From Pseudovibrio denitrificans JCM 12308 (GTDB taxonomy: Bacteria > Pseudomonadota > Alphaproteobacteria > Rhizobiales > Stappiaceae): DNA of 64,000 nucleotides. The translations under genes and the position numbers were made by a program. The notes below the pieces were generated by a model, which did not search any database, was not told where the DNA came from, and was given only the letters and a program-made list of their open reading frames with translations. The DNA lies in contig NZ_BAZK01000002.1 in the NCBI RefSeq assembly GCF_001310815.1, forward strand, positions 234,443 to 298,442. Reading direction: 5' to 3'. Positions 1 through 64,000 of the stretch are shown here, one piece after another (position 1 is the stretch's first letter; every line of letters starts with the position of its first letter).

Positions 1-3000
1 CTTCTTGGTGGCATTTGGGCTCTAGGCGGCATTGGACGACTGGAAGATCCGGCATTTACAATTAAAGAAGCGCAGGTGATCACCTCCTATCCGGGTGCGA
101 GCGCTGCGGAAGTAGAAGAAGAAGTTACTGAACGGCTCGAAAGTGCCATTCAGCAGATGCCTCAGCTGAAGGAAGTTCGTAGTACCTCTGAACCGGGTCT
201 CTCCCGTATTCAGGTTGAGATGAAGGACATCTACGATGGTACTGAGCTGCCACAGGTGTGGGATGAGCTGCGTCGTAAAGTGAACGACGAGATGCCGAAC
301 CTGCCAAGCGGTGTTCGCACTCCGATTGTTTACGACAGCTTCGGTGATGTGTTCGGCATGTACTATGCCCTGACAGCTGATGGATACTCCAACCGGGATA
401 TCCGTAAGACCGTCAAGGAACTGCGCCGTGAACTGCTGACTGTCGACAACGTTGCGAAGGTTTCCATCCTTGGTGCGCCTGAAGACGAGATCGTCATTGC
501 GATGGATCAGGACCGTCTGGCACAGCTGGGTATCACCATTGCTGACGTGCAGAACGTGCTGAATGCAGAGAATGCTATTCAGGCGAACGGTACCACGGTA
601 TCCGGTGATCTGCGTATTCGCATCTCAACTGTTTCCGCTTTTGACAGCTACCGCAGCATTCAGGATCTGGTGATCGGTAATCCGGGTTCTACTGCGATGG
701 TGCGCTTGTCTGATGTGGCTACGCTTTCTGTCGAAGAGCCTGAGAACAAGTGTTCTGGTTCGTCATAACGGACAGCGCGCTGTTACTCTTGGTGTAGCTG
801 CTGTTGAAGACACAAACATTGTGGCTGTTGGTCAGGGCGTTGAAGCGCATCTGAACGAGCTGCGTGCGAACCTGCCAGTTGGCATGGAAATCATCCCGAT
901 CTACGAACAGCACCGTGTGGTTGATCAGGCTGTTGGTTCCTTCGTATGGAACCTTGTGATGTCTGTTTCCATTGTGATTGTGGTGCTCGGCATCTTCATG
1001 GGCTGGCGTGCTGCTGTTGTGGTGGGTTCTGTTCTGCTGCTGACCGTGCTTTCAACTATCCTGCTGATGAAACTTGGTGGTATTGAGCTTGAGCGTATTT
1101 CGCTTGGTGCTCTCGTGATCGCCATGGGTATGTTGGTAGACAACGCGATCGTTGTTGCTGAAGGTATGATGATCAACATGCAGCGTGGTATGCGGCCTAT
1201 CAAAGCTGCGTCGACCGTTGTTGAGCAGACCAAGTGGCCGCTGCTGGGTGCAACTGTTATCGGCATCATGGCGTTCTCAGGTATCGGTCTTTCCAGCGAC
1301 AGTACGGGTGAGTTCATGTTCTCCCTGTTCGCGGTTGTTGGCATTTCCCTGCTGATGTCCTGGCTCTTTGCGATCCTCGTTACACCGCTGTTTGGTAAGT
1401 ACTTTTTCAAGATGGCGGCCATCACTGGTGACGAGCATGATCCGTACCGTGGTGTTCTTTATACCCTGTTCCGTAAGATCCTGGTTCTGACCCTGAAACT
1501 GCGCTGGTTGTCTCTGGCGGCTCTTATTGGTGTAACTGTAGTTTGCTTCTGGTCCTTCCAGTTTGTTGGAAACTCCTTCTTCCCGAACTCTGCAACGCCG
1601 CTGTTCTACGTGAACTACTGGCTGCCGCATGGTACCGACATTCATGCGACTGCGCGTGATATGGAGAAGCTGGAGAACGAGATCCTGTCTCTGCCGGGTG
1701 TTGTTTCTACCAATACCTTCATTGGTCAGGGTGCGACCCGCTTCATGCTGACATACTCTGCTCAGGATGGAAGCTCCAACTATGGTCAGGTGATCGTACG
1801 CACTGAGAATACTGATATCATTGATGATTTGGCTCTGAAGATCCGTGAGTTTGGTGTTCAGGAGCTGCCTCAGGGACAGGTTTATACCGAGCGTCTGGTG
1901 TTTGGTCCTCCGTCTGGTGCTGATGTTCAGGCGCGTATTACGGGTCCGGATGCGGATGTTCTGCGGGCGATCTCTGAAGAGATGATGGCGATCTTTAAGG
2001 ATCCTCAATATCGCTTGAGTGATGTACGTACTGACTGGCGTGAGCGTGAGTTGGTGATGCAGCCGAAGTTCGACGAACAGCGTGCGCGTATTGCTGGGAT
2101 CACTCGTCAGGATCTGTCTACTGCAATCCAGTTTACCTCTGACGGTATCCGTGCTGGTAGCTATCGTGATCTGGATGAAGACATTCCGATCATCGTGAAG
2201 CGTCAGCGTGGTGAAGGTGAGACTGCCTCTGAAGCTCTTGTAAACACTCTGGTTTGGAGTTCTCAGCAGCGCAAGTACGTGCCGATTGATCAGGTTACCT
2301 CCGGTATTTCTACCGTGGCTGAAGATACTCTGATCCGTCGGCGGGACCGCGTGAAGACGCTGAGTGTGCTTGGTGCAAGTGCGCCGGATGAGTTGGCGTC
2401 GGTTGCTCATGCCCGAATTCGGGGGGCGATTGAGGCTGTTCCGCTGCCGGATGGGTATTCCATGGAGTGGGGTGGTGAGTACGAAAACTCTCAGGATGCG
2501 AATGAATCGCTGGGGAGTAAGGTTCCAGTCACCTTCCTTGTGATGATTGTTATCTCCATCCTGCTGTTCTCTAAGGTTCGGGAACCACTCATCATCTGGC
2601 TGATCGTACCGATGTCTGTCAACGGTGTGGTGATTGGTCTGCTGGGTACAGGTTTGCCGCTGGACTTCATGGCGATCCTTGGTGTGCTGTCTCTGTCAGG
2701 CATGTTGATCAAGAACGCGATCGTGCTGCTGGAAGAGATCGACCTTCAGCTTGAAGAAGGTGGAGACCGGTTTGACGCTGTGGTTCGTGCGAGTGTGTCT
2801 CGTCTGCGTCCGGTGTCTATGGCGGCGATCACGACGATCCTTGGTATGGCTCCGCTGATTGTTGATCCGATGTTCGCGAGTATGTCTGTGACCATTATGG
2901 GTGGTCTGGCGTTTGCGACGGTGTTAACGCTGATTGCTGTTCCGCTGCTGTTCATCATCTTCTACCGCATTCATCCAACAAAGGGTGCAGGTAAAGGTGA

Positions 3001-3073
3001 AGCAGACAAGCCTCTGAAAAAACTGGAAGAAAAAGTTTCTGACGGTCAGAAGGCTGAGCCGGAACCGGCATAA
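1..3073 (+). pseudogene. RND efflux permease (AcrB family), 5' partial, one apparent frameshift
   Basis: Inner-membrane proton-driven RND pump subunit that would work with a periplasmic adaptor and an outer-membrane channel. Reading starts outside the window: frame 1 gives LLGGIWALGGIGRLEDPAFTIK, so only about 20-25 N-terminal residues are missing. The porter domain is in 76-768 and the membrane domains are in the frame open to 3073, with the TM4-type segment (LGALVIAMGMLVDNAIVVAEG) and the matching C-terminal repeat (GMLIKNAIVLLEE). Frame 1 ends in a stop at 766-768 just after EEPENK, while the next frame resumes with VLVRHNGQRAVTLG. One extra base near 748-752 explains the break; removing it gives about 1023 visible residues, normal for the family. 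The C-terminus is charged and Lys/Glu-rich. Substrate unknown. Either a sequencing error or a recent pseudogene. Confidence 0.88.
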
Positions 3074-3079
3074 GAAAAA

Positions 3080-3111
3080 GGTCTTCCCGGTTATCTAAAA
3101 CCGGGAAGACC
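3080..3111 (-). terminator. Stem-loop terminator, U-tract on minus strand
   Basis: A perfect 13-bp stem (3080-3092 with 3099-3111, loop of 6) lies just after the RND stop codon. The A-run on its left (AAGAAAAAG) becomes a U-tract when read on the minus strand, so it fits best as the end of the minus-strand peptidase transcript. It could also hinder read-through from the RND gene. Confidence 0.7.
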
Positions 3112-3413
3112 TCCGAGATACGCAAAGGGCGGCGTATATTTACCGCAACACTCCGTCCTTTGCTCCCCCGCGTCGCCTCTGCCCCCAACACCAGAGGCGG
3201 CGCATCTTTTTTGCCTTTCGGCACTTATTCAAGAGAGCAAAACTGCCTTGAATACCGGCTCCCACCCCTGGTGAGCTCGATCCAAAACTCCAGCACATTA
3301 TACCGGTTTGCGTCGATTTGCGTTGTTTTGCGCAAACTTGCGTTTTTATGGGTTTGCTTGCGTTGCTATGTGAGCTTTACCTTAACGGAAATATCAGGAT
3401 ACGGAATTCAAAT
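3112..3413. other. Intergenic region between RND permease and S58 peptidase; no gene seen
   Basis: About 300 bases between convergent genes. No credible ORF with a ribosome binding site. The right part holds a degenerate 10-bp-period run (listed separately). Confidence 0.6.
3305..3369. repeat. Degenerate 10-bp-period TTTGCGT repeat
   Basis: Six consecutive 10-base blocks each carry a version of TTTGCGT or CTTGCGT in almost the same phase, ending with GCTTGCGTTG. The period is close to one helical turn. No function assigned. Confidence 0.5.
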
Positions 3414-4436
3414 CTACCGTGATCCGTGTTGGCTCTTCCATGTTGGTACTGTGTCACCAGGGTACTCCGTCGCGTTGTAGACGCCGCGAGCGATAGCTCT
3501 GGAGACAGTCTGAGCGGCGTAGGCGCCGAGTTCGAGCAGTTCGACCATCGGGTCTTGCATCTTGCGTTTGCCGGTTGAGATCACGAAGAGCAGGTCACCA
3601 TCCATTGGGGTGTGGCGCTGGCCAGAGGGCGCGGGCATAACCGTCGTGGGCGGCGGTGGCGATGCGCTTGGCTTCGGACTTGGTGAGGATCAGATCAGTG
3701 GCAACGATGCCGATGGTGGTGTTGGTGTTCGGGGACAGATCGATTGTGCCCAGAGTGAACTTGGTTTGCACGGTGCGGTCCATGCCCGGCATTTCTGCTG
3801 GCCAGCCGAGACCGCCGAATTCCCCGTTTTGCTCGCTTGGAGCGGCCCAGAAGTATGGCGTGTCGCCGATGGTGGGGCGGCCTAATGCGTTTACCGCGAT
3901 GAGGGCACCAACTGTGCCGCCGCGGGGCAGGGAGAGGGAGGCAGAGCCGAGGCCGCCTTTGAGGTCTGCGGTGGTGGCGCCAAAGCCTGCGCCTGCTGAG
4001 CCGAGCTCAAAATCGTCACCAGCGTTGTCGACCGCTTCGATGCCCATCTCACGGTAGACTGGTTTTCTGCCCCAGGATTTATCCCCCCGTTGAGGAGATC
4101 GAATAGAATAGCTGTGGGGGTAATTGGAATGACTGCACTGCCAACTTTGAAACCTTTGCCGAGTTCTGCCAGTCGCACCTGTGCGCCGCTGCCTGCATCC
4201 AGCCCGAATGCGGAGCCGCCGGACAGCACGAGGGCGTCGATGGCGTTGACGGTTTGCTCTGGTTCCAGAAGAGCGATATCGCGCGTGCCTGGAGCGCCGC
4301 CCAAAATGGCGACGGACGCAACGGCCTGTTCGTCGGGTATGAGAACCGTGACACCGGACTTGGTCTTTTCGCAATGGGCATTGCCGACCTTCAATCCCGG
4401 AACGTCGGTTATCAGATTGCGCGGTGCTGGTGTCAT
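3414..4436 (-). pseudogene. P1/S58 family peptidase (DmpA/NylC-like), two apparent frameshifts
   Basis: N-terminal-nucleophile amidohydrolase family that self-cleaves into two chains; family members act as D/L-aminopeptidases or on amide oligomers. The N-terminal part begins MTPAPRNLITDVPGLKVGN. The reading frame breaks at a run of six G (minus strand, near 4085-4090), where seven would give NGGDKSWGRKPVYREMG. It breaks again near 3620, where one C too many separates ARALWPA from HTPMDGDLLFVISTGK. The two shifts cancel, giving about 340 residues, normal for the family. PNTNTTIGIVATD carries the Asn-Thr step that is the cleavage site in NylC-type members, so a Thr nucleophile is inferred. Substrate unknown. 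Confidence 0.85.
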
Positions 4437-4560
4437 CGTTTTTCCCTAAATCAATGTCGAAATATGCAGATGCACAACCGCGACAGGTCCATCGCGATTG
4501 GTGCAGAAAATTCTTTTATTGCTGTAGGCCTGGTTCCGAAATGGGAACTTAGGACCAAAT

Positions 4561-5085
4561 TCAGACGGAATGATAGTTCCGATCAAGGTAGATCAGAGCA
4601 GGTGCAAATTCACCCAGACGTGCTGCGACCACCTCGCCGAATATAACAGAGTGCGTGCCAACTTCAGTCACTTCTTTAATGTGGCAGTCAAAGCTGACGC
4701 GTGCGCTCTCCAAAATCGGGCTTCCTGTTGCCAGAGTGCCCCAGCTTCCTTTTGCGAAGCGTTCTTCCATTGACAGGTCGCCCTGACCTGCGAAGACGTT
4801 GGAAAGATCAGTGTGGTCATGAATGAGTGTGTTGATGGAAAAGACGCCGTTGTCTTTGACGATCTGATTCACCTTTGCGCTGCGGTTGAGGCAGACGAGC
4901 AGGGTGGCCGGATCATCTGACACAGAGCAGACAGATGAAACTGTTGCGCCAACGCGACCGGCAGAACCGGCACTGGCAAGCAAGTGAACTGAAGCGCCTA
5001 AACGACTCATTGCCTCTCTAAATTCATGAGAGGCCAGACTTTTGCTCGTATTATCAGCGGGCGCCATTGTTAAAGCTGTCGTCAT
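4561..5085 (-). CDS. Flavin reductase family protein (HpaC/RutF-like)
   Basis: Small NAD(P)H:flavin oxidoreductase fold that supplies reduced FMN/FAD to a partner monooxygenase. About 174 residues. The typical N-terminal pattern is present: HEFREAMSRLGASVHLLAS, then GATVSSVCSVSDDPATLLVCLNRSAKVN, and a C-terminal PALIYLDRNYHSV. An open frame extends to 5139, but MTTALTMAPADN at 5085 fits family length better. No partner oxygenase is adjacent; the peptidase gene lies downstream on the same strand 125 bases away, so the partner is elsewhere or unknown. Confidence 0.85.
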   Translation of the reverse strand: MTTALTMAPADNTSKSLASHEFREAMSRLGASVHLLASAGSAGRVGATVSSVCSVSDDPATLLVCLNRSAKVNQIVKDNGVFSINTLIHDHTDLSNVFAGQGDLSMEERFAKGSWGTLATGSPILESARVSFDCHIKEVTEVGTHSVIFGEVVAARLGEFAPALIYLDRNYHSV

Positions 5086-5724
5086 CCAGTTCGTTCCAAG
5101 ATATTCCCACAGATATGATCTGTGTTTCACACTGTACAATATTCATTAGTACTTTTCAGTCGCCCAAAAACGACAGGTATTTCAATTAGAGTAGTTATAG
5201 CCATTTGCTGAGAAAAGCTAGTTCTACTGCTAAAAACTGATTAATATACCGAGGGCTTCCCTCTCGTTTTGGAGCCGTGATTTGCTGATACGGAATTTTA
5301 GTAGAAATTAGAAGGCTCAATCGTGCCTTCGCGAGCTGGCAGATTGGAAATCTTCAAAAAATCCCGGGTACCATCTTGCAGTTTTTGTCTGGATATGGTC
5401 AGTATACATCAGCTGTGATATATTACAGAATAGGGAAGAGGCATTCTACGGATGAGAAATATTCACGCATTGGTTGTGGTGCTCTGATCTCAGAGCCTGT
5501 CCTAGCGGATTGTCGGGAGTAGGAATAAGTCCAGATTTTGGGTTCTATGAAATAAAAATGCGTTTGCGGCGCATAAAGAATAGGAAAATTCCAAAATACG
5601 GACTTATAAGTATGGGTAATATACTTACAGGTCGGCTTACCATAAAATATTGGGGTCTGAATTCGGAGGCATTCAGACTGGACAGCAACTAAAAGCTGAT
5701 CTCATGCGGGGAACAAAATAAAAC
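5086..5724. other. Divergent intergenic region upstream of livH
   Basis: About 640 AT-rich bases between the divergent flavin reductase and livH. It must hold the liv operon promoter. A 72-codon frame at 5474-5692 has no ribosome site and no recognisable sequence, and I do not regard it as a gene. The livH ribosome site GGGGA is at about 5707-5711. Confidence 0.5.
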
Positions 5725-6660
5725 ATGGATTACTTTCTCCAACAACTTATCAATGGTGTGACGCTTGGGTCCATTTATGGGCTCATCGCCATTGGCTATA
5801 CAATGGTCTATGGCATTATCGGCATGATTAACTTCGCCCATGGCGATATCTTCATGGTCGGATCTTTCGTTGCACTTATTCTAATTGTTGCACTTGGCAT
5901 TACTGCCGCTACACCGGTGCTTCTTTTGATTTTGGCTCTGGCCCTCGTTCTTGTGGTGGCCATGGCTCTGACTGCTGTTTGGGGGTGGACAGTAGAACGT
6001 ATTGCCTATCGGCCTTTGCGTGGCTCATTCCGCCTTGCACCGCTGATTACTGCAATTGGTGCATCAATTGCTCTTCAGAACTTTGTTCAGGTTTCTCAAG
6101 GCGCGAAAAACAAACCACTTCAGCCGCTGATTTCGGGAGGATTTCAGCTGACTGATGGTGGTGCTGACGGCTCTGGCTTTATCGTCAACCTGTCTTACGT
6201 GCAGATCCTGATTGTGGTGACCACCGTCATTCTGATGGTTGGGTTTACTTACCTCATCAACAATACAAATCTTGGCCGTTCGCAGCGTGCCTGTGAGCAG
6301 GACCGTAAGATGGCAGCGTTGCTTGGCGTGAACGTCGACCGCACCATCTCGCTGACCTTCGTCATGGGTGCTTCTCTGGCAGCTGTCGCCGGTCTGATGT
6401 TCCTTCTCTATTACGGCGTTGTTGACTTCTACATTGGCTTCCTTGCTGGTGTTAAGGCGTTTACCGCTGCGGTGCTGGGTGGCATTGGCTCCCTGCCGGG
6501 CGCGATGCTTGGTGGCCTGTTGATTGGCCTGATCGAGACATTCTGGTCCGGTTACTTCTCAGTTGAGTACAAGGACGTGGCCGCATTCTCGATCCTCGCG
6601 ATCGTGCTCATCTTTATGCCGGAAGGTCTTCTCGGCCAACCTGAGGTGGAGAAGGTATAA
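5725..6660 (+). CDS. livH: Branched-chain amino acid ABC transporter permease LivH
   Basis: Inner-membrane permease of a high-affinity Leu/Ile/Val (HAAT) importer. 311 residues with about eight hydrophobic segments. It opens with MDYFLQQLINGVTLGSIYGLIAIGYTMVYGIIGMINFAHGD, the signature start of LivH, and carries the cytoplasmic EAA-like loop (LGRSQRACEQDRKMAALLGVNVDRT). First gene of a tight five- or six-gene operon; its TAA overlaps the livM ATG by one base (TAATG), implying translational coupling. Confidence 0.96.
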   Translation: MDYFLQQLINGVTLGSIYGLIAIGYTMVYGIIGMINFAHGDIFMVGSFVALILIVALGITAATPVLLLILALALVLVVAMALTAVWGWTVERIAYRPLRGSFRLAPLITAIGASIALQNFVQVSQGAKNKPLQPLISGGFQLTDGGADGSGFIVNLSYVQILIVVTTVILMVGFTYLINNTNLGRSQRACEQDRKMAALLGVNVDRTISLTFVMGASLAAVAGLMFLLYYGVVDFYIGFLAGVKAFTAAVLGGIGSLPGAMLGGLLIGLIETFWSGYFSVEYKDVAAFSILAIVLIFMPEGLLGQPEVEKV

Positions 6661-7994
6661 TGCAAGCAAGACAAAGAGATAGCTTGCTTGTTGCAAGCCT
6701 GAAAGACAGTCTGGGTGGTGCGGTTATTACCTTCGCACTGGCCTGTGTCATGGTGGGTCTCAAGGTTGATGTTGCCTCTGGCCGTGGTGCCGAACTCTTC
6801 CTTGAACACCGCTGGCTGGCGGTTGCCACCGCTGTGATTGTTGTGTTCGCCGGTCGCTTCCTTCTGAACATGTTCTTCTGGAAGCGCGAAGATGCACCAA
6901 GCATCGGGATTTCCGGGTTCCTGCCAAAAGGTGGTTTGGGTACCGGCAGTGCGAACATGCTGAAATACGGCATGCTGGTGCTGGCTGTTGTGCTTCCGTT
7001 TGCGTTGATGTTCTGGCTCGGTTCCCGTGGCTCCCGTCAGTACATTGACCTTGCCATCCTCGTGCTCACCTACGTGATGCTGGGATGGGGCCTGAACATT
7101 GTGGTTGGCCTTGCTGGTCTTCTGGACCTTGGCTATGTGGCCTTTTACGCGGTGGGTGCTTATTCCTACGCGTTGCTGGCGCACTACTTCGGCTTCTCCT
7201 TCTGGATCTGTCTTCCGCTGGCCGGTATTCTGGCTGCGTTCTGGGGCATCATTCTGGGCTTCCCGGTTCTGAGGCTTCGAGGGGACTACCTTGCCATTGT
7301 GACGCTTGCGTTTGGTGAGATTATCCGAGTGGTTCTGCTGAACTGGTACGAGTTTACCGGTGGCCCTGATGGTCTTTCCGGCATTCCGCGCCCAAGCTTC
7401 TTTGGTCTGGAGTTCACCCGTGGTGAAGGCGGTTTTGCTGACTTCTTCGGCCTGAAGTACAACAGCATCCATCGCATTATCTTCCTGTACTACCTCATCT
7501 TTATCATGGCGATGGTCACCAACTTCGTGACTATGCGGTTGCGCAGAATGCCGATTGGTCGTGCATGGGAAGCGCTGCGTGAAGATGAGATTGCGTGTCG
7601 TGCGCTTGGCATCAACACCACCAACACCAAGCTGACAGCGTTTGCTCTTGGCGCGATGTTCGGCGGGTTTGCTGGCTCCTTCTTCGCAACACGTCAGGGC
7701 TTTATTTCTCCTGAGAGTTTCACCTTCCTTGAATCTGCGATCATTCTTGCGATCGTGGTGCTGGGTGGTCTCGGTTCGCAAATGGGCGTTGTGATTGCGG
7801 CAGTTGTGATGATCGGCGGTTTCGAGTTCTTCCGTGAGTTTGAAGAATATCGCATGCTTGTCTTCGGTCTGATCATGGTTGTCATCATGGTCTGGAAGCC
7901 TCGTGGGCTTGTTTCCAGCAGAACGCCGAGTGTGGCACTTTCCAAAAACGCAAAAGGTATATCTGCCGATCTTGTTCAGGAGGGCCACGGATGA
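6660..7994 (+). CDS. livM: Branched-chain amino acid ABC transporter permease LivM
   Basis: Second permease of the importer. 444 residues: an N-terminal extension of about 130 residues with extra hydrophobic segments (the DUF3382-type extension known from LivM), then the core permease starting YIDLAILVLTYVMLGWGLNIVVGLAGLLDLGYVAFYAVGAY. The ABC-contact loop is GRAWEALREDEIACRALGIN. It overlaps livG by four bases (ATGA). Confidence 0.96.
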   Translation: MQARQRDSLLVASLKDSLGGAVITFALACVMVGLKVDVASGRGAELFLEHRWLAVATAVIVVFAGRFLLNMFFWKREDAPSIGISGFLPKGGLGTGSANMLKYGMLVLAVVLPFALMFWLGSRGSRQYIDLAILVLTYVMLGWGLNIVVGLAGLLDLGYVAFYAVGAYSYALLAHYFGFSFWICLPLAGILAAFWGIILGFPVLRLRGDYLAIVTLAFGEIIRVVLLNWYEFTGGPDGLSGIPRPSFFGLEFTRGEGGFADFFGLKYNSIHRIIFLYYLIFIMAMVTNFVTMRLRRMPIGRAWEALREDEIACRALGINTTNTKLTAFALGAMFGGFAGSFFATRQGFISPESFTFLESAIILAIVVLGGLGSQMGVVIAAVVMIGGFEFFREFEEYRMLVFGLIMVVIMVWKPRGLVSSRTPSVALSKNAKGISADLVQEGHG

Positions 7995-8839
7995 GCACCT
8001 GGGACAACAACCCTGTTCTGAAGGTCGAACACCTGACCATGCGCTTTGGCGGTCTAACCGCTGTTGGTGACCTGAGCTTCAATGTTGGGCGCGGTGATAT
8101 TACTGCGCTTATCGGACCGAACGGTGCGGGTAAAACCACAGTGTTTAACTGCATCACCGGGTTCTACAAGCCGACTGAAGGTCGTCTGGTGATGAACCGC
8201 TCCAACGGAGAAAAGCATCTTCTGGAGCGCAAGCCGGACTTCAAGATTACGGCTGAGGCCAAAGTTGCCCGTACCTTCCAGAACATCCGTCTGTTTGGCG
8301 GTATGACCATTCTGGAAAACCTGATGGTGGCGCAGCACAATCCGCTGATGGTTGCTTCCAACTGGACGATTGGTGGTCTGCTCGGTCTGGGCGGCTACAA
8401 GAAGTCCAACGTGGATGCGATTGAGACTGCCAAGTACTGGCTGGAGCGGATCGATCTGATTGATCGGGCTGATGCGCCTGCTGCGGACCTTTCCTACGGT
8501 GATCAGCGCCGTCTGGAAATTGCCCGTGCCATGTGTACCGGTCCTGAGCTTCTTTGCCTGGATGAGCCAGCTGCTGGTTTGAACCCGAAAGAGAGCTTGG
8601 AGCTGAACACTCTGCTTCAATACATCCGTAAAGAGCATGACACGTCTGTTCTGCTGATTGAGCATGACATGTCTGTTGTGATGGAAATCTCCGACCACGT
8701 TGTGGTGCTGGATTACGGCGTGAAGATTTCTGATGGCACCCCTGAGTTCGTGAAGAACGATCCGCATGTGATTGCGGCTTACCTGGGTGTTGAGGATGAT
8801 GAAGTTGATCAGGTTGAAGAGGAGGTGGGCATCGTATGA
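7991..8839 (+). CDS. livG: Branched-chain amino acid ABC transporter ATPase LivG
   Basis: Cytoplasmic ATPase subunit, 282 residues. Walker A GPNGAGKTT near residue 43, Q-loop region ARTFQNIRLFGGMT, signature LSYGDQRRLEIARA, Walker B LLCLDEPAAGL and switch His in LLIEHDMSVVM. All nucleotide-binding residues are intact. An acidic tail (DDEVDQVEEEVG) follows the domain. The start overlaps livM and the stop overlaps livF, both by ATGA. Confidence 0.97.
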   Translation: MSTWDNNPVLKVEHLTMRFGGLTAVGDLSFNVGRGDITALIGPNGAGKTTVFNCITGFYKPTEGRLVMNRSNGEKHLLERKPDFKITAEAKVARTFQNIRLFGGMTILENLMVAQHNPLMVASNWTIGGLLGLGGYKKSNVDAIETAKYWLERIDLIDRADAPAADLSYGDQRRLEIARAMCTGPELLCLDEPAAGLNPKESLELNTLLQYIRKEHDTSVLLIEHDMSVVMEISDHVVVLDYGVKISDGTPEFVKNDPHVIAAYLGVEDDEVDQVEEEVGIV

Positions 8840-9567
8840 GCGCACAACAACCACTCCTGAGCATTCGCGGTGTTCAAACTTTCTACGGCAAGATTCAAGC
8901 GCTGCATGGTGTTGATCTTGATGTGTATGAAGGGGAGATCGTTACGCTGATTGGTGCCAATGGTGCCGGCAAATCGACCCTGATGATGACCGTTTGCGGT
9001 ACGCCGCAGGCCCGTCATGGCTCGGTGTCGTATTGCGGTGAGGACATCACCTACAAGCCGACCTTCGAGATCATGCGCACTGGCATCGCTCAATCTCCTG
9101 AAGGGCGCCGTATCTTCCCACGCATGACGGTTCTGGAGAACCTGATGATGGGCGGCATGGTTGCTGGGAACGAGCACTTTGAAGAAGACTTGCGCCGTGC
9201 GTTTGAGCTGTTTCCGCGTTTGAAAGAACGTCAGCAGCAGCGCGGTGGGACGCTTTCCGGTGGTGAGCAGCAGATGCTGGCGATTGCCCGCGCGCTGATG
9301 AGCCGTCCGCGTCTTCTTCTGCTGGATGAGCCGTCTCTGGGTCTGGCACCGATTATCGTGTCGCAGATTTTTGAGGCGATTGCTGAGCTGAACCGGACCG
9401 ATGGTCTGACCGTGTTCCTTGTTGAGCAGAATGCGTATCACGCGCTGAAGCTGGCTCACCGGGGCTACGTGATGGTCAACGGCACAATCACCATGACCGG
9501 CACAGGTAAGGAGCTTCTGTCTCGTGAAGAGGTGAAAGCGGCTTATCTTGAAGGCGGCGCACATTAG
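8836..9567 (+). CDS. livF: Branched-chain amino acid ABC transporter ATPase LivF
   Basis: Second ATPase subunit, 243 residues. Walker A GANGAGKST, signature LSGGEQQMLAIARAL, Walker B LLLLDEPSLGL, and the LivF-type stretch SPEGRRIFPRMTVLENLMMG. A mobile-type repeat begins at its stop codon. Confidence 0.97.
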   Translation: MSAQQPLLSIRGVQTFYGKIQALHGVDLDVYEGEIVTLIGANGAGKSTLMMTVCGTPQARHGSVSYCGEDITYKPTFEIMRTGIAQSPEGRRIFPRMTVLENLMMGGMVAGNEHFEEDLRRAFELFPRLKERQQQRGGTLSGGEQQMLAIARALMSRPRLLLLDEPSLGLAPIIVSQIFEAIAELNRTDGLTVFLVEQNAYHALKLAHRGYVMVNGTITMTGTGKELLSREEVKAAYLEGGAH

Positions 9568-9667
9568 AGCATGGCTATGACAGATGAAATTTTGAGAGAT
9601 GCTCTAATGAATTGTTTTTGCGCGGATCCTTGTCCGAAAACCGGTTCCCACTTTTCGGGAATGCGCT
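9563..9667 (+). repeat. Composite extragenic repeat, copy 1 (hairpin plus CGAAAACCGG module)
   Basis: A perfect 10-bp inverted repeat ATTAGAGCAT/ATGCTCTAAT (9563-9572, 9599-9608), overlapping the livF stop, is followed after 11 bases by a palindromic module (9620-9667) with core CCGAAAACCGGTTCCCAC. This module is one of six in the window and resembles extragenic palindromes common in Rhizobiales. It lies inside the liv operon. Confidence 0.8.
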
Positions 9668-9683
9668 CGACGGAGGCTTAGAG

Positions 9684-10043
9684 ATGGGTATTCTTTATGG
9701 CAGCTCGATGCCTGCCTTTATCATGCTGGTTGTTGTTCTTGGCGGGCTGGCAGCTGCAGCCACGGGTCGTTCCATTGCGACCACGTGGCGGCCTTTGCCG
9801 ATCCTGTTCTGGTTTATCTTCCTGCTGTCGCTGGCGATGCGTTTTCTGTCGTTCGCGCTGTTTGAAGAGCCGCTGCTGTCTATTCAATATCTGGTGGTGG
9901 ACTACGCCATTCTCATCGGCATTGCGCTGGTGAGCTACCGCGTGACCCGCACCAACCAGATGGTGACTCAATACAGCTGGCTTTATCAAAAGACAGGTCC
10001 GTTTGGCTGGAAGTTGAAGCCGGGCCAGCAAGATAATTACTAA
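9684..10043 (+). CDS. Small membrane protein in the liv operon (DUF6867-like)
   Basis: 119 residues starting MGILYGSSMPAFIMLVVVLGG, with a good ribosome site (GGAGG at 9672-9676). About four hydrophobic segments, then a polar C-terminus (YQKTGPFGWKLKPGQQDNY). It sits between livF and the substrate-binding protein gene, as I recall for a conserved family of unknown function in Hyphomicrobiales liv operons. An accessory role in the importer is inferred from position only; no catalytic motif is visible. Confidence 0.75.
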   Translation: MGILYGSSMPAFIMLVVVLGGLAAAATGRSIATTWRPLPILFWFIFLLSLAMRFLSFALFEEPLLSIQYLVVDYAILIGIALVSYRVTRTNQMVTQYSWLYQKTGPFGWKLKPGQQDNY

Positions 10044-10155
10044 TTCGCAAAATTACTTAGATAATTGTTGCGCATTCGGTCAGTTCTGGTTCAAACTAGT
10101 TTCTGGCTAGGCATCCAGATGATGAGTACGGAGAGGTCTCATTGTCGGAAGCATT

Positions 10156-10180
10156 GAGCAGGCGAGGGGTTTGCCTGCTC
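10156..10180 (+). other. Stem-loop in leader of the liv binding-protein gene
   Basis: Perfect 8-bp stem GAGCAGGC/GCCTGCTC with a 9-base loop and no U-tract, about 70 bases before the binding-protein start. It may stabilise the 3' part of the transcript or protect the abundant binding-protein mRNA; function inferred. Confidence 0.4.
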
Positions 10181-10248
10181 TGGTGGGAGACGGTTGCGTT
10201 TCCCGCTCAATTTCAATTGAGAAATGCACCTGACTCGGGGAGTTTTTT

Positions 10249-11348
10249 ATGAAAAAGTATCTTTTGGCGAGCGTTGCCGGTGTTGCTGCTATGGCAATGT
10301 CTGGCGCGGCTATGGCTGAAATCGTTATTGCTACTGCAGGCCCAATGACTGGTCAGTACGCATCGTTTGGTGCGCAGATGAAAGCTGGTGCTGAGCAGGC
10401 TGTTGCTGACATCAAGCTGCTGGCGGTGTGAACGGCGAGATGCTTGTTCTGGAAGTTGGCGATGATGCATGTGACCCTAAGCAGGCTGTTGCGGTTGCGA
10501 ACCAGATGGTTGGTAAAAACGTAGCATTCATGGCTGGTCACTTCTGCTCCGGTTCTTCCATCCCAGCTTCTCAGGTATACGCTGAAGAGGGTATCATCCA
10601 GATCACCCCAGCTTCTACCAACCCGAAGTACACCGACGAGCGTCCAGGCCCTGGTACCTACCGCGTGTGTGGTCGTGATGACCAGCAGGGTAAAGTTGCC
10701 GGTACTACGCTTGCGACAGAGTTCGGCGGCAAGAACATTGCTGTGATCCACGACAAGACCGCTTACGGTAAAGGTCTTGCTGATGCGACCAAAGCTGTGA
10801 TGAATGCTGCTGGTAAGCAGGAAGCGCTTTATGAAGCTTACACCGCTGGTGAAAAAGACTACACCGCGCTGGTTTCCAAGCTGAAGTCTGAAAAAGTCGA
10901 CGTTCTTTACGTTGGTGGTTACCACACTGAAGCTGGTCTGATGAAGCGTCAGATGGTTGATCAGGGCATGGACACCATTCTGGTTTCTGGTGACGCTCTG
11001 GTGACTGATGAGTACTGGTCCATCACTGGCCCTGCTGGTGAAGGCACTCTGATGACCTTCCCACCGGATCCACGTAACAACGAAGAAGCTGCTGCTGTTG
11101 TGGCTGCTCTTGAAGCTGCTGGTAAAACCACTGAAGGTTACGCACTTTACACCTACGCTGCGATCCAGACATGGGCGGCGGCTGCTGCTGAAGCTGGCAC
11201 CACCGACTACGACGCAGTTGTAGAAAAGCTGAACGCAGGCAAGTTTGACACAGTTCTTGGTGAGCTGTCCTTCAACGAGAAGGGCGACGTGTCTCTGCCA
11301 GGTTACGTTTGGTACGAGTGGAAAGACGGTTCCTACGGTTACCGCTAA
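10249..11348 (+). pseudogene. Branched-chain amino acid ABC substrate-binding protein (LivK-like), one apparent frameshift
   Basis: Periplasmic type I binding protein that feeds the LivHMGF importer. Signal peptide MKKYLLASVAGVAAMAMSGAAMA, then EIVIATAGPMTGQYASFGAQ. The first frame stops at 10429-10431. Adding one C near 10416 gives ADINAAGGVNGEMLVLEVGDD and joins it to the second frame (10428-11348), for a full product of about 366 residues, normal for the family. The rest is intact up to GYVWYEWKDGSYGYR. As the last gene of an otherwise intact operon with strong coding bias, sequencing error is more likely than real loss. Confidence 0.9.
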
Positions 11349-11355
11349 GATTTAA

Positions 11356-11414
11356 GACCTGATTATTGTCAGGTTTTATGAGGGTTTCGGGGCGCTGCTC
11401 CGGAACCCTTTTTT
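11356..11414 (+). terminator. Tandem terminators after the liv operon
   Basis: Two stem-loops follow the binding-protein stop: ACCTGA/TCAGGT with a short T-run (11357-11376), then a strong stem with G-U pairs (11381-11408, AGGGTTTCGGGGC with GCTCCGGAACCCT) followed by six T. Confidence 0.85.
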
Positions 11415-11519
11415 GTTGCAGTTTAGCGAGACTGGCAGAACACCATTAAGGCTGAAAGTGCTTGATTACAGTAACCTACAGCGGGCTTAAGGTTCAGTGC
11501 GTAAACTAGCACCTTCCCA

Positions 11520-11597
11520 AAGCAGTTGCAGGTGAACTGCTTGCGTTTGTTTTGCGTATCTTTGCCAAAAACCGGTGTCCACTTTCCGGAGATACGC
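11520..11597 (+). repeat. Composite extragenic repeat, copy 2
   Basis: Hairpin AAGCAGTT/AACTGCTT (11520-11527, 11535-11542), then after 11 bases the module bounded by GCGTATC/GATACGC (11554-11597) with core AAAAACCGGTGTCCAC. Same orientation and layout as copy 1. It lies just upstream of the LprI-like gene. Confidence 0.75.
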
Positions 11598-11615
11598 GCT
11601 AATGGAAGGTGTGCC

Positions 11616-12101
11616 ATGATCATCCGGTGTCTGGTGTTTCTTGCGTTTTTGAGTTCCTCTGCTGTTTCCCTTGCTCAAGGGCCGAACCAGCCACGAGCTG
11701 ATGAGATTAAGGTCTTTCATGAGTGCCTGCAAAAAGGGGGGCTTGTGTTCACCAACAGAGTCCAGTGCATTGGAAAGGTGTTTGAACATTGCGCCATGAA
11801 GTTGCAGGACCAGACCAGCATGGGCATGCGGGAATGTTACTCACGGGAAACGGCGCTTTGGGAAAAGATGATTTCGAACTCTGAAAAGGAGTTGAGGCGG
11901 AACGAGAATAAGGCCACGAAGACCGAGCTTGTTGAATCCACTCGGAACTGGAAGGCCTTTCGAAACAACGCCTGCAACATTCCTTTTGCCATGAACCCTA
12001 AGGGAACACTGGCGCCGGTGCTTGGGATGGAGTGTTTTAACCGCATAACGGCTTTGTGGGCGCTTCAACTGTCAGAGTTTGCAACACCTTTGGGAGATTA
12101 A
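11616..12101 (+). CDS. Secreted LprI/DUF1311-like protein
   Basis: 161 residues. Start at 11616 (MIIRCLVFLAFLSSSAVSLAQ) chosen because it begins a clear signal peptide and follows GGAAGG. The mature part has several Cys and the DUF1311-type pattern: CYSRETALWEKMISNSEKEL, then LVESTRNWKAFRNNACN, and a late MECFNRITALWALQL. Family members include lysozyme inhibitors of the periplasm, but many have unknown roles. The next gene starts 7 bases after its stop, so the two are probably co-transcribed. Confidence 0.7.
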   Translation: MIIRCLVFLAFLSSSAVSLAQGPNQPRADEIKVFHECLQKGGLVFTNRVQCIGKVFEHCAMKLQDQTSMGMRECYSRETALWEKMISNSEKELRRNENKATKTELVESTRNWKAFRNNACNIPFAMNPKGTLAPVLGMECFNRITALWALQLSEFATPLGD

Positions 12102-12107
12102 GGCCTG

Positions 12108-12659
12108 ATGAGATTATGGGCGTGTTTGGTTGTCTTTACTGCGGTTAGCTTTAGCTCCGTTCAGGCTGCGCAGATTGATCTGCCGGTGTGCAAGGCTGGT
12201 GACGGCAAAACACCGGTGCCGCGCTGGGAAGTGACGGCAATGCCCGTCGATACGCCTGAAGGGGAACCAGCTGAACCTTTTACCTACACAGTTACCTATC
12301 CGCCGCCTGCCTATCACGGGTTGATGGGCCACCTGCGGGTGAAGCTGGGCACGTTGGATGAGCAGTATTGCAGTGCTTTGCGGGAAGAACTCATTGAGAT
12401 CAAAAGAAGCACGGGCCAGCCGATCCCGATTGTGATTGAGTGGCTGTTTGATGACAACGGCCCAAAGGATGATGTGCGGTCGCTGGACTTTTATGAGCTT
12501 CCCGAGTTTACGCAGGAAGGGTGCTGGCTGGATGGTGTCTATCAGTTCGTCGCGCTTGGACACTCAGAGGCGCAGTCCGAAGAGTACATGCTAAACCTGG
12601 TGCCGCTGGAAGCCATTCAAAAATCCGGTTCTTTCTGTCGTCCTATTCAAGAAGGGTGA
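12108..12659 (+). CDS. Secreted protein of unknown function
   Basis: 183 residues with a signal peptide (MRLWACLVVFTAVSFSSVQAAQ) and four mature Cys (VCKAG, QYCSAL, GCWLDG, FCRPI) that could form two disulfides. Proline-rich early segment (PFTYTVTYPPPAYHG). I do not recognise the family. It follows the LprI-like gene by 7 bases, so an envelope role shared with it is inferred. Confidence 0.6.
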   Translation: MRLWACLVVFTAVSFSSVQAAQIDLPVCKAGDGKTPVPRWEVTAMPVDTPEGEPAEPFTYTVTYPPPAYHGLMGHLRVKLGTLDEQYCSALREELIEIKRSTGQPIPIVIEWLFDDNGPKDDVRSLDFYELPEFTQEGCWLDGVYQFVALGHSEAQSEEYMLNLVPLEAIQKSGSFCRPIQEG

Positions 12660-12807
12660 GCTGGCTCTGTGAAGCCTTGCGTGTTTTGATAGTACCGAAG
12701 CCGTGTGTGCAGGCCCGGCCTCTTATCTCTTTTGCATATAGCCCTGTTTCCCTAAGGTGAGAAACGGCGTAGGCTTGGTTGTTGCAGCCAATGCGTGAGG
12801 GGGAGTT

Positions 12808-13287
12808 ATGGGGCAGGCGGTTGAACATGACACGATCATCATTCGTGAAAAGCTGGAGGCATCTATTGAGGAGGTGTTTGCGGCTTGGGAGGATCCGAAC
12901 GCCCGGACGGTTTGGGGTGTACCTTCTGATGATGAAGCCATTGCATTTTTAGAAAATGACTTTCGCGTTGGTGGTTTGGATGTCCACCAGTGCGGCCAGA
13001 AAGGTGATCTGCGATTTCGTGTTGAGACGCGTTATCACGACATTCGTCGCCCTGATCTCTTGCTGTTTACCGAGCGGGTCTCAACCGGTGATATGCTGCT
13101 GAGTGCTTCCCTGATCACGGTAGTTCTAAAAGAGCAGGGCAGTGCGACTGAGCTTAGTGTGACTGTTCAGGTCACATCCATGGTGGGTGCTGACATGATC
13201 GAGGCGACCCGTGGAGGTTGGCAAGCCTCTCTGGTGAGGCTGGCTGGTTATCTGGAGTGGTCCCTCCGCGAACAGTCCGGTGCCTGA
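12808..13287 (+). CDS. SRPBCC (START/AHSA1-type) domain protein
   Basis: 159 residues. The pattern fits an AHSA1-like lipid- or ligand-binding fold: IIIREKLEASIEEVFAAWEDPNARTVWGVPS, central FRVGGLDVHQC, TRYHDIRRPDLLLFTERV, and a C-terminal helix EATRGGWQASLVRLAGYLEWSL. Cytoplasmic; no signal peptide. Such proteins are often encoded with an ArsR regulator, but none is adjacent here. Ligand unknown. Confidence 0.75.
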   Translation: MGQAVEHDTIIIREKLEASIEEVFAAWEDPNARTVWGVPSDDEAIAFLENDFRVGGLDVHQCGQKGDLRFRVETRYHDIRRPDLLLFTERVSTGDMLLSASLITVVLKEQGSATELSVTVQVTSMVGADMIEATRGGWQASLVRLAGYLEWSLREQSGA

Positions 13288-13675
13288 ATGCCAGCTGCTG
13301 ATCTGCTGTTGCTCAGGTGTAAAGCCGCTCAGTACATGCCAGGTGCAGTGCTGATTAAAGCCGGATAGCATTTTGGTTCTGTTTGCCGGCTTACTAAAGC
13401 AGGATGATCCCTCACCCGCAGTATAGTGGAATATTCTCTCTGTAATTCGAGGAATTACCTTATGTATTCATGGTGTTGTATGCTGTGATGCGTATGAGGA
13501 ACTCACTTTAATAGTGAATACTTCAGAGTTTTGTCTGTTCAAATCACTCCCAGGTTTACTAGGGTAAAATATCAATTTGATTCAATTTTTCTATATTGGA
13601 AGATTGAAGGATATGGGTGCAGGCAGCTGATGTGGGGCGTTTAAGCGGTTTGTCTGTGCATGGTCAGGGGCATAC
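13288..13675. other. Intergenic region before the Inh-like lipoprotein genes
   Basis: About 390 bases, increasingly AT-rich towards the right. No gene or clear terminator seen; it presumably carries the promoter of the lipoprotein pair. Confidence 0.5.
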
Positions 13676-14101
13676 ATGCGGATCAAAACCCTTTTAATTT
13701 CAACCTGTTTGATCATGTCCGGCTGCGTGCCGCACATTAGCGACAGTGTTGAGGAACTGGCTGAGACGACGGTTAAAAAATCTAACGAAAAACCCGTTGT
13801 TGAACGCGCCAGAAAAACCGAAGCAGAGCTGGCTGCTGTCACTGCACTTGCTGGCAAGTGGTCTGTGGTGCGCAAACAAGGGCAAAAACCGTGTGCGCTG
13901 CAGCTGAAAACAGCGCAGTTTGGCAAGAATTATTCGGCGAGCTCCGTGTGTTCCGGCAGGCCAAATGTCTGGGCCTGGAACACAAAAGAGGATGCTCTTG
14001 TCCTTTACGATCACAGAAGTGAGGTGATCGGGTCTTTTCATAAAAATGAGGTGGGCAGCTGGAAGGAAGCGAAAGCGGGTGGGGACCTGCGCTTCGTCTG
14101 A
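13676..14101 (+). CDS. AprI/Inh-like lipoprotein 1
   Basis: 141 residues with a lipoprotein signal (MRIKTLLISTCLIMSGC). The C-terminal half looks like the Inh metalloprotease-inhibitor barrel: LAGKWSVVRKQGQKPCALQL, a second Cys in ASSVCSGRP, WAWNTKEDALVLYDHRSEVIGSF. Family members bind serralysin-type zinc proteases in the periplasm. No serralysin is encoded in the window, so the target is unknown. It shares its core pattern with the next gene, suggesting tandem duplication. Confidence 0.7.
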   Translation: MRIKTLLISTCLIMSGCVPHISDSVEELAETTVKKSNEKPVVERARKTEAELAAVTALAGKWSVVRKQGQKPCALQLKTAQFGKNYSASSVCSGRPNVWAWNTKEDALVLYDHRSEVIGSFHKNEVGSWKEAKAGGDLRFV

Positions 14102-14147
14102 TCCGGCACGGGCAATAAGACCCAACGTATTCTTTGGGGGGAATGAC

Positions 14148-14753
14148 ATGAGGAAGTTTGTTGTTGCTGCAAGCCTGTTGGCGCTTGCTGGCTGTCAAAG
14201 TGCCGGAGGCGGCGGGGAAACCTACAGCGCACCTGCACCCGCAGCGCGGCCACCTGCCAGCGCTGCTGATGCTCAGGCCGCGGTGGCGCAGGACCAGACC
14301 ACGCAGAGCAAAACCTATCGCAAAGCAGATGGAACTGTTGTGACTGAGACCACCACCAGTTCTGCGCAGGGTAGTGTTGATCCCGGCACCGCCACGGCGT
14401 TTCTGGCGGGTGTTGTGGCCGCAGCAGCTCTTGGCAAGAAAGAGGAGCGCAGGTCTCAGCCCATTGTGAAAGCCGATGATATGGTTGGCAAATGGACGGT
14501 TTATCTGAACTCTGATGACCGCGTGTGCCAGCTCAATCTCAGCACTGAACCCAAGGATGAAGGCTTTGCTGCCAGCTTCAATCACTGCATGGATGGGGAT
14601 CTGTTCTTCGTTTCCAACTGGCGGATGAAGGGGCAGGAGCTCGTGTTGTTCGACAACTTCTCCCGCGCCAAAGGCAGCATGCGCATGACTGAATGGAACC
14701 GTTGGGAAGGCCAACTGGCCAGCAACAGCAAGCCAATTACTATTGCGCGGTAA
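14148..14753 (+). CDS. AprI/Inh-like lipoprotein 2
   Basis: 201 residues; start at 14148 after GGGGGG, with lipobox LLALAGC. Low-complexity Gly/Ala/Pro linker (residues 18-60), a hydrophobic patch (TATAFLAGVVAAAALGKK), then a C-terminal Inh-like domain: MVGKWTVYLNSDDRVCQLNL, Cys in FNHCMDG, and ELVLFDNFSRAKGSM. The domain aligns by eye with the preceding lipoprotein (GKW, paired Cys, LVL-[YF]-D). Inhibitor activity is inferred from family only. Confidence 0.7.
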   Translation: MRKFVVAASLLALAGCQSAGGGGETYSAPAPAARPPASAADAQAAVAQDQTTQSKTYRKADGTVVTETTTSSAQGSVDPGTATAFLAGVVAAAALGKKEERRSQPIVKADDMVGKWTVYLNSDDRVCQLNLSTEPKDEGFAASFNHCMDGDLFFVSNWRMKGQELVLFDNFSRAKGSMRMTEWNRWEGQLASNSKPITIAR

Positions 14754-14764
14754 GGCATTGGTGT

Positions 14765-15622
14765 TCAGGCAGGCACTGCGCTCTTAAGTGCTGCTGAGAG
14801 CGCGGTGATGGCGTCTTTGCTCTTGGGGGCCTTCACTCTTGTATGCAGCATGATTGGTAAGGATGGCAAAGCGGGTAGTGCCAGCCGTTCTCCTACGTCT
14901 ACCGCTCCAATTGGCAACATCCGCCTTGCAAGGGCTGCAACGCCCAATCCGGCCATGACGGCGGCAGATACAGCTGTCACACCTCCACCGACGAACACTT
15001 CCGTCCACGGGATGTCAGCGTCATCAAGCAGCTTTCCCGCCATGATGCGCACGCCGCATGGCTCAGGCATGGTGGCGATGGGAAGCGGTTCATCTGCCCG
15101 GGGCTGCCAGTCTTGAGAGGCAAACCAGCCAAACTTCTCATTTGCGATAAGCTTACCGTCCTTTCTGTCTGCATGTTGGCGGATGATGACGGTGCTGAGT
15201 TCCTGCCTGTCGAAGCTCTTGAGGAGATCGCCTGAAGAGCCAATCCTGATCTCGATGAGAAGCTGCGGGTCTTGCGCGTTCATGCGGGCGATCAGCAGTG
15301 GGAGTTCTGGTCCTGCAACGTGATCGCTGATGCCGATGGTCAGACGTTGACGTGTGTTGGTGAGGGAAGCGAGGGCATGGTCGTGCTGTTTCAGGAGTTC
15401 TCTGGCATGCTCCAGAAACGTGGTGCCTTCTGCTGAGAGCTGAACGTAACGCGGTGTCCGTTCAATCAGCTGGCAACCCAACCGCTTTTCCAGCCGTTTC
15501 AGCTTTAAACTTACTGTCGACTGGGTTGTCTGAAGCGCCTCAGCAGCCTGCGTGAAGCTGCCAAGTTCTGCAATGCGAACAAAGGTTTGCACGGCGTCGA
15601 GATCAAGGGGTCGGTTTGTCAT
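14765..15622 (-). CDS. LysR-family transcriptional regulator
   Basis: 285 residues. N-terminal winged helix (LDLDAVQTFVRIAELGSFTQAAEALQTTQSTVSLKLKRLEKRLG), then a periplasmic-binding-protein-like effector domain. Divergent from the tautomerase gene with a 94-base shared promoter region, the classic layout for a LysR regulator and its target. Effector unknown. Confidence 0.9.
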   Translation of the reverse strand: MTNRPLDLDAVQTFVRIAELGSFTQAAEALQTTQSTVSLKLKRLEKRLGCQLIERTPRYVQLSAEGTTFLEHARELLKQHDHALASLTNTRQRLTIGISDHVAGPELPLLIARMNAQDPQLLIEIRIGSSGDLLKSFDRQELSTVIIRQHADRKDGKLIANEKFGWFASQDWQPRADEPLPIATMPEPCGVRIMAGKLLDDADIPWTEVFVGGGVTAVSAAVMAGLGVAALARRMLPIGAVDVGERLALPALPSLPIMLHTRVKAPKSKDAITALSAALKSAVPA

Positions 15623-15716
15623 TTAAGTGTTCAATAACTGATATCGCTAGGCATTGTATATTCAAATGGATGGTGTGCGTCTAGGTTTCTCTCCATGACT
15701 TAAAGGAGGAACCGTC

Positions 15717-16097
15717 ATGCCACTTGTCCATATCTCATTGCGTTCAGGGAAATCTGATGTCTATCGGCAGGCTATCTTTGATGGTGTCTATCATGCCATG
15801 CGGGATGCGCTGGATGCGCCGGAGGACAATCAGTTTATGGTGATTACCGAGCACACGAGTGCCAACTTCCGTTTTGGGGCGTCCTACCTGAACATCGCCC
15901 GAAGTGAGGATTTGGTTTTCATCCAGATCACGCTCAACAACACGCGGAGCTCTGAGCAGAAGAAGGCACTGTTTCGGCGGATTGTTGAGCTGCTGGGAGA
16001 GAGCCCTCAAATCCGGCCTGAGGATGTCTTCATCAATCTGGTTGAGGTTGAAAAAGAGAACTGGTCGCTTGGCAATGGCGTTGCGCAGTACGCATGA
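15717..16097 (+). CDS. Tautomerase family protein
   Basis: 126 residues of the 4-oxalocrotonate tautomerase/MIF-like superfamily. Pro directly follows the initiator Met (MPLVHISLRSGKS), as needed for the catalytic N-terminal proline. Good ribosome site AAAGGAGG. Longer than classic 4-OT (about 62 residues), consistent with a fused-domain type. Likely controlled by the divergent LysR; substrate unknown. Confidence 0.85.
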   Translation: MPLVHISLRSGKSDVYRQAIFDGVYHAMRDALDAPEDNQFMVITEHTSANFRFGASYLNIARSEDLVFIQITLNNTRSSEQKKALFRRIVELLGESPQIRPEDVFINLVEVEKENWSLGNGVAQYA

Positions 16098-16169
16098 GCG
16101 CGCAGTTACCCTGTCAGTTGCGCCTGCAGCTGATGGGGGAGATTTAGCAATGCCTGATACGAGGTTGTA

Positions 16170-16499
16170 TCAGACTTGCTTGTCCATGATTTCCGCTGGC
16201 AGGTGGGCCATCCACTTACGGCGGATTGCTTTTTCCAGATCCAGGTTGTTGCGGTCCGCGTAGAGCAGAAGGTGGGCCAGCAGGTCTGCGGCTTCGTCTT
16301 CTTTCTGGGCGTGCAACTCTTTTGGTGTTGCGGAACCGGAGCGGCCACGGCGGGTTGCCTTCATATGGGCTGCTGTCAGCTCTCCGAGCTCTTCCTGAAG
16401 TTTGGCAAGATACCAGATCTCATCACGGTTGATGTTGAACCGTTTGGCGTAGATTGCTGAGACTGTTTTTACAATGTGCAGAAGTACTTTGAATGTCAT
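16170..16499 (-). CDS. MazG-like nucleotide pyrophosphohydrolase
   Basis: 109 residues, all-alpha NTP-PPase fold. The metal-binding acidic pattern is visible: LAKLQEELGELTAAHMKA and EDEAADLLAHLLLYADRN, i.e. E-x2-E then E-x2-D. Members hydrolyse non-canonical (d)NTPs; exact substrate unknown. Copy 3 of the dispersed repeat lies upstream. Confidence 0.75.
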   Translation of the reverse strand: MTFKVLLHIVKTVSAIYAKRFNINRDEIWYLAKLQEELGELTAAHMKATRRGRSGSATPKELHAQKEDEAADLLAHLLLYADRNNLDLEKAIRRKWMAHLPAEIMDKQV

Positions 16500-16572
16500 C
16501 GGGTCGGACAGAAAGGTTGGGCTTTCTGCGCGGTCTCACGCAGGCGAGCCGAAGGTTTGGCGGGAACTTTTG

Positions 16573-16627
16573 CTAGAGCGTATCTTTATCCGAAAACCGG
16601 TTCCCACTTTTCGGAGATACACACTAG
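16573..16627 (+). repeat. Dispersed extragenic repeat, copy 3
   Basis: Module bounded by CTAGAG/CACTAG and GTATC/GATAC, core CCGAAAACCGGTTCCCAC. Between the MazG-like and VWA genes; its right end overlaps the VWA stop region. No leading hairpin directly adjacent. Confidence 0.75.
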
Positions 16628-17859
16628 AGGAATCTCTGCGTGGCATCATATGAGCTATTTATGCGCTTGTCATTCAGGGCGAGGCAAAGATCTTTGACTG
16701 CATCCAGTGAATGAATTGCCCGAAACTCATCGGTATGCGGCAGTATCGCCTGAATTCCGCGGGCTTTGGCCTCGAACTTATCGTAGCGCAGCAGCGGATT
16801 GAGCCAGATGAGCCGTCTGCAAGATCTGTGGAGACGATCCATCTCAACGGACAACTCCTCGTACGCTTCCCGTTCCAGCCCATCCGTGATGAGCAGGACG
16901 ATTGGCCCGCCGTGGCAGACGCGTCTCAACCAGGTGCGGTTGAAGGTTTGCAAGGAGCTGGCAATGCGGGTGCCGCCGGACCAGTCCTCCACCTCATCGG
17001 TACAAGCTGTGAGGGCCTCGTCCGGGTCCTTCATACGCAGGGCGCGGGTGATGTTGGTGAGGCGGGTGCCGAACAGAAACGTATGAGTTTTGCGCTTTTC
17101 TGACAGAGCATGCAGGAAGTGCAGCATGATGCGGGAATACTGACTCATGCTGCCGGAGATATCGCAAAGGGCAATCACGGGTGGATGGACCTGTGCCGGT
17201 GCTTTGTGCTTGAGGTCGATGATGGACCCACCCGCTTTCAGCGTGGCACGTATTGTTCGCCGGGCATCCACCTGTTTGCCGATTGTGTGGGAGTGCACCG
17301 GCTTGAAGCGGCGGGATCTGACCTGATCGGCTGGCATGGTGAGATGAGCGAGGGATCTGCGAGCTTCCGCGATCTCCTCAGCTGTCATCTGAGCGAAGTC
17401 CTTCTTCTGCAGGACTTCCTTTTCCGAGACGGTGAAGCGAGCATCGACCTCCACCAGCGGTTTGGTTTCCTTCGCCTCGCGCTGTTTGTTGGCTTCAAAC
17501 GCGTTGGCGACGCGGGATTGGGCTGCGCGTGGCTTTTCCGGTTCGCGTTGTCCGGCTGGAGCAACGGGAGAGAGGAGGGCCAGCATCTTTTCGACGAGGC
17601 CTTTGCTTTGCCAGTAAAGGCGGAAGGTTTCGTCAAAGACCGACTGCTGGTCGCGTTTGTGGACGAAGACGGAGTGCAGGGTCCAGTAGAGGTCCTGCTT
17701 GTTCTCAATGCCGTTGATGGTGACCGCGCTCACTGCATCCACCACAGAGGACGGCCCTGCAGGCAGACCCGCTTTGCGCAGGGTTCTGGCAAAGTGGACG
17801 ATGTTTTCCGTGATGCGCCCGTGAGGTGGGCGGGGAGAGGGGGAGAAGTCGTCCTGCAT
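16624..17859 (-). CDS. VWA domain protein, CoxE-like
   Basis: 411 residues. The N-terminal half is charged and helical; the C-terminal von Willebrand A domain has a complete MIDAS start (ALCDISGSMSQYSRIML, D-x-S-x-S) and later TDGLEREAYEEL. MoxR-VWA pairs act as AAA+ chaperone systems, for example in maturation of CO dehydrogenase. The partner MoxR gene ends 9 bases upstream. No cox structural genes are nearby, so the client is unknown. Confidence 0.88.
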   Translation of the reverse strand: MQDDFSPSPRPPHGRITENIVHFARTLRKAGLPAGPSSVVDAVSAVTINGIENKQDLYWTLHSVFVHKRDQQSVFDETFRLYWQSKGLVEKMLALLSPVAPAGQREPEKPRAAQSRVANAFEANKQREAKETKPLVEVDARFTVSEKEVLQKKDFAQMTAEEIAEARRSLAHLTMPADQVRSRRFKPVHSHTIGKQVDARRTIRATLKAGGSIIDLKHKAPAQVHPPVIALCDISGSMSQYSRIMLHFLHALSEKRKTHTFLFGTRLTNITRALRMKDPDEALTACTDEVEDWSGGTRIASSLQTFNRTWLRRVCHGGPIVLLITDGLEREAYEELSVEMDRLHRSCRRLIWLNPLLRYDKFEAKARGIQAILPHTDEFRAIHSLDAVKDLCLALNDKRINSSYDATQRFL

Positions 17860-17868
17860 CAGGTGAGG

Positions 17869-18828
17869 CTACACTGTTTGGGCAGGCATGCTGCCAGCGA
17901 TGGTGGCCTGTGAGTTGGCTTCCATGCGGATCTCATCAAGGATCGCACGTGTTCTGGAGCCTTTGATGCGGTCAATATCTTCCTGATACTTGAGCAGCAC
18001 GCCGAGGGTATCGGAGACCATCTCCGGATCCAGCGCGACTTCTTGCAGTTCAGTGAGCGCGGTGGCCCAGTCTAGCGTTTCAGCAACGCCGGGCTTTTTG
18101 AAGAGAGCCTCATCTTCGCGCAGCTTTTGCACGAAGGCGACGACTTGTGCTGAAAGCGTGGCTGCTGCTGTTGGCAGTTTGGTCTGTACAATCTGAAGCT
18201 CGCGCTCTGCGGTTGGGTAATCCACCCAATGATAGAGACAGCGGCGCTTCAGTGCGTCGTGGATTTCTCGCGTGCGGTTGGTGGTGATGATGGTGATCGG
18301 CGGTTCCTCGGACTTGATGGTGCCGAGTTCCGGGATGGTCACCTGACTGTCTGCCAGCACTTCCAGCAGGAACGCCTCGAAGGCTTCATCGGTGCGGTCG
18401 AGTTCATCAATCAGGAAGATCGGTGCGCCGAGTTCTGTGGTCTCCAGCGCCTGAAGCACTGGGCGTTTGATGAGGAAGCGTGGGCTGTAAAGAGCAGTGT
18501 TGAGGTTCTCACGGTCTACACTGCCAGCAGCTTCCGCCATGCGGATCTCGACCATCTGCGCGGCGTAGTTCCACTCGTAAACGGCGGAGGAGATATCCAG
18601 ACCCTCATAACATTGCAAACGGACGAGGGGGCGGTTGAGGGTGGCTGCGAGGACCTTAGCGATCTCGGTTTTACCGACGCCTGCTTCACCTTCCAGAAAC
18701 AGCGGGCGTTGCATGCGTAAAGACAGGTGCAGCACGGTTGCGAGCGCACGATCTGCCAGATACCCGCCCGAACTTAAGAGCGTGAGGGTTTCCTCAATGG
18801 AGTTTGGTAGATCAACCTTGCCGCTCAT
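17869..18828 (-). CDS. MoxR-family AAA+ ATPase
   Basis: 319 residues. Walker A EGEAGVGKTEIAK, Walker B IFLIDELDRTDEAFEAFLLEVL, sensor-like TIITTNRTREIHDALKRRCLYHW, and a C-terminal lid. All ATPase motifs intact. Probably an operon with the VWA protein; together they form a chaperone-like module of unknown client. Confidence 0.92.
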   Translation of the reverse strand: MSGKVDLPNSIEETLTLLSSGGYLADRALATVLHLSLRMQRPLFLEGEAGVGKTEIAKVLAATLNRPLVRLQCYEGLDISSAVYEWNYAAQMVEIRMAEAAGSVDRENLNTALYSPRFLIKRPVLQALETTELGAPIFLIDELDRTDEAFEAFLLEVLADSQVTIPELGTIKSEEPPITIITTNRTREIHDALKRRCLYHWVDYPTAERELQIVQTKLPTAAATLSAQVVAFVQKLREDEALFKKPGVAETLDWATALTELQEVALDPEMVSDTLGVLLKYQEDIDRIKGSRTRAILDEIRMEANSQATIAGSMPAQTV

Positions 18829-18949
18829 AGATAATCCGCTCCCGCCCTGTCTTATGTTTCGTCGCGCTTTGATTTGCGCACCCCGATCATAATAGGGAGA
18901 AAAACGTATATTGAAAGCGGATTGTTGCCAGATGAACGGCCTGTGCGTT

Positions 18950-19753
18950 CTAGCGGTTTGTGAGGCCTAGGCCCTTGCCATCGCGCATCACAGTTGTGGC
19001 TTGGGCCGTGAAGGCACCGCCAGCTTCCTCGTGCAGGGTGAAGCCGGGAAGGATCTGCAACGGAGCCCGACTGGCAGCCACAGCGCGCACGATAATCCGG
19101 GTGGCTGGAGCGTCTGCTGTTGGGCGGATCGGGATAATGTCGATCGCGCCGAAGCGGCGTTGCATTGGGCCCAGAAGATCTTGCAGTCCGTCTGCTCTGA
19201 AGATGATGGAGAGCGTGCCGCCATCCTTCAGCAGGTCTTTAGCGGTTTTAATCCACGGCTCGATGCCGCGCTCATCCAGAGCATGCGCCGGTGCGCGGTC
19301 TGACTGAGGCGTGACGCGAAAGCGCGTGCTGTCGTAATAAGGCGGGTTCATGATCACATGATCTGCGATTGATGAGCCCAGTCCACTTTGGTGGCGAATG
19401 CTGCCCTTAGCGGTGAGGTTGGCTTCCAGAATAGACACACGCTCTGCGAAACTGGCGTTTTCCGGCAGGGACAGACCTTTGCGGGCCAGCGCTGCGGTCA
19501 CAGGATCGACCTCTACACCCACGGCTTTGATCGCAGGCAGACGGTGAGCGGCGCAAAAGGCTGCGGTGCCGACGCCAGTGCCCAGATCATAAAGTGTTCC
19601 CGCTGTGCTTTCCGGTAGGGAGGCAGCCAGATACACTGCATCCAGCCCGGCGCGATGGCGGCCTTTGGCTGGCTGTTCCACCATAACTTTCCCACCAAGG
19701 AATTTGTCCTTCGTGGTTGGCTGTGGTGTTTCAGGTGTTTCTGGGTTGGTCAT
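18950..19753 (-). CDS. SAM-dependent methyltransferase, tRNA1(Val) A37 N6-methyltransferase type
   Basis: 267 residues. SAM-binding DLGTGVGTAAFCAAHRLP and catalytic VIMNPPYYDSTRF (NPPY, for N6-adenine methylation) are intact. Closest to TrmN6-like proteins that modify A37 of tRNA-Val. Neighbours DUF2007 and the polyprenyl synthase are, as I recall, a conserved order in Hyphomicrobiales. Confidence 0.85.
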   Translation of the reverse strand: MTNPETPETPQPTTKDKFLGGKVMVEQPAKGRHRAGLDAVYLAASLPESTAGTLYDLGTGVGTAAFCAAHRLPAIKAVGVEVDPVTAALARKGLSLPENASFAERVSILEANLTAKGSIRHQSGLGSSIADHVIMNPPYYDSTRFRVTPQSDRAPAHALDERGIEPWIKTAKDLLKDGGTLSIIFRADGLQDLLGPMQRRFGAIDIIPIRPTADAPATRIIVRAVAASRAPLQILPGFTLHEEAGGAFTAQATTVMRDGKGLGLTNR

Positions 19754-19842
19754 GGCGGTGCCGGATCAAATAAATGCAATAAGGCACTGATACAGGCTGC
19801 CGATTTTCATGCAATCCCTATTGTTTATCTAACGAGAAGTTT

Positions 19843-20067
19843 TCACGCGTCTTTTAGGTAGTGCTCAAGACCTGCATCGCGCATAAGTTGACAGGCTTCG
19901 TCCAATCGATCTGCCTCAACCATGATCCGGCGCGGAAGAAAGCCAAGTGAGCCATCCAGAATGCTCATGTTGGTGTCGGCGACGAAGTAGATGATTTCCG
20001 CTTCTCCCAGCAGGGCTTCAAGATGAGAGATGAGGACCGGGTCTGTTGTTCTGATGAGTTCTTCCAC
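19843..20067 (-). CDS. DUF2007 domain protein
   Basis: 74 residues starting MEELIRTTDPVLISHLEALLGEAEI, containing the DUF2007 pattern with FLPRRIMVEADRLDEACQLMRDAGL. Small cytoplasmic protein, suggested as signal-transducing or PII-like; role unproven. Divergent from the polyprenyl synthase gene. Confidence 0.8.
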   Translation of the reverse strand: MEELIRTTDPVLISHLEALLGEAEIIYFVADTNMSILDGSLGFLPRRIMVEADRLDEACQLMRDAGLEHYLKDA

Positions 20068-20262
20068 GATGGTGTCCTCTTAATGGGAGTTGCCTGTTAC
20101 GCCAGAAATTATGCAGGTTAGGGTTGGTATTGTGAAAAAAACTAATTGTGATTGGTAAATTATCCATTGGACACTACTTTATTGGCAGCAAATTCTTACT
20201 AAAGCTTGCCCGAGCCTAACTACCAACCTATTGTCCCGTTGGAATCAAAATAGAGGTATCCC

Positions 20263-21275
20263 GTGGGCGTTGTTGGTCTTCAATCACAGACAGCCAAACC
20301 AGCTGGAATTCAAGGGCTAGTCGAGCTCGTTTCTGGTGACATGGAGAAGGTGAACGAGCTGATCCTCTCCAAAGCCGGTTCTAATGTTGAGCTGATCCCG
20401 GAAATTGCGCGTCATCTGATCGATTCAGGTGGGAAGCGTTTGCGCCCTATGCTGACACTGGCATTTGCCAGATGTTTGGTTACGAGGGCGAGGGGCATGT
20501 CATTCTCGCTGCATCTGTTGAGTTTATGCATACTGCAACTCTGCTGCATGATGATGTGGTGGATGAGAGCGATATGCGCCGTGGCAAACTGGCAGCCCGC
20601 AAGCTGTGGGGCAACCAGGCCAGCGTGCTGGTTGGTGACTATCTGCTGGGTCAGGCTTTCAAGATGATGGTTGATGTGCGCTCTTTGGAAGCGCTGCGCA
20701 TCCTCTCTGAAGCTTCTGCGATCATTGCTGAAGGTGAAGTTCTGCAATTGGGCGCGGCTCAGGATACAACAACGACTTACGACATGTATCTGCGGGTGAT
20801 CGAAGCAAAGACTGCTGCGCTGTTTGCAGCGGCGTGTGAAGTGAGCCCTGAGATTGCGGATAAGGGCGACGAGATGCGTGCAGCAGCGCGCAAGTTCGGC
20901 CTTGAGCTTGGCTATGCCTTCCAGCTGGTTGATGACGCGCTGGATTATGGCGGGGCAACCGTTGATCTCGGTAAGGACGTTGGCGACGACTTCCACGAAG
21001 GTAAGATCACTCTGCCAGTTATCTACGCCATGGAGCGTGGCAGCGATGAGGACAAGGCGTTCTGGAAGCGTTGTCTGGAAGACGGCGACATCAAGGACGG
21101 CGATCTGGACCACGCGATCAAGCTGCTGAAAGACACTGGTGCTCTTGCTGACACTGTTCAGCGTGCTCGTGACTACGGCGCATCAGCCATTGATGCTCTC
21201 TCCGTCTTCCCAGACGGCCCAGCCAAACAGGCTCTCAAAGAAGCCGTAGACTTCTGTATCGCTCGCGTGAGCTGA
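20263..21275 (+). pseudogene. ispB: Long-chain polyprenyl (octa/decaprenyl) diphosphate synthase, one apparent frameshift
   Basis: Makes the ubiquinone side chain from IPP and an allylic primer. First frame (20263-20667) covers SGGKRLRPMLTLAFA. Adding one C at 20468-20469 gives [42 protein letters not shown]. The second frame (20472-21275) continues with both aspartate motifs (DDVVD, LVDDALDY) to the end. Corrected length about 337 residues, typical. Ubiquinone side-chain synthesis is normally essential, so a real null here is unlikely; sequencing error preferred. Chain length is not readable from sequence. Confidence 0.9.
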
Positions 21276-21304
21276 GAAGAGAGCAACCCGAAGAAATTGA
21301 ATAG

Positions 21305-21334
21305 CGCCGCGGCAGAAATGCCCGGCGTTTTTTT
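21305..21334 (+). terminator. Rho-independent terminator of the polyprenyl synthase gene
   Basis: Stem CGCCG-c-GGCA, GAAA tetraloop, TGCC-CGGCG, followed by seven T. Confidence 0.92.
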
Positions 21335-21435
21335 GTTGGGTGAGGAGGAAAGCTTTTTCTCTGAGTTCATGAGAAGTTAGCACTGCTGCCTGCTTCAATT
21401 AACGATGCAGCAGTGCCTTGAAAAATCTACCTAAA

Positions 21436-21756
21436 TCACGCCGATTGTAGCTTGTGGGCGTAATAGTCTCGGTAGTTTTTGTTGTAGTCTTCTTGCTCAA
21501 TCGGCAAATCAAGTGTTGCCCGCAATCTGTTAGCAATATGCTGTTTTGACCAGGTAATTGCCGCAAGCTCGGAACCGTCTTCTGCTTCCAGTTCTGATAT
21601 GATCTGGAGGACTTTGGCGCTCAGATCATCCTCGTTGTTGCTTGCGCTCCAGGCATTGCTCGCAACGACAGTTGCCCCTGTGGCGACAGCCATCGTAGAG
21701 CCGGCCGTTAAAAGTGCACGTCGATTGATATGCGTGTCTTCACCTTTGCGATCCAT
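21436..21756 (-). CDS. Small Tat-signal protein of unknown function
   Basis: 106 residues. Twin-arginine leader INRRALLTAGSTMAVATGATVVASNAWSA, then about 65 polar residues with acidic helix (DDLSAKVLQIISELEAEDGSE) and a Tyr-rich tail (YNKNYRDYYAHK). Exported folded or with a partner; no cofactor motif visible. Same strand as and 105 bases after the catalase gene, with a long inverted repeat between. Confidence 0.7.
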   Translation of the reverse strand: MDRKGEDTHINRRALLTAGSTMAVATGATVVASNAWSASNNEDDLSAKVLQIISELEAEDGSELAAITWSKQHIANRLRATLDLPIEQEDYNKNYRDYYAHKLQSA

Positions 21757-21791
21757 TGAATTTTTTCCTTAGGATGTAGTTCGGCAATTGT

Positions 21792-21843
21792 AGATCAGGG
21801 GCTTTTTCTGATGGGTAGTTGGCGTCTGCCGCGCCCCTGATCT
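21792..21843 (-). other. 11-bp inverted repeat between catalase and Tat-protein genes
   Basis: AGATCAGGGGC (21792-21802) and GCCCCTGATCT (21833-21843) pair perfectly across a 30-base loop. No U-tract on either strand, so more likely an mRNA-processing or partial-attenuation structure than a simple terminator. Confidence 0.5.
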
Positions 21844-21860
21844 GTGGCTATCAATGCAAC

Positions 21861-23321
21861 TTAAATGTCGCTCACATCTGCAATGTTGATGTTGAGTGCT
21901 TCTGCAACACCGGTTCCATAAGCAGGGTCCGCCCGGTAACAGTTGCGGACATGACGGTGCTGGATTTCGATGCGTGCAGGGCCAATCGAGCGGGCTGTGT
22001 TTGCAAACAGCACCTCTTTCTGCTCAGCATTCATTGAGCGGAAAAGAGCACCCGGCTGGGAGTAATAATCTTCATCCTCTCGATGATCCCAATGACCAGC
22101 AGCTCCCTCAATGGAAAGCGGTGGCTCGGAGAAGTCTGGTTGTTGTTGCCACTCCCCAAACATGTTTGGTTCATATCCAATACGTGACCCGTTGTTGCCA
22201 TCAACCCGCATGGCTCCATCGCGGTGGTAGGAATGGAATGGACAGCGCGGGGCATTGACTGGGATTTGTGAGTGATTAACGCCAAGCCGATACCGCGCCG
22301 CATCACCATAAGAGAACAGGCGGCCCTGAAGCATTTTATCGGGAGAGAAGCTGATGCCAGGCACGACTGTTGAAGGGGCAAATGAAGCCTGCTCAACCTC
22401 AGCGTAGTAGTTCTCTGGGTTCCGGTTAAGCTCGAGCACGCCAACTTCGATCAACGGATAATCTGACTTAGGCCATACCTTTGTGAGATCAAACGGGTTG
22501 ATGTGATAATTGCCGGCTTCTTTTTCTGGCATGATCTGGACAGAGAGTTTCCATTTCGGAAAATCACCATTCTCGATGCTGTCATAGAGATCGCGCTGGT
22601 GACTTTCACGGTCATGGGCAACAATCTGAGCAGCCTCTTCATCCGTCAGGTTTTTGATACCTTGCTGGGTTTCGAAGTGGAACTTAACCCAGTACCGTTC
22701 GTTATCTGCGTTGATGAAACTGTAGGTGTGGCTGCCAAAACCATGCATATGGCGGTAAGTTGCTGGAATACCGCGATCTGACATGATGATCGTCACCTGA
22801 TGCAGAGCTTCCGGCAAGTTCGTCCAGAAATCCCAGTTGTTATCGGCGCTGCGCATGTTGGTGCGCGGGTCACGTTTTACGGCATGGTTCAGATCCGGAA
22901 ATTTGAGCGGATCGCGGAGAAAGAAGACCGGTGTGTTGTTGCCCACCAGATCCCAATTGCCTTCCTCAGTATAGAACTTGATAGCGAAGCCGCGAATGTC
23001 ACGCTCTGCGTCAGCTGCGCCACGTTCACCTGCCACAGTAGAGAAGCGCATGAACAAGTCAGACTTCTTGCCAACTTCAGAGAAGATCTTCGCTCGGGTG
23101 AACTTGGTGATGTCATGGGTTGTCGTGAACGTTCCGTAAGCTCCTGACCCTTTGGCATGCATTCTGCGCTCAGGGATAACCTCACGATCGAAGTGGGCCA
23201 TTTTTTCGAGGAACCAAACATCCTGCAGCAGAGCAGGGCCGCGAGGTCCGGCAGTTTGGATGTTTTGATTGTCTGGAACGGGGGAACCGAAGGCGGTGGT
23301 CAATTGGGGCTTATCAGTCAT
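21861..23321 (-). CDS. katA: Monofunctional haem catalase
   Basis: Dismutates hydrogen peroxide. 486 residues, small-subunit catalase size. Distal His is in [12 protein letters not shown] (about residue 55), the Asn pair in [15 protein letters not shown] (128-129), and the proximal haem-ligand Tyr in [14 protein letters not shown]. No signal peptide, so cytoplasmic. All catalytic residues intact. Confidence 0.96.
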
Positions 23322-23730
23322 TTTCTCTCCGCGTCTTGTTATTCCCGAAGGATGATTTCGGAGGGGAGAAAAACAAAATCAGATAAACTTATTGAGCCAT
23401 AATTAGTCTTGATGATGCCATCTTAACGCGTGGGAAAGACAGGGTTTGCCTGGGTTTTATCTGCTTGTAAGTCAGAGATCATTGTAGAAGTTACCTGAGG
23501 ACAACTGCGGATTGCATATGAATTGCGAGATAGAGCAGGTTCAAGCCACATGTGTTCTGCTCATAAACGATCGAATGAATCAGTGAGGAGATAGGTGAGT
23601 TTGCTTTGGAGGGAAAGATGGGAGGTGAGCCCCCATCCTGGAACCGCTTAGCTGCATCAACGGCTTTTCAGAAAAAAGGCACTGGCAGCAATGCGAGTTT
23701 GCGCGTTGGTTAGATGGTCGCCGGGGCAAC
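23322..23730. other. Intergenic region upstream of the catalase gene
   Basis: About 410 bases between the catalase start and the ispE stop (both minus strand). It should hold the catalase promoter. No gene, clear terminator or convincing OxyR site recognised by eye. Confidence 0.5.
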
Positions 23731-24612
23731 CTACACCTCTGCCGCTCGGATCCACCAGTCGCTGTGGAGGTCCTGCAAGTGGGTGGCGATGGATTGGGCG
23801 TCCTTCAGGGTTTCGCAAAGGGCGAAGCAGGTGGCGCCGGAGCCGGACATACGGGCGAGGAGGGTGTCTGGCTGGGAGGCCAGAAGGTCCAGTACCTCTG
23901 AGATTTCGGAAGCCTGTGAAATCGCCGGCTTTTGCAGGTCGTTGCGGCAGGACTTGAGCCAGCTGGCGAGGGCCTTCATGCTCTCAAACTCTTCCGGCAT
24001 TTCTGGCAGAGGCGCGTTATCTTTCTTTTCCAGCGCACGGAAAATGGTTGGGGTGGAGATCTCGATCATCGGATTGACCAGCACGATGGCTCCTGATGGG
24101 AAGTCTGTGACTGGTTCAATGATTTCACCAATGCCGCGGATGCGGGCTGGTTTTTCTTCCAGACACATGGGTACATCAGCGCCGAGGCTGAGAGAGAGCC
24201 TGGCTAAATCTGTCGGCGCCGGAGAGGTCCCCCAGAGTTTGGCAAGGGCGCGCAGGGTTGCGGCTGCATCGGCTGAGCCTCCGCCAATGCCTGCTGCGAC
24301 GGGAAGGGATTTTTCCAGTTCAATGCGGGTGCTGGATGCGTTTGGAACGTGTTCTGCCAGCAATTGTGCTGCTTTGTAGACCAGATTGTCGGAAGGATCG
24401 CCCTGTATCTTTTCTGCAAAGTCACCGGTGATCTGTAGTGACAGGTCCGGGGCAGCTTCCACTGTGATGCGGTCACCCACCTTTGGAAAGACGACCAGAC
24501 TGTCGAGCAGGTGATAACCGTCTTCGCGCTGACCGGTGATGTGGAGGGCAAGGTTCACCTTGGCACGGGCTAACTCCTCAACCCGTGCTGCCTTTGTGTC
24601 TTCCAAAGTCAT
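23731..24612 (-). CDS. ispE: 4-diphosphocytidyl-2-C-methyl-D-erythritol kinase
   Basis: GHMP kinase of the MEP isoprenoid pathway, 293 residues. Substrate/phosphate motifs AKVNLALHITGQREDGYHLLDSL near the start, ATP loop PVAAGIGGGSADAAATLRAL, and late MSGSGATCFALCE. Complete. The TPR protein gene lies 22 bases upstream on the same strand, a common ispE neighbour in this group. Confidence 0.95.
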   Translation of the reverse strand: MTLEDTKAARVEELARAKVNLALHITGQREDGYHLLDSLVVFPKVGDRITVEAAPDLSLQITGDFAEKIQGDPSDNLVYKAAQLLAEHVPNASSTRIELEKSLPVAAGIGGGSADAAATLRALAKLWGTSPAPTDLARLSLSLGADVPMCLEEKPARIRGIGEIIEPVTDFPSGAIVLVNPMIEISTPTIFRALEKKDNAPLPEMPEEFESMKALASWLKSCRNDLQKPAISQASEISEVLDLLASQPDTLLARMSGSGATCFALCETLKDAQSIATHLQDLHSDWWIRAAEV

Positions 24613-24634
24613 AGCAATATGATCGCTTTATGAA

Positions 24635-26337
24635 TTACTTACTGTCTGCAGAGCTGGCGACGACCGGAACAGCTTCTTCCATGCCGTTCTCGATCTTGTC
24701 CAGAATGCGTTCCAGATCTTTTGGTTCTGGCTCAAGATCGCGGGCGTGGTTCCACTTGTAGCGGGCTTCCAGCTTGCGGCCGACCTGCCAGTAGGCATCG
24801 CCCAAGTGGTCATTGATGATCGGGTCATGTGGGCGCAGAGCCACGGCGCGTTCCAGTTTTTCGACGGCTTCTTCATAGCGGCCAAGGCGGTAGTAGACCC
24901 AGCCAAGGCTGTCGACGATGTAGCCGTCAGTTGGGCGCAGACGAACTGCGCGTTCAATCATCTTCTGCGCTTCATCCAGCTTCAGGCCCCGATCCACCAG
25001 CGAGTAGCGAGGTAGTTCAGGATCATTGGTTGTTCTGGTTTCAGGGTCAGCGCTTCGCGGAAATCTTCTTCTGCTGCATCCCATTTGTCCTGACGTTCGC
25101 GGGTGATGCCGCGGAAGTAGAGCAGGGTCCAGTGGTTGGATTGAATTTCGTTGAGGGTGCTCAGGCCCTGATCATAAGAAGTCTCAGCCTCTTCAAAGAG
25201 GGAGTGACCACGTAGAACATTGCCCAGAGAGGTGATGGCTTCCAGATCGGTTGGATCGGATTCAACCAGCTTTTCCAGATGGGCGCGGGCTTCTTCCAGA
25301 TTGTCCAGAATGTTGTAGTGCAGGGCAATCTGGATTTCGGCTTCCCGTTTCATCGGGGAGCTTTCAGAAACCTCAGAGAGGTACGCGATGGCGCGTTCGT
25401 TGTCGCCGAGCTGCTCAAACAGAGATGCCAGACCAATCAGTGCGGAGTCGTTGCCCGGATTGAGGTAGATGGCGAGCTGCAAGTAGTTTGCGGAGAGCTC
25501 TTCGCCTTCCTTGCTGACTGCGATGCCAAGACCGTGCAAAGCTTCAGCCAGTCCATCTGCTGGTGTTTTGGCAACGGATTCAATCACCTCACCGCTTTCA
25601 ATCTGTTCTCTCAGGGAGACGAGAAGCGGGTGTTCCGGGATGAGCTGTTCGTATTCAGCAACGATGTCCAGCGCTTCCTGCTGTCTGCCGGATGCGGCGA
25701 GCATGCGGGTGTAGGAGATGGCGTTGCGCAGGGCACCGCGGTCAATCTCATAGGCAGCTTTGTAGAACTCAGCGGCCTTGTGCGGATCGTTGTTGTACTC
25801 TGCCAGCAGGCCAGCGTTGAAATTGATGAAGAGGTCAAACCACTTCGCACCTGTCGTGCTTGTCAGGTCTTCAATAGCCTCATTCGTTTTGCCCTGACCG
25901 GCCTTTTCCCATGCGGAGACGAGGGCAAAGGTGAGACGAGAGAGTGGATTTACATTCTGAGTGACAGCGTCTGGCAGCGGGGTGGTGTAGTCACCTTCGT
26001 GGATACGCTGCGCGGCAATGGCCAGCTGCGCAAGAAAATGCTCGTTGTCTTCTTCCAGAATCTGGTTTGCCAGCGGAAATGCTTTCTCAACATTGCCGTT
26101 GGCCAGAGATGTGACAAATGCGCGGTCCAGAATGTAGAAATTCTCCGGATCACGCTGCAGAGCGGCTGTGAAATAGTTGGAGGCTGCTGCCAGATCCTGT
26201 GCGAGAAGGGCGCTTCTGCCTGACAGGTAACTTCCTGACAGAGAGCTTGCAGCCGGCAAGGATTGGGAGTTTGCTTTTGCTTCTTCAGCTGGCACCAGTG
26301 GGGTGCCTAACATGACAAGCGTCAGCGCTGAGGCCAT
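24635..26337 (-). pseudogene. TPR-repeat protein, one apparent frameshift
   Basis: N-terminal signal-like segment (MASALTLVMLGTPLVPAEEAKA), then many tetratricopeptide repeats, for example DLAAASNYFTAALQRDPENF, DPTDLEAITSLGNVL and KWDAAEEDFREALTLKPEQP. The first frame ends NYLATRWWIGA. Adding one base (G on the minus strand) near 25008 gives NYLGYSLVDRGLKLDEAQKMIERAVRLRPTDGYIVDSLGWVYY and continues to 24635. Corrected length about 567 residues. Likely a periplasmic or membrane-associated scaffold; no enzyme motif. Confidence 0.85.
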
Positions 26338-26776
26338 GAAGCCTTTTTGAAAAATCTGTTTTTAATAACAGAATGATAGGTCATACGGCCATTGTTCTGA
26401 GCAGAAGCAGAATTGGAGCGGAACAGCGCAAAAGAGCTTGTCAGGGTCATATATGTCTCTCATTGAGAGCCGATTGCGACTCAATATTACATCAATCTGT
26501 TAGTAGCGAAGAATGGCGTTTTTATAGCAGCCGGATTACTCACCGCGTTCTAAAGAGTGTATCCGATCATTCTTTCAATTGAACCTATATTTTTTCAAGT
26601 ATCTGCGGATAAGTAAGTATATTGATATTTCTCAAGAATTCAGAAGTATTTACGCAATAACACTAAGGTCGAGGTCTGAGTCTCTTGCTATAATGAGCCT
26701 GTTCATTGCAGATAGTAGGCAGTGGTGCAATTCCAAGTGAGATTGGTTGATGTCTCACTCAATAAAGGGGGGTGTT
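26338..26776. other. Divergent promoter region of the TPR gene and ppdK
   Basis: About 440 AT-rich bases. A good -10 (TATAAT at 26689-26694) lies 83 bases before the ppdK start, without a clear -35. The ppdK ribosome site is AAAGGGGGG just before 26777. No gene seen. Confidence 0.5.
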
Positions 26777-29449
26777 ATGACCAAGTGGGTCTACATCTTT
26801 GGAGAAAACAAAACCGAGGGCGATGCTTCTATGAAGGAGCTGCTTGGAGGCAAGGGCGCCAACCTTGCAGAGATGAGCAGACTAGGATTGCCTGTCCCTC
26901 CCGGATTTACCATTACAACGCAAGTTTGCACGCACTATTATGAGGAAGGTCAGCAGTATCCGTCCGAGCTCAAAGAGCAGGTCCATGCTGCGATTGCCGC
27001 CGTTGAAGAACTGACAGGGCGTGAGTTTAACAGCACGACGAAGCCGTTGCTGCTGTCTGTGCGTTCCGGTGCCCGCGTTTCCATGCCGGGCATGATGGAC
27101 ACAGTTCTCAACCTGGGTCTGAATGACCGGACCGTTGAGGCGCTGGCCAAAGATGCAAATGACGATCGGTTTGCTTATGACAGTTATCGTCGTTTCATCC
27201 AGATGTATTCCGATGTGGTACTGGACGTTGACCATGACTACTTCGAGGAAATTCTGGAAGACTTCAAGGACGAGCATGACTACTCCCTTGATACGGATCT
27301 GACCGGTGATGACTGGAAAGAGATTGTAGCCGCCTACAAGGACAAGGTTGAAGAAGAGCTTGGTCGTCCATTCCCTGAAGATCCTGAGGAACAGCTCTGG
27401 GGTGCGGTTGGCGCTGTGTTCAAGAGCTGGATGATCCCACGGGCAAAGACTTACCGCGCCCTGCACGAAATCCCAGAGGACTGGGGCACTGCAGTGAACG
27501 TTCAGGCGATGGTGTTTGGTAACACAGGCGAGAACTCTGCCACCGGTGTTGCCTTTACCCGTAACCCGTCTACCGGTGAAAACGCGCTTTACGGCGAGTT
27601 CCTCATCAATGCGCAGGGTGAAGATGTTGTGGCGGGTATCCGTACGCCGCAGGACATCACTGAGAAAGCCCGCATTGAAGCGCATTCTGAAAAGCCATCT
27701 CTTGAAGCGACCATGCCTGAGGTGTTTGCGGAGTTCAAAGCTGTCTGTGACAAGCTGGAGAACCACTACCGTGACATGCAGGATTTGGAGTTCACCGTTG
27801 AACACGGCAAGCTTTGGATGCTTCAGACCCGTAATGGTAAGCGTACGCTGAAAGCTGCGCTGAAGATTGCAGTTGATATGGCAAAAGACGGCCTGATCAC
27901 CAAAGAAGAGGCAGTTGAGCGCATTGCGCCTTCTTCTCTGGATCAGCTGCTGCACCCAACCATTGATCCGAACAGCGAACGTGATGAACTGACCGTTGGT
28001 TTGCCAGCTTCTCCGGGTGCTGCTTGTGGTGCGATCGTGTTCAACTCTGACGATGCCGAAACAGAAAAGGCCAATGGCCGCTCTGTTATTCTGGTTCGTA
28101 CAGAAACCAGCCCGGAAGACATCCACGGCATGCATGCTGCGGAAGGTATTCTGACAACCCGTGGCGGCATGACCAGTCACGCGGCTGTTGTGGCCCGCGG
28201 CATGGGTAAGCCATGTGTGGCCGGTGCCGGTTCCATTCGCGTTGATGCGCGCAATGAGATCATGAGCGTCGATGGCCGCAGCTTTGGCAAGGGTGATGTG
28301 ATCACCATTGATGGTGGTAACGGTCAGGTGCTGGCTGGCAAGGTTCAGATGCAAGAGCCTGAGCTTTCCGGCGACTTCAAAAAGCTGATGGAATGGGCGG
28401 ATGATATTCGCCGCATGAACATTCGCACCAATGCGGAAACCCCTGCTGATGTGAAGGTTGCGCTTTCTTTTGGCGCTGAGGGGATTGGTCTTTGCCGTAC
28501 CGAGCATATGTTCTTTGAAGGAGAACGTATTCTTGCTGTACGCGAGATGATCCTGTCTGACACCGTTCAGGAGCGCAAAGCTGCACTGGCGAAGTTGCTG
28601 CCGATCCAGCGTCAGGACTTCATCGACATCTTTGAGCTAATGGTTGATCGTCCGGTGACTATTCGTTTGCTTGATCCGCCACTTCACGAGTTCCTTCCTA
28701 AGACGGATGAGGACATTGCTGAAGTTGCCAAGCAGATGGATATTGATCCGGAAGAGCTGCGCGAGCGTGCGGAAGAGTTGGAAGAGTTCAACCCGATGCT
28801 CGGCAACCGTGGCTGCCGTCTGCTGATTTCCTATCCGGAAATTGCAGAGATGCAGGCACGTGCGATCTTTGAAGCTGCTCTGGATGTCTCCAAGCGTCAT
28901 GGCCGCAAGGTGACACCTGAAATTATGGTGCCGCTGGTTGGCCTGAAGAGCGAGCTGGATATTGTCCGTGCTTCCATTGATGGCACTGCTGAGGTTGTGG
29001 CGAAGGAACTGGGTGAGAAGCCTGAGTACTCCGTTGGCACCATGATTGAGCTGCCACGGGCTGCGCTTCTTTCTGAAGATATTGCAGCGTCTGCGGAGTT
29101 CTTCTCCTTCGGCACTAACGATCTGACACAGACCACCTTTGGTATCTCCCGCGATGATGCTGCGTCCTTCCTGGGCAAGTATCAGGATCGCAAGGTGATG
29201 GAAAAGGATCCATTTGTGTCTCTGGACATTGATGGGGTTGGCCAGCTGGTGAAGCTTGCAGCCACAAACGGTCGTAAGACCAAGGCTGATATCAAGCTTG
29301 GTATTTGTGGTGAGCATGGTGGTGATCCGGCCTCTATCGCCTTCTGCGAAACTGTTGGCCTGAACTACGTGTCCTGTTCTCCATTCCGTGTTCCTGTTGC
29401 ACGTCTTGCAGCTGCTCAGGCAGTGCTGGCTCATCGGAATAAGGGGTGA
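26777..29449 (+). CDS. ppdK: Pyruvate, phosphate dikinase
   Basis: Interconverts pyruvate + ATP + Pi with PEP + AMP + PPi, used in gluconeogenesis or PEP balance. About 890 residues from MTKWVYIFGENKTEGDASM; an upstream in-frame ATG (26747) has a poorer ribosome site. N-terminal ATP-grasp (GGKGANLAEM, SVRSGARVSMPGMMDTVLNLG), swivelling phospho-His loop GGMTSHAAVVARGMGKPC (His about 468), and C-terminal PEP/pyruvate barrel ending ICGEHGGDPASI. Complete. Overlaps meaB by four bases (GTGA). Confidence 0.97.
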   Translation: MTKWVYIFGENKTEGDASMKELLGGKGANLAEMSRLGLPVPPGFTITTQVCTHYYEEGQQYPSELKEQVHAAIAAVEELTGREFNSTTKPLLLSVRSGARVSMPGMMDTVLNLGLNDRTVEALAKDANDDRFAYDSYRRFIQMYSDVVLDVDHDYFEEILEDFKDEHDYSLDTDLTGDDWKEIVAAYKDKVEEELGRPFPEDPEEQLWGAVGAVFKSWMIPRAKTYRALHEIPEDWGTAVNVQAMVFGNTGENSATGVAFTRNPSTGENALYGEFLINAQGEDVVAGIRTPQDITEKARIEAHSEKPSLEATMPEVFAEFKAVCDKLENHYRDMQDLEFTVEHGKLWMLQTRNGKRTLKAALKIAVDMAKDGLITKEEAVERIAPSSLDQLLHPTIDPNSERDELTVGLPASPGAACGAIVFNSDDAETEKANGRSVILVRTETSPEDIHGMHAAEGILTTRGGMTSHAAVVARGMGKPCVAGAGSIRVDARNEIMSVDGRSFGKGDVITIDGGNGQVLAGKVQMQEPELSGDFKKLMEWADDIRRMNIRTNAETPADVKVALSFGAEGIGLCRTEHMFFEGERILAVREMILSDTVQERKAALAKLLPIQRQDFIDIFELMVDRPVTIRLLDPPLHEFLPKTDEDIAEVAKQMDIDPEELRERAEELEEFNPMLGNRGCRLLISYPEIAEMQARAIFEAALDVSKRHGRKVTPEIMVPLVGLKSELDIVRASIDGTAEVVAKELGEKPEYSVGTMIELPRAALLSEDIAASAEFFSFGTNDLTQTTFGISRDDAASFLGKYQDRKVMEKDPFVSLDIDGVGQLVKLAATNGRKTKADIKLGICGEHGGDPASIAFCETVGLNYVSCSPFRVPVARLAAAQAVLAHRNKG

Positions 29450-30432
29450 GTGGTCCAACCAAAAAGGTGAGGAGCTGGCCTAAGTCGGCTCCTACCTCTC
29501 TTGAAGAGTTGAGAGCTGGCGGTAAGCCAGCTCTTGCACGTTTGCTCAGCGCGATTGAGAGTTATGAGGGGCATCCTCAGTTGATCTCTCTTCTGGATGA
29601 AGCGCTGCAGAACCCAATGGCGCATGTGGTTGCGCTCACCGGTCCTCCCGGCGTTGGGAAATCCACCCTTACCAATGCAATGATTTCCGAGTACCGCGGC
29701 GCAGACAAAAGCGTTGGGGTGATTGCGGTAGACCCTTCCTCTCAGGTGACGGGCGGATCGCTGCTGGGTGATCGAACCCGTCTTTCGACAGATCCGGAAG
29801 ACCAGAAGATCTTCGTACGCTCCATGGCTGCGCGGGACCGGCTTGGCGGGCTTTCTGAGCATGCTATTGCAGCTGTGATCCTGATGCGTGCCGTGATGGA
29901 CCGAGTGATTGTTGAGAGTGTTGGTATTGGCCAGTCAGAGGCGGATGTGGCTCTGGTGGCTGACAGCTGCGTTCTTTGTATTCAGCCGGGATCGGGTGAC
30001 AGTCTTCAGTTCATGAAGGCGGGCATCATGGAGTTGCCGGACATTATCTGCGTGACCAAAGCGGATATGGGCGATGTGGCCAGTCGTTCACGTGCGGATG
30101 TGGAAGGTGCCATGAGCCTGAGTGCGCGGCAAGGGGACTGGAAGGTTCCTGTTCTGATGCTCAGCGCGTTGGATAGCACAGGGCTGAATGATCTGGTTGA
30201 AGCCTGCGATCAGCACGTGATTGCTTTGAGTGAACGCGGTGAGTTAGTGCAGCAGCGCGGTGAGCAGGTGAAGGCCTGGTTGGTTGATCAGCTGAAAGTG
30301 CAGTTTGGCCAGCATGGAGTGGCTGTGCTGCAGGCGTCTGGTGTGCGTTGGGAAGAGGCGGTGAAGAGGCCGTTTGCTTTCAAGCAGGAAACCAGTGAGA
30401 CGTTTGCTGCGTTCTGGAAGAGTTTTTCTTAG
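29446..30432 (+). CDS. meaB: Methylmalonyl-CoA mutase-associated GTPase MeaB/ArgK family
   Basis: G3E-type GTPase that protects and reloads B12-dependent acyl-CoA mutases. 328 residues from a GTG start that overlaps the ppdK stop, implying coupled translation. Walker A GPPGVGKSTLTN (about 66-77), VIAVDPSSQVTGGSLLGDRTRL, IVESVGIGQSEADV, and base-recognition VTKADMGD. No mutase gene is in the window. Confidence 0.93.
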   Translation: MSGPTKKVRSWPKSAPTSLEELRAGGKPALARLLSAIESYEGHPQLISLLDEALQNPMAHVVALTGPPGVGKSTLTNAMISEYRGADKSVGVIAVDPSSQVTGGSLLGDRTRLSTDPEDQKIFVRSMAARDRLGGLSEHAIAAVILMRAVMDRVIVESVGIGQSEADVALVADSCVLCIQPGSGDSLQFMKAGIMELPDIICVTKADMGDVASRSRADVEGAMSLSARQGDWKVPVLMLSALDSTGLNDLVEACDQHVIALSERGELVQQRGEQVKAWLVDQLKVQFGQHGVAVLQASGVRWEEAVKRPFAFKQETSETFAAFWKSFS

Positions 30433-30472
30433 AGCTTAGACTGAGTGGCCGTTTGGCTTGGAAGGGCGCAGG

Positions 30473-32806
30473 TTATTCTGCTGCGCCCACTCTGATTTTG
30501 CGTGGCTTTTGCTCCAGCTCTTCGTCCATATCATCACGCCACAGACGGAATTTGCCGAGCGGGATTGGACGGGAGAACAGGTAGCCCTGCATCATTGGGC
30601 AGTCCATGGTGAGCAGCAGTTCTTTCTGCTCTTCTTCCTCAACACCTTCAACACAAACCTGCATGCCGAGGCGCAGACCCAGTGTGATTGCGCTTGCCAG
30701 AATTTCCCTGGCTTTGGCGTCAGTAACTGCACCATTGATGAAGGAGCGGTCGATCTTGATCTTATCGAACAGATCGCGGCGCAGGTAGCTGAGGGAAGAG
30801 AAGCCGGTGCCGAAATCGTCCAGTGCGATCTTCACACCCAGATTGCGCAGGCGTTCGATTACTTCAACCACCGTCTCAGAGTAGTTGATGAGTACGTCTT
30901 CGGTAACTTCCAATTCCAGACGATTTGCTTCCAGCTGGTACTTCTCAAGCAGCTTGCTGACCAACTCCGGGAACTCCGGATGGCGCAGCTGGGTTGGGGA
31001 GACGTTCACGCACATGGTGACTTCATCAAGGGTTGCACCGTCCTTGATAGCGTTCTCCAGTACCCATTCACCAATGCGATTGATGAGCATGGATTCTTCC
31101 GCAACCGGCAGGAAGGCTGCTGGTGGCAGCAGACCTTTTTTCGGGTGGTTCCAGCGGATGAGAGCTTCAGCGGCCAGAATGTTGGTCCCAGACTGATCCA
31201 TGATCGGTTGATAGTAGTTCTGGAACTCGTTGGCGTTGAGTGCGCGTTTGATGTCCTCTTCAATCTCACGGGAGATCTGGAGAGTATCTTCCATCTCTTT
31301 TTCAAAGAGCACGTAACGCCCGCGGCCCAGCTTCTTCGCCTGATAAAGCGCAATGTCCGCGCGGCGCAGCAGCTCAGTAAGGTCATGACCATGTGCGGGA
31401 GCAATGGCCACACCCATGCTGGCAGTGGTCAAGATCTTGTGTTTTTCGACCTTGAATGCATCGGAGAGCATCTTCTCGATGTACATGCAGGTCTCGATGA
31501 TCTCTTCCATCTTGGTGCGGTGAGACAGCACCAGTAGGAACTCATCGCCACTGACACGAGCAACCCTGTCTTCCGGATTGATGGAGGCCTTCAGGCGTTC
31601 AGCAACCAGCTTGATGACTTCATCACCGATGGAGTGGCCAAGGCTGTCGTTGATCTGCTTGAAGTGGTCGAGATCCAGGAACACGATGCCAGTGATGCGT
31701 TGCTTCTGGCGGTCGCGTTTAAGAACATCAGCTGCAAAAACTTCAAACCACGTTCTGTTGGGCAGACCGCACAGGGCGTCATGGAGAGCCGCGTGTGTTG
31801 CATCCGCTTCATTCTGCAGGATCCGGTCTGTCATTTTGATGTAGCGGAGCAGAATGAGGATGGTCGTCAGCAGGATCGCTGCGATGGTTCCCAAGAAATA
31901 AGGAGATGAATTGGTGAAGATCGCGCCAGAGGCTGCGGTGGTCTTCCAACTCAAGTTGGCGATTGTCTCACCGCTGCGGCGGAGCAGGGGAACAGACACG
32001 CGCTGGAAATCAGCTTTCGGCTTGTTCGTGGTGATGAACATTTCAGAAAGGCCGGTGGATTCTTCGAATGAACGAATGGAGCGGATGTCCAGAGAGCGGA
32101 CCCAAAGCAGGTAGCCCGCCACAGCTGGCATGCCTTTTGGCGGCGCGGTGGATGGTGTGATTGCTGCGACGGTGACGAGACCAATCGCGCCATCAACCAT
32201 GACGACATCACGCAGGCTGAGAGACAGTGGCGCGTGACTGCGCAGAGGTTCTGGAACGCGCAGTTCCTGCTGCTTGGTGTTTGCCTTGGATTCCAGCTCC
32301 ATCAGCGTATCGTTGATCTGACCGCGCAGCTGGTCCTCAAAGACCTCGCTGTGCCATGGCAGGTCGCGGCGGTAGGTGTAGAGCGGCTTCATGTCCTTGT
32401 TGAGGATCACGAAGATGTCTCTATCCCCGCGCGTGCTTGGGGTCGGCGTCAGGTCTTCATCTAGTAGGATATTGCTTTCTTCTGACAGAACAGAAGCATA
32501 GGCCTTGTTGGAGATGGCGATACGCTCTGCCTCGTTGGCCAAGCCGTTGCGGAACACCTTGAGGTTACTCTGAACCAGCCTAATTTCTTTCTCGACTTCA
32601 AAATCGAGGGCGCGCTGTGTTGACCAGTAGAAGGCCACATAGCCAACGGCCAAGGCGGCAGCGACCACAGAAAGGATCAGCAAAGCCATCATACGGGCGC
32701 CGACTTTCTTGCCACGTGTGATCGTGTTGCCGAAAGCACTTCCCAATACTGCTGCAGAAATCGGGGTTTTCGAACTCAATTGTCCCGCCATCGGCATTCT
32801 ACTCAT
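30473..32806 (-). CDS. Membrane GGDEF-EAL c-di-GMP protein with periplasmic sensor
   Basis: 777 residues. TM1 at about 39-64, a periplasmic region of about 240 residues that looks CHASE4-like (RIAISNKAYASVLSE), TM2 about 303-324, then GGDEF (variant SGDEF in ARVSGDEFLLVLS, still a permitted active-site form) and EAL (AAEALIRWNHPKKG; later DDFGTGFSSLSYL and VEGVEEEEQ). Both synthesis and breakdown motifs look intact, so net activity cannot be told from sequence. A hairpin GGGCGCAG/CTGCGCCC (30464-30488) spans its stop codon. Confidence 0.93.
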   Translation of the reverse strand: MSRMPMAGQLSSKTPISAAVLGSAFGNTITRGKKVGARMMALLILSVVAAALAVGYVAFYWSTQRALDFEVEKEIRLVQSNLKVFRNGLANEAERIAISNKAYASVLSEESNILLDEDLTPTPSTRGDRDIFVILNKDMKPLYTYRRDLPWHSEVFEDQLRGQINDTLMELESKANTKQQELRVPEPLRSHAPLSLSLRDVVMVDGAIGLVTVAAITPSTAPPKGMPAVAGYLLWVRSLDIRSIRSFEESTGLSEMFITTNKPKADFQRVSVPLLRRSGETIANLSWKTTAASGAIFTNSSPYFLGTIAAILLTTILILLRYIKMTDRILQNEADATHAALHDALCGLPNRTWFEVFAADVLKRDRQKQRITGIVFLDLDHFKQINDSLGHSIGDEVIKLVAERLKASINPEDRVARVSGDEFLLVLSHRTKMEEIIETCMYIEKMLSDAFKVEKHKILTTASMGVAIAPAHGHDLTELLRRADIALYQAKKLGRGRYVLFEKEMEDTLQISREIEEDIKRALNANEFQNYYQPIMDQSGTNILAAEALIRWNHPKKGLLPPAAFLPVAEESMLINRIGEWVLENAIKDGATLDEVTMCVNVSPTQLRHPEFPELVSKLLEKYQLEANRLELEVTEDVLINYSETVVEVIERLRNLGVKIALDDFGTGFSSLSYLRRDLFDKIKIDRSFINGAVTDAKAREILASAITLGLRLGMQVCVEGVEEEEQKELLLTMDCPMMQGYLFSRPIPLGKFRLWRDDMDEELEQKPRKIRVGAAE

Positions 32807-32954
32807 GCTGCCTTTTAAACTCTTGATTGTATGCGTAAACGCACTTGCCCATGCTTATGTTCTGAAAGTTTGCTTGAGTGAGCCTGTACAGAAGGTGCGT
32901 TTTATCGATGACTTGGGAAATTTATGTGAATGGAGTTCTGTTGGTATGGGAAAC

Positions 32955-33782
32955 TCAGATGAGTTGCAGTCCCCTGAAGCTGACATGTCCTGAGCCGGCA
33001 ATGATGATGTGATCGTGCAGCACAATGCCGAGTGGTTCCAGAGTACTCGCAATTTTTGTTGTCATCTCAATATCTTGCCGAGATGGTGTCGGGTCTCCAG
33101 ACGGATGGTTGTGGACCAGAATGATGGCGCAGGCGGAGAGTTCCAGTGCGCGTTTGGTGACTTCGCGTGGATACACCGGTGTATGGTCGACTGTTCCGGT
33201 TTGTTGGACTTCATCGGCGATGAGACGGTTCTTTTTGTCCAGAAACAGGATGCGGAACTCTTCTTTATCGTTGTGGGCCATAGCGGCTCGCACATATTCC
33301 AGCACCTTGCTCCAAGAGGAGAGGGGATCGCGTTCTACAACCTGTGCTTTTGCATAGAGGATGGCCGCAGCCTGTATTTCCTTGATGAAGCTTGCGGTGC
33401 GTGGTCCGCAACCGGGAACTTCCTCCAGCCGCTGTTTGGGGGCAGCGAGGACTTGGGCGAATGAGCCGAACTGAGCCAACAAGGACTTGGCGAGAGGTTT
33501 AGTGTCGCCCTGTTTGATGGAAGAGAACAGCAGCATTTCCAGTATCTCATAGGACTGGAGGCCATTCAGGCCGTTTTCCTCGAAACGCTCGCGCAAACGA
33601 GCACGGTGGCCATGGTAGTGTTTGGCTGCTGGTTTGATGGTTTTGCTCTGCCGGGCGGCAGGCTTGACCGGTCGTGGTGCCGGTTCATCCAGAGGGATCT
33701 GGTTTGGGAGTGTAGGCACGGAAGGTGCCTGCTCCTGAGGAGAGGGAGTTGCCTCATGAAACCCGAAACTGGTTTGCTTCAT
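32955..33782 (-). CDS. radC: RadC family JAB-domain protein
   Basis: 275 residues. Pro-rich N-terminus (to about 60), HhH region ([11 protein letters not shown]-type: [16 protein letters not shown]), then the JAMM/MPN-like motif [18 protein letters not shown] with conserved HxH and Asp. Long linked to DNA repair but with unproven biochemical role. Starts 21 bases after the map stop and probably co-transcribed. Confidence 0.92.
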
Positions 33783-33803
33783 TCCCCCTCCTTGCTTGGT
33801 GCT

Positions 33804-34649
33804 TTATGCAGCGGCTCCGGTTTCCGGTTCCATTGGGTTGAACAGGCCTGCTGGTGACGTTGTAAAGATATCGCAGCCTGTTGAGGTGATGCCGATGGAG
33901 TGCTCAAACTGAGCAGACAAGGTTTTGTCCTTGGTCTCTGCTGTCCAGCCGTCTTTGAGGACACGTACGTCCGGGCGGCCCAGATTGACCATTGGCTCAA
34001 TGGTGAAGATCATGCCCGGCATCAGCTTAATGCCAGTGCCTTTCTGGCCGTAGTGCAGGATGTTTGGCATGTCGTGGAACAGCTTGCCGACGCCGTGACC
34101 GCAGAAATCACGCACAACGGAGCAACGCTCTGATTCCACATACTCCTGAATGGCGTGGCCAATGTCGCCTGTGGTGTTGCCCGGCTTAGCAACTTCCAGT
34201 GCGCGCATCAGGGATTCGTGAGTCACTTCAATCAGGCGCTTGGCAGCTGGCTTCAGTTTGCCAACCGGATACATGCGAGAGCTGTCGCCGTGCCAGCCAT
34301 CAACGATGTAAGTGACATCGATGTTGACGATGTCGCCTTCTTTCAGCTTCTTCTTTGGATCAGGGATACCGTGACAGATGACACGGTTGATGGAGGTGCA
34401 GCAGGACTTGGTGTAGCCACGATAGTTCAGGGTTGCAGGGACGCCGCCGCGCTCCTTGCCGAACTTGAAAACGAAGTCATCAATGTCCTGTGTCGTGACG
34501 CCAGGTTGCACCAGAGGCACGAGTGCATCAAGGCACTGCGCGGTCATCTGGCTTGCTTTGCGCATACCTTCAAAATCTTCCTGGCTGTAAATCTTGATCT
34601 GGCCAGTGTTTTTCAGGGGCGCTTTGGCAGCGTCTACATACTCAATCAT
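33804..34649 (-). CDS. map: Methionine aminopeptidase type I
   Basis: Removes initiator Met from new proteins. 281 residues; about 20 extra N-terminal residues before IYSQEDFEGMRKAS. Metal ligands are visible: the two Asp in DIVNIDVTYIVDGWHGDSSRM, the His in GHGVGKLFHDMPN, and Glu in FTIEPMV and AQFEHSIG. Complete. Leads the map-radC pair. Confidence 0.95.
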   Translation of the reverse strand: MIEYVDAAKAPLKNTGQIKIYSQEDFEGMRKASQMTAQCLDALVPLVQPGVTTQDIDDFVFKFGKERGGVPATLNYRGYTKSCCTSINRVICHGIPDPKKKLKEGDIVNIDVTYIVDGWHGDSSRMYPVGKLKPAAKRLIEVTHESLMRALEVAKPGNTTGDIGHAIQEYVESERCSVVRDFCGHGVGKLFHDMPNILHYGQKGTGIKLMPGMIFTIEPMVNLGRPDVRVLKDGWTAETKDKTLSAQFEHSIGITSTGCDIFTTSPAGLFNPMEPETGAAA

Positions 34650-35027
34650 TTTCCCGTTTTTTCCTTGTTCCGTTCGCGCAGGGACCAGCGCAGATTACAT
34701 CATGAGGAACTGTAAAATGCGCTTATGCGAGCTCGCAAGCCCTGCTTCTCCGTAGAAGCTTCTCCTATTTTTTTAGGGGCAATCTATGGAGTAATCTCGT
34801 GTTTCCCCACTTATATCGGGTATTTCTAAAAGGGATAGAGAAAAAAGAAGGTCAGATCCTTAACTGCGCACGCATTTTGTGAAGGCCGCTGTTTTTCCCT
34901 GTTTAACGCAGGGAGAATGGCGGTTTTGATCGTCGTGTCACCCGGGGTAAGTCACAGGAACTTCTTGGATAACGGAAAACAGGCACTTGCACGATGCTGG
35001 TTTGCTCGTGTACTCAAGTGCCTGCAA
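34650..35027. other. Intergenic region between map and tRNA-Leu
   Basis: About 380 bases. Contains hairpin GCTTCT/AGAAGC (34744-34759) followed by a T-run about 10 bases on, and at the right end a long inverted repeat directly before the tRNA (listed separately). No protein gene seen. Confidence 0.5.
34981..35023 (+). other. Long stem-loop immediately upstream of tRNA-Leu
   Basis: AGGCACTTG (34981-34989) pairs with CAAGTGCCT (35015-35023). Inside it CACGA (34990-34994) pairs with TCGTG (35006-35010). The 14 paired bases end only 4 nt before the tRNA 5' end, so they would sit in the precursor 5' leader if transcription starts upstream. Confidence 0.55.
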
Positions 35028-35112
35028 GCGGTCGTGGTGGAATTGGTATACACAGCAGACTTAAAATCTGCCGCCCTTGGGCTTGCGGGTTCGAGTCCCG
35101 CCGTCCGCACCA
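35028..35112 (+). tRNA. tRNA-Leu(TAA)
   Basis: 85 nt including encoded CCA. Acceptor GCGGTCG/CGTCCGC with one U-U mismatch, D-arm GGTGGAATTGGTATACAC, anticodon stem GCAGA/TCTGC with loop CTTAAAA (anticodon UAA), class II variable arm, T-arm GCGGGTTCGAGTCCCGC. Confidence 0.95.
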
Positions 35113-35129
35113 AACTCTCTCCCTGAAAT

Positions 35130-35873
35130 TTAGATACTAAACTGGTATTGGCCTTCTTGTGCCGAGACAACTGGTGGTACGCGGTTTTGCTCGAAGAGGT
35201 CGTAGCCTTGTTTCAGGTTGCGCCAGAACGGATGCCATTTGGAGCTGCTGTGTTTGCTGAGGTTTTCTTCGGTCATCTCGAAGGGGAAGATGTGAACCGG
35301 GACAGTGTCTTGTCCGCTTTGCAGTGCAGCTTCGACAAGTAGGTAGATTTCCTCGATATGCTGATTGGTCATTGCGTAGCAGCCGATGGAGAGGCAGTTG
35401 CCGTGGACCATGAGGTAAGAACCCGTTCTGCTTAATGACTGGTCGAAAGCGTTCGGGAAACCGAGGTTGAAGGAGAGGTGGTATTGGCTGTTCGGGTTTA
35501 GCTGTCTGGCTGAGACGTTGTAGAAGCCTTCCGGTGACTGGCCGTCGCCTTCTTTCAGTTTTGGCCCCAGATCGCCGGAGTATTTGCAGATCTCCCAGGA
35601 CTTATAAGGCTGATAGGTTTTGCCGGATCGGATCCAGGCTTCCAATCGGCTTTCTTCCTTAAACACCCTCAAGAAGACCGGACTTCCCAGCTCCATACCT
35701 TTGAAGGTGAGATCCGCGCGCAGGGCGGGCAGGCGTTCCTCTTTTACTTTTGTCAGGTTTGCAGAGCCGGGCAGGTCGTAAGGCAGCAGCAGATAAGTGG
35801 CAAAAACTGCCAGCATCACGAAAAAGGCTGTGCCCGCGGCCCAGAGGAGCGGACGTGAAATGGTTTTTGCCAT
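35130..35873 (-). CDS. L,D-transpeptidase-fold (YkuD/YafK-type) protein
   Basis: 247 residues. One N-terminal membrane anchor (LLWAAGTAFFVMLAVFATYLLL), then a YkuD catalytic domain with active-site motif SYLMVHGNCLSIGCYAMTN (His, Ser-x-Gly-Cys). FPNAFDQSLSRTGSYLMVHG is characteristic of the YafK/DpaA branch, in which the E. coli enzyme detaches lipoprotein from peptidoglycan. Periplasmic wall-modifying enzyme; transpeptidase versus amidase activity not resolvable here. Confidence 0.88.
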   Translation of the reverse strand: MAKTISRPLLWAAGTAFFVMLAVFATYLLLPYDLPGSANLTKVKEERLPALRADLTFKGMELGSPVFLRVFKEESRLEAWIRSGKTYQPYKSWEICKYSGDLGPKLKEGDGQSPEGFYNVSARQLNPNSQYHLSFNLGFPNAFDQSLSRTGSYLMVHGNCLSIGCYAMTNQHIEEIYLLVEAALQSGQDTVPVHIFPFEMTEENLSKHSSSKWHPFWRNLKQGYDLFEQNRVPPVVSAQEGQYQFSI

Positions 35874-36068
35874 GGAAGGTCCGATTGCAAATCACTGAAA
35901 ACTGTTGCCTGCAGATAAGAGAGGCAATGTGGCCAAGTGATGGTTTGCCCGATGAACCCTGTGAACAGATCGCTCTGATATTCCTGTGGCGTAAGTACGC
36001 AGCGCATTTGTTTTGCTTTTCTTTGAGAAAACAAATGCTAGTGTCCGTGCCCATTCTGATCTGATTGC

Positions 36069-36094
36069 TCTATTGTGCTATAGAGCATTTCTAT
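36069..36094. promoter_or_regulatory. Candidate LysR operator, site 1 (LysR gene)
   Basis: TCTAT-N6-ATAGA-N5-TCTAT, ending 27 bases before the LysR start. ATAGA-N5-TCTAT is an interrupted palindrome of the T-N11-A class. The left half also forms the 7-bp dyad GCTCTAT/ATAGAGC. Identical spacing recurs upstream of the OFA transporter and DUF3360 genes, suggesting autoregulation. Confidence 0.75.
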
Positions 36095-36121
36095 CAAGCG
36101 TTGTGTGAAGGGTGAACGTCC

Positions 36122-37024
36122 TTGGATATTCGGCAGTTACAATACCTCGTTACTCTGGCTCAGGAGCGGCATTTCACCCGCGCTGCAGCGGCTTGTAACG
36201 TGACGCAGCCAACGCTGTCTGGCCGAATTCGACAGTTAGAGATTGAGCTGGGCGTGCCGATCATTGAGCGCGGTAAGAAGTTTCATGGACTGACGCCAGA
36301 AGGGGAGCGGATCCTCGTCTGGGCGAAGAAGGTGCTTGCGGATTGCAACAGCCTGCGGAATGAGGTTGCTGGCAAGAGCGCTGAGGTGTTTGGCAAGGTC
36401 AATATTGGCGTTATTCCATCCGCTGATGTGGCGACGGCGTCTCTTATTCTGGACCTGAAGAAAAGTCATCCGCATGCGCATGCTACGATCCAGCTGATGA
36501 GCCATGATGAGATCCATAAGGCTCTTGAAGATTATCAGATTGATGCGGGCATCACCTATACTCAGTTCAGTGATGCCAAGAAGCACAGCAGCTTTACGCT
36601 CTATGAAGAAGACTACCGCCTGTTCATGCCCGCTGGGCACCGCTTGCAACATGCTGAGGCTGTGGAGTGGGAAACGGCTGTGAATGCTGGTGGCATGGTC
36701 GCGCTTTCGCCTAACCTACAGAACCGTATGATGGTGGACAGCACGCTCAGGTTTCTCGGTGTCGAGCTTGATCCTGAGATCGAGGCGGAGACAATTCCGT
36801 CGCTGGGTGGTTTTATCCGTGCTGGTTATTGTGCGATCTTGCCGGAGTTTTCAGCTCTGTCGCTGGGAGCAGGGATTGTGTCTGTTCCACTTATCAAGCC
36901 GGTTGTTTTTCACAGTATCGGCATGGTGATGACAAAGCGTGAGCTTGAGCCTGCGATTATTACCTCACTGGCAGAGTGTGCAGCTCAGTATAAGAAGCCG
37001 GTTCTTCCTGTCTCTACTGAGTAG
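36122..37024 (+). CDS. LysR-family regulator, proposed controller of the OFA/DUF3360 genes
   Basis: 300 residues from a TTG start (M/L-DIRQLQYLVTLAQERHFTRAAAACNVTQPTLSGRIRQLEIELGVPI), chosen because it gives the full helix-turn-helix N-terminus and has GAAGGG upstream. Effector domain follows (FGKVNIGVIPSADVATASLIL). It faces the OFA transporter gene convergently across a shared terminator. The three matching operators are the basis for linking it to both transporter genes; the effector is unknown. Confidence 0.9.
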   Translation: MDIRQLQYLVTLAQERHFTRAAAACNVTQPTLSGRIRQLEIELGVPIIERGKKFHGLTPEGERILVWAKKVLADCNSLRNEVAGKSAEVFGKVNIGVIPSADVATASLILDLKKSHPHAHATIQLMSHDEIHKALEDYQIDAGITYTQFSDAKKHSSFTLYEEDYRLFMPAGHRLQHAEAVEWETAVNAGGMVALSPNLQNRMMVDSTLRFLGVELDPEIEAETIPSLGGFIRAGYCAILPEFSALSLGAGIVSVPLIKPVVFHSIGMVMTKRELEPAIITSLAECAAQYKKPVLPVSTE

Positions 37025-37054
37025 AGCTTTCATTTTCTGATGATGAGATAAAAA

Positions 37055-37077
37055 AAGCCCGCGAAGATCGCGGGCTT
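37055..37077. terminator. Bidirectional terminator between LysR and OFA transporter genes
   Basis: Perfect stem AAGCCCGCGA/TCGCGGGCTT with a 3-base loop. T-rich sequence follows on the plus strand and six T follow on the minus strand. Confidence 0.9.
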
Positions 37078-37098
37078 AGTTTGTTTGGGTTTGCTTTG

Positions 37099-38877
37099 TT
37101 ATTCGGCAGGCATTGGCGCTGAGGTCCGTTTGCCAGTTTCTGCCGGTTTTGTTGTTGGAGCTTCTCCTTCACCCAGTGCGTCTTCTGCCATGTGGTACTT
37201 CGGATCGACTGGTTTCATGAGAAGGTTGGAAATAAGTGCTGCGACAAGCAAACCAGCCATCACATACATTGTTGTGTTGTAGAGGCTAGGGGTCGGATCG
37301 ATTGTTCCTTCCGGGGCCACTTCCATCAATCTGGAAACAGAGATGGATTTTGCTGCGATGAGTTCAGCCAGCTTCTCTTTGCCTTCACCGAAGGTTTGGA
37401 GGAAGACAGTTGGATCAACTTTTTCTGCCAATTCATAGATCTTAGCGTTTACAGACCGTTCGCGCAGGAATGTGATGAGGAATGGACCGGCCACACCAGC
37501 TGCAGACCATGCGGTGAGCAAACGACCGTGGATACCACCGACGAACTTGGTGCCGAAGATATCTGCCAGATACGCAGGGATTGTTGCAAAGCCGCCGCCG
37601 TACATGGTGAAGATGGTCATGGTTGCTGCGTAGAACATCACCAGCCACATCACGGATGGGCTTGCGCCTGCTTCAGCTGCGATGAGCGGAATGGACAGGT
37701 ATAGGAAAGAGCCCAGTACGAAGAAGACGGTGTAGGTGTTCTTGCGGCCAATATAGTCAGAGAGAGTAGACCAGCCGAGGCGGCCCATGGCGTTGAAGAC
37801 AGAGATCATCAAGACGTAGGTTGCGGTGAATGCTCCATCGACGATGGTTGGCATACCGTTGCCAAAGATCTCGTAGATCATGGTTTTGGAGACAGAGATC
37901 ACACCGATACCAGCTGTCACGTTGAAGCAGAGCACGATCCAGAGCTGATAGAACTGAGGAGTGCGCAGAGCTGTATCAATATGCACGTGGTTGCGGGTGA
38001 TAAGGCCTTGCTTTGCTGGGTCTTCCTGCGGAGGCTCCCAACCTTCTGGTTTCCAGCCTGGTGCCGGAATACGATAGGCGAAAGATGCCAGGATCATCAC
38101 GACGAAGTAGACGATACCCAGTGTGAGGAAGGTGGATGCCGCACCTGTGTTGCCTGTGCCCGCAACATAGACGCCTGCTTTTGCACCTTCGAAGGCTGCC
38201 TCTGCCTGTGATGCGCTGACGACGATTGCTTCTACTTTTGCGCCAGCGACCTGTACGTAGCGGATGCCGTTTTCTACGGTTGTCTGCACATCGGCGAGTG
38301 GGCCGAGATAATCTGGTGCTTTGGCATAGAGGCCCAGAAGCCAGCTTTTCAGCGGAACAGCGATGATCGCGCCACCGCCAAAGCCCATGATGGCCATGCC
38401 GGTTGCCAGACTACGGCGGTCAGGATACCAGCGGATCAAGGTAGAAACCGGAGAGACGTATCCGAGGCCCAGACCACAGCCACCGATAACGCCATAGCCC
38501 AGATACAGCAGCCATAACTGATGTGTCATGATGCCGATTGAGCCAATGATATAGCCACCACCCCAGCAGAAGGCAGCTGTTGTGCCTACACAGCGTGGAC
38601 CGACTTTTTCCAGCCACTTGCCAGCAACTGCTGCTGACAGGCCGAGGAACAGGATCGCTACAGAGAAGATCCACACGACAGAGCTGAGGGACCAATCTTC
38701 AGCTGCTGGTGCGATGCCGCCAATTTCTCTGATGAGCGCCGGGTTGTAGATACTCCATGCATAGGCTGAGCCGATGCACAGGTGAATTGCAATGGAAGCC
38801 GGTGGAACGAGCCAACGATTGAAGCCCGGCTTGGCGACAATCGCGTCTTTCAGCATAAAGCTTGGTATTTTAAACAT
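37099..38877 (-). CDS. OFA-family MFS transporter
   Basis: About 592 residues from MFKIPSFMLKDAIVAKPGFNRW; this start has AGGGG at a good distance, while the upstream ATG (38928) lies in repeat-like sequence. Twelve-TM major facilitator of the oxalate/formate antiporter family, with a long, partly hydrophilic insert after TM6 (about residues 190-290) and a Pro/Glu-rich tail. GSAYAWSIYNPAL and the loop VSPVSTLIRWYPDRRSLATGMAIMGFGGGA are typical. Substrate probably a small carboxylate, inferred from family. An operator-like 26-mer lies 200 bases upstream. Confidence 0.88.
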   Translation of the reverse strand: MFKIPSFMLKDAIVAKPGFNRWLVPPASIAIHLCIGSAYAWSIYNPALIREIGGIAPAAEDWSLSSVVWIFSVAILFLGLSAAVAGKWLEKVGPRCVGTTAAFCWGGGYIIGSIGIMTHQLWLLYLGYGVIGGCGLGLGYVSPVSTLIRWYPDRRSLATGMAIMGFGGGAIIAVPLKSWLLGLYAKAPDYLGPLADVQTTVENGIRYVQVAGAKVEAIVVSASQAEAAFEGAKAGVYVAGTGNTGAASTFLTLGIVYFVVMILASFAYRIPAPGWKPEGWEPPQEDPAKQGLITRNHVHIDTALRTPQFYQLWIVLCFNVTAGIGVISVSKTMIYEIFGNGMPTIVDGAFTATYVLMISVFNAMGRLGWSTLSDYIGRKNTYTVFFVLGSFLYLSIPLIAAEAGASPSVMWLVMFYAATMTIFTMYGGGFATIPAYLADIFGTKFVGGIHGRLLTAWSAAGVAGPFLITFLRERSVNAKIYELAEKVDPTVFLQTFGEGKEKLAELIAAKSISVSRLMEVAPEGTIDPTPSLYNTTMYVMAGLLVAALISNLLMKPVDPKYHMAEDALGEGEAPTTKPAETGKRTSAPMPAE

Positions 38878-38899
38878 CAGCAAACCCCTAGAGCAATCA

Positions 38900-38998
38900 A
38901 AGCGGTTTGCATTCGCCTCGCTCGGCAAACCGCTTCAATCTTGTGTTGCAGCTACATCCTGTTTCCGAAAACCGAGCCCCATTTCGGGGATGTGCCTA
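38900..38998 (+). repeat. Composite extragenic repeat, copy 4
   Basis: Hairpin AAGCGGTTTGC/GCAAACCGCTT (38900-38910, 38925-38935), then after 17 bases the module with outer ACATCC/GGATGT (38954-38993) and core CCGAAAACCGAGCCCC. It sits between the proposed operator and the OFA start codon, so it is probably transcribed in the 5' leader. Confidence 0.7.
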
Positions 38999-39077
38999 GG
39001 AGGCAGGCGAGAGGGAGGAGGCCTGCATCCATACGTTGAGTTTGCATCTAACACATGGCGAGTTGAAATCGCCAGAG

Positions 39078-39103
39078 TCTATCACGTTATAGATGTAATC
39101 TAT
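39078..39103. promoter_or_regulatory. Candidate LysR operator, site 2 (OFA transporter)
   Basis: TCTAT-CACGTT-ATAGA-TGTAA-TCTAT: the same 26-bp architecture as sites 1 and 3, 200 bases upstream of the OFA start. The wider region shares GAGTCTATC and AATCTAT with site 3. Confidence 0.78.
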
Positions 39104-39318
39104 TACAGAGCTGGTTCGTGATGGTCTGAAGTGGGGAGTTGAGCAAGGACAGTGTGGTGAAAAATTTTGCACGCTCTGATTTATTTTGAAATATCAGAGA
39201 AGTAGCTTCGCTTGCTGTCTTTGTTTATGCCAGATTGGAGGATGGTTGTCATCCGTACTGTGCGTTACTGACGTCAGGTTTTACTCAGGTGCGTATTGTC
39301 GCAGTGGTTGCGAATACA

Positions 39319-39349
39319 AAAAAGCGCACCGCTGGGCGATGCGCTTTTT
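39319..39349. terminator. Bidirectional terminator after the DUF3360 gene
   Basis: AAAAAGCGCA (39319-39328) pairs with TGCGCTTTTT (39340-39349). Works for the minus-strand DUF3360 gene, whose stop is 21 bases away. Confidence 0.88.
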
Positions 39350-39369
39350 CTGATTTTGATTGCTCAGGA

Positions 39370-40887
39370 TTACAGCAGGGCTGGAATACCTGGGAGCATG
39401 CCAACTGCGGCCATTGCCAGAGTACAGATGATAACTGCACCTGCTGGGATGACAATGCGATCTGCAAAGCTCAGACGTTCTGCGCGTTCTTTGTCACCAA
39501 TCAGACCGTTGTTGTCGAGGAACATGGTGATTGCCCATGCCAGAACAGGGTTGGTGACGATTGCTGCGAAGATGCAGATACCAGCGGAGTTGGTGTCGTT
39601 GCTGGATTTCACCATCTGCAGGCCAGCTTCCAGAAGTGGAAGGAATACGCTGACGAGAAGAGCACAGGACATCACTGGCTGCCATACTGCTACGTCCATT
39701 GGGTAGCCGATGGTTGCGATAACGATGCAGAGGGTGCCGAGCAGGATTGCGCCTGCTGGGATTGGACGCTTCGCGATCGCAGCTGGGATCATGTAGGTGC
39801 CCCAGGAAGAAGTGATGTTACCACCGCCGAAGAATGTACCGGTGAACTGGCGCAGGGAGCAGCAGGTCATGGTGTCATCAACGTCCATCAGAACTTTATC
39901 GGTGTTCTTAGGGTAGTTAAGTTCCTGGAAAATGCGGTGGCCAAGGAAGTCCGGGGACCACATTGCGACTGCCAGAATTGCCCAAGGCAGGGAAGCAACG
40001 AAGTGGTTGAAGCCAGGAATACCGAGCTGCCAACCGGATTCAGTGGAACCCCACCAATACCATGGGTTCATGTTTGGCAGGCCAGGAGCTGTGGTGAACT
40101 GAAGATCAACACCAGCGCCGAGTGCGAGCGCCAGAACAACCGCTACTACAGAGCAAGCTGGAATCGCAAGCCAACGCTTACCGACTTTCGCGAGGAACGC
40201 GTAAAGGACGATGTTGACTGCAAAAATTGCCAGAGCAACGTAGGAGAGGCTGTAAGCAAGGTCATGCTTTGCTTGCAGGCCGCCGGCCCAGGTGAAGAGG
40301 GATGTGATCTGCCCCTTTGCCCCCATGAAGCCGAGGAACACGAGCAAGCCACCTGCAACGCCCTGACTGGTCAGGTTCACCAGACGGGAGCCGCCTTTGA
40401 AGTAGCTGAGGAGCAAGCCGAAGAGACAGACGAGGGCTGCCAGTGCCAGTGGGTGTGCGCCTGCAAGAGCGATGGAACCAATGAGAGGGATCATTGGGCC
40501 GTGGTTACCTGCAAGGTTTGCACGTGGGTTCAGGAAGCCAGAACCGATGATGCAGAAGATCAGGGCAGGGATGAGCATCTCAACACGAACCACCTCGATG
40601 ATCCACTCTGCGCCCAGATTAACGTGAGGCCACTTTGCAGTGAGGCCGGTTGCCCATGCAGTCATAACCGCAGAGTACATCACGGAGATGCCGATGGTGC
40701 CTGCGATTGCCGGAACAAAATCTTCCATCTCAAAGCGGAAGTCGCGGCCTGGGAGGTTGAGGCCCCAACGGCGTGGTTTCATGATCTGGAGTTCGTGGTC
40801 CAGATAATCGGACCGTTGCTCAAACTCGCTGGCAGGCTTGTGTGCCTCGCTATAGGATTCTTCGTGCTTGTCTGTCTGCTGAAGCAT
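39370..40887 (-). CDS. DUF3360 family membrane protein, probable transporter
   Basis: About 505 residues, 12 or more hydrophobic segments. ATG at 40887 has GGAG at 10 bases; an in-frame ATG at 40896 is also possible. Family hallmarks: cytoplasmic N-terminus with YLDHELQIMKPRRWGLNLPGRDFRFEMEDFVPA, conserved GSGFLNPRANLAGNHGPMIPLIG, APGLPNMNPWYWWG, AMWSPDFLGHRIFQ, DDTMTCCSLRQFTGTFFGGGNITSSWGTYMIPAAIAKRPIPAG, and C-terminal VGMLPGIPAL. The layout recalls SulP/NCS2-type carriers, but no function is established. A LysR-type operator and a very long leader lie upstream. Confidence 0.85.
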   Translation of the reverse strand: MLQQTDKHEESYSEAHKPASEFEQRSDYLDHELQIMKPRRWGLNLPGRDFRFEMEDFVPAIAGTIGISVMYSAVMTAWATGLTAKWPHVNLGAEWIIEVVRVEMLIPALIFCIIGSGFLNPRANLAGNHGPMIPLIGSIALAGAHPLALAALVCLFGLLLSYFKGGSRLVNLTSQGVAGGLLVFLGFMGAKGQITSLFTWAGGLQAKHDLAYSLSYVALAIFAVNIVLYAFLAKVGKRWLAIPACSVVAVVLALALGAGVDLQFTTAPGLPNMNPWYWWGSTESGWQLGIPGFNHFVASLPWAILAVAMWSPDFLGHRIFQELNYPKNTDKVLMDVDDTMTCCSLRQFTGTFFGGGNITSSWGTYMIPAAIAKRPIPAGAILLGTLCIVIATIGYPMDVAVWQPVMSCALLVSVFLPLLEAGLQMVKSSNDTNSAGICIFAAIVTNPVLAWAITMFLDNNGLIGDKERAERLSFADRIVIPAGAVIICTLAMAAVGMLPGIPALL

Positions 40888-41274
40888 AACAGCCATTCTC
40901 CATAAAACTGACGGGGGAAAGGAGAGGCTGGCTTCATGACGCTTGCTTGCTGAGCGAAGCTGATGAAGGCATCTCGTTTCATGGTCTTGATTTCTGGTTT
41001 GCGGGAGGAGCTGGAACCGTCAGGATTTCGGGTTTGAGCTACAGCTTTATGGGAGGTTTTAAAGTGCAGCTGCGTCAGCGGTTACAAACTCGCTTTGACT
41101 ATCCTTCCGGGTTCCCGGGTCGTTGAAACGGACCCTGCAAACCACAAATTCAGACCATGAGTACCCTTCCCCTGTTCTTCAGTACCGCAAGGCCCTACCT
41201 GAAATGACGTAGGGAAGCTTACGGTGTTCAGCGAGAACTTGCAGAAGGTTGCAGCTTAAATAAAATCGTATGAG
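40888..41274 (-). promoter_or_regulatory. Long structured 5' leader candidate of the DUF3360 gene
   Basis: If transcription starts near the operator, about 380 nt precede the DUF3360 start. The segment has several stems: CCCTAC/GTAGGG (41193-41214), GGGTC/GACCC (41117-41135) and CCGGG/CCCGG (41107-41118). No ORF or known riboswitch consensus recognised. Could be an attenuator or ligand-binding leader; inference only. Confidence 0.4.
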
Positions 41275-41300
41275 TCTATCGTGTCATTGATGAAATCTAT
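41275..41300. promoter_or_regulatory. Candidate LysR operator, site 3 (DUF3360 gene)
   Basis: TCTAT-CGTGTC-ATTGA-TGAAA-TCTAT: same 26-bp layout as sites 1 and 2, with one mismatch in the centre half-site. 387 bases before the proposed DUF3360 start. Confidence 0.75.
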
Positions 41301-41867
41301 AAGGCGAAAAACTGCGACAATATGAGCTATCTAGTTGATTTTGTTGAATTGCCTTGTTTTTAAGCGTAGTGAAATTTCAGTCTTCAATATCTCATTTAAA
41401 ACAATAGTATAATGAAATTAATTCAGTTGGAGCGCATGTTAAGGCTTATGAAAAATGTGATCTGAAGGTCACATCCTGTCGCGGTAGAATGACTTATAGG
41501 TAGTATTGTCGCAGTACTGTGGGAATGTGCGGTGCACGTGTTTTTCCGAGTTTAAATCGTGCTTTGGTGACACTAAGTCGGCGTCTCACACGGCAGAATT
41601 GTAGTTCTATTATGCTGCACACCCATGCCGAGGGGATATCCTGATCAGAAAAAACTTGGCGGGGTTCTACTTTTGGCGTAGATAAACGCTCCATGCTGCC
41701 GGACTGTTCTGGTCCGATATGACCCTTCAGATTTTCACGGTCCAGTAACCTCAAACATCATCAGAGTGATTTACTGCGCCCTTCTGCTGAGAAGCTTAAC
41801 CGGGATTCTGTAGGATTTGAGATTAAAGCTTGTTGGTGCAATTGCCTGAGGCTGCGCCCATCTTGAG
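41301..41867. other. Intergenic region upstream of the first trkH; no gene seen
   Basis: About 570 bases, AT-rich at first (41300-41460). A minus-strand frame of 86 codons (41494-41754) has no ribosome site or recognisable product. It should contain the promoter of the trkH pair. Confidence 0.5.
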
Positions 41868-43321
41868 ATGAGAGATATAATGGCGACGGTGGGTCCCGTA
41901 TTACGGGTGCTTGGATATTTTCTGGTTGGGCTGGCCATTTTGATGCTGGCGCCTGCATTGCTGGATATCTACTTCAGCAATCCTGACTGGATTGCGTTTG
42001 CACTTTCCTCTCTGTTTGTGGGCCTTCTGGGTCTGCTGCTTGCGGTTTCAACCGCCAACTACAAGCTTGAACATCTCACCATTCGTCAGGCGTTTTTGCT
42101 AACCACGACGTCGTGGTTCGTAATGCCGGTTTGTGGTGCGCTGCCGTTTCTCAGTCTTGGCATTGGGTTTGAGAATGCCTTCTTTGAGAGTGTTTCGGGC
42201 TTCACAACGACAGGGTCTACTGTTCTGATCGGGTTGGATGGGATGCCTCCGGGTTTGCTGTTCTGGCGATCTCTGACGCAGTGGATTGGTGGCATTGGTA
42301 TCATCGTTATGGCGATCCTGCTTATGCCATTGCTGCGTATCGGTGGTATGCAGCTGTTCCGGACTGAAAGCTCTGATCGCGGTGAGAAGATCGTGGCACG
42401 TGCTACTGATCTGACGCGTCTGATTGGCGGTGTCTACATCATGCTGACGCTGACCTGTGCGATCCTTTATGTGTTCTCTGGCATGTCTTTGTTTGATGCG
42501 GTGAACCATGCGATGACGACGCTGTCTTCCGGTGGTTTCTCGACGCATGATGCCTCGTTTGCGTACTTTGAGAGCACGGCGGCAGAGTGGGTGGCTGTGG
42601 TCTTCATGTTGGCTTCCGGTCTTCCTTTTGTTGTTCTAATCAAATCTCTGACCAAGAACCCGATGGCGCTGCTTCAGGATCCGCAGGCGCGGGCGTTTAT
42701 CTTTGTCATCATCATTCTTTCCAGCATGACGGCGCTGTATCTTGCATCGAGAACAAGTTCACGTTTGGCCGCGCTGTGGTGGAAGCGTTGTTTGTGGTGA
42801 TCTCCATCATCACTACGACTGGCTATGGCCTTGGCGATTACACGGCCTGGGGTCCTCCGATGATGGGCTTCTTCCTGATGTTGACGTTTATTGGCGGCTG
42901 TACGGGGTCGACCAGTGGTGGCATCAAGATCTTCCGATTCATCGTGTTCTTCGGCACCGTACGGGCTTACATGAACAAGATGATCCGGCCTGATCAAGTG
43001 GTGCCTGTGCGCTATGGGGATACCAAAATTACGCCTGATCTTGCGTTCTCCGTTCTGGCGTTCCTTGTTGTTTACATGGCTACGGTTGGTCTGATTACGG
43101 TTATCCTTGGTGGTCTGGGTCTCGATCTGGTGACGGCTATGAGTGCGGCGACGACTGCGGTTTCCAACGTGGGGCCGGGGCTCGGTGATGTGGTTGGCCC
43201 GGTTGGAAACTTTGCTGACATCCCAAGCAGTGCGAAGATCGTCCTTTCTGCGGCCATGTTGCTGGGGAGATTGGAGCTGTTCACTGTGCTGGTGCTGTTT
43301 AACCCTGAATTCTGGCGATGA
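41868..43321 (+). pseudogene. TrkH-type potassium uptake protein 1, one apparent frameshift
   Basis: Channel-like membrane subunit of a Trk K+ uptake system. Filter-type loops are visible (VSGFTTTGSTVLIG, MTTLSSGGFSTHDAS, ISIITTTGYGLGDY, GPGLGDVVGP). The first frame ends after LYLASRTSSRLAALWWKRCLW; adding one C at 42745 gives LYLAIENKFTFGRAVVEALFVVISIITTTGYG and joins the second frame to 43321. Corrected length about 484 residues, equal to the next gene. Start at 41868 or 41880 (MATVGPVLRVLGYF, which aligns with the paralogue). No trkA in the window. Confidence 0.88.
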
Positions 43322-43555
43322 CGCTACGTCCCTGAGAGATCTTGGTTTTTGTGTAGTGGGCATATCCGAGGGGACTGTGCCCATTCTATTGTGTGAATAG
43401 GTAGTTGCCCGATTAATTCAATTGCCAGATATCACTAAGTGGCCTAAAACCAATGCTTCATAAATGTTTGAGAGCATACCGTTCCAATCTCGTCCGTGAA
43501 GGGACAATATGTGACTAGCGGGCGGGCTAAATTGGATTTGATGTCGGCGGTATAG
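43322..43555. other. Spacer between the two trkH genes
   Basis: 234 bases with no ORF of note and no strong terminator. The second trkH may therefore be read from its own promoter or by read-through. Confidence 0.4.
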
Positions 43556-45007
43556 ATGTTGGTTTCCATACGACCGGTTTTAAGTGTGCTTGGGTACCTT
43601 TATGTCGGCCTTGCTGCTGCCATGCTCATCCCAGCATTTGTGGATGTTGTGTCGCGTAATGCTGACTGGCAAGCCTTTATTATTTCAGCATTAATCACTG
43701 GTCTCGTTGGCATGTTGCTTATCGTTGCCATGGGTGGTGCTTTGCGTGATGGGCTGGATACACGCCAGACATTTATCCTGACAACATTGTGCTGGGTTTC
43801 TCTGCCTGCGTTTGGTGCATTGCCTTTCCTTTGGCTTGGTATTGCGTACGTGGATGCTGCGTTTGAGGCTGTTTCCGGGTTTACGACCACTGGCTCAACG
43901 GTGCTGACGGGGCTCGACTCACTTCCTCCGGGTTTGCTAGTGTGGCGCTCGCTGATGCAGTGGATGGGCGGTGTTGGCATCGTCGTTATGGCGATCGTTC
44001 TTTTGCCGTTTTTGCGCGTTGGTGGAATGCAGCTGTTCCAGACTGAAAGCTCTGACCAGAGTGAGAAGATTGTTAGTCGCTCCATCGAACTGATCCGCCT
44101 GATCAGTATGACTTATTTGCTGCTGACCAGCCTTTGTATCGTGCTTTACTGGTTCTCCGGTATGACCATGTTTGATGCCTTCAACCATGGCCTGACGACG
44201 ATCGCGACCGGTGGTTATTCCACGCATGATAACTCCTTCGGATACTTCACCAACCCGGTGACCGGCTGGATTGCTGTGGTGTTTATGATTGTGGGCGCAC
44301 TTCCGTTTGTGCTGATCATTCAGGCGCTGCGTGGTCAGCCGATGTTGCTTTGGCGTGATCCGCAGGTGCGGGCGTTTTTGTGGTTGGTGGGACTTATCTC
44401 TCTTGCTCTGACGATTTATCTGGGCACCTCCGGCAATGCAGATAGTTTTGGCAGTGCGATCCTGCAGTCTGCGTTTAACGTGATTTCTGTGGTGACCGGC
44501 ACGGGCTATGCCATGGGGGATTACACCTCCTGGGGCGCGCCGGTGATTGGTCTTGCGTTCCTGCTCAAGTTTGTGGGCGGGTGTACCGGGTCTACGACGG
44601 GCGGTATCAAGGTCTTCCGCTTCCTCGTTTTCTTTGGAACCGTGATTGCGCATATGCGCCGGATGGTGCGTCCGAACCGTGTGATTTCCGTGAGCTACGG
44701 CAATACCCATCTGACTCCTGAACTGACGTTCTCCGTTCTTGCGTTCCTCGTGGTTTACATCGGTACTGTTGGTATTCTGACGCTGATCCTGTCTCTGTTC
44801 CATCTGGATCTGGTGACTGCCGTTTCTGCTGCAGCAACCTCCGTTGGTAACGTTGGTCCAGGTCTTGGCACGATGATTGGTCCTGCTGGGAACTTTGCGC
44901 CGCTGCCTGATCCTGTGAAATGGATTTTGTGCGCAGCGATGTTGCTGGGGCGTCTGGAACTGTTTACGGTTCTCATTCTTCTGGATCCTGATTTCTGGTC
45001 CAAATAA
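43556..45007 (+). CDS. TrkH-type potassium uptake protein 2
   Basis: 483 residues, paralogue of the preceding gene along its whole length (LVSIRPVLSVLGYLYVGLAAAMLIPAFVD). Four selectivity-type loops: VSGFTTTGSTVLTG, LTTIATGGYSTHDNS, ISVVTGTGYAMGDY, VGNVGPGLGTMIGP. Intact. Tandem duplication with divergence in pore-loop residues suggests different ion affinity or regulation; it needs a TrkA-type partner from elsewhere. Confidence 0.94.
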   Translation: MLVSIRPVLSVLGYLYVGLAAAMLIPAFVDVVSRNADWQAFIISALITGLVGMLLIVAMGGALRDGLDTRQTFILTTLCWVSLPAFGALPFLWLGIAYVDAAFEAVSGFTTTGSTVLTGLDSLPPGLLVWRSLMQWMGGVGIVVMAIVLLPFLRVGGMQLFQTESSDQSEKIVSRSIELIRLISMTYLLLTSLCIVLYWFSGMTMFDAFNHGLTTIATGGYSTHDNSFGYFTNPVTGWIAVVFMIVGALPFVLIIQALRGQPMLLWRDPQVRAFLWLVGLISLALTIYLGTSGNADSFGSAILQSAFNVISVVTGTGYAMGDYTSWGAPVIGLAFLLKFVGGCTGSTTGGIKVFRFLVFFGTVIAHMRRMVRPNRVISVSYGNTHLTPELTFSVLAFLVVYIGTVGILTLILSLFHLDLVTAVSAAATSVGNVGPGLGTMIGPAGNFAPLPDPVKWILCAAMLLGRLELFTVLILLDPDFWSK

Positions 45008-45024
45008 TCTTCAGTCTTCACTTT

Positions 45025-45073
45025 GGAGCGTACTTTTGCCCGAAAACCAAAGCCGTTTTGGGGGAGAGTGCGC
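45025..45073 (+). repeat. Dispersed extragenic repeat, copy 5 (degenerate)
   Basis: GAGCGTAC, core CCCGAAAACCAAAGCCG, ending GTGCGCT. Plus orientation like the other copies but more diverged and without a leading hairpin. Between the second trkH gene and sfsA. Confidence 0.6.
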
Positions 45074-45094
45074 TGAGTAAATTGGAAGGTCGCG

Positions 45095-45799
45095 ATGCGA
45101 TTTGATGTGCCGCTGGTTACAGGCCGGCTGATTAAGCGTTACAAACGGTTTCTAGCTGATGTGACACTGGATGAGGGCGGAGCGGAAATCACTGCGCACT
45201 GCGCCAATTCCGGTTCCATGATGGGGTTGAAAGAGCCGGGCATCAAAGTCTGGCTGACGCCGAATGATGATCCAAAGCGCAAGCTGAAGTATTCCTGGGA
45301 GATGCTTGAGATTGATGGTGCGATGGTGGGGATCAACACCAGCCGCCCCAACGGTCTTGTAGAAGAAGCCATTGAGGCTGGGCGCATTCCTGAGCTGACT
45401 GGTTACGACAAGCTGCGCCGTGAAGTGAAGTACGGCAAGAACTCCCGTATCGATATCCTGCTGGAAGGCGAGGGTGACAAGCGCACCTATGTTGAAGTGA
45501 AGAACGTGACGCTGGCTCGTGAAGATGGTGTTGCGGAGTTTCCTGATGCAGTAACTGCTCGCGGTGCCAAGCATCTGGATGAGCTTGCTGATATGGTTCG
45601 CGAAGGTCACCGTGCCGCTATGGTGTTTCTGATCCAGCGTGATGACTGCGATGCGCTTGTTTTGGCCCGTGACATCGATAGGAAGTACGGTGAGGCCTTT
45701 GATGCAGCTGCGAAGGCAGGCGTTGAGGTCTATGCGATTGGTTGCCGTCTGACCGCTGATGAGATCATCGCAGATCGGGCTATTGAGGTGCGGTGCTAA
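45095..45799 (+). CDS. sfsA: DNA/sugar-fermentation stimulation protein SfsA
   Basis: 234 residues. MRFDVPLVTGRLIKRYKRFLADV, CANSGSMMGL, TSRPNGLVEEAI, YVEVKNVTLA and FPDAVTARGAKHLDEL are the conserved SfsA blocks. Carries a PD-(D/E)xK-like core (EVKN) and an OB-like N-terminus, so a nucleic-acid-binding or nuclease role is proposed for the family. Complete. Confidence 0.95.
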   Translation: MRFDVPLVTGRLIKRYKRFLADVTLDEGGAEITAHCANSGSMMGLKEPGIKVWLTPNDDPKRKLKYSWEMLEIDGAMVGINTSRPNGLVEEAIEAGRIPELTGYDKLRREVKYGKNSRIDILLEGEGDKRTYVEVKNVTLAREDGVAEFPDAVTARGAKHLDELADMVREGHRAAMVFLIQRDDCDALVLARDIDRKYGEAFDAAAKAGVEVYAIGCRLTADEIIADRAIEVRC

Positions 45800-46470
45800 G
45801 GCGGATGTAAGGCTAGCCTGTCGCCCTCTTAATGGAGTGTGGAATCCTGCACTGAAATCACCACATGGCCTCCCATGCAGTGTTGAAGCTAGAAATCCCG
45901 AAAGCCGGGAGAGGCAAGGCGGCAGGCAATACCTGCGCATTTGGTTAGTAATAGAGTCTTCGGCATTGGCTACGCGCCTTGCCCGGGCATTTTGGTATGG
46001 CCAACATCGCCTCTTATCCTGAAAGACATGATAGCCGGTTTCCCGGAAGGATAGTGGCTTTGCTCAGATAAGTTTCCGTATCCGAACAGGTCCTCTACCC
46101 CTGACATGTGCTGCTCTGACCAGCAAACGCCACTGCGTGATGCCCTTCAGGTTGGGCCCTTCCTCTCAGACCATGCAGTCACGCCTGAAAATCGGTGCCA
46201 CCGGACCTTTGCAAGATGCGTTACCCCTTGCAAAAGCCCCACCCAGCCCACGACACGCTGACGGACGGTCCGCCAGCTGCCCGTCCCGTGGGCATGGGAT
46301 TAGTATGGGGGCATTTTCAAGCAAGGGGGATAAGTTTTCTTGAGTGTCGTTGGAGTGGCCGTGATCCGTTTTATCTGGAGTAGCCTTGATAGGCTGACAC
46401 GGATATGAAAAAAGCCCCGGCGGTGAGGCCGAGGCTTTTGAAACTCTTTTGCAGATTTCCGTCGGGCTGA
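45800..46470. other. 670-base gap, hairpin-rich, no protein gene recognised
   Basis: Long non-coding stretch between sfsA and gpt. The left half is packed with complementary segments: CATGG/CCATG, CCCG/CGGG, GCAGG/CCTGC, and a 9-bp long-range pair GGCAAGGCG (45913-45921) with CGCCTTGCC (45975-45983). The right half (about 46085-46330) is C-rich on the plus strand with TTTGCAAG/CTTGCAAA (46208-46234). It matches no RNase P, tmRNA or 6S signature that I can recall. Could be a structured RNA or a decayed element. Confidence 0.5.
46411..46438 (-). terminator. Terminator of the gpt transcript
   Basis: Stem AAAGCC-CGGC/GCCG-GGCTTT, followed on the minus strand by six T. 33 bases past the gpt stop. 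Confidence 0.85.
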
Positions 46471-46974
46471 CTAGCCTGCGGTATCTTTAGAGATTGGTGG
46501 CTGGAACTGCATGCCCAGATCCCATGGGAAGTACACCCAGGTGTCCTGAGAGACTTCGGTCACAATGGTATCAGCCAGATCGCGGCCCATTGGCTTGGCG
46601 TATACGGTTGCAAAATGTGCTTTTGGCAGCATTTCGCGAACAACTTTTGCTGTCTTACCGGTGTCGACCAGATCGTCAATGATGAGGATGCCTTCGCCGC
46701 CTTCAGAGCCGATCACTTTTGGATCGATTGGCTTGATGACCTTCAACTCACCCTGATCGTCGTAGTCGTGGTAAGATGCGATGCAAACTGTCTCAATGGT
46801 GCGAACACCCAGTTCACGTGCAATAATGCCAGCTGGAACAAGGCCACCACGTGTGATGGCTACAATCGCTGTAAATTCGCCTTTGTCGGCGAGGCGCCAA
46901 GAGAGGGCACGGCAATCGCGGTGGAATTGGTCCCAAGAGACCGGGAATGCTTTGGATTGCTGCTGATTATCCAT
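46471..46974 (-). CDS. gpt: Xanthine(-guanine) phosphoribosyltransferase
   Basis: Purine salvage: xanthine/guanine plus PRPP to the nucleotide. 167 residues. PRPP loop [17 protein letters not shown]-terminal [20 protein letters not shown], and base-side WVYFPWDLG. Complete. Lies 10 bases after the cinA-like gene on the same strand. Confidence 0.95.
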
Positions 46975-46984
46975 GTGTCTTCTT

Positions 46985-47725
46985 TCAAAGAAATTTTGTC
47001 TTTGCAGCTTCTACGGCTGCTCGGACGGCTTCACTGGCCTGTTCCAGTACATCATTTGACCTAGATCGCACAACAACCTGTGTGGAAAATACTCCATCTT
47101 TTGACTGCGGATACGAGCCAATTGAGGTTTCCGGGTAGTTTTTCTGGATTTCCCCTAGGTCTTGCGCGATGCGACTCTCAGGAAGAGCAGCCTCAATTGT
47201 CACGGAAAGCATCTTTTGACTGGTTTCCAGTGTCGGTGCGATGGCGTCCACCATGGCCTGCATGATCGCAGGAACGCCGGCCATCACATGGACGTTCTCA
47301 ATACGGAAGCCCGGTGCGATGGAGACCTTGTTTTCGATCAGATCCGCGCCATCAGGAATACGGGCCATGCGCTGGCGGGCAGGGGTAAAGTTCTCTGCAC
47401 CGTAGTGATCTTCCAGCAGCTTATAAGCGCGTGGGTCAAGATCAATGGAAACGCCAAAGGCCTTTGCGATGGCATCGGCGGTGATGTCATCATGGGTTGG
47501 GCCAATGCCGCCAGAGGTGAAGACATAGGTGTACTCAGCGCGCAGGGCGTTGACCGCTTCGACGATCTTCTCCTCAAGGTCTGGCACAACACGCACTTCG
47601 CTCAGGTCGATGCCGATGTCGGTCAGGTAGGATGCTAGAAAGCCGATGTTCTTGTCTTTGGTGCGACCTGACAGGATTTCGTCGCCGATTACGACATAGC
47701 CCGCTGTGATGATTTTGCTGGTCAT
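46985..47725 (-). CDS. CinA-like/MoaB-type molybdopterin-binding-fold protein
   Basis: About 246 residues from [26 protein letters not shown]; the frame runs on to 47752 but only through a TTG. Carries the MoCF-binding fold motifs [25 protein letters not shown] and [19 protein letters not shown]. This is the N-terminal CinA domain alone, without the C-terminal nicotinamide-nucleotide amidase domain; in this form it may act as an ADP-ribose/NMN-type pyrophosphatase. Probably an operon with gpt. Confidence 0.88.
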
Positions 47726-47760
47726 GGCTTTCTGTATTCCTTCGAAACTCAATATGCTTC

Positions 47761-47861
47761 GATAAAGCTGTTTGACATGATCCTTGATGGAACAGACTGC
47801 TTTATCGTTTGCTTATGCGCATCTCCGAAAACTGGTGCCCACTTTCCGGAGGTCCGCTTTA
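47761..47861 (+). repeat. Composite extragenic repeat, copy 6
   Basis: Hairpin GATAAAGC/GCTTTATC (47761-47768, 47799-47806) with inner TGTT/AACA, then the module with core CCGAAAACTGGTGCCCAC (about 47811-47861). It fills the whole gap between the FAD monooxygenase and cinA-like genes and reaches the monooxygenase stop codon. Confidence 0.7.
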
Positions 47862-49058
47862 GATATCTTCGTCTTCTGGAGACCACTCATAGATCCAGTT
47901 CAACCGGTCCAGAAGCTGGCTCGGTGTGCTGGAGCGCATGACGATGTCCCGTGGTATGCGCAGCGGGAAGCCCATGTGGTAGACCCAGTCATTCCACTTT
48001 ACGAGCTTGCTCATCTTTTGGATGCGTGGACGACGAGCAGCTTCATAGGCCTGAAGCGCCTGAGGCGTTGCGCCATGTTTGTCGACCATTTTGGAAAGCA
48101 CCGCTGCATCCTCAATAGCCATAGCCGCCCCTTGCGCAGAAAACGGCAGGATGGCGTGGGCTGCATCACCGATGAGAGTGACCGGACCTTGGGTCCAGGC
48201 CGGACGGGTGTCGACCTCGCACAAGGACCAGCGTGTCCATGTTTCCGGCAGGTAGACCAGACGCAGTGCTTCCGGTGTCCAATTGCGGAAATGCTTGCGG
48301 ACCTCATCACGGCCAACGGGATGGGACCAGGTGTCTTCTTCCCAGCTTTCTTTGGTGATGGCGACGATGTTGAGTAGTTTGCCGTTTTTCACCGGGTACT
48401 GAACCAGATGCGCGTTGCGGGCGAGCCAGAGGCCAGACGTGCTGAGCAGGTGTTCCAGATTGAACGGTGGTTCTGCTGTTGCGCGGTAGGCCACAAAGCC
48501 GGTGTGCTTTGCCGGTGCTCCGCCCAGAGTGTTCTGGCGAATGCTGGAGCGCACGCCATCGGCGCCAATGAGCAGATCAAATAGTTCCGGCACACCATCT
48601 ATGCCAGAGGCAAAGGCAGCGCCGTTCAGCTTGACGGTGTCACCGCTGATCTCTGCGTTGTCGATCTTGGTGTCGAGGCGCAGGGTTACTTCTGGCGTGT
48701 TCTGAACAGCTTCGAGCAAGAGCTGCTGAAGATCTGCACGGTGGATCACATAATAAGGTGCGCCGTAGCGGTCTTCTGCGATCCGTCCCAGAGGAACCGT
48801 TGCCAGTTGAGAGCCATCCTGTCCGGAGCGAATGTTCACGCTGGAAGGGGAAACGGCTCTTGCCATGAGGGCAGGGCCCAAACCAAGGGCCTGCAGGCAT
48901 CTCATCGCATTGGGAGACAACTGAATTCCCGCGCCGACCTCGGAAAGCTCTGGAGCAGCGTCGAACAGGAAAACACTGTGGCCCTTACGGGCGAGATATA
49001 GCGCAGCTGTAAGACCGGCGATCCCGGCTCCTGCGATAGCAATATTTCTTGGTATCAT
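47859..49058 (-). CDS. FAD-dependent monooxygenase (salicylate hydroxylase/UbiH-like)
   Basis: 399 residues, group A flavoprotein hydroxylase. FAD dinucleotide motif IAGAGIAGLTAALYLARKGHSVFLFD, middle DG-type motif DLLIGADGVRSSIR, and GD motif VTLIGDAAHAILPFSAQGAAMAIEDA. NAD(P)H-using hydroxylation of an aromatic or quinone-like substrate; actual substrate unknown. Complete. Confidence 0.9.
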   Translation of the reverse strand: MIPRNIAIAGAGIAGLTAALYLARKGHSVFLFDAAPELSEVGAGIQLSPNAMRCLQALGLGPALMARAVSPSSVNIRSGQDGSQLATVPLGRIAEDRYGAPYYVIHRADLQQLLLEAVQNTPEVTLRLDTKIDNAEISGDTVKLNGAAFASGIDGVPELFDLLIGADGVRSSIRQNTLGGAPAKHTGFVAYRATAEPPFNLEHLLSTSGLWLARNAHLVQYPVKNGKLLNIVAITKESWEEDTWSHPVGRDEVRKHFRNWTPEALRLVYLPETWTRWSLCEVDTRPAWTQGPVTLIGDAAHAILPFSAQGAAMAIEDAAVLSKMVDKHGATPQALQAYEAARRPRIQKMSKLVKWNDWVYHMGFPLRIPRDIVMRSSTPSQLLDRLNWIYEWSPEDEDI

Positions 49059-49153
49059 TGCGCAGCTTTCCTGCCGTGCTTTGCCTGAAACAGGGGACAG
49101 GCATTGCAGCGGGATTACTGATTATTCGTTTTATCGTCTAAGTGATACGGCTG

Positions 49154-49399
49154 TTAAGCCGCATCAGGTGTCCATACGCAATCAGCTGGATTGGATTCGT
49201 GAGAACCCAGGCTGGCGTCGTAGTGGTACAGGGTAGAGCAGTAAGGGCAAACCGCGTTGTCATCAGCACCCATGTCGAGGAACACATGCGGGTGATCCAG
49301 TGGTGGCTTCGCGCCAATGCACATGAACTCTTTGGCGCCAATTTTGATGGCTTCTACACCGTTGCTGTTGTGGAAGTGTGGTACGACTTTATCGGCCAT
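49154..49399 (-). CDS. Zinc-finger CHCC domain protein (NDUFS6-like)
   Basis: About 81 residues from MADKVVPHFHNSNGVEAIKIGAKEFMCIGA, which matches the usual family start; upstream in-frame codons are less likely. Zinc ligands are in HPHVFLDMG and VCPYCSTLYHYD. Bacterial counterparts of the complex I accessory subunit NDUFS6 share this motif; the role in alphaproteobacteria is probably respiratory or unassigned. Confidence 0.88.
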   Translation of the reverse strand: MADKVVPHFHNSNGVEAIKIGAKEFMCIGAKPPLDHPHVFLDMGADDNAVCPYCSTLYHYDASLGSHESNPADCVWTPDAA

Positions 49400-49690
49400 T
49401 TGTTTGCCAAGCTCCATGGAACATAAATTTTGCCGGTGACAATAAATTGGTTCTGCGTAAAAAAACAGGTTTTCTAGGAGATTGATTGCACTGCATCCTA
49501 TGCGGTCCACAACTGTACTGCGTTTTTTCACCTAGCACTGAGGTTTTAAGGCGAAAACGGTTCTGTTTCGTTCTGTGTGTATAGTTAAGGGACTAATCCA
49601 AATTGATAGGTCTTTGGCCTTTTCTTTCTTGATACTTACATTTACCCTCCCTTGATCCCATAGTTTTCCTTTACGTAAACGTTAGGTAAT

Positions 49691-50443
49691 ATGCCAATAT
49701 TCAACAATAACGATCGTCCTATCGCTTATCTTGATGAAGGAGAGGGCGACCCAATCCTGCTGATCCACGGATTCGCCTCCAACAAGTTCGTCAACTGGGT
49801 ATACCCTGGTTGGGTCGATCTGCTGGTGAAGGATGGTCGCCGTGTGATTGCGATTGATAACCGCGGTCACGGCGAAAGCTACAAGTACTACAATGGCGAG
49901 GATTACGGCGCGCCTGTCATGGCAGAGGATGCGCTGAAGCTGCTTGATCATCTTTATATCGATAAAGCAGATCTGCTTGGTTATTCCATGGGAACCCGCA
50001 TCTCAGCGTTCTGCGCTTTGCAGGCACCTGATCGTGTGCGCTCTCTGACCCTTGGCGGTATGGGATATGGCCTGATTTCCGGCGTCGGGAATCCTGAGCC
50101 GATTATTGAAGGCCTGCTGGCTGACAAAATCTCTGATGTGAAAGACCGGACGGGTCGTGCCTTCAGAGCGTTTGCCGAGCAGACCAAGTCTGACAGACGT
50201 GCGTTGGCTGCTTGCATGCAGTCTGCCCGTAAACCGATTTCCGAGGACATGGTATCGACCATTACAGCGCCTACACTGGTGGCTGTCGGCACCAATGATG
50301 ATGTGGCTGGTGATCCAAAAGCGCTTGCTGATCTGATGCCGAATGCCAGCTATCTGGAAATCACCAACCGGGACCACATGACGGCTGTCGGCGACAAGAT
50401 TTTCAAAAAAGGCACATTAGAATTTTTGGAGCAGTTTTCATGA
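49691..50443 (+). CDS. Alpha/beta hydrolase 1
   Basis: 250 residues. Oxyanion-side LLIHGFASNKFVNW, nucleophile elbow DLLGYSMGTRISAF (Ser in G-x-S-x-G), and late His in TNRDHMTAVGD. Complete catalytic layout; substrate unknown. Overlaps the next hydrolase gene by four bases (ATGA), so the two are translated together. Confidence 0.9.
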   Translation: MPIFNNNDRPIAYLDEGEGDPILLIHGFASNKFVNWVYPGWVDLLVKDGRRVIAIDNRGHGESYKYYNGEDYGAPVMAEDALKLLDHLYIDKADLLGYSMGTRISAFCALQAPDRVRSLTLGGMGYGLISGVGNPEPIIEGLLADKISDVKDRTGRAFRAFAEQTKSDRRALAACMQSARKPISEDMVSTITAPTLVAVGTNDDVAGDPKALADLMPNASYLEITNRDHMTAVGDKIFKKGTLEFLEQFS

Positions 50444-51312
50444 ATAGAGGTACCCACGAATTTATCGGAGCCGATGGCAACCGTATTGTCGCTGACCGGT
50501 ATGGCGCAGAAGGCCAGACCGTGATGATGATGCATGGCGGCGGGCAGACGAGACATTCGTGGGGCAAGACTGCGGAGATGATCGCCAATGCAGGGATGCA
50601 GGCGTTTTGTCTTGATATGCGCGGCCATGGTGACAGTGCATGGGTGGACGGAGAGAAGTACTTCTTCTCAGATTTCGGTGCTGATGTTGCAGCCGCGGCG
50701 ACGCAGATCCATGAGGAAACCGGTATCAAGCCAATTGCAATCGGTGCCTCGCTGGGTGGTCTCGCATCTATTCTGGCGGAAGGGGCGCTGCGCCCCGGTG
50801 CTCTTGCTGGTGTGATCCTCGTGGATGTGACGCCTCGCCTTGACGAGGGCGGGGTGAACAAGATCCTCTCTTTCATGGCGGAAAAGGTGGAGGACGGATT
50901 TGGCAGTGTTGAAGAAGCTGCTGATATGATCGCTTCCTATCTGCCACATCGAAAACGCCCTAAAACGCTGGATGGCCTTTCCAAAAACCTGCGGTTGCGG
51001 GAAGATGGCCGGTATCGCTGGCACTGGGATCCGCGCTTTATCACCCATCATGCTGATCGGGCGGATATGAAAGAGCAGGTGCAGAGCCAGTTGCTAGAAG
51101 CGGCGGCCAACCTGAAGGTGCCGAGCATGCTGGTGCGCGGTGCGGCTTCAGAGCTTGTGAAACAGAGCCACGTTGATGAATTTCTTGAATTGGTTCCGCA
51201 TGCACAATTCACAGATGTGAAAGAAGCTGGTCATATGGTTGCAGGCGATGTGAATGATATTTTTACTGCCGCGATCATGCCATTTCTAAAAGAGTACCAA
51301 GCTGCCGCCTGA
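50440..51312 (+). CDS. Alpha/beta hydrolase 2
   Basis: 290 residues. MMMHGGGQTRHSWGKTAEM, nucleophile elbow AIGASLGGLASIL, acid in VDVTPRLDEGG region, and His in KEAGHMVAGD. Different subfamily from its neighbour, so a functional pair rather than a recent duplication. Substrate unknown. Confidence 0.9.
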   Translation: MNRGTHEFIGADGNRIVADRYGAEGQTVMMMHGGGQTRHSWGKTAEMIANAGMQAFCLDMRGHGDSAWVDGEKYFFSDFGADVAAAATQIHEETGIKPIAIGASLGGLASILAEGALRPGALAGVILVDVTPRLDEGGVNKILSFMAEKVEDGFGSVEEAADMIASYLPHRKRPKTLDGLSKNLRLREDGRYRWHWDPRFITHHADRADMKEQVQSQLLEAAANLKVPSMLVRGAASELVKQSHVDEFLELVPHAQFTDVKEAGHMVAGDVNDIFTAAIMPFLKEYQAAA

Positions 51313-51517
51313 AATTAGAATGAAGTTCTGCATTTCGTAAAAAATGTAGTTTCTCTTTCTCTTTGGTGTTGTGGGTTTGGTACGGGCTTTCTCTAATGGC
51401 AATACTGCGTGATGTACTATAGGCGGATAACTCAAAGCGACTAGGTGGGACTTGGATTGAAATGGTCTGCACCTATGTAAGGTTGAATAGGTCCTATCCA
51501 TAAAGGAACATTCTTTC

Positions 51518-52366
51518 ATGGTGCAAATTTCTTCAAGTAGCCCCAAGGAGCTGGCCTCTCATGATCCTGTTTGGGATCGCGTGAAAGCAGAAGCTCAAGC
51601 CATGGCCAGCTCTGAGCCTGCGCTTGCGTCTTTTGTGTATGAGACGGTGCTGAATCACTCTTCTTTGGAGGAAGCGATTGTTCATCGTGTGGCGGACCGT
51701 CTGGGCCACGTGGTTGTTTCTTCTTCTCTCATTCGACAGACCTATCTGGATGCGCTGGATCAGGCACCGGAGATCGCGCAGTCTTTCCGCGTTGATCTTT
51801 CAGCTGTTTTTGATCGCGATCCAGCCTGTGATCGTTTTCTTGAGCCGCTCCTTTACTTCAAAGGCTTCCACGCGCTGCAAACCCACCGCCTGGCGAACTG
51901 GCTTTGGGCTCAGGGCCGTGAGGACTTTGCTCTTTATCTGCAAAGCCGTAGTTCTGAAGTGTTCCAGATGGACATTCATCCGCAGGTTCCAATCGGGCGC
52001 GGCGTGTTCTTCGACCATGGCACAGGCATTGTGGTCGGCGGTACTGCCGTTATTGAAGATGATGTTTCCATCCTTCAGGGTGTTACTCTTGGCGGGACAG
52101 GTAAGGTTTCCGGTGACCGTCATCCGAAGATTCGTCAGGGTGTTCTGATTGGTGCCGGTGCCAAAGTTCTCGGCAATCTGGAGATCGGCCATTGCTCACG
52201 TGTGGCGGCTGGTTCTGTTGTTCTGAAAGACGTTGAGCCATGCACCACAGTGGCGGGTGTTCCTGCAAAGGTTGTGGGCGAAGCTGGTTGCGACCAACCG
52301 GCCCGGGCCATGGATCAAATGTTGGGCCAAGGTCAAGGACTTTCCTCGCAAAACAAACAAGGATAA
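51518..52366 (+). CDS. cysE: Serine O-acetyltransferase
   Basis: First step of cysteine synthesis: serine + acetyl-CoA to O-acetylserine. 282 residues. N-terminal helical domain (DPVWDRVKAEAQAMASSEPALASFVYETVLNHSSLEEAI), then left-handed beta-helix hexapeptides (HPQVPIGRGVFFDHGTGIVVGGTAVIEDDVSILQGVTLGGTG) with catalytic His in FDHGTG. C-terminal tail is polar. Complete. Confidence 0.96.
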   Translation: MVQISSSSPKELASHDPVWDRVKAEAQAMASSEPALASFVYETVLNHSSLEEAIVHRVADRLGHVVVSSSLIRQTYLDALDQAPEIAQSFRVDLSAVFDRDPACDRFLEPLLYFKGFHALQTHRLANWLWAQGREDFALYLQSRSSEVFQMDIHPQVPIGRGVFFDHGTGIVVGGTAVIEDDVSILQGVTLGGTGKVSGDRHPKIRQGVLIGAGAKVLGNLEIGHCSRVAAGSVVLKDVEPCTTVAGVPAKVVGEAGCDQPARAMDQMLGQGQGLSSQNKQG

Positions 52367-52448
52367 GCTAGTTTCCTAGGGTTGGCACGAGGATAAACTT
52401 GTATAGTTTGTGCCCCAAGTTTGAAGTGAAACTGGTAAGGAGACGGCT

Positions 52449-52664
52449 GTGAAGCCTGATGAAATTCGTAAGGTGCAAACCTACATGCGCAACACATTCA
52501 AGTCGCCAGAACTTGAAGTGCGCGCGCGTCCTCGTAAAGATGACTCTGCTGAAGTTTATATCAACGACGAGTTTCTCGGCGTGATCTTCCGCGATGAGGA
52601 AGATGGCGAACTGAGCTGGAATTTCCAGATGGCTATCCTCGATATTGACGTGGAAGGCCTCTAA
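52449..52664 (+). CDS. DUF3126 family small protein
   Basis: 71 residues from a GTG start (MKPDEIRKVQTYMRNTF), AAGGAGA upstream. Acidic with LSWNFQMAILDIDV at the end. Conserved in Alphaproteobacteria, unknown role; the gene is commonly next to cysE. Followed by its own terminator. Confidence 0.88.
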   Translation: MKPDEIRKVQTYMRNTFKSPELEVRARPRKDDSAEVYINDEFLGVIFRDEEDGELSWNFQMAILDIDVEGL

Positions 52665-52692
52665 GGCACCACGCAAATCTGATAGGTTTGAA

Positions 52693-52716
52693 GGGCTCCG
52701 TTTCGGGGCCCTTTTT
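52693..52716 (+). terminator. Terminator after the DUF3126 gene
   Basis: Stem GGGCTCCG/CGGGGCCC with TTT loop and five T following. Confidence 0.93.
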
Positions 52717-52817
52717 GCATCATAATGAGACATGGAATGCGCTCTGCATCCTGAAATGAAACGTATTTGCCACTCTGGCCTAGCCGGATATTTCCAGTGC
52801 CGTCCTATATGTAAATA

Positions 52818-52833
52818 TTAACAATAGGTTAAC
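52818..52833. promoter_or_regulatory. Candidate CtrA site, TTAA-N7-TTAA
   Basis: TTAACAATAGGTTAAC matches the full CtrA consensus TTAA-N7-TTAA. About 90 bases before the small membrane protein gene. Consensus match only. Confidence 0.5.
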
Positions 52834-52920
52834 TGAGGATGGCATGCGGCATAGGATTTGCTTTCAACTGCACTGTATCGCGATTGAGCTGGGATGACGC
52901 AGCGAAGAGTGGGGGAGTGC

Positions 52921-53235
52921 ATGCTGGGCGAATTGTTGTTGGCCGCGTTTATAGCGGCTTCCGGGTTTGTGACCGCGGGTATTCTGGGTAGTTTTTATCA
53001 GTTGGTGACGGGGGAGCCGCCGAAGTTCTTTGCCGAGATGAAGGGGCCAGTCTCCTGGCTTATTGTTGTCGGCCTTTGGCTGGTTGCCGGACCGTTTATA
53101 TTCATGCGCAATGCGATCCAGGGATATTACTGGGAGAGTTTTAGTCCGGGCATGCTTGCTGCCGCAGGTGGCTTAACGGCTATGTGGAGCATTCTTTCTG
53201 GTACGTTTGTTTTGAGTTTTCTCTTGGCACTTTAA
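52921..53235 (+). CDS. Small membrane protein of unknown function
   Basis: 104 residues from MLGELLLAAFIAASGF; GGGGGAG just upstream favours this ATG over the one at 52894. Three hydrophobic segments (7-29, about 49-66, about 84-102) around a polar loop (RNAIQGYYWESF). Family not recognised. A CtrA-type site upstream suggests cell-cycle-linked expression. Confidence 0.7.
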   Translation: MLGELLLAAFIAASGFVTAGILGSFYQLVTGEPPKFFAEMKGPVSWLIVVGLWLVAGPFIFMRNAIQGYYWESFSPGMLAAAGGLTAMWSILSGTFVLSFLLAL

Positions 53236-53290
53236 GCGGGGCCTATGCTAGATTGCGCGGGATTTGATTTGTGCAATCTAGGAGAACCTT

Positions 53291-53818
53291 GTGCCATTTT
53301 ATAAGCTTGGAGACAGAAGCCCTAACGTTCCTGAAAACGGAAACTACTGGGTCGCGCCATGTGCAAGTCTGATTGGGCATGTGCAACTGGATGAGGAAGC
53401 GAATGTTTGGTTTGGCGCCGTATTGCGTGGCGACACTGAACTCATCCACGTTGGTGCGCGTTCTAACATTCAGGATGGTTCTGTACTTCACACGGACTTG
53501 GGGTATCCGCTTGTTATTGGTGCGAACTGCACCGTTGGGCACAAAGCTATCCTGCATGGCTGTACAATCGGTGAGGGATCGCTGATCGGCATGGGTGCCA
53601 CGATCCTGAACGGTGCCAAGATCGGCAAAGGCTGCATTGTTGGCGCGAATGCGCTGGTGCCAGAAGGGAAGGTTATTCCGGATGGCTCCCTCGTTGTCGG
53701 CATGCCGGGCAAAGTGGTTCGTGAGCTGGATGAAGAAGCACAAGCAATGCTGATCCGCTCCGCTGATGGTTATGTGATGAATGCGCAGCGCTTTAAAGAG
53801 CAGCTTGTTGAACTTTGA
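53291..53818 (+). CDS. Gamma-carbonic anhydrase-like hexapeptide protein
   Basis: 175 residues from GTG, GGAG upstream. Left-handed beta-helix with zinc His residues in SVLHTD and [12 protein letters not shown]. Family includes gamma-CAs, YrdA and PaaY; which reaction is unclear. Complete. Ends at a shared bidirectional terminator. Confidence 0.9.
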
Positions 53819-53846
53819 TGGTGCATTCGCGCTTTAAAACAGAAAA

Positions 53847-53873
53847 GCCGCGGACAGGTTCCGCGGCATTTTT
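53847..53873. terminator. Bidirectional terminator
   Basis: Perfect stem GCCGCGGA/TCCGCGGC; T-run on the right and A-run (AAAA) on the left. Ends the hexapeptide and BTLCP genes, which converge here. Confidence 0.93.
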
Positions 53874-53895
53874 ATTGCTATGAGTAGTTTGTGCC

Positions 53896-54516
53896 TTACT
53901 CTGGGATGCTTGCCACGGTGGTGACGCGCTTGTCGGAAATGGCGGACCATGCTGCGGCGTGACGAGCGGACTGACGTTTTACATAGCGGTATGGGGTTGA
54001 GTACCAAGGCAAAATGGATGAGATCTGATTGTCGAGAATGAGATCTCCCTGATCCGTGCGCACGCTTAAGACAGCATGTCCACCATTGTTCAGGTCTTTC
54101 ACAACGGTGATGAGCAGGGCGCTTGGTGGCCATCCCAGTGCAATCAACTGCCGTTGCTTTTCCAGAACATACTCTTCGCAATCACCGGCGCCTTGCGGGT
54201 AGGTCCAGTACTCCGCCACGCCAAAGAGCTGCTCATCTGTAAGCGGGCGCACCTGAGTGTTGATGGAGGCGTTGACGTCCAGAAGCTCTTGCCAACGTTC
54301 TTTGGTCAGGCGGACAACGAGAGGGGTGTTGGTGCCATAGCGGCATTGCTGAGGGTAGTTCTGGCAGAACTCGATATGACCAACAGGGGCATTTGCTTGT
54401 CCGATGACGGGCATGAAACGACCCGGAATCTGCTCGGCATTCGCCTGAGACAGACCCATAAATCCGCTCAACGCGATACCCAATACACTTTTCGCGAACA
54501 GCTTATACTCAAACAC
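53896..54516 (-). CDS. Bacterial transglutaminase-like cysteine protease (BTLCP)
   Basis: 206 residues with a signal peptide (LFAKSVLGIALSGFMGLSQANA). Catalytic Cys in PQGAGDCEEYVLEKQRQL, His in NNGGHAVLSV, Asp in LILDNQ. Periplasmic BTLCPs such as LapG cleave adhesins to release biofilms under c-di-GMP control. This one could do so, but no lapD/lapA is nearby. Confidence 0.85.
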   Translation of the reverse strand: MFEYKLFAKSVLGIALSGFMGLSQANAEQIPGRFMPVIGQANAPVGHIEFCQNYPQQCRYGTNTPLVVRLTKERWQELLDVNASINTQVRPLTDEQLFGVAEYWTYPQGAGDCEEYVLEKQRQLIALGWPPSALLITVVKDLNNGGHAVLSVRTDQGDLILDNQISSILPWYSTPYRYVKRQSARHAAAWSAISDKRVTTVASIPE

Positions 54517-54885
54517 AAGTAGCGCCCTCCAATCATGGCTGGCTCTACTTTCATTCGGGCGCTTTTATTTGGTTATAACCTTTAAACTCAGTATTTAATC
54601 AAATTCGATCTGCATTTAACTCAAGTTTGCATCGTAATTAAATTAAATCAGATGAAAATAAGAGCTAAATTTAATTCAAATTGTAATGAGTTAAAGAGTC
54701 CGCAGAAATCTCTAGTTTTTGAGGGCTACGCTGCGAGAGTTCGTCGGCATAAGTACGGTTAATTTAAAGATAATCGCGGAAAGCTGTGCTTTTTGCATAT
54801 AAAATTCACCGCAAATATTTTTTTATAAATTTATCGAAAAGCTGATGCTTAACCGTTGAAAACGAGGAATCGCTGCGGTTGAGCC
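54517..54885. other. AT-rich intergenic region upstream of BTLCP gene
   Basis: About 370 bases with frequent TTAA/AATTAAATT tracts (54590-54690), in marked contrast to the flanking genes. It contains no ORF. Could be a regulated promoter or a binding region for nucleoid proteins. Confidence 0.5.
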
Positions 54886-55520
54886 TTAGCGCTTTTCAGC
54901 GTTGGAGATGTGGTGCTCCAACAACTCCTTGTTCTGGACTGACGCAAACTCGACTGCGATGCCCTCTTCGAAATGACGGACAATGCGGGCACGCATCTTG
55001 CCGAGCGTAATCGGTGTTCCAAGGGCTGGGCGCACATCTGTTTTGAGTGCGGCGCCAGAGAGGGACACGTCCACGATACGACAAGCGTACTCTCTGCCAT
55101 CTGGAGGATGATCTTGGTCATTGGGTTCTTTGGAACAAAGCGGTCGAACCTGCGATCTTCAGGCAGATTGAGTTCGTCTTTGTTCGCCAGCCATGTGAGG
55201 ACGGATGCCAGCTTGTCGCGTTTGCGCGCGCTGGCATTCACTGTCATGGCAAAGCCGCCGTCGATTTCACGGACGATCTTGCCTTCAACACGACCGATGT
55301 GATCGAGATAGGCAACAACACGTTCGCCGATTTCGCCCATAACAGGGGAGATGAAAGCGGCGCCGCCGGGGGACATGTTGACCACCTGACAAGGGTACTC
55401 GCGTCTGTTTTCCAGCATGAAGCGGCCAAGCACGTTGATTTCAACGCGGGAAAAACGGCGTCTGTCAGGTTCTTTTGCCGCGAGTGCAGCAATTCTGTTG
55501 GTCGCTGTGCGCCCTGCCAT
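54886..55520 (-). pseudogene. Tandem PilZ-domain c-di-GMP receptor, one apparent frameshift
   Basis: Two PilZ domains: first RRRFSRVEINVLGRF with NMSPGGAAF, second RRFDRFVPKNPMTKIIL with DVSLSGAAL, both holding the Rx3R and [D/N]xSxxG binding motifs. The frame breaks at LQ-MAEST; adding one base near 55101 gives ILQDGREYACRIVDVS and continues to EHHISNAEKR. Corrected length about 211 residues. Likely effector of motility or surface traits. Confidence 0.88.
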
Positions 55521-55584
55521 TTTCCTAGGAATCCCGAGTACGCGATTATTGTCTAATACGAAACTTGGGTCACACCCTAGGAAA

Positions 55585-55600
55585 ACAAGGTTAACAGAAT
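55585..55600 (-). promoter_or_regulatory. Candidate CtrA site upstream of the PilZ gene
   Basis: On the minus strand TTAC-CATTCTG-TTAAC, one mismatch from TTAA-N7-TTAAC, about 65 bases before the PilZ start. Consensus match only. Confidence 0.4.
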
Positions 55601-55625
55601 GGTAACTCAGGTGAGCCGTACAGGT

Positions 55626-56315
55626 TTATATTTTGCCACCATCAACAACTCTAAGATGTCCTACCTGTCGGCTGTTTGGAATTTCAACGGCTTTTGGTGC
55701 GGCAGGGCGTGACAAGCGGCTACCACGACTTACCCTTGGTTCCATTGGGCCAACAGCACGGTGTGCTGGCGTTCCGAAATGTGGGACACATTCATTTTCT
55801 TCGCTGAAGAGCGGTGCATCTTCATCCGGCCAGATCAAGCGCAAGCTGTTTACTTTTTGCTTGGAGATGGCCTGAACGCCGAGCCAGAACGGGCGCTTTA
55901 GAGGAGCCATGCAGCCGAGGATGCGTGTGCAGCCTTCGCCCTGAACGCGTATCGGCAAGAGCAGGAGTTCCAGATCGACGGACTGGCCCATTTCTGTGGT
56001 GCCGGTGAAGCTGATGACAGCGGCTGCGCCGTCCTGCGTGATTGCGGAGAGCATGGCAGTGACGGCCTGCTGGTCTTTCTCGTCCCAACCGTCCAGGAAG
56101 CTACGGCCTTTCAGCTCGCGGCAGAACAGGGAGCATAGGCGTGTACCTGCCAGGCGGAACCGGAAGTTGTTTTGCTTTGCCAGTTCCAGAATGAAGGTAT
56201 CACCGAGAACACTTTTGATGGCGGAGGGTTGAATGTCGCCCCGTTCTGGTGCTGGACGTTCAGCCCGAATTTCGTCCCAGTATTCAAAGAGTATCCGTGA
56301 TGCGCCGTGTTTCAT
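55626..56315 (-). CDS. PAS_5 domain protein
   Basis: About 229 residues from MKHGASRILFEYWDEIRAERPAPERGDIQPSAIKSVLGDTFILEL, GGAAGGCAGGAAT upstream. PAS_5-type (PF07310-like) sensor fold: FRLAGTRLCSLFCRELKGRSFLDGW. C-terminal tail of about 70 residues is basic and disordered. Common in Hyphomicrobiales, often near motility or surface genes; signal unknown. Confidence 0.82.
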   Translation of the reverse strand: MKHGASRILFEYWDEIRAERPAPERGDIQPSAIKSVLGDTFILELAKQNNFRFRLAGTRLCSLFCRELKGRSFLDGWDEKDQQAVTAMLSAITQDGAAAVISFTGTTEMGQSVDLELLLLPIRVQGEGCTRILGCMAPLKRPFWLGVQAISKQKVNSLRLIWPDEDAPLFSEENECVPHFGTPAHRAVGPMEPRVSRGSRLSRPAAPKAVEIPNSRQVGHLRVVDGGKI

Positions 56316-56381
56316 ATTCCTGCCTTCCCCAGTCCGCTTATTGGGTGTTCCCATTGGGGTCAGTGTCCTTTTTATGGACAA

Positions 56382-56783
56382 CTTTAACTATCCGCTGGTC
56401 TATGGTGGGGAATAAGCAGGGAGCATGCCAAACTACAAATATAATAAAAATTTAATAAAATATTAACCTTAACAAAGGGTTTAAGTTGTGGTGTCCGGCA
56501 GTTTATATAATCTTGGTTGCAGTTGCCTCACCTGAACCCTTGAGGCCATAAGAATTGAGCTATTTTCGGCGGAAAACCTAGGTTTGCTGCGTTTTGTACG
56601 TAGCCAGAAAAATCGGGAAATCACACGCCAAACGGGGAGAAGCTCCGATAAACCGTCAGCGCTTGGGGGAGTGCTGGCGGTTTATTGTTTTTATTTGGTC
56701 CTTACATTCTGTGCCAAACCTTGCGAACTGTGCCAAGTTACCCTAGTTCAAAATGGGACAGCAATTTTCGGGTCTGTAATGAA
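56382..56783. other. Intergenic region with possible sRNA or attenuator before rhomboid gene
   Basis: About 400 bases. AT-rich left part with TTAAC repeats (56462-56482), then a segment ending in a strong terminator (56648-56697). No protein gene. The terminator is upstream of, and co-directional with, the rhomboid gene. Confidence 0.5.
56648..56697 (+). terminator. Terminator/attenuator upstream of rhomboid gene
   Basis: Stem ATAAACCG-CAGC/GCTG-CGGTTTAT with loop GCTTGGGGGAGT, then TGTTTTTATTT. No protein-coding gene feeds it on this strand, so it ends either a small RNA (about 56560-56697) or an attenuated rhomboid leader. Confidence 0.75.
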
Positions 56784-57560
56784 ATGAACCAATCCAACGA
56801 AGAGCATCAGGGCCCGGACGGTCCGTATTTTCACCGCCCAGCACGGGAGCCGATGTTCAATCTGCCAACTGTGGTTGTTGGTCTCTCCCTTATCCTCATA
56901 GGGATCCATCTGGTTCGGGCTTACATTCTTTCTCCGAATGAAGAAGTGCAGACGCTACTTCTGTTTGCCTTCTGGCCAGTTCGTTATGTCAGCGGCTTTA
57001 TGGCTCAATATTCCTGGCCGGGTGAAACGGCTTCTGCGGTCTGGAGCTTCCTGACCTATGGTTTCCTGCATGGCAGTGCTGAGCATATCGGCTTTAACGT
57101 GCTTTGGATGGCTGTGTTTGGTAGTGCGGTTGCCCGCCGGTTTGGCGCGACGCGGTTCCTGCTTCTTTCTGCGGTTTGTGCTATTGCTGGTGCCGGTGCG
57201 CATCTGGCAACCAATTGGGGAGATCAGGTGCCGGTGATTGGTGCTTCTGCTGCAGTCTCCGGTCAGATGGCTGCTTCTTTGCGGTTTATCTTTGAAGCAG
57301 GCGGGCCGATGAGTTCTTTCCGCCGTCATGATACCCATGCATATGCTGTTCCTGCGCGACCTTTGCTGGAAGCGTTGAGTGATCGCCGTGTGCTTACCTT
57401 TATCCTTGTCTGGTTTGGTCTCAACTTCCTGTTTGGAGTCTGGTCAGCACCTATCGCAGGTGAGGGTGTAAGTATTGCGTGGCAAGCTCACGTAGGTGGA
57501 TTTGTCGCTGGATTGATCCTTTTTCCACTCTTGGATCCAATTAAGCGGCGTTGGTCCTGA
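56784..57560 (+). CDS. Rhomboid family intramembrane serine protease
   Basis: 258 residues from MNQSNEEHQGPDGPYF. At least six hydrophobic segments. HGSAEHIGFNVLWMAVFG (conserved H/N motif), nucleophile Ser in GASAAVSGQMAAS, and His in WQAHVGGFVAGL. Complete catalytic dyad. Substrate unknown. Confidence 0.9.
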   Translation: MNQSNEEHQGPDGPYFHRPAREPMFNLPTVVVGLSLILIGIHLVRAYILSPNEEVQTLLLFAFWPVRYVSGFMAQYSWPGETASAVWSFLTYGFLHGSAEHIGFNVLWMAVFGSAVARRFGATRFLLLSAVCAIAGAGAHLATNWGDQVPVIGASAAVSGQMAASLRFIFEAGGPMSSFRRHDTHAYAVPARPLLEALSDRRVLTFILVWFGLNFLFGVWSAPIAGEGVSIAWQAHVGGFVAGLILFPLLDPIKRRWS

Positions 57561-57718
57561 CCACTTAATAGTTAGCTAACTACATATGTTAACAGCACCT
57601 AAGTTGGTGGCTAGGCAAGTATTGTTTTTTTGTGCCATGATACCGTAGGGTTAGATTTGTTCTCTTCCTCTTTTTTCTCTGAGAAAGAAGGATGGCATAA
57701 ACAAACGAGGAGGTCGCC

Positions 57719-58150
57719 ATGACAGTTGCTGCCATATTGAACGGCAAAGGGCGGGACGTTTATACGGAAACGAGCACACGTAGTTTGAGCGAAATATGCG
57801 CGAGCCTTGGCGGGCGCCGCATTGGTGCGATTGTGTTGTGTGACGAGCCGGGCGTGATTGTCGGTATCGTTTCAGAACGTGATGTTGTTCAGGCGATCGC
57901 CATGGAAGGTCCTGACGTTCTTGCTCAACCCGTCAGCGAGTACATGACCAAAGAGGTTGCTGTTTGTACGGAAGCAGACTCTGTGAACGGCGTTATGGCC
58001 CGCATGACCGAAGGCCGCTTCCGCCATATGCCTGTTGTGGAAGATGGCAAGCTCATCGGTCTTGTTTCTATCGGTGATATCGTGAAGTTCCGCATCGCTC
58101 AGGTGGAGCGTGAGGCGGACGACCTGCGTAATTACATTCAGGCAGTCTGA
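57719..58150 (+). CDS. CBS-domain pair protein
   Basis: 143 residues, two CBS repeats (IGAIVLCDEPGVIVGIVSERDVVQAI and RHMPVVEDGKLIGLVSIGDIVKFRI). Binds adenine nucleotides in this family; effector partner unknown. GAGGAGG ribosome site. A 10-bp hairpin ACTGCTGTGC/GCACAGCAGT (58162-58188) ends the gene. Confidence 0.9.
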   Translation: MTVAAILNGKGRDVYTETSTRSLSEICASLGGRRIGAIVLCDEPGVIVGIVSERDVVQAIAMEGPDVLAQPVSEYMTKEVAVCTEADSVNGVMARMTEGRFRHMPVVEDGKLIGLVSIGDIVKFRIAQVEREADDLRNYIQAV

Positions 58151-58161
58151 TCTGCTGGTTT

Positions 58162-58188
58162 ACTGCTGTGCTGTTCAGGCACAGCAGT
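58162..58188 (+). terminator. Stem-loop after the CBS gene
   Basis: Perfect 10-bp stem ACTGCTGTGC/GCACAGCAGT with a 7-base loop and a weak T-run (CATTTCTT). Confidence 0.6.
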
Positions 58189-58246
58189 CATTTCTTCCAA
58201 AACTCGTGGTTTACACTGGATCCTTCGCGAGATGCGTAGGTCGGTG

Positions 58247-59260
58247 TTATGGCTGCATTTCTGCCAGCTGGTGGATTTCCGGCAAGGCTCGGCACGTGGT
58301 TTCATAACCGACGCGAATAGCTTCTTCTCCGCGGTGGAAGTCGAACAAGCCGAGATGAGACAGGCGCAGGGTGAGGATGGTATCTGGTGGATCTCCCGCC
58401 AGACGTGAGCGGCCAATCCTGTCCTGAATGATGTTGTAGCTGTCCATCATAACACCGGAAATGCCGGGCAATCCCTTTTGTTTTCCGCCAAAAATCTGAC
58501 GTCTCAGGACACGCTTGATGGTGCCGCCGGGGTCTTTGTTGAGTTTGCTGTCGATCTCCGGGATCATGTCTTTCGGGATCGGGGGCAGCTCGTGGACCAC
58601 TGTGGAGCCTCGGCCAAATGTGTCTGAGTTCAGGTTTACTGCAATGACTGCTCTTGCACCCATGGCACGGCAGACGGAGACGGGGATTGGGTTGACCAGT
58701 GCACCATCCACCAGCCAGCGACCACCGTATGCAACGGGTTCGAATACACCGGGAAGGGAAGTGGAGCAGCGCATGGCTTGCGTGAGCGGGCCTTTCTTCA
58801 GCCAGATCTCATGGCCAGTGCCCAGTTCGGTTGCGACTGCTGCGAAGGGGCGATCGAGATCTTCGATCATGATGCCGCCGAAGTGGTCTTCGAACAGAGA
58901 GAGGACTTTTTTCCCAGAGATGAGGCCTGAGCCGCCGAAGGAGAGATCGACCATGCTGAAGACGCGGCGGCGGGAGAGGGAGACGACCCACTCCTCAAGC
59001 TGGTCTAGCTTACCGCAGAGATAGCAGCCGCCGACGACGGCGCCGATCGAGGTGCCTGCGATGAAGTCCAGTTGGATGCCTGCTTCTGAAAGAGCTTTGA
59101 GAACGCCGATATGAGCCCAGCCGCGGGCTGCACCTCCGCCAAGTGCCAGGCCAATGCCGGGGGTGATCTCCGGCTCTGGAATGGTGGTGGGTGTTTCAGG
59201 CTCTTCTTCTACAGGCTGTTTGCTGTTGGGCCACAGAGGTAGATTTTGCAGCACTGCCAT
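58247..59260 (-). CDS. Patatin-like phospholipase
   Basis: 337 residues. Oxyanion GLALGGGAARGWAHIGVLKAL, nucleophile GTSIGAVVG (Ser in G-x-S-x-G), and catalytic Asp in WLVDGALVNPIP. Cytoplasmic RssA-type lipase family; lipid substrate unknown. Complete dyad. Confidence 0.93.
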   Translation of the reverse strand: MAVLQNLPLWPNSKQPVEEEPETPTTIPEPEITPGIGLALGGGAARGWAHIGVLKALSEAGIQLDFIAGTSIGAVVGGCYLCGKLDQLEEWVVSLSRRRVFSMVDLSFGGSGLISGKKVLSLFEDHFGGIMIEDLDRPFAAVATELGTGHEIWLKKGPLTQAMRCSTSLPGVFEPVAYGGRWLVDGALVNPIPVSVCRAMGARAVIAVNLNSDTFGRGSTVVHELPPIPKDMIPEIDSKLNKDPGGTIKRVLRRQIFGGKQKGLPGISGVMMDSYNIIQDRIGRSRLAGDPPDTILTLRLSHLGLFDFHRGEEAIRVGYETTCRALPEIHQLAEMQP

Positions 59261-59359
59261 CTCCCCGACTGTCTTTACACTGGTTGAATAGTCAACGTTA
59301 CCTTGGGGTAACTATGCTATTTAAACCTATAAAAAGACTGAATCGGGGCGCAGCGAAAC

Positions 59360-59830
59360 CTACTGTTTTTTCCCGTAAACTTCTTGGGGGTCATATACCG
59401 GAGCGACTTCTGTCTTCTCCAGCCAGACATCGCCGGTTTCGTTTGAGTTCACTTTCCGGAAGAAGCAGGAGCGATAGCCGACGTGGCATGTGGCGCCGTT
59501 GCCATGGACTTTGACGCGAAGCCAGATTGCGTCCTGATCACAATCAGTACGGATTTCAACGACTTCCTGTACCTGACCAGAGGTGCCACCCTTCTTCCAG
59601 TACTCCTGGCGGGAGCGGCTCCAGTACCATGCTTCACCGGTTTCGATTGTGCGGCGCAGGCTCTCGGAGTTCATATAACCCACCATGAGCAGCTCACCGC
59701 TGTCGAAATCAGTGACTGCAGCAGCAATCAAACCATTTTCGTCAAATTTCGGGCAGAGTTCATCGCCCAGCTCAATTGCGTTTTTGTCAGCGCGCGGCGC
59801 AAAGCCGTCGGCTTTAATATTCGTCGACAT
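59360..59830 (-). CDS. hisI: Phosphoribosyl-AMP cyclohydrolase
   Basis: Third step of histidine synthesis. 156 residues. [11 protein letters not shown] (metal Asp cluster) and [11 protein letters not shown] (zinc Cys) are intact. Lies 34 bases after folE on the same strand. Confidence 0.96.
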
Positions 59831-59864
59831 GAAATGCTCGAATTTTCTGATGAATGGTCCGAGC

Positions 59865-60497
59865 TTACGAACGGACCATTGTCATGAAGCGTACCTGTTC
59901 AGAGGCATTGTCTTCAAAAACACCGGAGAACCGGTTGGTGAGGGTGGAGACACCCTGTTTTTGAATGCCACGCATGGACATGCACTGGTGTTCTGCTTCG
60001 ATCATGACGGCGACGCCACGAGGAGCCAGATATTCTTCCAATGCAGTTGCGATCTGAACGGTCAGATGTTCCTGTGTCTGAAGGCGGCGTGCGTAGATTT
60101 CTACAACACGTGCGATCTTGGAAAGGCCCACGACAGCATGGTTTGGATAATAAGCGATATGCGCCTTGCCTGTGAATGGCAGGACGTGATGCTCACAGAA
60201 AGATGTGAAAGTGATATCTTTCAGCAGCACAATATCGTTGTATCCACCGACCTCTTCAAAGGTGCGTTCCAGATGCTCGCGAGGATCTTCCTTGTAACCG
60301 GAGAAAAGATCTTCGTAGGCTTTGACCACGCGCTTTGGTGTATCCAGCAAACCTTCGCGCTCCGGATCATCTCCGATCCATTGAAGAAGTACGCGCGCAG
60401 CAGCCTCAGCTTCAGCCCGGCTAGGGCGGTTGGGGAGCTTGTTGTCTTCTGTAGCCGTGGGATCGGTTTCTGTAACCGGTCTCAAAACAGCGTCCAT
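59865..60497 (-). CDS. folE: GTP cyclohydrolase I
   Basis: First step of folate/pteridine synthesis. 210 residues. Zinc/active-site [43 protein letters not shown], and [16 protein letters not shown]. Complete; leads the folE-hisI pair. Confidence 0.97.
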
Positions 60498-60913
60498 ATT
60501 ATGTCTCCAACAATACGCAGGCGATGAGTGTAATTTAAGACATACTTCTCTTAAAAAAACACTGAACCCGCCATAGGTTCCTGCGCAGCAACTATTTTCG
60601 TCGGCCTGTTTTCAGTTCAGGCTCTTCCCATTGTCATACGCAAATCTACGGCTTACCTAAGGAGATGTGAGTATGGCGCAGGGTATAATCTGCGACAACC
60701 CGTTTAGACCGCCAATAAATTGGCACCTATGGTTTCTTCTAGGTAATGTGTGCTAGATTGCGATATTCCGCTTTTGACCTCTAGCAAGGTCTCGGCAGCA
60801 CCACCTATATAAGATAGATGTCTTGGTTAGGAAAGGGTCTTCCCTTATTAGTGAGTGATCCAAGCTCGCTTCAGGTTATAAAGCGGGCGTGAGAAGAGTA
60901 GCCAGAGTTTTGC
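60498..60913. other. Divergent intergenic region between folE and NifU-like gene
   Basis: About 415 bases holding the two promoters. No gene or strong hairpin recognised. Confidence 0.5.
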
Positions 60914-61348
60914 ATGTTGGACGACATTTACAATACTAAGATCCTTGAGTTTGCAGGGAATATTCCTCTGCTGGGGCATATTGATAACCCGCAGGCTCAG
61001 GCAAAAGCACACTCGCGGCTCTGTGGTTCGACGGTGAGTGTTGAGGTTTGTGTAGCCAATGGTCTAATAACCTCATTTGCGCAGGATGTGAAAGCGTGCG
61101 CTCTGGGGCAGGCTTCTGCATCCATTCTGGGTCAGCATGTTATTGGAGCAACACCTGCAGAAGTGCGGGAGGCTTATGCGCAGTTGCACGCTATGCTGAA
61201 GGATAACGGCCCTGTGCCGACCGGTCGTTTTGCTGACCTTTCTTTCCTTGAGCCAGTGCGTGATTACAAAGCACGCCATGCGTCCACCATGCTTGCGTTT
61301 GAAGCGCTGGTGAAGGCGCTTGATGATGTTGAAGCTGCTGTTGCCTAA
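60914..61348 (+). CDS. NifU/IscU-like iron-sulfur scaffold protein
   Basis: 144 residues. Cys-containing CGSTVSVEVCVANG and KACALGQASASILG match the IscU-type scaffold pattern, including the third Cys region around the loop. Likely transfers Fe-S clusters; partner apoproteins unknown. Followed 12 bases later by yidD. Confidence 0.85.
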   Translation: MLDDIYNTKILEFAGNIPLLGHIDNPQAQAKAHSRLCGSTVSVEVCVANGLITSFAQDVKACALGQASASILGQHVIGATPAEVREAYAQLHAMLKDNGPVPTGRFADLSFLEPVRDYKARHASTMLAFEALVKALDDVEAAVA

Positions 61349-61359
61349 GGCATTTTGCT

Positions 61360-61713
61360 ATGTGTAAGCCCGATCTGCTCCCAAAAGAGAGGCCTGCCAG
61401 CCTGATGGCGCGGCTAGGGATTGGGCTTATCTGGATTTATCAGCATAGCCTGTCGCTGATTTTGGGGCGAGCCTGTCGCTATCAACCATCCTGCTCTCAT
61501 TACACAGCTGAAGCCATGACACGGTTTGGGTTTTGGCGAGGCGGCTGGATTGGATTGTCGCGGATTATCCGCTGCAATCCTTATGGGGCGAGTGGCTATG
61601 ACCCGGTTCCGCTCAGCTTACCCAAAGCATCAAAATGGTACCTGCCATGGCGGTATGGTCACTGGAACGGTGATCATATAGATCCCAAGACACGTTTTGA
61701 TCTGAAGGACTGA
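61360..61713 (+). CDS. yidD: Membrane protein insertion efficiency factor YidD
   Basis: 117 residues. Conserved core ACRYQPSCSHYTAEAMTRFGFWRGGWIGLSRIIRCNPYG. Small amphipathic protein aiding YidC/Sec insertion. This copy sits apart from rpmH-rnpA, as is usual in this group. Confidence 0.93.
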   Translation: MCKPDLLPKERPASLMARLGIGLIWIYQHSLSLILGRACRYQPSCSHYTAEAMTRFGFWRGGWIGLSRIIRCNPYGASGYDPVPLSLPKASKWYLPWRYGHWNGDHIDPKTRFDLKD

Positions 61714-61727
61714 GACTGCTCTGAATA

Positions 61728-62279
61728 TCAAGGGCAGTTGAACTCGGTCTTTTCTTCTGCTGTCGGCACCGGAAGAACGGCGAATTCTCCTTCAATTGCA
61801 AGGTTTTCGTAGGGTTGTGAGTTGACGACTACGCCATATGCCTTGCCGCTGGCTGCATCGAGCGTCCACACCCATCCCAGATTGGATTCCTGCGGATTAT
61901 CTTTCCAAGAGATTTGAGTGATGTCTGGTGTGATCTGCTGCACTGTGTATGTTGCGGTGCCTTTGCTCTTGCCGAATTGCGAGGTGGTGTTCCAGGCCAG
62001 AGCTTCTGCATTGCAAATGAAGGCGGTGAACTTTTCTTCGATGGCTTCCGCCCCATCCTTGGTGATGCTCCATGCAAAATTCAGGGATTTGCCGAGCCAT
62101 TGTTCTGCGGTTTTTGCAGCAGACGTGTTGCTGTCGGTTTCAGCAAGTGTGTGGATTTCGCTTTGAAGGCTTTTGCTTGTGGGAACCGGCGGACCGTCGC
62201 CGGGGACTTGGGCTGTTGTCACGCTGGCTGATTGAAAGAGGAAAATCGCAGTGGCGCTCAGGAGTGCTGGGGTTTTCAT
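61728..62279 (-). CDS. Secreted protein of unknown function
   Basis: About 183 residues from MKTPALLSATAIFLFQSASVTTAQ, GGAGAATAC upstream, with a signal peptide. Two Cys (ICNAEAL, NCP at the C-terminus). Mature part has SNTSAAKTAEQWLGKSLNFAW, and ISWKDNPQESNLGWVWTLDAASG. Family not recognised. Follows another small exported protein on the same strand. Confidence 0.65.
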   Translation of the reverse strand: MKTPALLSATAIFLFQSASVTTAQVPGDGPPVPTSKSLQSEIHTLAETDSNTSAAKTAEQWLGKSLNFAWSITKDGAEAIEEKFTAFICNAEALAWNTTSQFGKSKGTATYTVQQITPDITQISWKDNPQESNLGWVWTLDAASGKAYGVVVNSQPYENLAIEGEFAVLPVPTAEEKTEFNCP

Positions 62280-62324
62280 TGTATTCTCCTGTTTCAACTC
62301 TGTTATCCGGCCATTCAAAGAAGA

Positions 62325-62606
62325 TCAGTGTTTGTCGTCGTCTTCCTGATCTTGCTGGGTGGCCTCATTATCGGGCTTCTGTGTGGTGACAGGTGGCGCA
62401 GGCATCATAGATTGATTGCTCATCGGATAATCAGGCATGCCGGACATCATTGAAGGATCTTCCTGAGCGCTGTTATCTTCTTCCTCAACACTTCCTGAGG
62501 TTCCCAGAGATGGTTCATTGAACATCTGCGCAGGGGAAGGGAGGGACCATGCTGAGATGGATAGTCCCAGAACGATGATATGAGTTGGAAGCCAATACCT
62601 GCTCAT
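62325..62606 (-). CDS. Small acidic secreted protein
   Basis: About 93 residues from MSRYWLPTHIIVLGLSISAWSLPSPAQ, AAAGG upstream. Signal peptide, then a disordered Met/Pro/acidic tail (MMSGMPDYPMSN, ending DQEDDDKH). No domain visible. Could bind metals through Met/acidic residues, but that is a guess. Probably co-transcribed with the following secreted protein gene. Confidence 0.55.
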   Translation of the reverse strand: MSRYWLPTHIIVLGLSISAWSLPSPAQMFNEPSLGTSGSVEEEDNSAQEDPSMMSGMPDYPMSNQSMMPAPPVTTQKPDNEATQQDQEDDDKH

Positions 62607-62888
62607 TTGGACGCCTTTGATGATCTTCGGGATGTGCACTCCACTACAGAAACTCATAATTTCGTTTGAAGATAATGGCTTAATGTAGAAAAGCGTCCAG
62701 CAACCAGCAGTGGTTCCCGGTCCTTCGCTTAACAAAGCGCTACTTGCAGACGTGGGAATTCGTGAAATTTTCGCGGTGGCAATTACGTAAATACCCCTAG
62801 TTAAAGCTGCTGGAGTGGGGTGTTGTTCACAGATTGCCGGCTAAAAACGTTTTTTCCGATGTTTTCCCAACTCAAATTTCAAAGGGGC

Positions 62889-62917
62889 GTTGACAAGAGG
62901 GCCTCAAATGAAGATAA
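62889..62917 (+). promoter_or_regulatory. Sigma-70-type promoter of tRNA-Tyr
   Basis: TTGACA, 17-base spacer, GATAAC, about 40 bases before the tRNA. Confidence 0.75.
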
Positions 62918-62956
62918 CCCGTCCTCACACGGCGCGGCCAACTTGGCCAATGCGAC

Positions 62957-63041
62957 GGAGGAGTGCCCGAGTGGCTAAAGGGGGCGGACTGTAAATCCGC
63001 TGGCTATGCCTACGTTGGTTCGAATCCAACCTCCTCCACCA
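62957..63041 (+). tRNA. tRNA-Tyr(GTA)
   Basis: 85 nt with encoded CCA. Acceptor GGAGGAG/CTCCTCC, anticodon loop CTGTAAA (GUA), class II variable arm (CTGGCTATGCCTACG region), T-arm TTGGTTCGAATCCAA. Confidence 0.96.
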
Positions 63042-63085
63042 CCTTTCTTTCTTTTCATGAAATCAAACAGTTACGGTGGAAGCGC

Positions 63086-63514
63086 ATGTCTTCTGAAGAA
63101 TTCGATCATCTCCCTAGTTTTGCATTTGGCGATAGCCCTGAGCTGGCTGACAGTTTGCTTGAGCTTGTTCTGAATGGAACAAAGACAGCGACCTGTGGTG
63201 ATCTGCATTCCTATGAGAAAGACGGAGAGCCCCTTCCGCAGCCGGGCGATCAGTACGTTATTCTGGATGGTAAAGGTCAGGCAGCCTGTGTCATCGAGAT
63301 GGTGACTGTTGATGTGCGTCAGTTTAACGAGATTGATGAAGTCTGGGCTGTGCTGGAAGGTGAAGGCGATCTGAGCCTTGAGTTCTGGCAGGAAGGTCAT
63401 CGCGAGTTCTTTGAACGCAACGGCGTGTATGCTCCTGATATGAAACTCGTTTGTGAGTACTTCCAGCTGGTGAAGATCTTCAAGCGCGATCAGGCGAAGC
63501 CTAAGCCGAATTAA
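63086..63514 (+). CDS. ASCH-domain protein
   Basis: 142 residues from MSSEEFDHLPSFAFGDSPELADSLLELVLNGTKTATCGDLHSY. ASCH fold (RNA-binding/PUA-like; family suggested to act on modified cytidine). Basic tail (KRDQAKPKPN). Stop codon overlaps the facing glycosyltransferase stop by four bases. Confidence 0.85.
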   Translation: MSSEEFDHLPSFAFGDSPELADSLLELVLNGTKTATCGDLHSYEKDGEPLPQPGDQYVILDGKGQAACVIEMVTVDVRQFNEIDEVWAVLEGEGDLSLEFWQEGHREFFERNGVYAPDMKLVCEYFQLVKIFKRDQAKPKPN

Positions 63515-64000
63515 GTTTCTTCCAGTTTTTGCTGCTTGCCTTCTGCGCCGGATGAGCGTTTGTCCGGTGGGGTGCTGTTGTTCTCAATAATCTTCCAGAT
63601 ATCCTGTTGTACATTCTGCCATTGGCGGAGTTCATCCCGTGCTGGCAGTTCGGCGCGTAGAGCCTCTTTCGATTGTATTGTTGACTGGATCAGAGTGGCC
63701 AGTTCTTCGGCGTTGTGCGGGTCAAAGTATTGGCAATGATCTCCGCCAACTTCCGGAATTGAGGTTGCGTTTGAGGCCAGTACGGGTGTGCCCATCCAGA
63801 GTGCTTCACCGACTGGCAGGCCATATCCTTCAAACAAGCTTGGGTAAACCAGTGCGATTGCTTCTTTATAAAGTGCTGTCAGCTCTGCGTTTGTGGGCGA
63901 TTGCACGATCGTCACGAACTTGCCGATGGGTGTATATTTCTGGTCTTTATTGAGGCTGGCAAATGCACCGTTGGGGATCGCTCCCGCACATATGAGCTGA
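63511..64000 (-). CDS. Glycosyltransferase family 1/4, 5' part beyond the window
   Basis: C-terminal part only. Reading from the right edge: LICAGAIPNGAFASLNKDQKYTP, then SLFEGYGLPVGEALWMGTPVLASNATSIPEVGG, the donor-binding E-x7-E type motif of GT-B enzymes. The tail is basic/polar. Probably surface polysaccharide synthesis; acceptor unknown. Confidence 0.88.
   Translation of the reverse strand, partial: QLICAGAIPNGAFASLNKDQKYTPIGKFVTIVQSPTNAELTALYKEAIALVYPSLFEGYGLPVGEALWMGTPVLASNATSIPEVGGDHCQYFDPHNAEELATLIQSTIQSKEALRAELPARDELRQWQNVQQDIWKIIENNSTPPDKRSSGAEGKQQKLEET

Follow-up and report, generated by a model that had tools for sequence, protein, structure and literature searches.

A dispersed family of two-domain structured RNAs in Pseudovibrio, with one copy beside sfsA

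Introduction

Between sfsA (45095-45799) and a phosphoribosyltransferase-like gene (46471-46974; both genes named by inspection) in Pseudovibrio denitrificans JCM 12308 lies an interval, 45800-46470 of the window (the whole stretch of 64,000 nt that was analysed), which a preliminary description held to be non-coding and highly pairable. Does it harbor an uncatalogued structured RNA or a decayed mobile element, the two readings offered there, and which of its strands is the structured one? Large structured bacterial RNAs are few, and the known ones have led to ribozymes, riboswitches and RNA assemblies. Here, we show that the interval belongs to a family that is a conserved, strand-specific, multi-copy structured RNA.

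Results

The structured strand is the minus strand

The 9-bp pair that had drawn attention to the interval is exact (GGCAAGGCG at 45913-45921 with CGCCTTGCC at 45975-45983), the hairpin inside it and the further hairpins close by are present, and the right half is indeed C-rich on the plus strand. The pairing potential itself is real on the minus strand, where 45846-46293 folds with -199.4 kcal/mol (z -4.61) and 0/100 shuffles equal it, but the plus strand, as it had been read, behaves like its shuffles (z +0.13; 53/100 shuffles equally good). Imperfect pairs give a second line of evidence. When the alignment was read on the plus strand, A-C outnumbered G-T 122 to 28 in the domain lying to the right in the window and 92 to 75 in the other, one doubtful pair giving 48 of the 75. 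With structures re-predicted in the minus orientation, the counts were 489 G-U versus 34 A-C and 210 G-U versus 31 A-C, and in the middle of 22 copies of the W-type subtype (see below) they were 302 versus 5. Because G-U exceeds A-C in the minus orientation, the RNA is the minus strand. Fold z-score, G-U versus A-C counts and compensatory changes concur that the structured strand is the minus strand. The predicted RNA is thus convergent with sfsA, and the phosphoribosyltransferase-like gene runs in its direction.

The genome contains 27 copies with two conserved domains

By blastn, 39 stretches in the own genome match the interval. Covariance models of the 5′ domain (R1; 150 of 731 candidates scored) and of the 3′ domain (R2; 150 of 2342 candidates scored) gave 27 matches and 27 strong plus two weak matches, respectively, and the R1 and strong R2 matches pair one to one, giving 27 dispersed two-domain copies that span 413-507 nt from outer conserved base to outer conserved base. 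One weak R2 match (C3:158766-158880, 31 bits), for which R1 gave no counterpart, could be a remnant; the second was rejected because it overlaps a known copy on the opposite strand, as its complement. Between the two domains lies a middle that, by inspection of the alignment, falls into five subtypes of 7, 5, 7, 2 and 6 copies, the first two of which are merged by a distance cut-off. Locus L114 of a related genome (G014) carries a full copy and, after it, a truncated one that retains the 5′ half of the RNA only; remnants therefore do occur.

Alignment of the 27 own copies with 26 copies from relatives, together with the R1 and R2 models, places the conserved unit at 45846-46338 on the minus strand; the interval first described therefore holds the unit, which is narrower than that interval. 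Every copy has the same layout, consisting of an upstream block with a -10-like box, the 5′ domain, the variable middle, the 3′ domain, a hairpin and a U-rich tail. In the sfsA copy, all on the minus strand, the upstream block AAAACTTATCCCC (46326-46338), the sequence shared most widely across the family, is followed by the -10-like box CATACT (46302-46307; TA...T in many copies) and by a predicted RNA of ~448 nt (45846-46293), the start and end of which are taken from the first helix and the tail. The 5′ domain comprises helix H1 (46287-46293 with 46246-46252), which encloses helix H2 (46269-46277 with 46257-46265), and hairpin H3 (46203-46239; 46235-46239 with 46203-46207 and 46227-46233 with 46209-46215). 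The loop of H3, GGGGUAACGCAU, contains a UAACG that is invariant in 53 copies and that can be read, from its sequence, as a GNRA-type GUAA loop. After the variable middle module (45984-46202), here of the W-type subtype, the long hairpin H4 (45913-45983) has as its outer helix the 9-bp pair, which thus belongs to the conserved 3′ domain, followed by an inner extension with the apical motif GCCGAAGA...GCGCA. The small hairpin H5 (45896-45910), the final hairpin H6 (45873-45882 with 45859-45868) and a tail that is U-rich across the family (45846-45858) complete the unit. Two additional pairings were considered. The upstream UUAUC could form a pseudoknot with GGUAA in the loop of H3, but the 94.3% of cells that pair do so almost without variation and the block suits a promoter-like position better, so this pairing is not claimed; a local hairpin CAGG/CCTG replacing the long H4 extension hardly varies, and the two folds are compatible.

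Compensatory changes support both domains and the variable middle

Conservation of pairing, set beforehand as the test of a structured RNA, was evaluated in 53 copies from 14 genomes of the genus against 500 shuffles and slid controls, and the 9-bp helix proved to be paired in 99.4% of cells. In the 5′ domain, 95.7% of cells are paired, 20 of the 33 pairs carry changes on both sides, and 121 double-change cells compare with 24.8 (sd 8.0) after shuffling, while slid versions pair in 39-53%. In the 3′ domain, 94.0% of cells are paired, with double changes in 13/34 pairs and 39 double-change cells versus 10.8 (sd 2.7), and slid versions pair in 31-42%. In neither domain did any of the 500 shuffles reach an observed value; because the copies are related, these comparisons are not probabilities. 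The middle shows the same pattern. In the W-type subtype, 67 double-change cells were found versus a shuffled mean of 16.3 and maximum of 31, and in three other subtypes with 6-7 sequences each the numbers were 14, 6 and 4 versus 3.7, 1.8 and 1.0. For the W-type middle, the plus strand gave some excess as well (27 versus 8.4, maximum 15), the expected outcome when the complement of paired helices is read. In a wider core alignment of 43 sequences from all groups, 90.2% of cells are paired and 122 double-change cells exceed the 36.7 (sd 5.8) of 500 shuffles, none of which was as high; pairs with double changes numbered 12, which 90/500 shuffles reached. Compensatory changes beyond shuffled and slid controls, as looked for in a structured non-coding RNA, are therefore present.

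The upstream edge resembles a promoter and the downstream tail is U-rich

AAAACTTATCC or a close variant marks the upstream edge of nearly every copy, and ~26-27 bases past this block, directly ahead of the first helix, stands a TA...T or CATACT box. Among 76 sequences given to an offset test, 73 had the anchor, and 41 of these had TA...T at an offset of 24-28 (shuffled mean 10.45, maximum 20), with only 0-3 sequences at each of seven other offsets. We read the upstream block and the -10-like box as a predicted promoter. A generic sigma-70 scan of 45780-46500 found no promoter, and TTATCC as a -35 element would stand 20 nt from the -10 box, a long spacing. At the other edge, the 14 bases past the final hairpin are 47% T in the 53 copies, compared to 25% beyond, and the tail is 50% T in 23 relatives from other genera; the tail at 45846-45858 was not scored by a generic terminator scan.

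The family extends to other genera and is patchily distributed

Using blastn, 14/16 genomes of the genus and 0/45 others gave a match. The R2 model, with 35 candidates scored per genome, matched in 32 of 87 genomes of the taxonomic family, i.e. 14/16 in the genus and 18/71 outside it. Within the genus, numbers range from 28 matches in the own genome and 24-30 in seven others (G002, G003, G004, G006, G009, G014 and G015) to 9-10 in each of G005, G008 and G010 and 1-3 in each of G007, G011 and G012, and two genomes of 3.7 Mb had no R2 match. The 18 genomes outside the genus, from Roseibium/Labrenzia and two further genera, have 1-5 matches each, 41 such matches being listed. The 5′ domain was also present in 25 of 30 of these loci examined; of the five without an R1 match, four start ≤122 nt from the contig start and one (L193) is a plain miss. 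Among larger loci, deep Pseudovibrio included, all 32 have both domains in the right order. Six copies outside Pseudovibrio (L203, L204, L172, L187, L197 and L199) are located at the ends of contigs, which would fit assemblies broken by near-identical copies; copy numbers there may be underestimates.

Further away, 397 genomes of the order gave, beyond members of the taxonomic family, two weak R2 matches only (L317 and L318), which were set aside as lacking an R1 partner and 5′ domain. A pattern-scan hit in Thalassococcus (L233), inside a plus-strand ORF and without a model match, was taken as chance. Among 385 genomes of the class, R1 matched in five; apart from the own genome, these were three genomes from family f172 and one from family f61. 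These f172 and f61 loci share AAAACTTATCCCC or a variant of it, a -10-like box spaced about as far from it and, within the first helix, a second hairpin that is GGACCGUCC-like. A model of the 43-sequence core (R3) matched in six of the same 385 genomes, the own genome included, with ≥9, ≥10 and ≥10 matches in the three f172 genomes, which are lower bounds because ten candidates were scored per genome, and with 5 and 1 matches in f61; six f172/f61 copies match R3 by construction because they are in its source alignment. In f172, 12 copies from two genomes are alignable by eye over ~480 nt, the GTAACG loop occurs in 17/18 copies (shuffled 0.35) and the CCGAAG motif in 10/18 (shuffled 2.00) in the expected stretch. 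In f61, the loop is found in 1/6 copies (shuffled 0.09) and the motif in 2/6 (shuffled 0.84), which leaves the R3 core and the edges as the support for f61. The relation to the f172 copies is firm and that to the f61 copies weaker.

None of the Rfam families matches the element. Searching the whole window against Rfam at gathering thresholds returned two tRNAs only, and with five own copies and eight distant loci searched against Rfam 15 at relaxed E-values none reached threshold. For asX2, one sub-threshold match (E 1.5) reaches across the edge of copy L014. At L210 (4539-5016, plus strand), a cspA thermoregulator match (48.1 bits versus a threshold of 78) lies beside, not within, the RNA copy near uvrB. 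A literature search, with most subscription papers outside its reach, found no report of an RNA of this kind from Pseudovibrio or Labrenzia.

Sites can persist between species and some flanks are replaced

sfsA is present in 16/16 genomes of the genus. In seven of them the interval from sfsA to the following gene contains the element, and in eight in which this interval is covered it does not; in the remaining genome (G013), the 1.5 kb examined did not include the following gene. In G014, the sfsA site holds another middle subtype; a site can be retained from species to species with its middle altered. A small membrane-protein-like ORF separates sfsA from the following gene in G006 (L096) and G002 (L099); the RNA element adjoins this ORF in G002 and is missing there in G006. 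Recurrent neighborhoods also exist elsewhere: relatives lie 0.4-3.5 kb from aconitase (acnA) in deep Pseudovibrio and Roseibium-group genomes, 0.2-1.9 kb from uvrB in two genera and 0.2-2.3 kb from typA in one genus (one member of each cluster was named by Pfam and the rest by similarity).

In the closest relative, G009, 17 own copies have an orthologue among the 26 loci compared. In four of these 17 pairs (L021, L027, L028 and L029), one flank is replaced ≤13 nt from the element edge. At the orthologous copy L021/L119, the left gene segment is wholly different between two close species, with an acetyltransferase-like versus an antitoxin-like gene (named by eye) and the break at the element edge. 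Over 16 pairs, identity is 93.8-94.4% for the element, 92.5% for the left flank and 90.7% for the right flank.

Based on a simple ORF caller, both neighbors were called for 22 own copies, of which 9 are tail-to-tail, 8 tandem with the RNA, 4 tandem against it and 1 divergent. Pfam assigned ordinary functions to 20 neighbor proteins (e.g. chorismate synthase, ribosomal protein L19, MutS, a Der/EngA-type GTPase and FliP). Among 334 ORFs from 32 loci compared all-against-all, those that recur are accounted for by synteny, run antisense to the RNA or belong to one short ORF cluster (5 loci, mixed strands), and among 40 chosen neighbors Pfam identified no reverse transcriptase, nuclease or recombinase. 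Two other features were seen in the window. A short palindromic intergenic repeat, CCGAAAAGTGG...CCGGTTTTCGG, occurs at 9611-9667, 11541-11597, 16578-16620 and 47824-47862 and has many copies in related genomes; the RNA copies L010, L040 and L063 abut or interrupt one. A TrkH-like potassium transporter gene (41868-43321, plus strand) seems to be divided into two overlapping ORFs of 310 and 244 aa in different frames, and by inspection 43556-45007 is its intact paralogue, the split reflecting a frameshift or a sequencing error.

Signatures of transposition were sought at the copies

Flank pairs of the 53 copies, the element edges of which are approximate, gave no target-site duplication signal; the longest shared flank words averaged 4.62 versus 4.48 shuffled (35/25) and 3.98 versus 3.79 (25/15), and no repeat at a fixed position at the two edges rose above shuffles. 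Mobile elements without target-site duplications exist. Phage and plasmid records searched with the sfsA copy by blastn, and viral contigs searched with two exact patterns, gave no match. With queries drawn from the joined flanks of 23 own copies, no clean recent empty site was found for 8 copies against G009, G015 and G002 or for 10 copies against G009 and G014; the best candidate, the L034 site in G014 (L120), also lacks a neighboring short repeat.

Discussion

The best explanation for the sfsA interval is that it is one of 27 paralogous structured non-coding RNA genes, lies on the minus strand and matches no Rfam 15 entry. Of the two readings originally offered, an uncatalogued structured RNA is well supported by covariation, strand asymmetry, model relatives in other genera and families and the lack of an Rfam match, and a decayed mobile element is not supported for the sfsA copy, in which both domains are kept, as in the other 26, and pairing is conserved. 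Our working hypothesis, to which we assign a probability of about 0.55, is that each copy is a self-contained gene for a predicted RNA acting in trans. Each would be its own transcription unit, at sfsA starting near 46293 and ending near 45846, and the RNA would fold as a scaffold, in which the invariant loops of H3 (UAACG) and H4 (GCCGAAGA/GCGCA) may contact a common RNA or protein partner, the middle differing from copy to copy. Copies would arise by rare duplication, and modules would be exchanged by recombination. We count several observations against trans-acting genes: between the two closest genomes the element is barely more conserved than its left flank, flank replacement at the element edge is not predicted by such genes, the generic promoter scan was null, the tail was not scored and the -35/-10 spacing is long.

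The main rival, which we regard as possible, is a non-autonomous mobile element, in which the structured RNA or the conserved ends, i.e. the AAAACTTATCC block at one edge and the hairpin and tail at the other, would drive its own spread via a host or foreign enzyme, any cellular role being secondary. Dispersal in multiple copies in three families with a patchy distribution, conservation that is strongest at an edge, the flank changes in 4/17 orthologous pairs, presence/absence differences between species and the avoidance of divergent intergenic regions (1/22 copies) all fit this; the 53 copies, however, show no target-site duplication signal, ORF comparison and Pfam analysis of chosen neighbors identified no shared enzyme gene beside them, the phage, plasmid and viral contig searches gave no match, the own genome has nearly no fragments (one weak match) and the flanks compared yielded no clean empty site. 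A more specific version, in which a promoter-bearing RNA of ~450 nt without a protein of its own would form a selfish family of ~30 copies per genome in several alphaproteobacterial lineages, swapping middles and using the upstream block and 3′ tail as spread signals, we consider doubtful; if true, its life-style would be comparable to that of eukaryotic SINEs. That the copies are instead cis-acting 3′ elements, long structured terminators or insulators between genes with no free RNA product, is improbable: 9/22 own copies are tail-to-tail, 17/22 lie downstream of a gene in the direction of the RNA and hairpins stand at the end, but the structure goes far beyond the needs of a terminator and is conserved in internal domains, the copies have their own upstream block with a -10-like box in a fixed place, and the generic scan did not call a terminator. 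Strong structure and covariation would suit a riboswitch-like leader of the next gene, and yet we give this reading very little credence because the next gene downstream shares the direction of the RNA in only 9/26 own copies, such genes are always >100 nt away and unrelated, and at the sfsA site the next gene is the convergent sfsA itself.

A family that numbers ~27 copies per genome, occurs in several alphaproteobacterial families and matches nothing in Rfam 15 would be a structured RNA gene repeated to an unusual degree. It would mean either that cells require multiple versions of a single scaffold, or that an RNA gene has come to multiply without a protein of its own; because the hosts are culturable marine bacteria, some with one or two copies, both readings are testable.

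REP, RIME-like repeats and MITEs are dispersed, intergenic, foldable and without a protein, and the Pseudovibrio RNA is alike in these respects. It differs from them in being much longer and in having strand-specific structure, many compensatory changes, a promoter-like block and no target-site duplication signal. The large RNAs OLE, GOLLD and ROOL have one or few copies per genome. The Pseudovibrio RNA is unlike them in its ~27 dispersed copies per genome, exchangeable middle and lack of an Rfam match. According to the available portion of the source, OLE, GOLLD and ROOL resemble the Pseudovibrio RNA in extending over hundreds of nucleotides with an ornate fold backed by comparison and in having no protein product, function not being established for all of them (PMC12286853). 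SmelA075/SmelA099 of Rhizobiales, as far as the accessible part of their description goes, share with the Pseudovibrio RNA several copies per genome, an occurrence in related bacteria, modular hairpins and trans-encoding, and are set apart by that description as short repeats of one hairpin, whereas the Pseudovibrio RNA has two domains and ~450 nt (PMC3927594).
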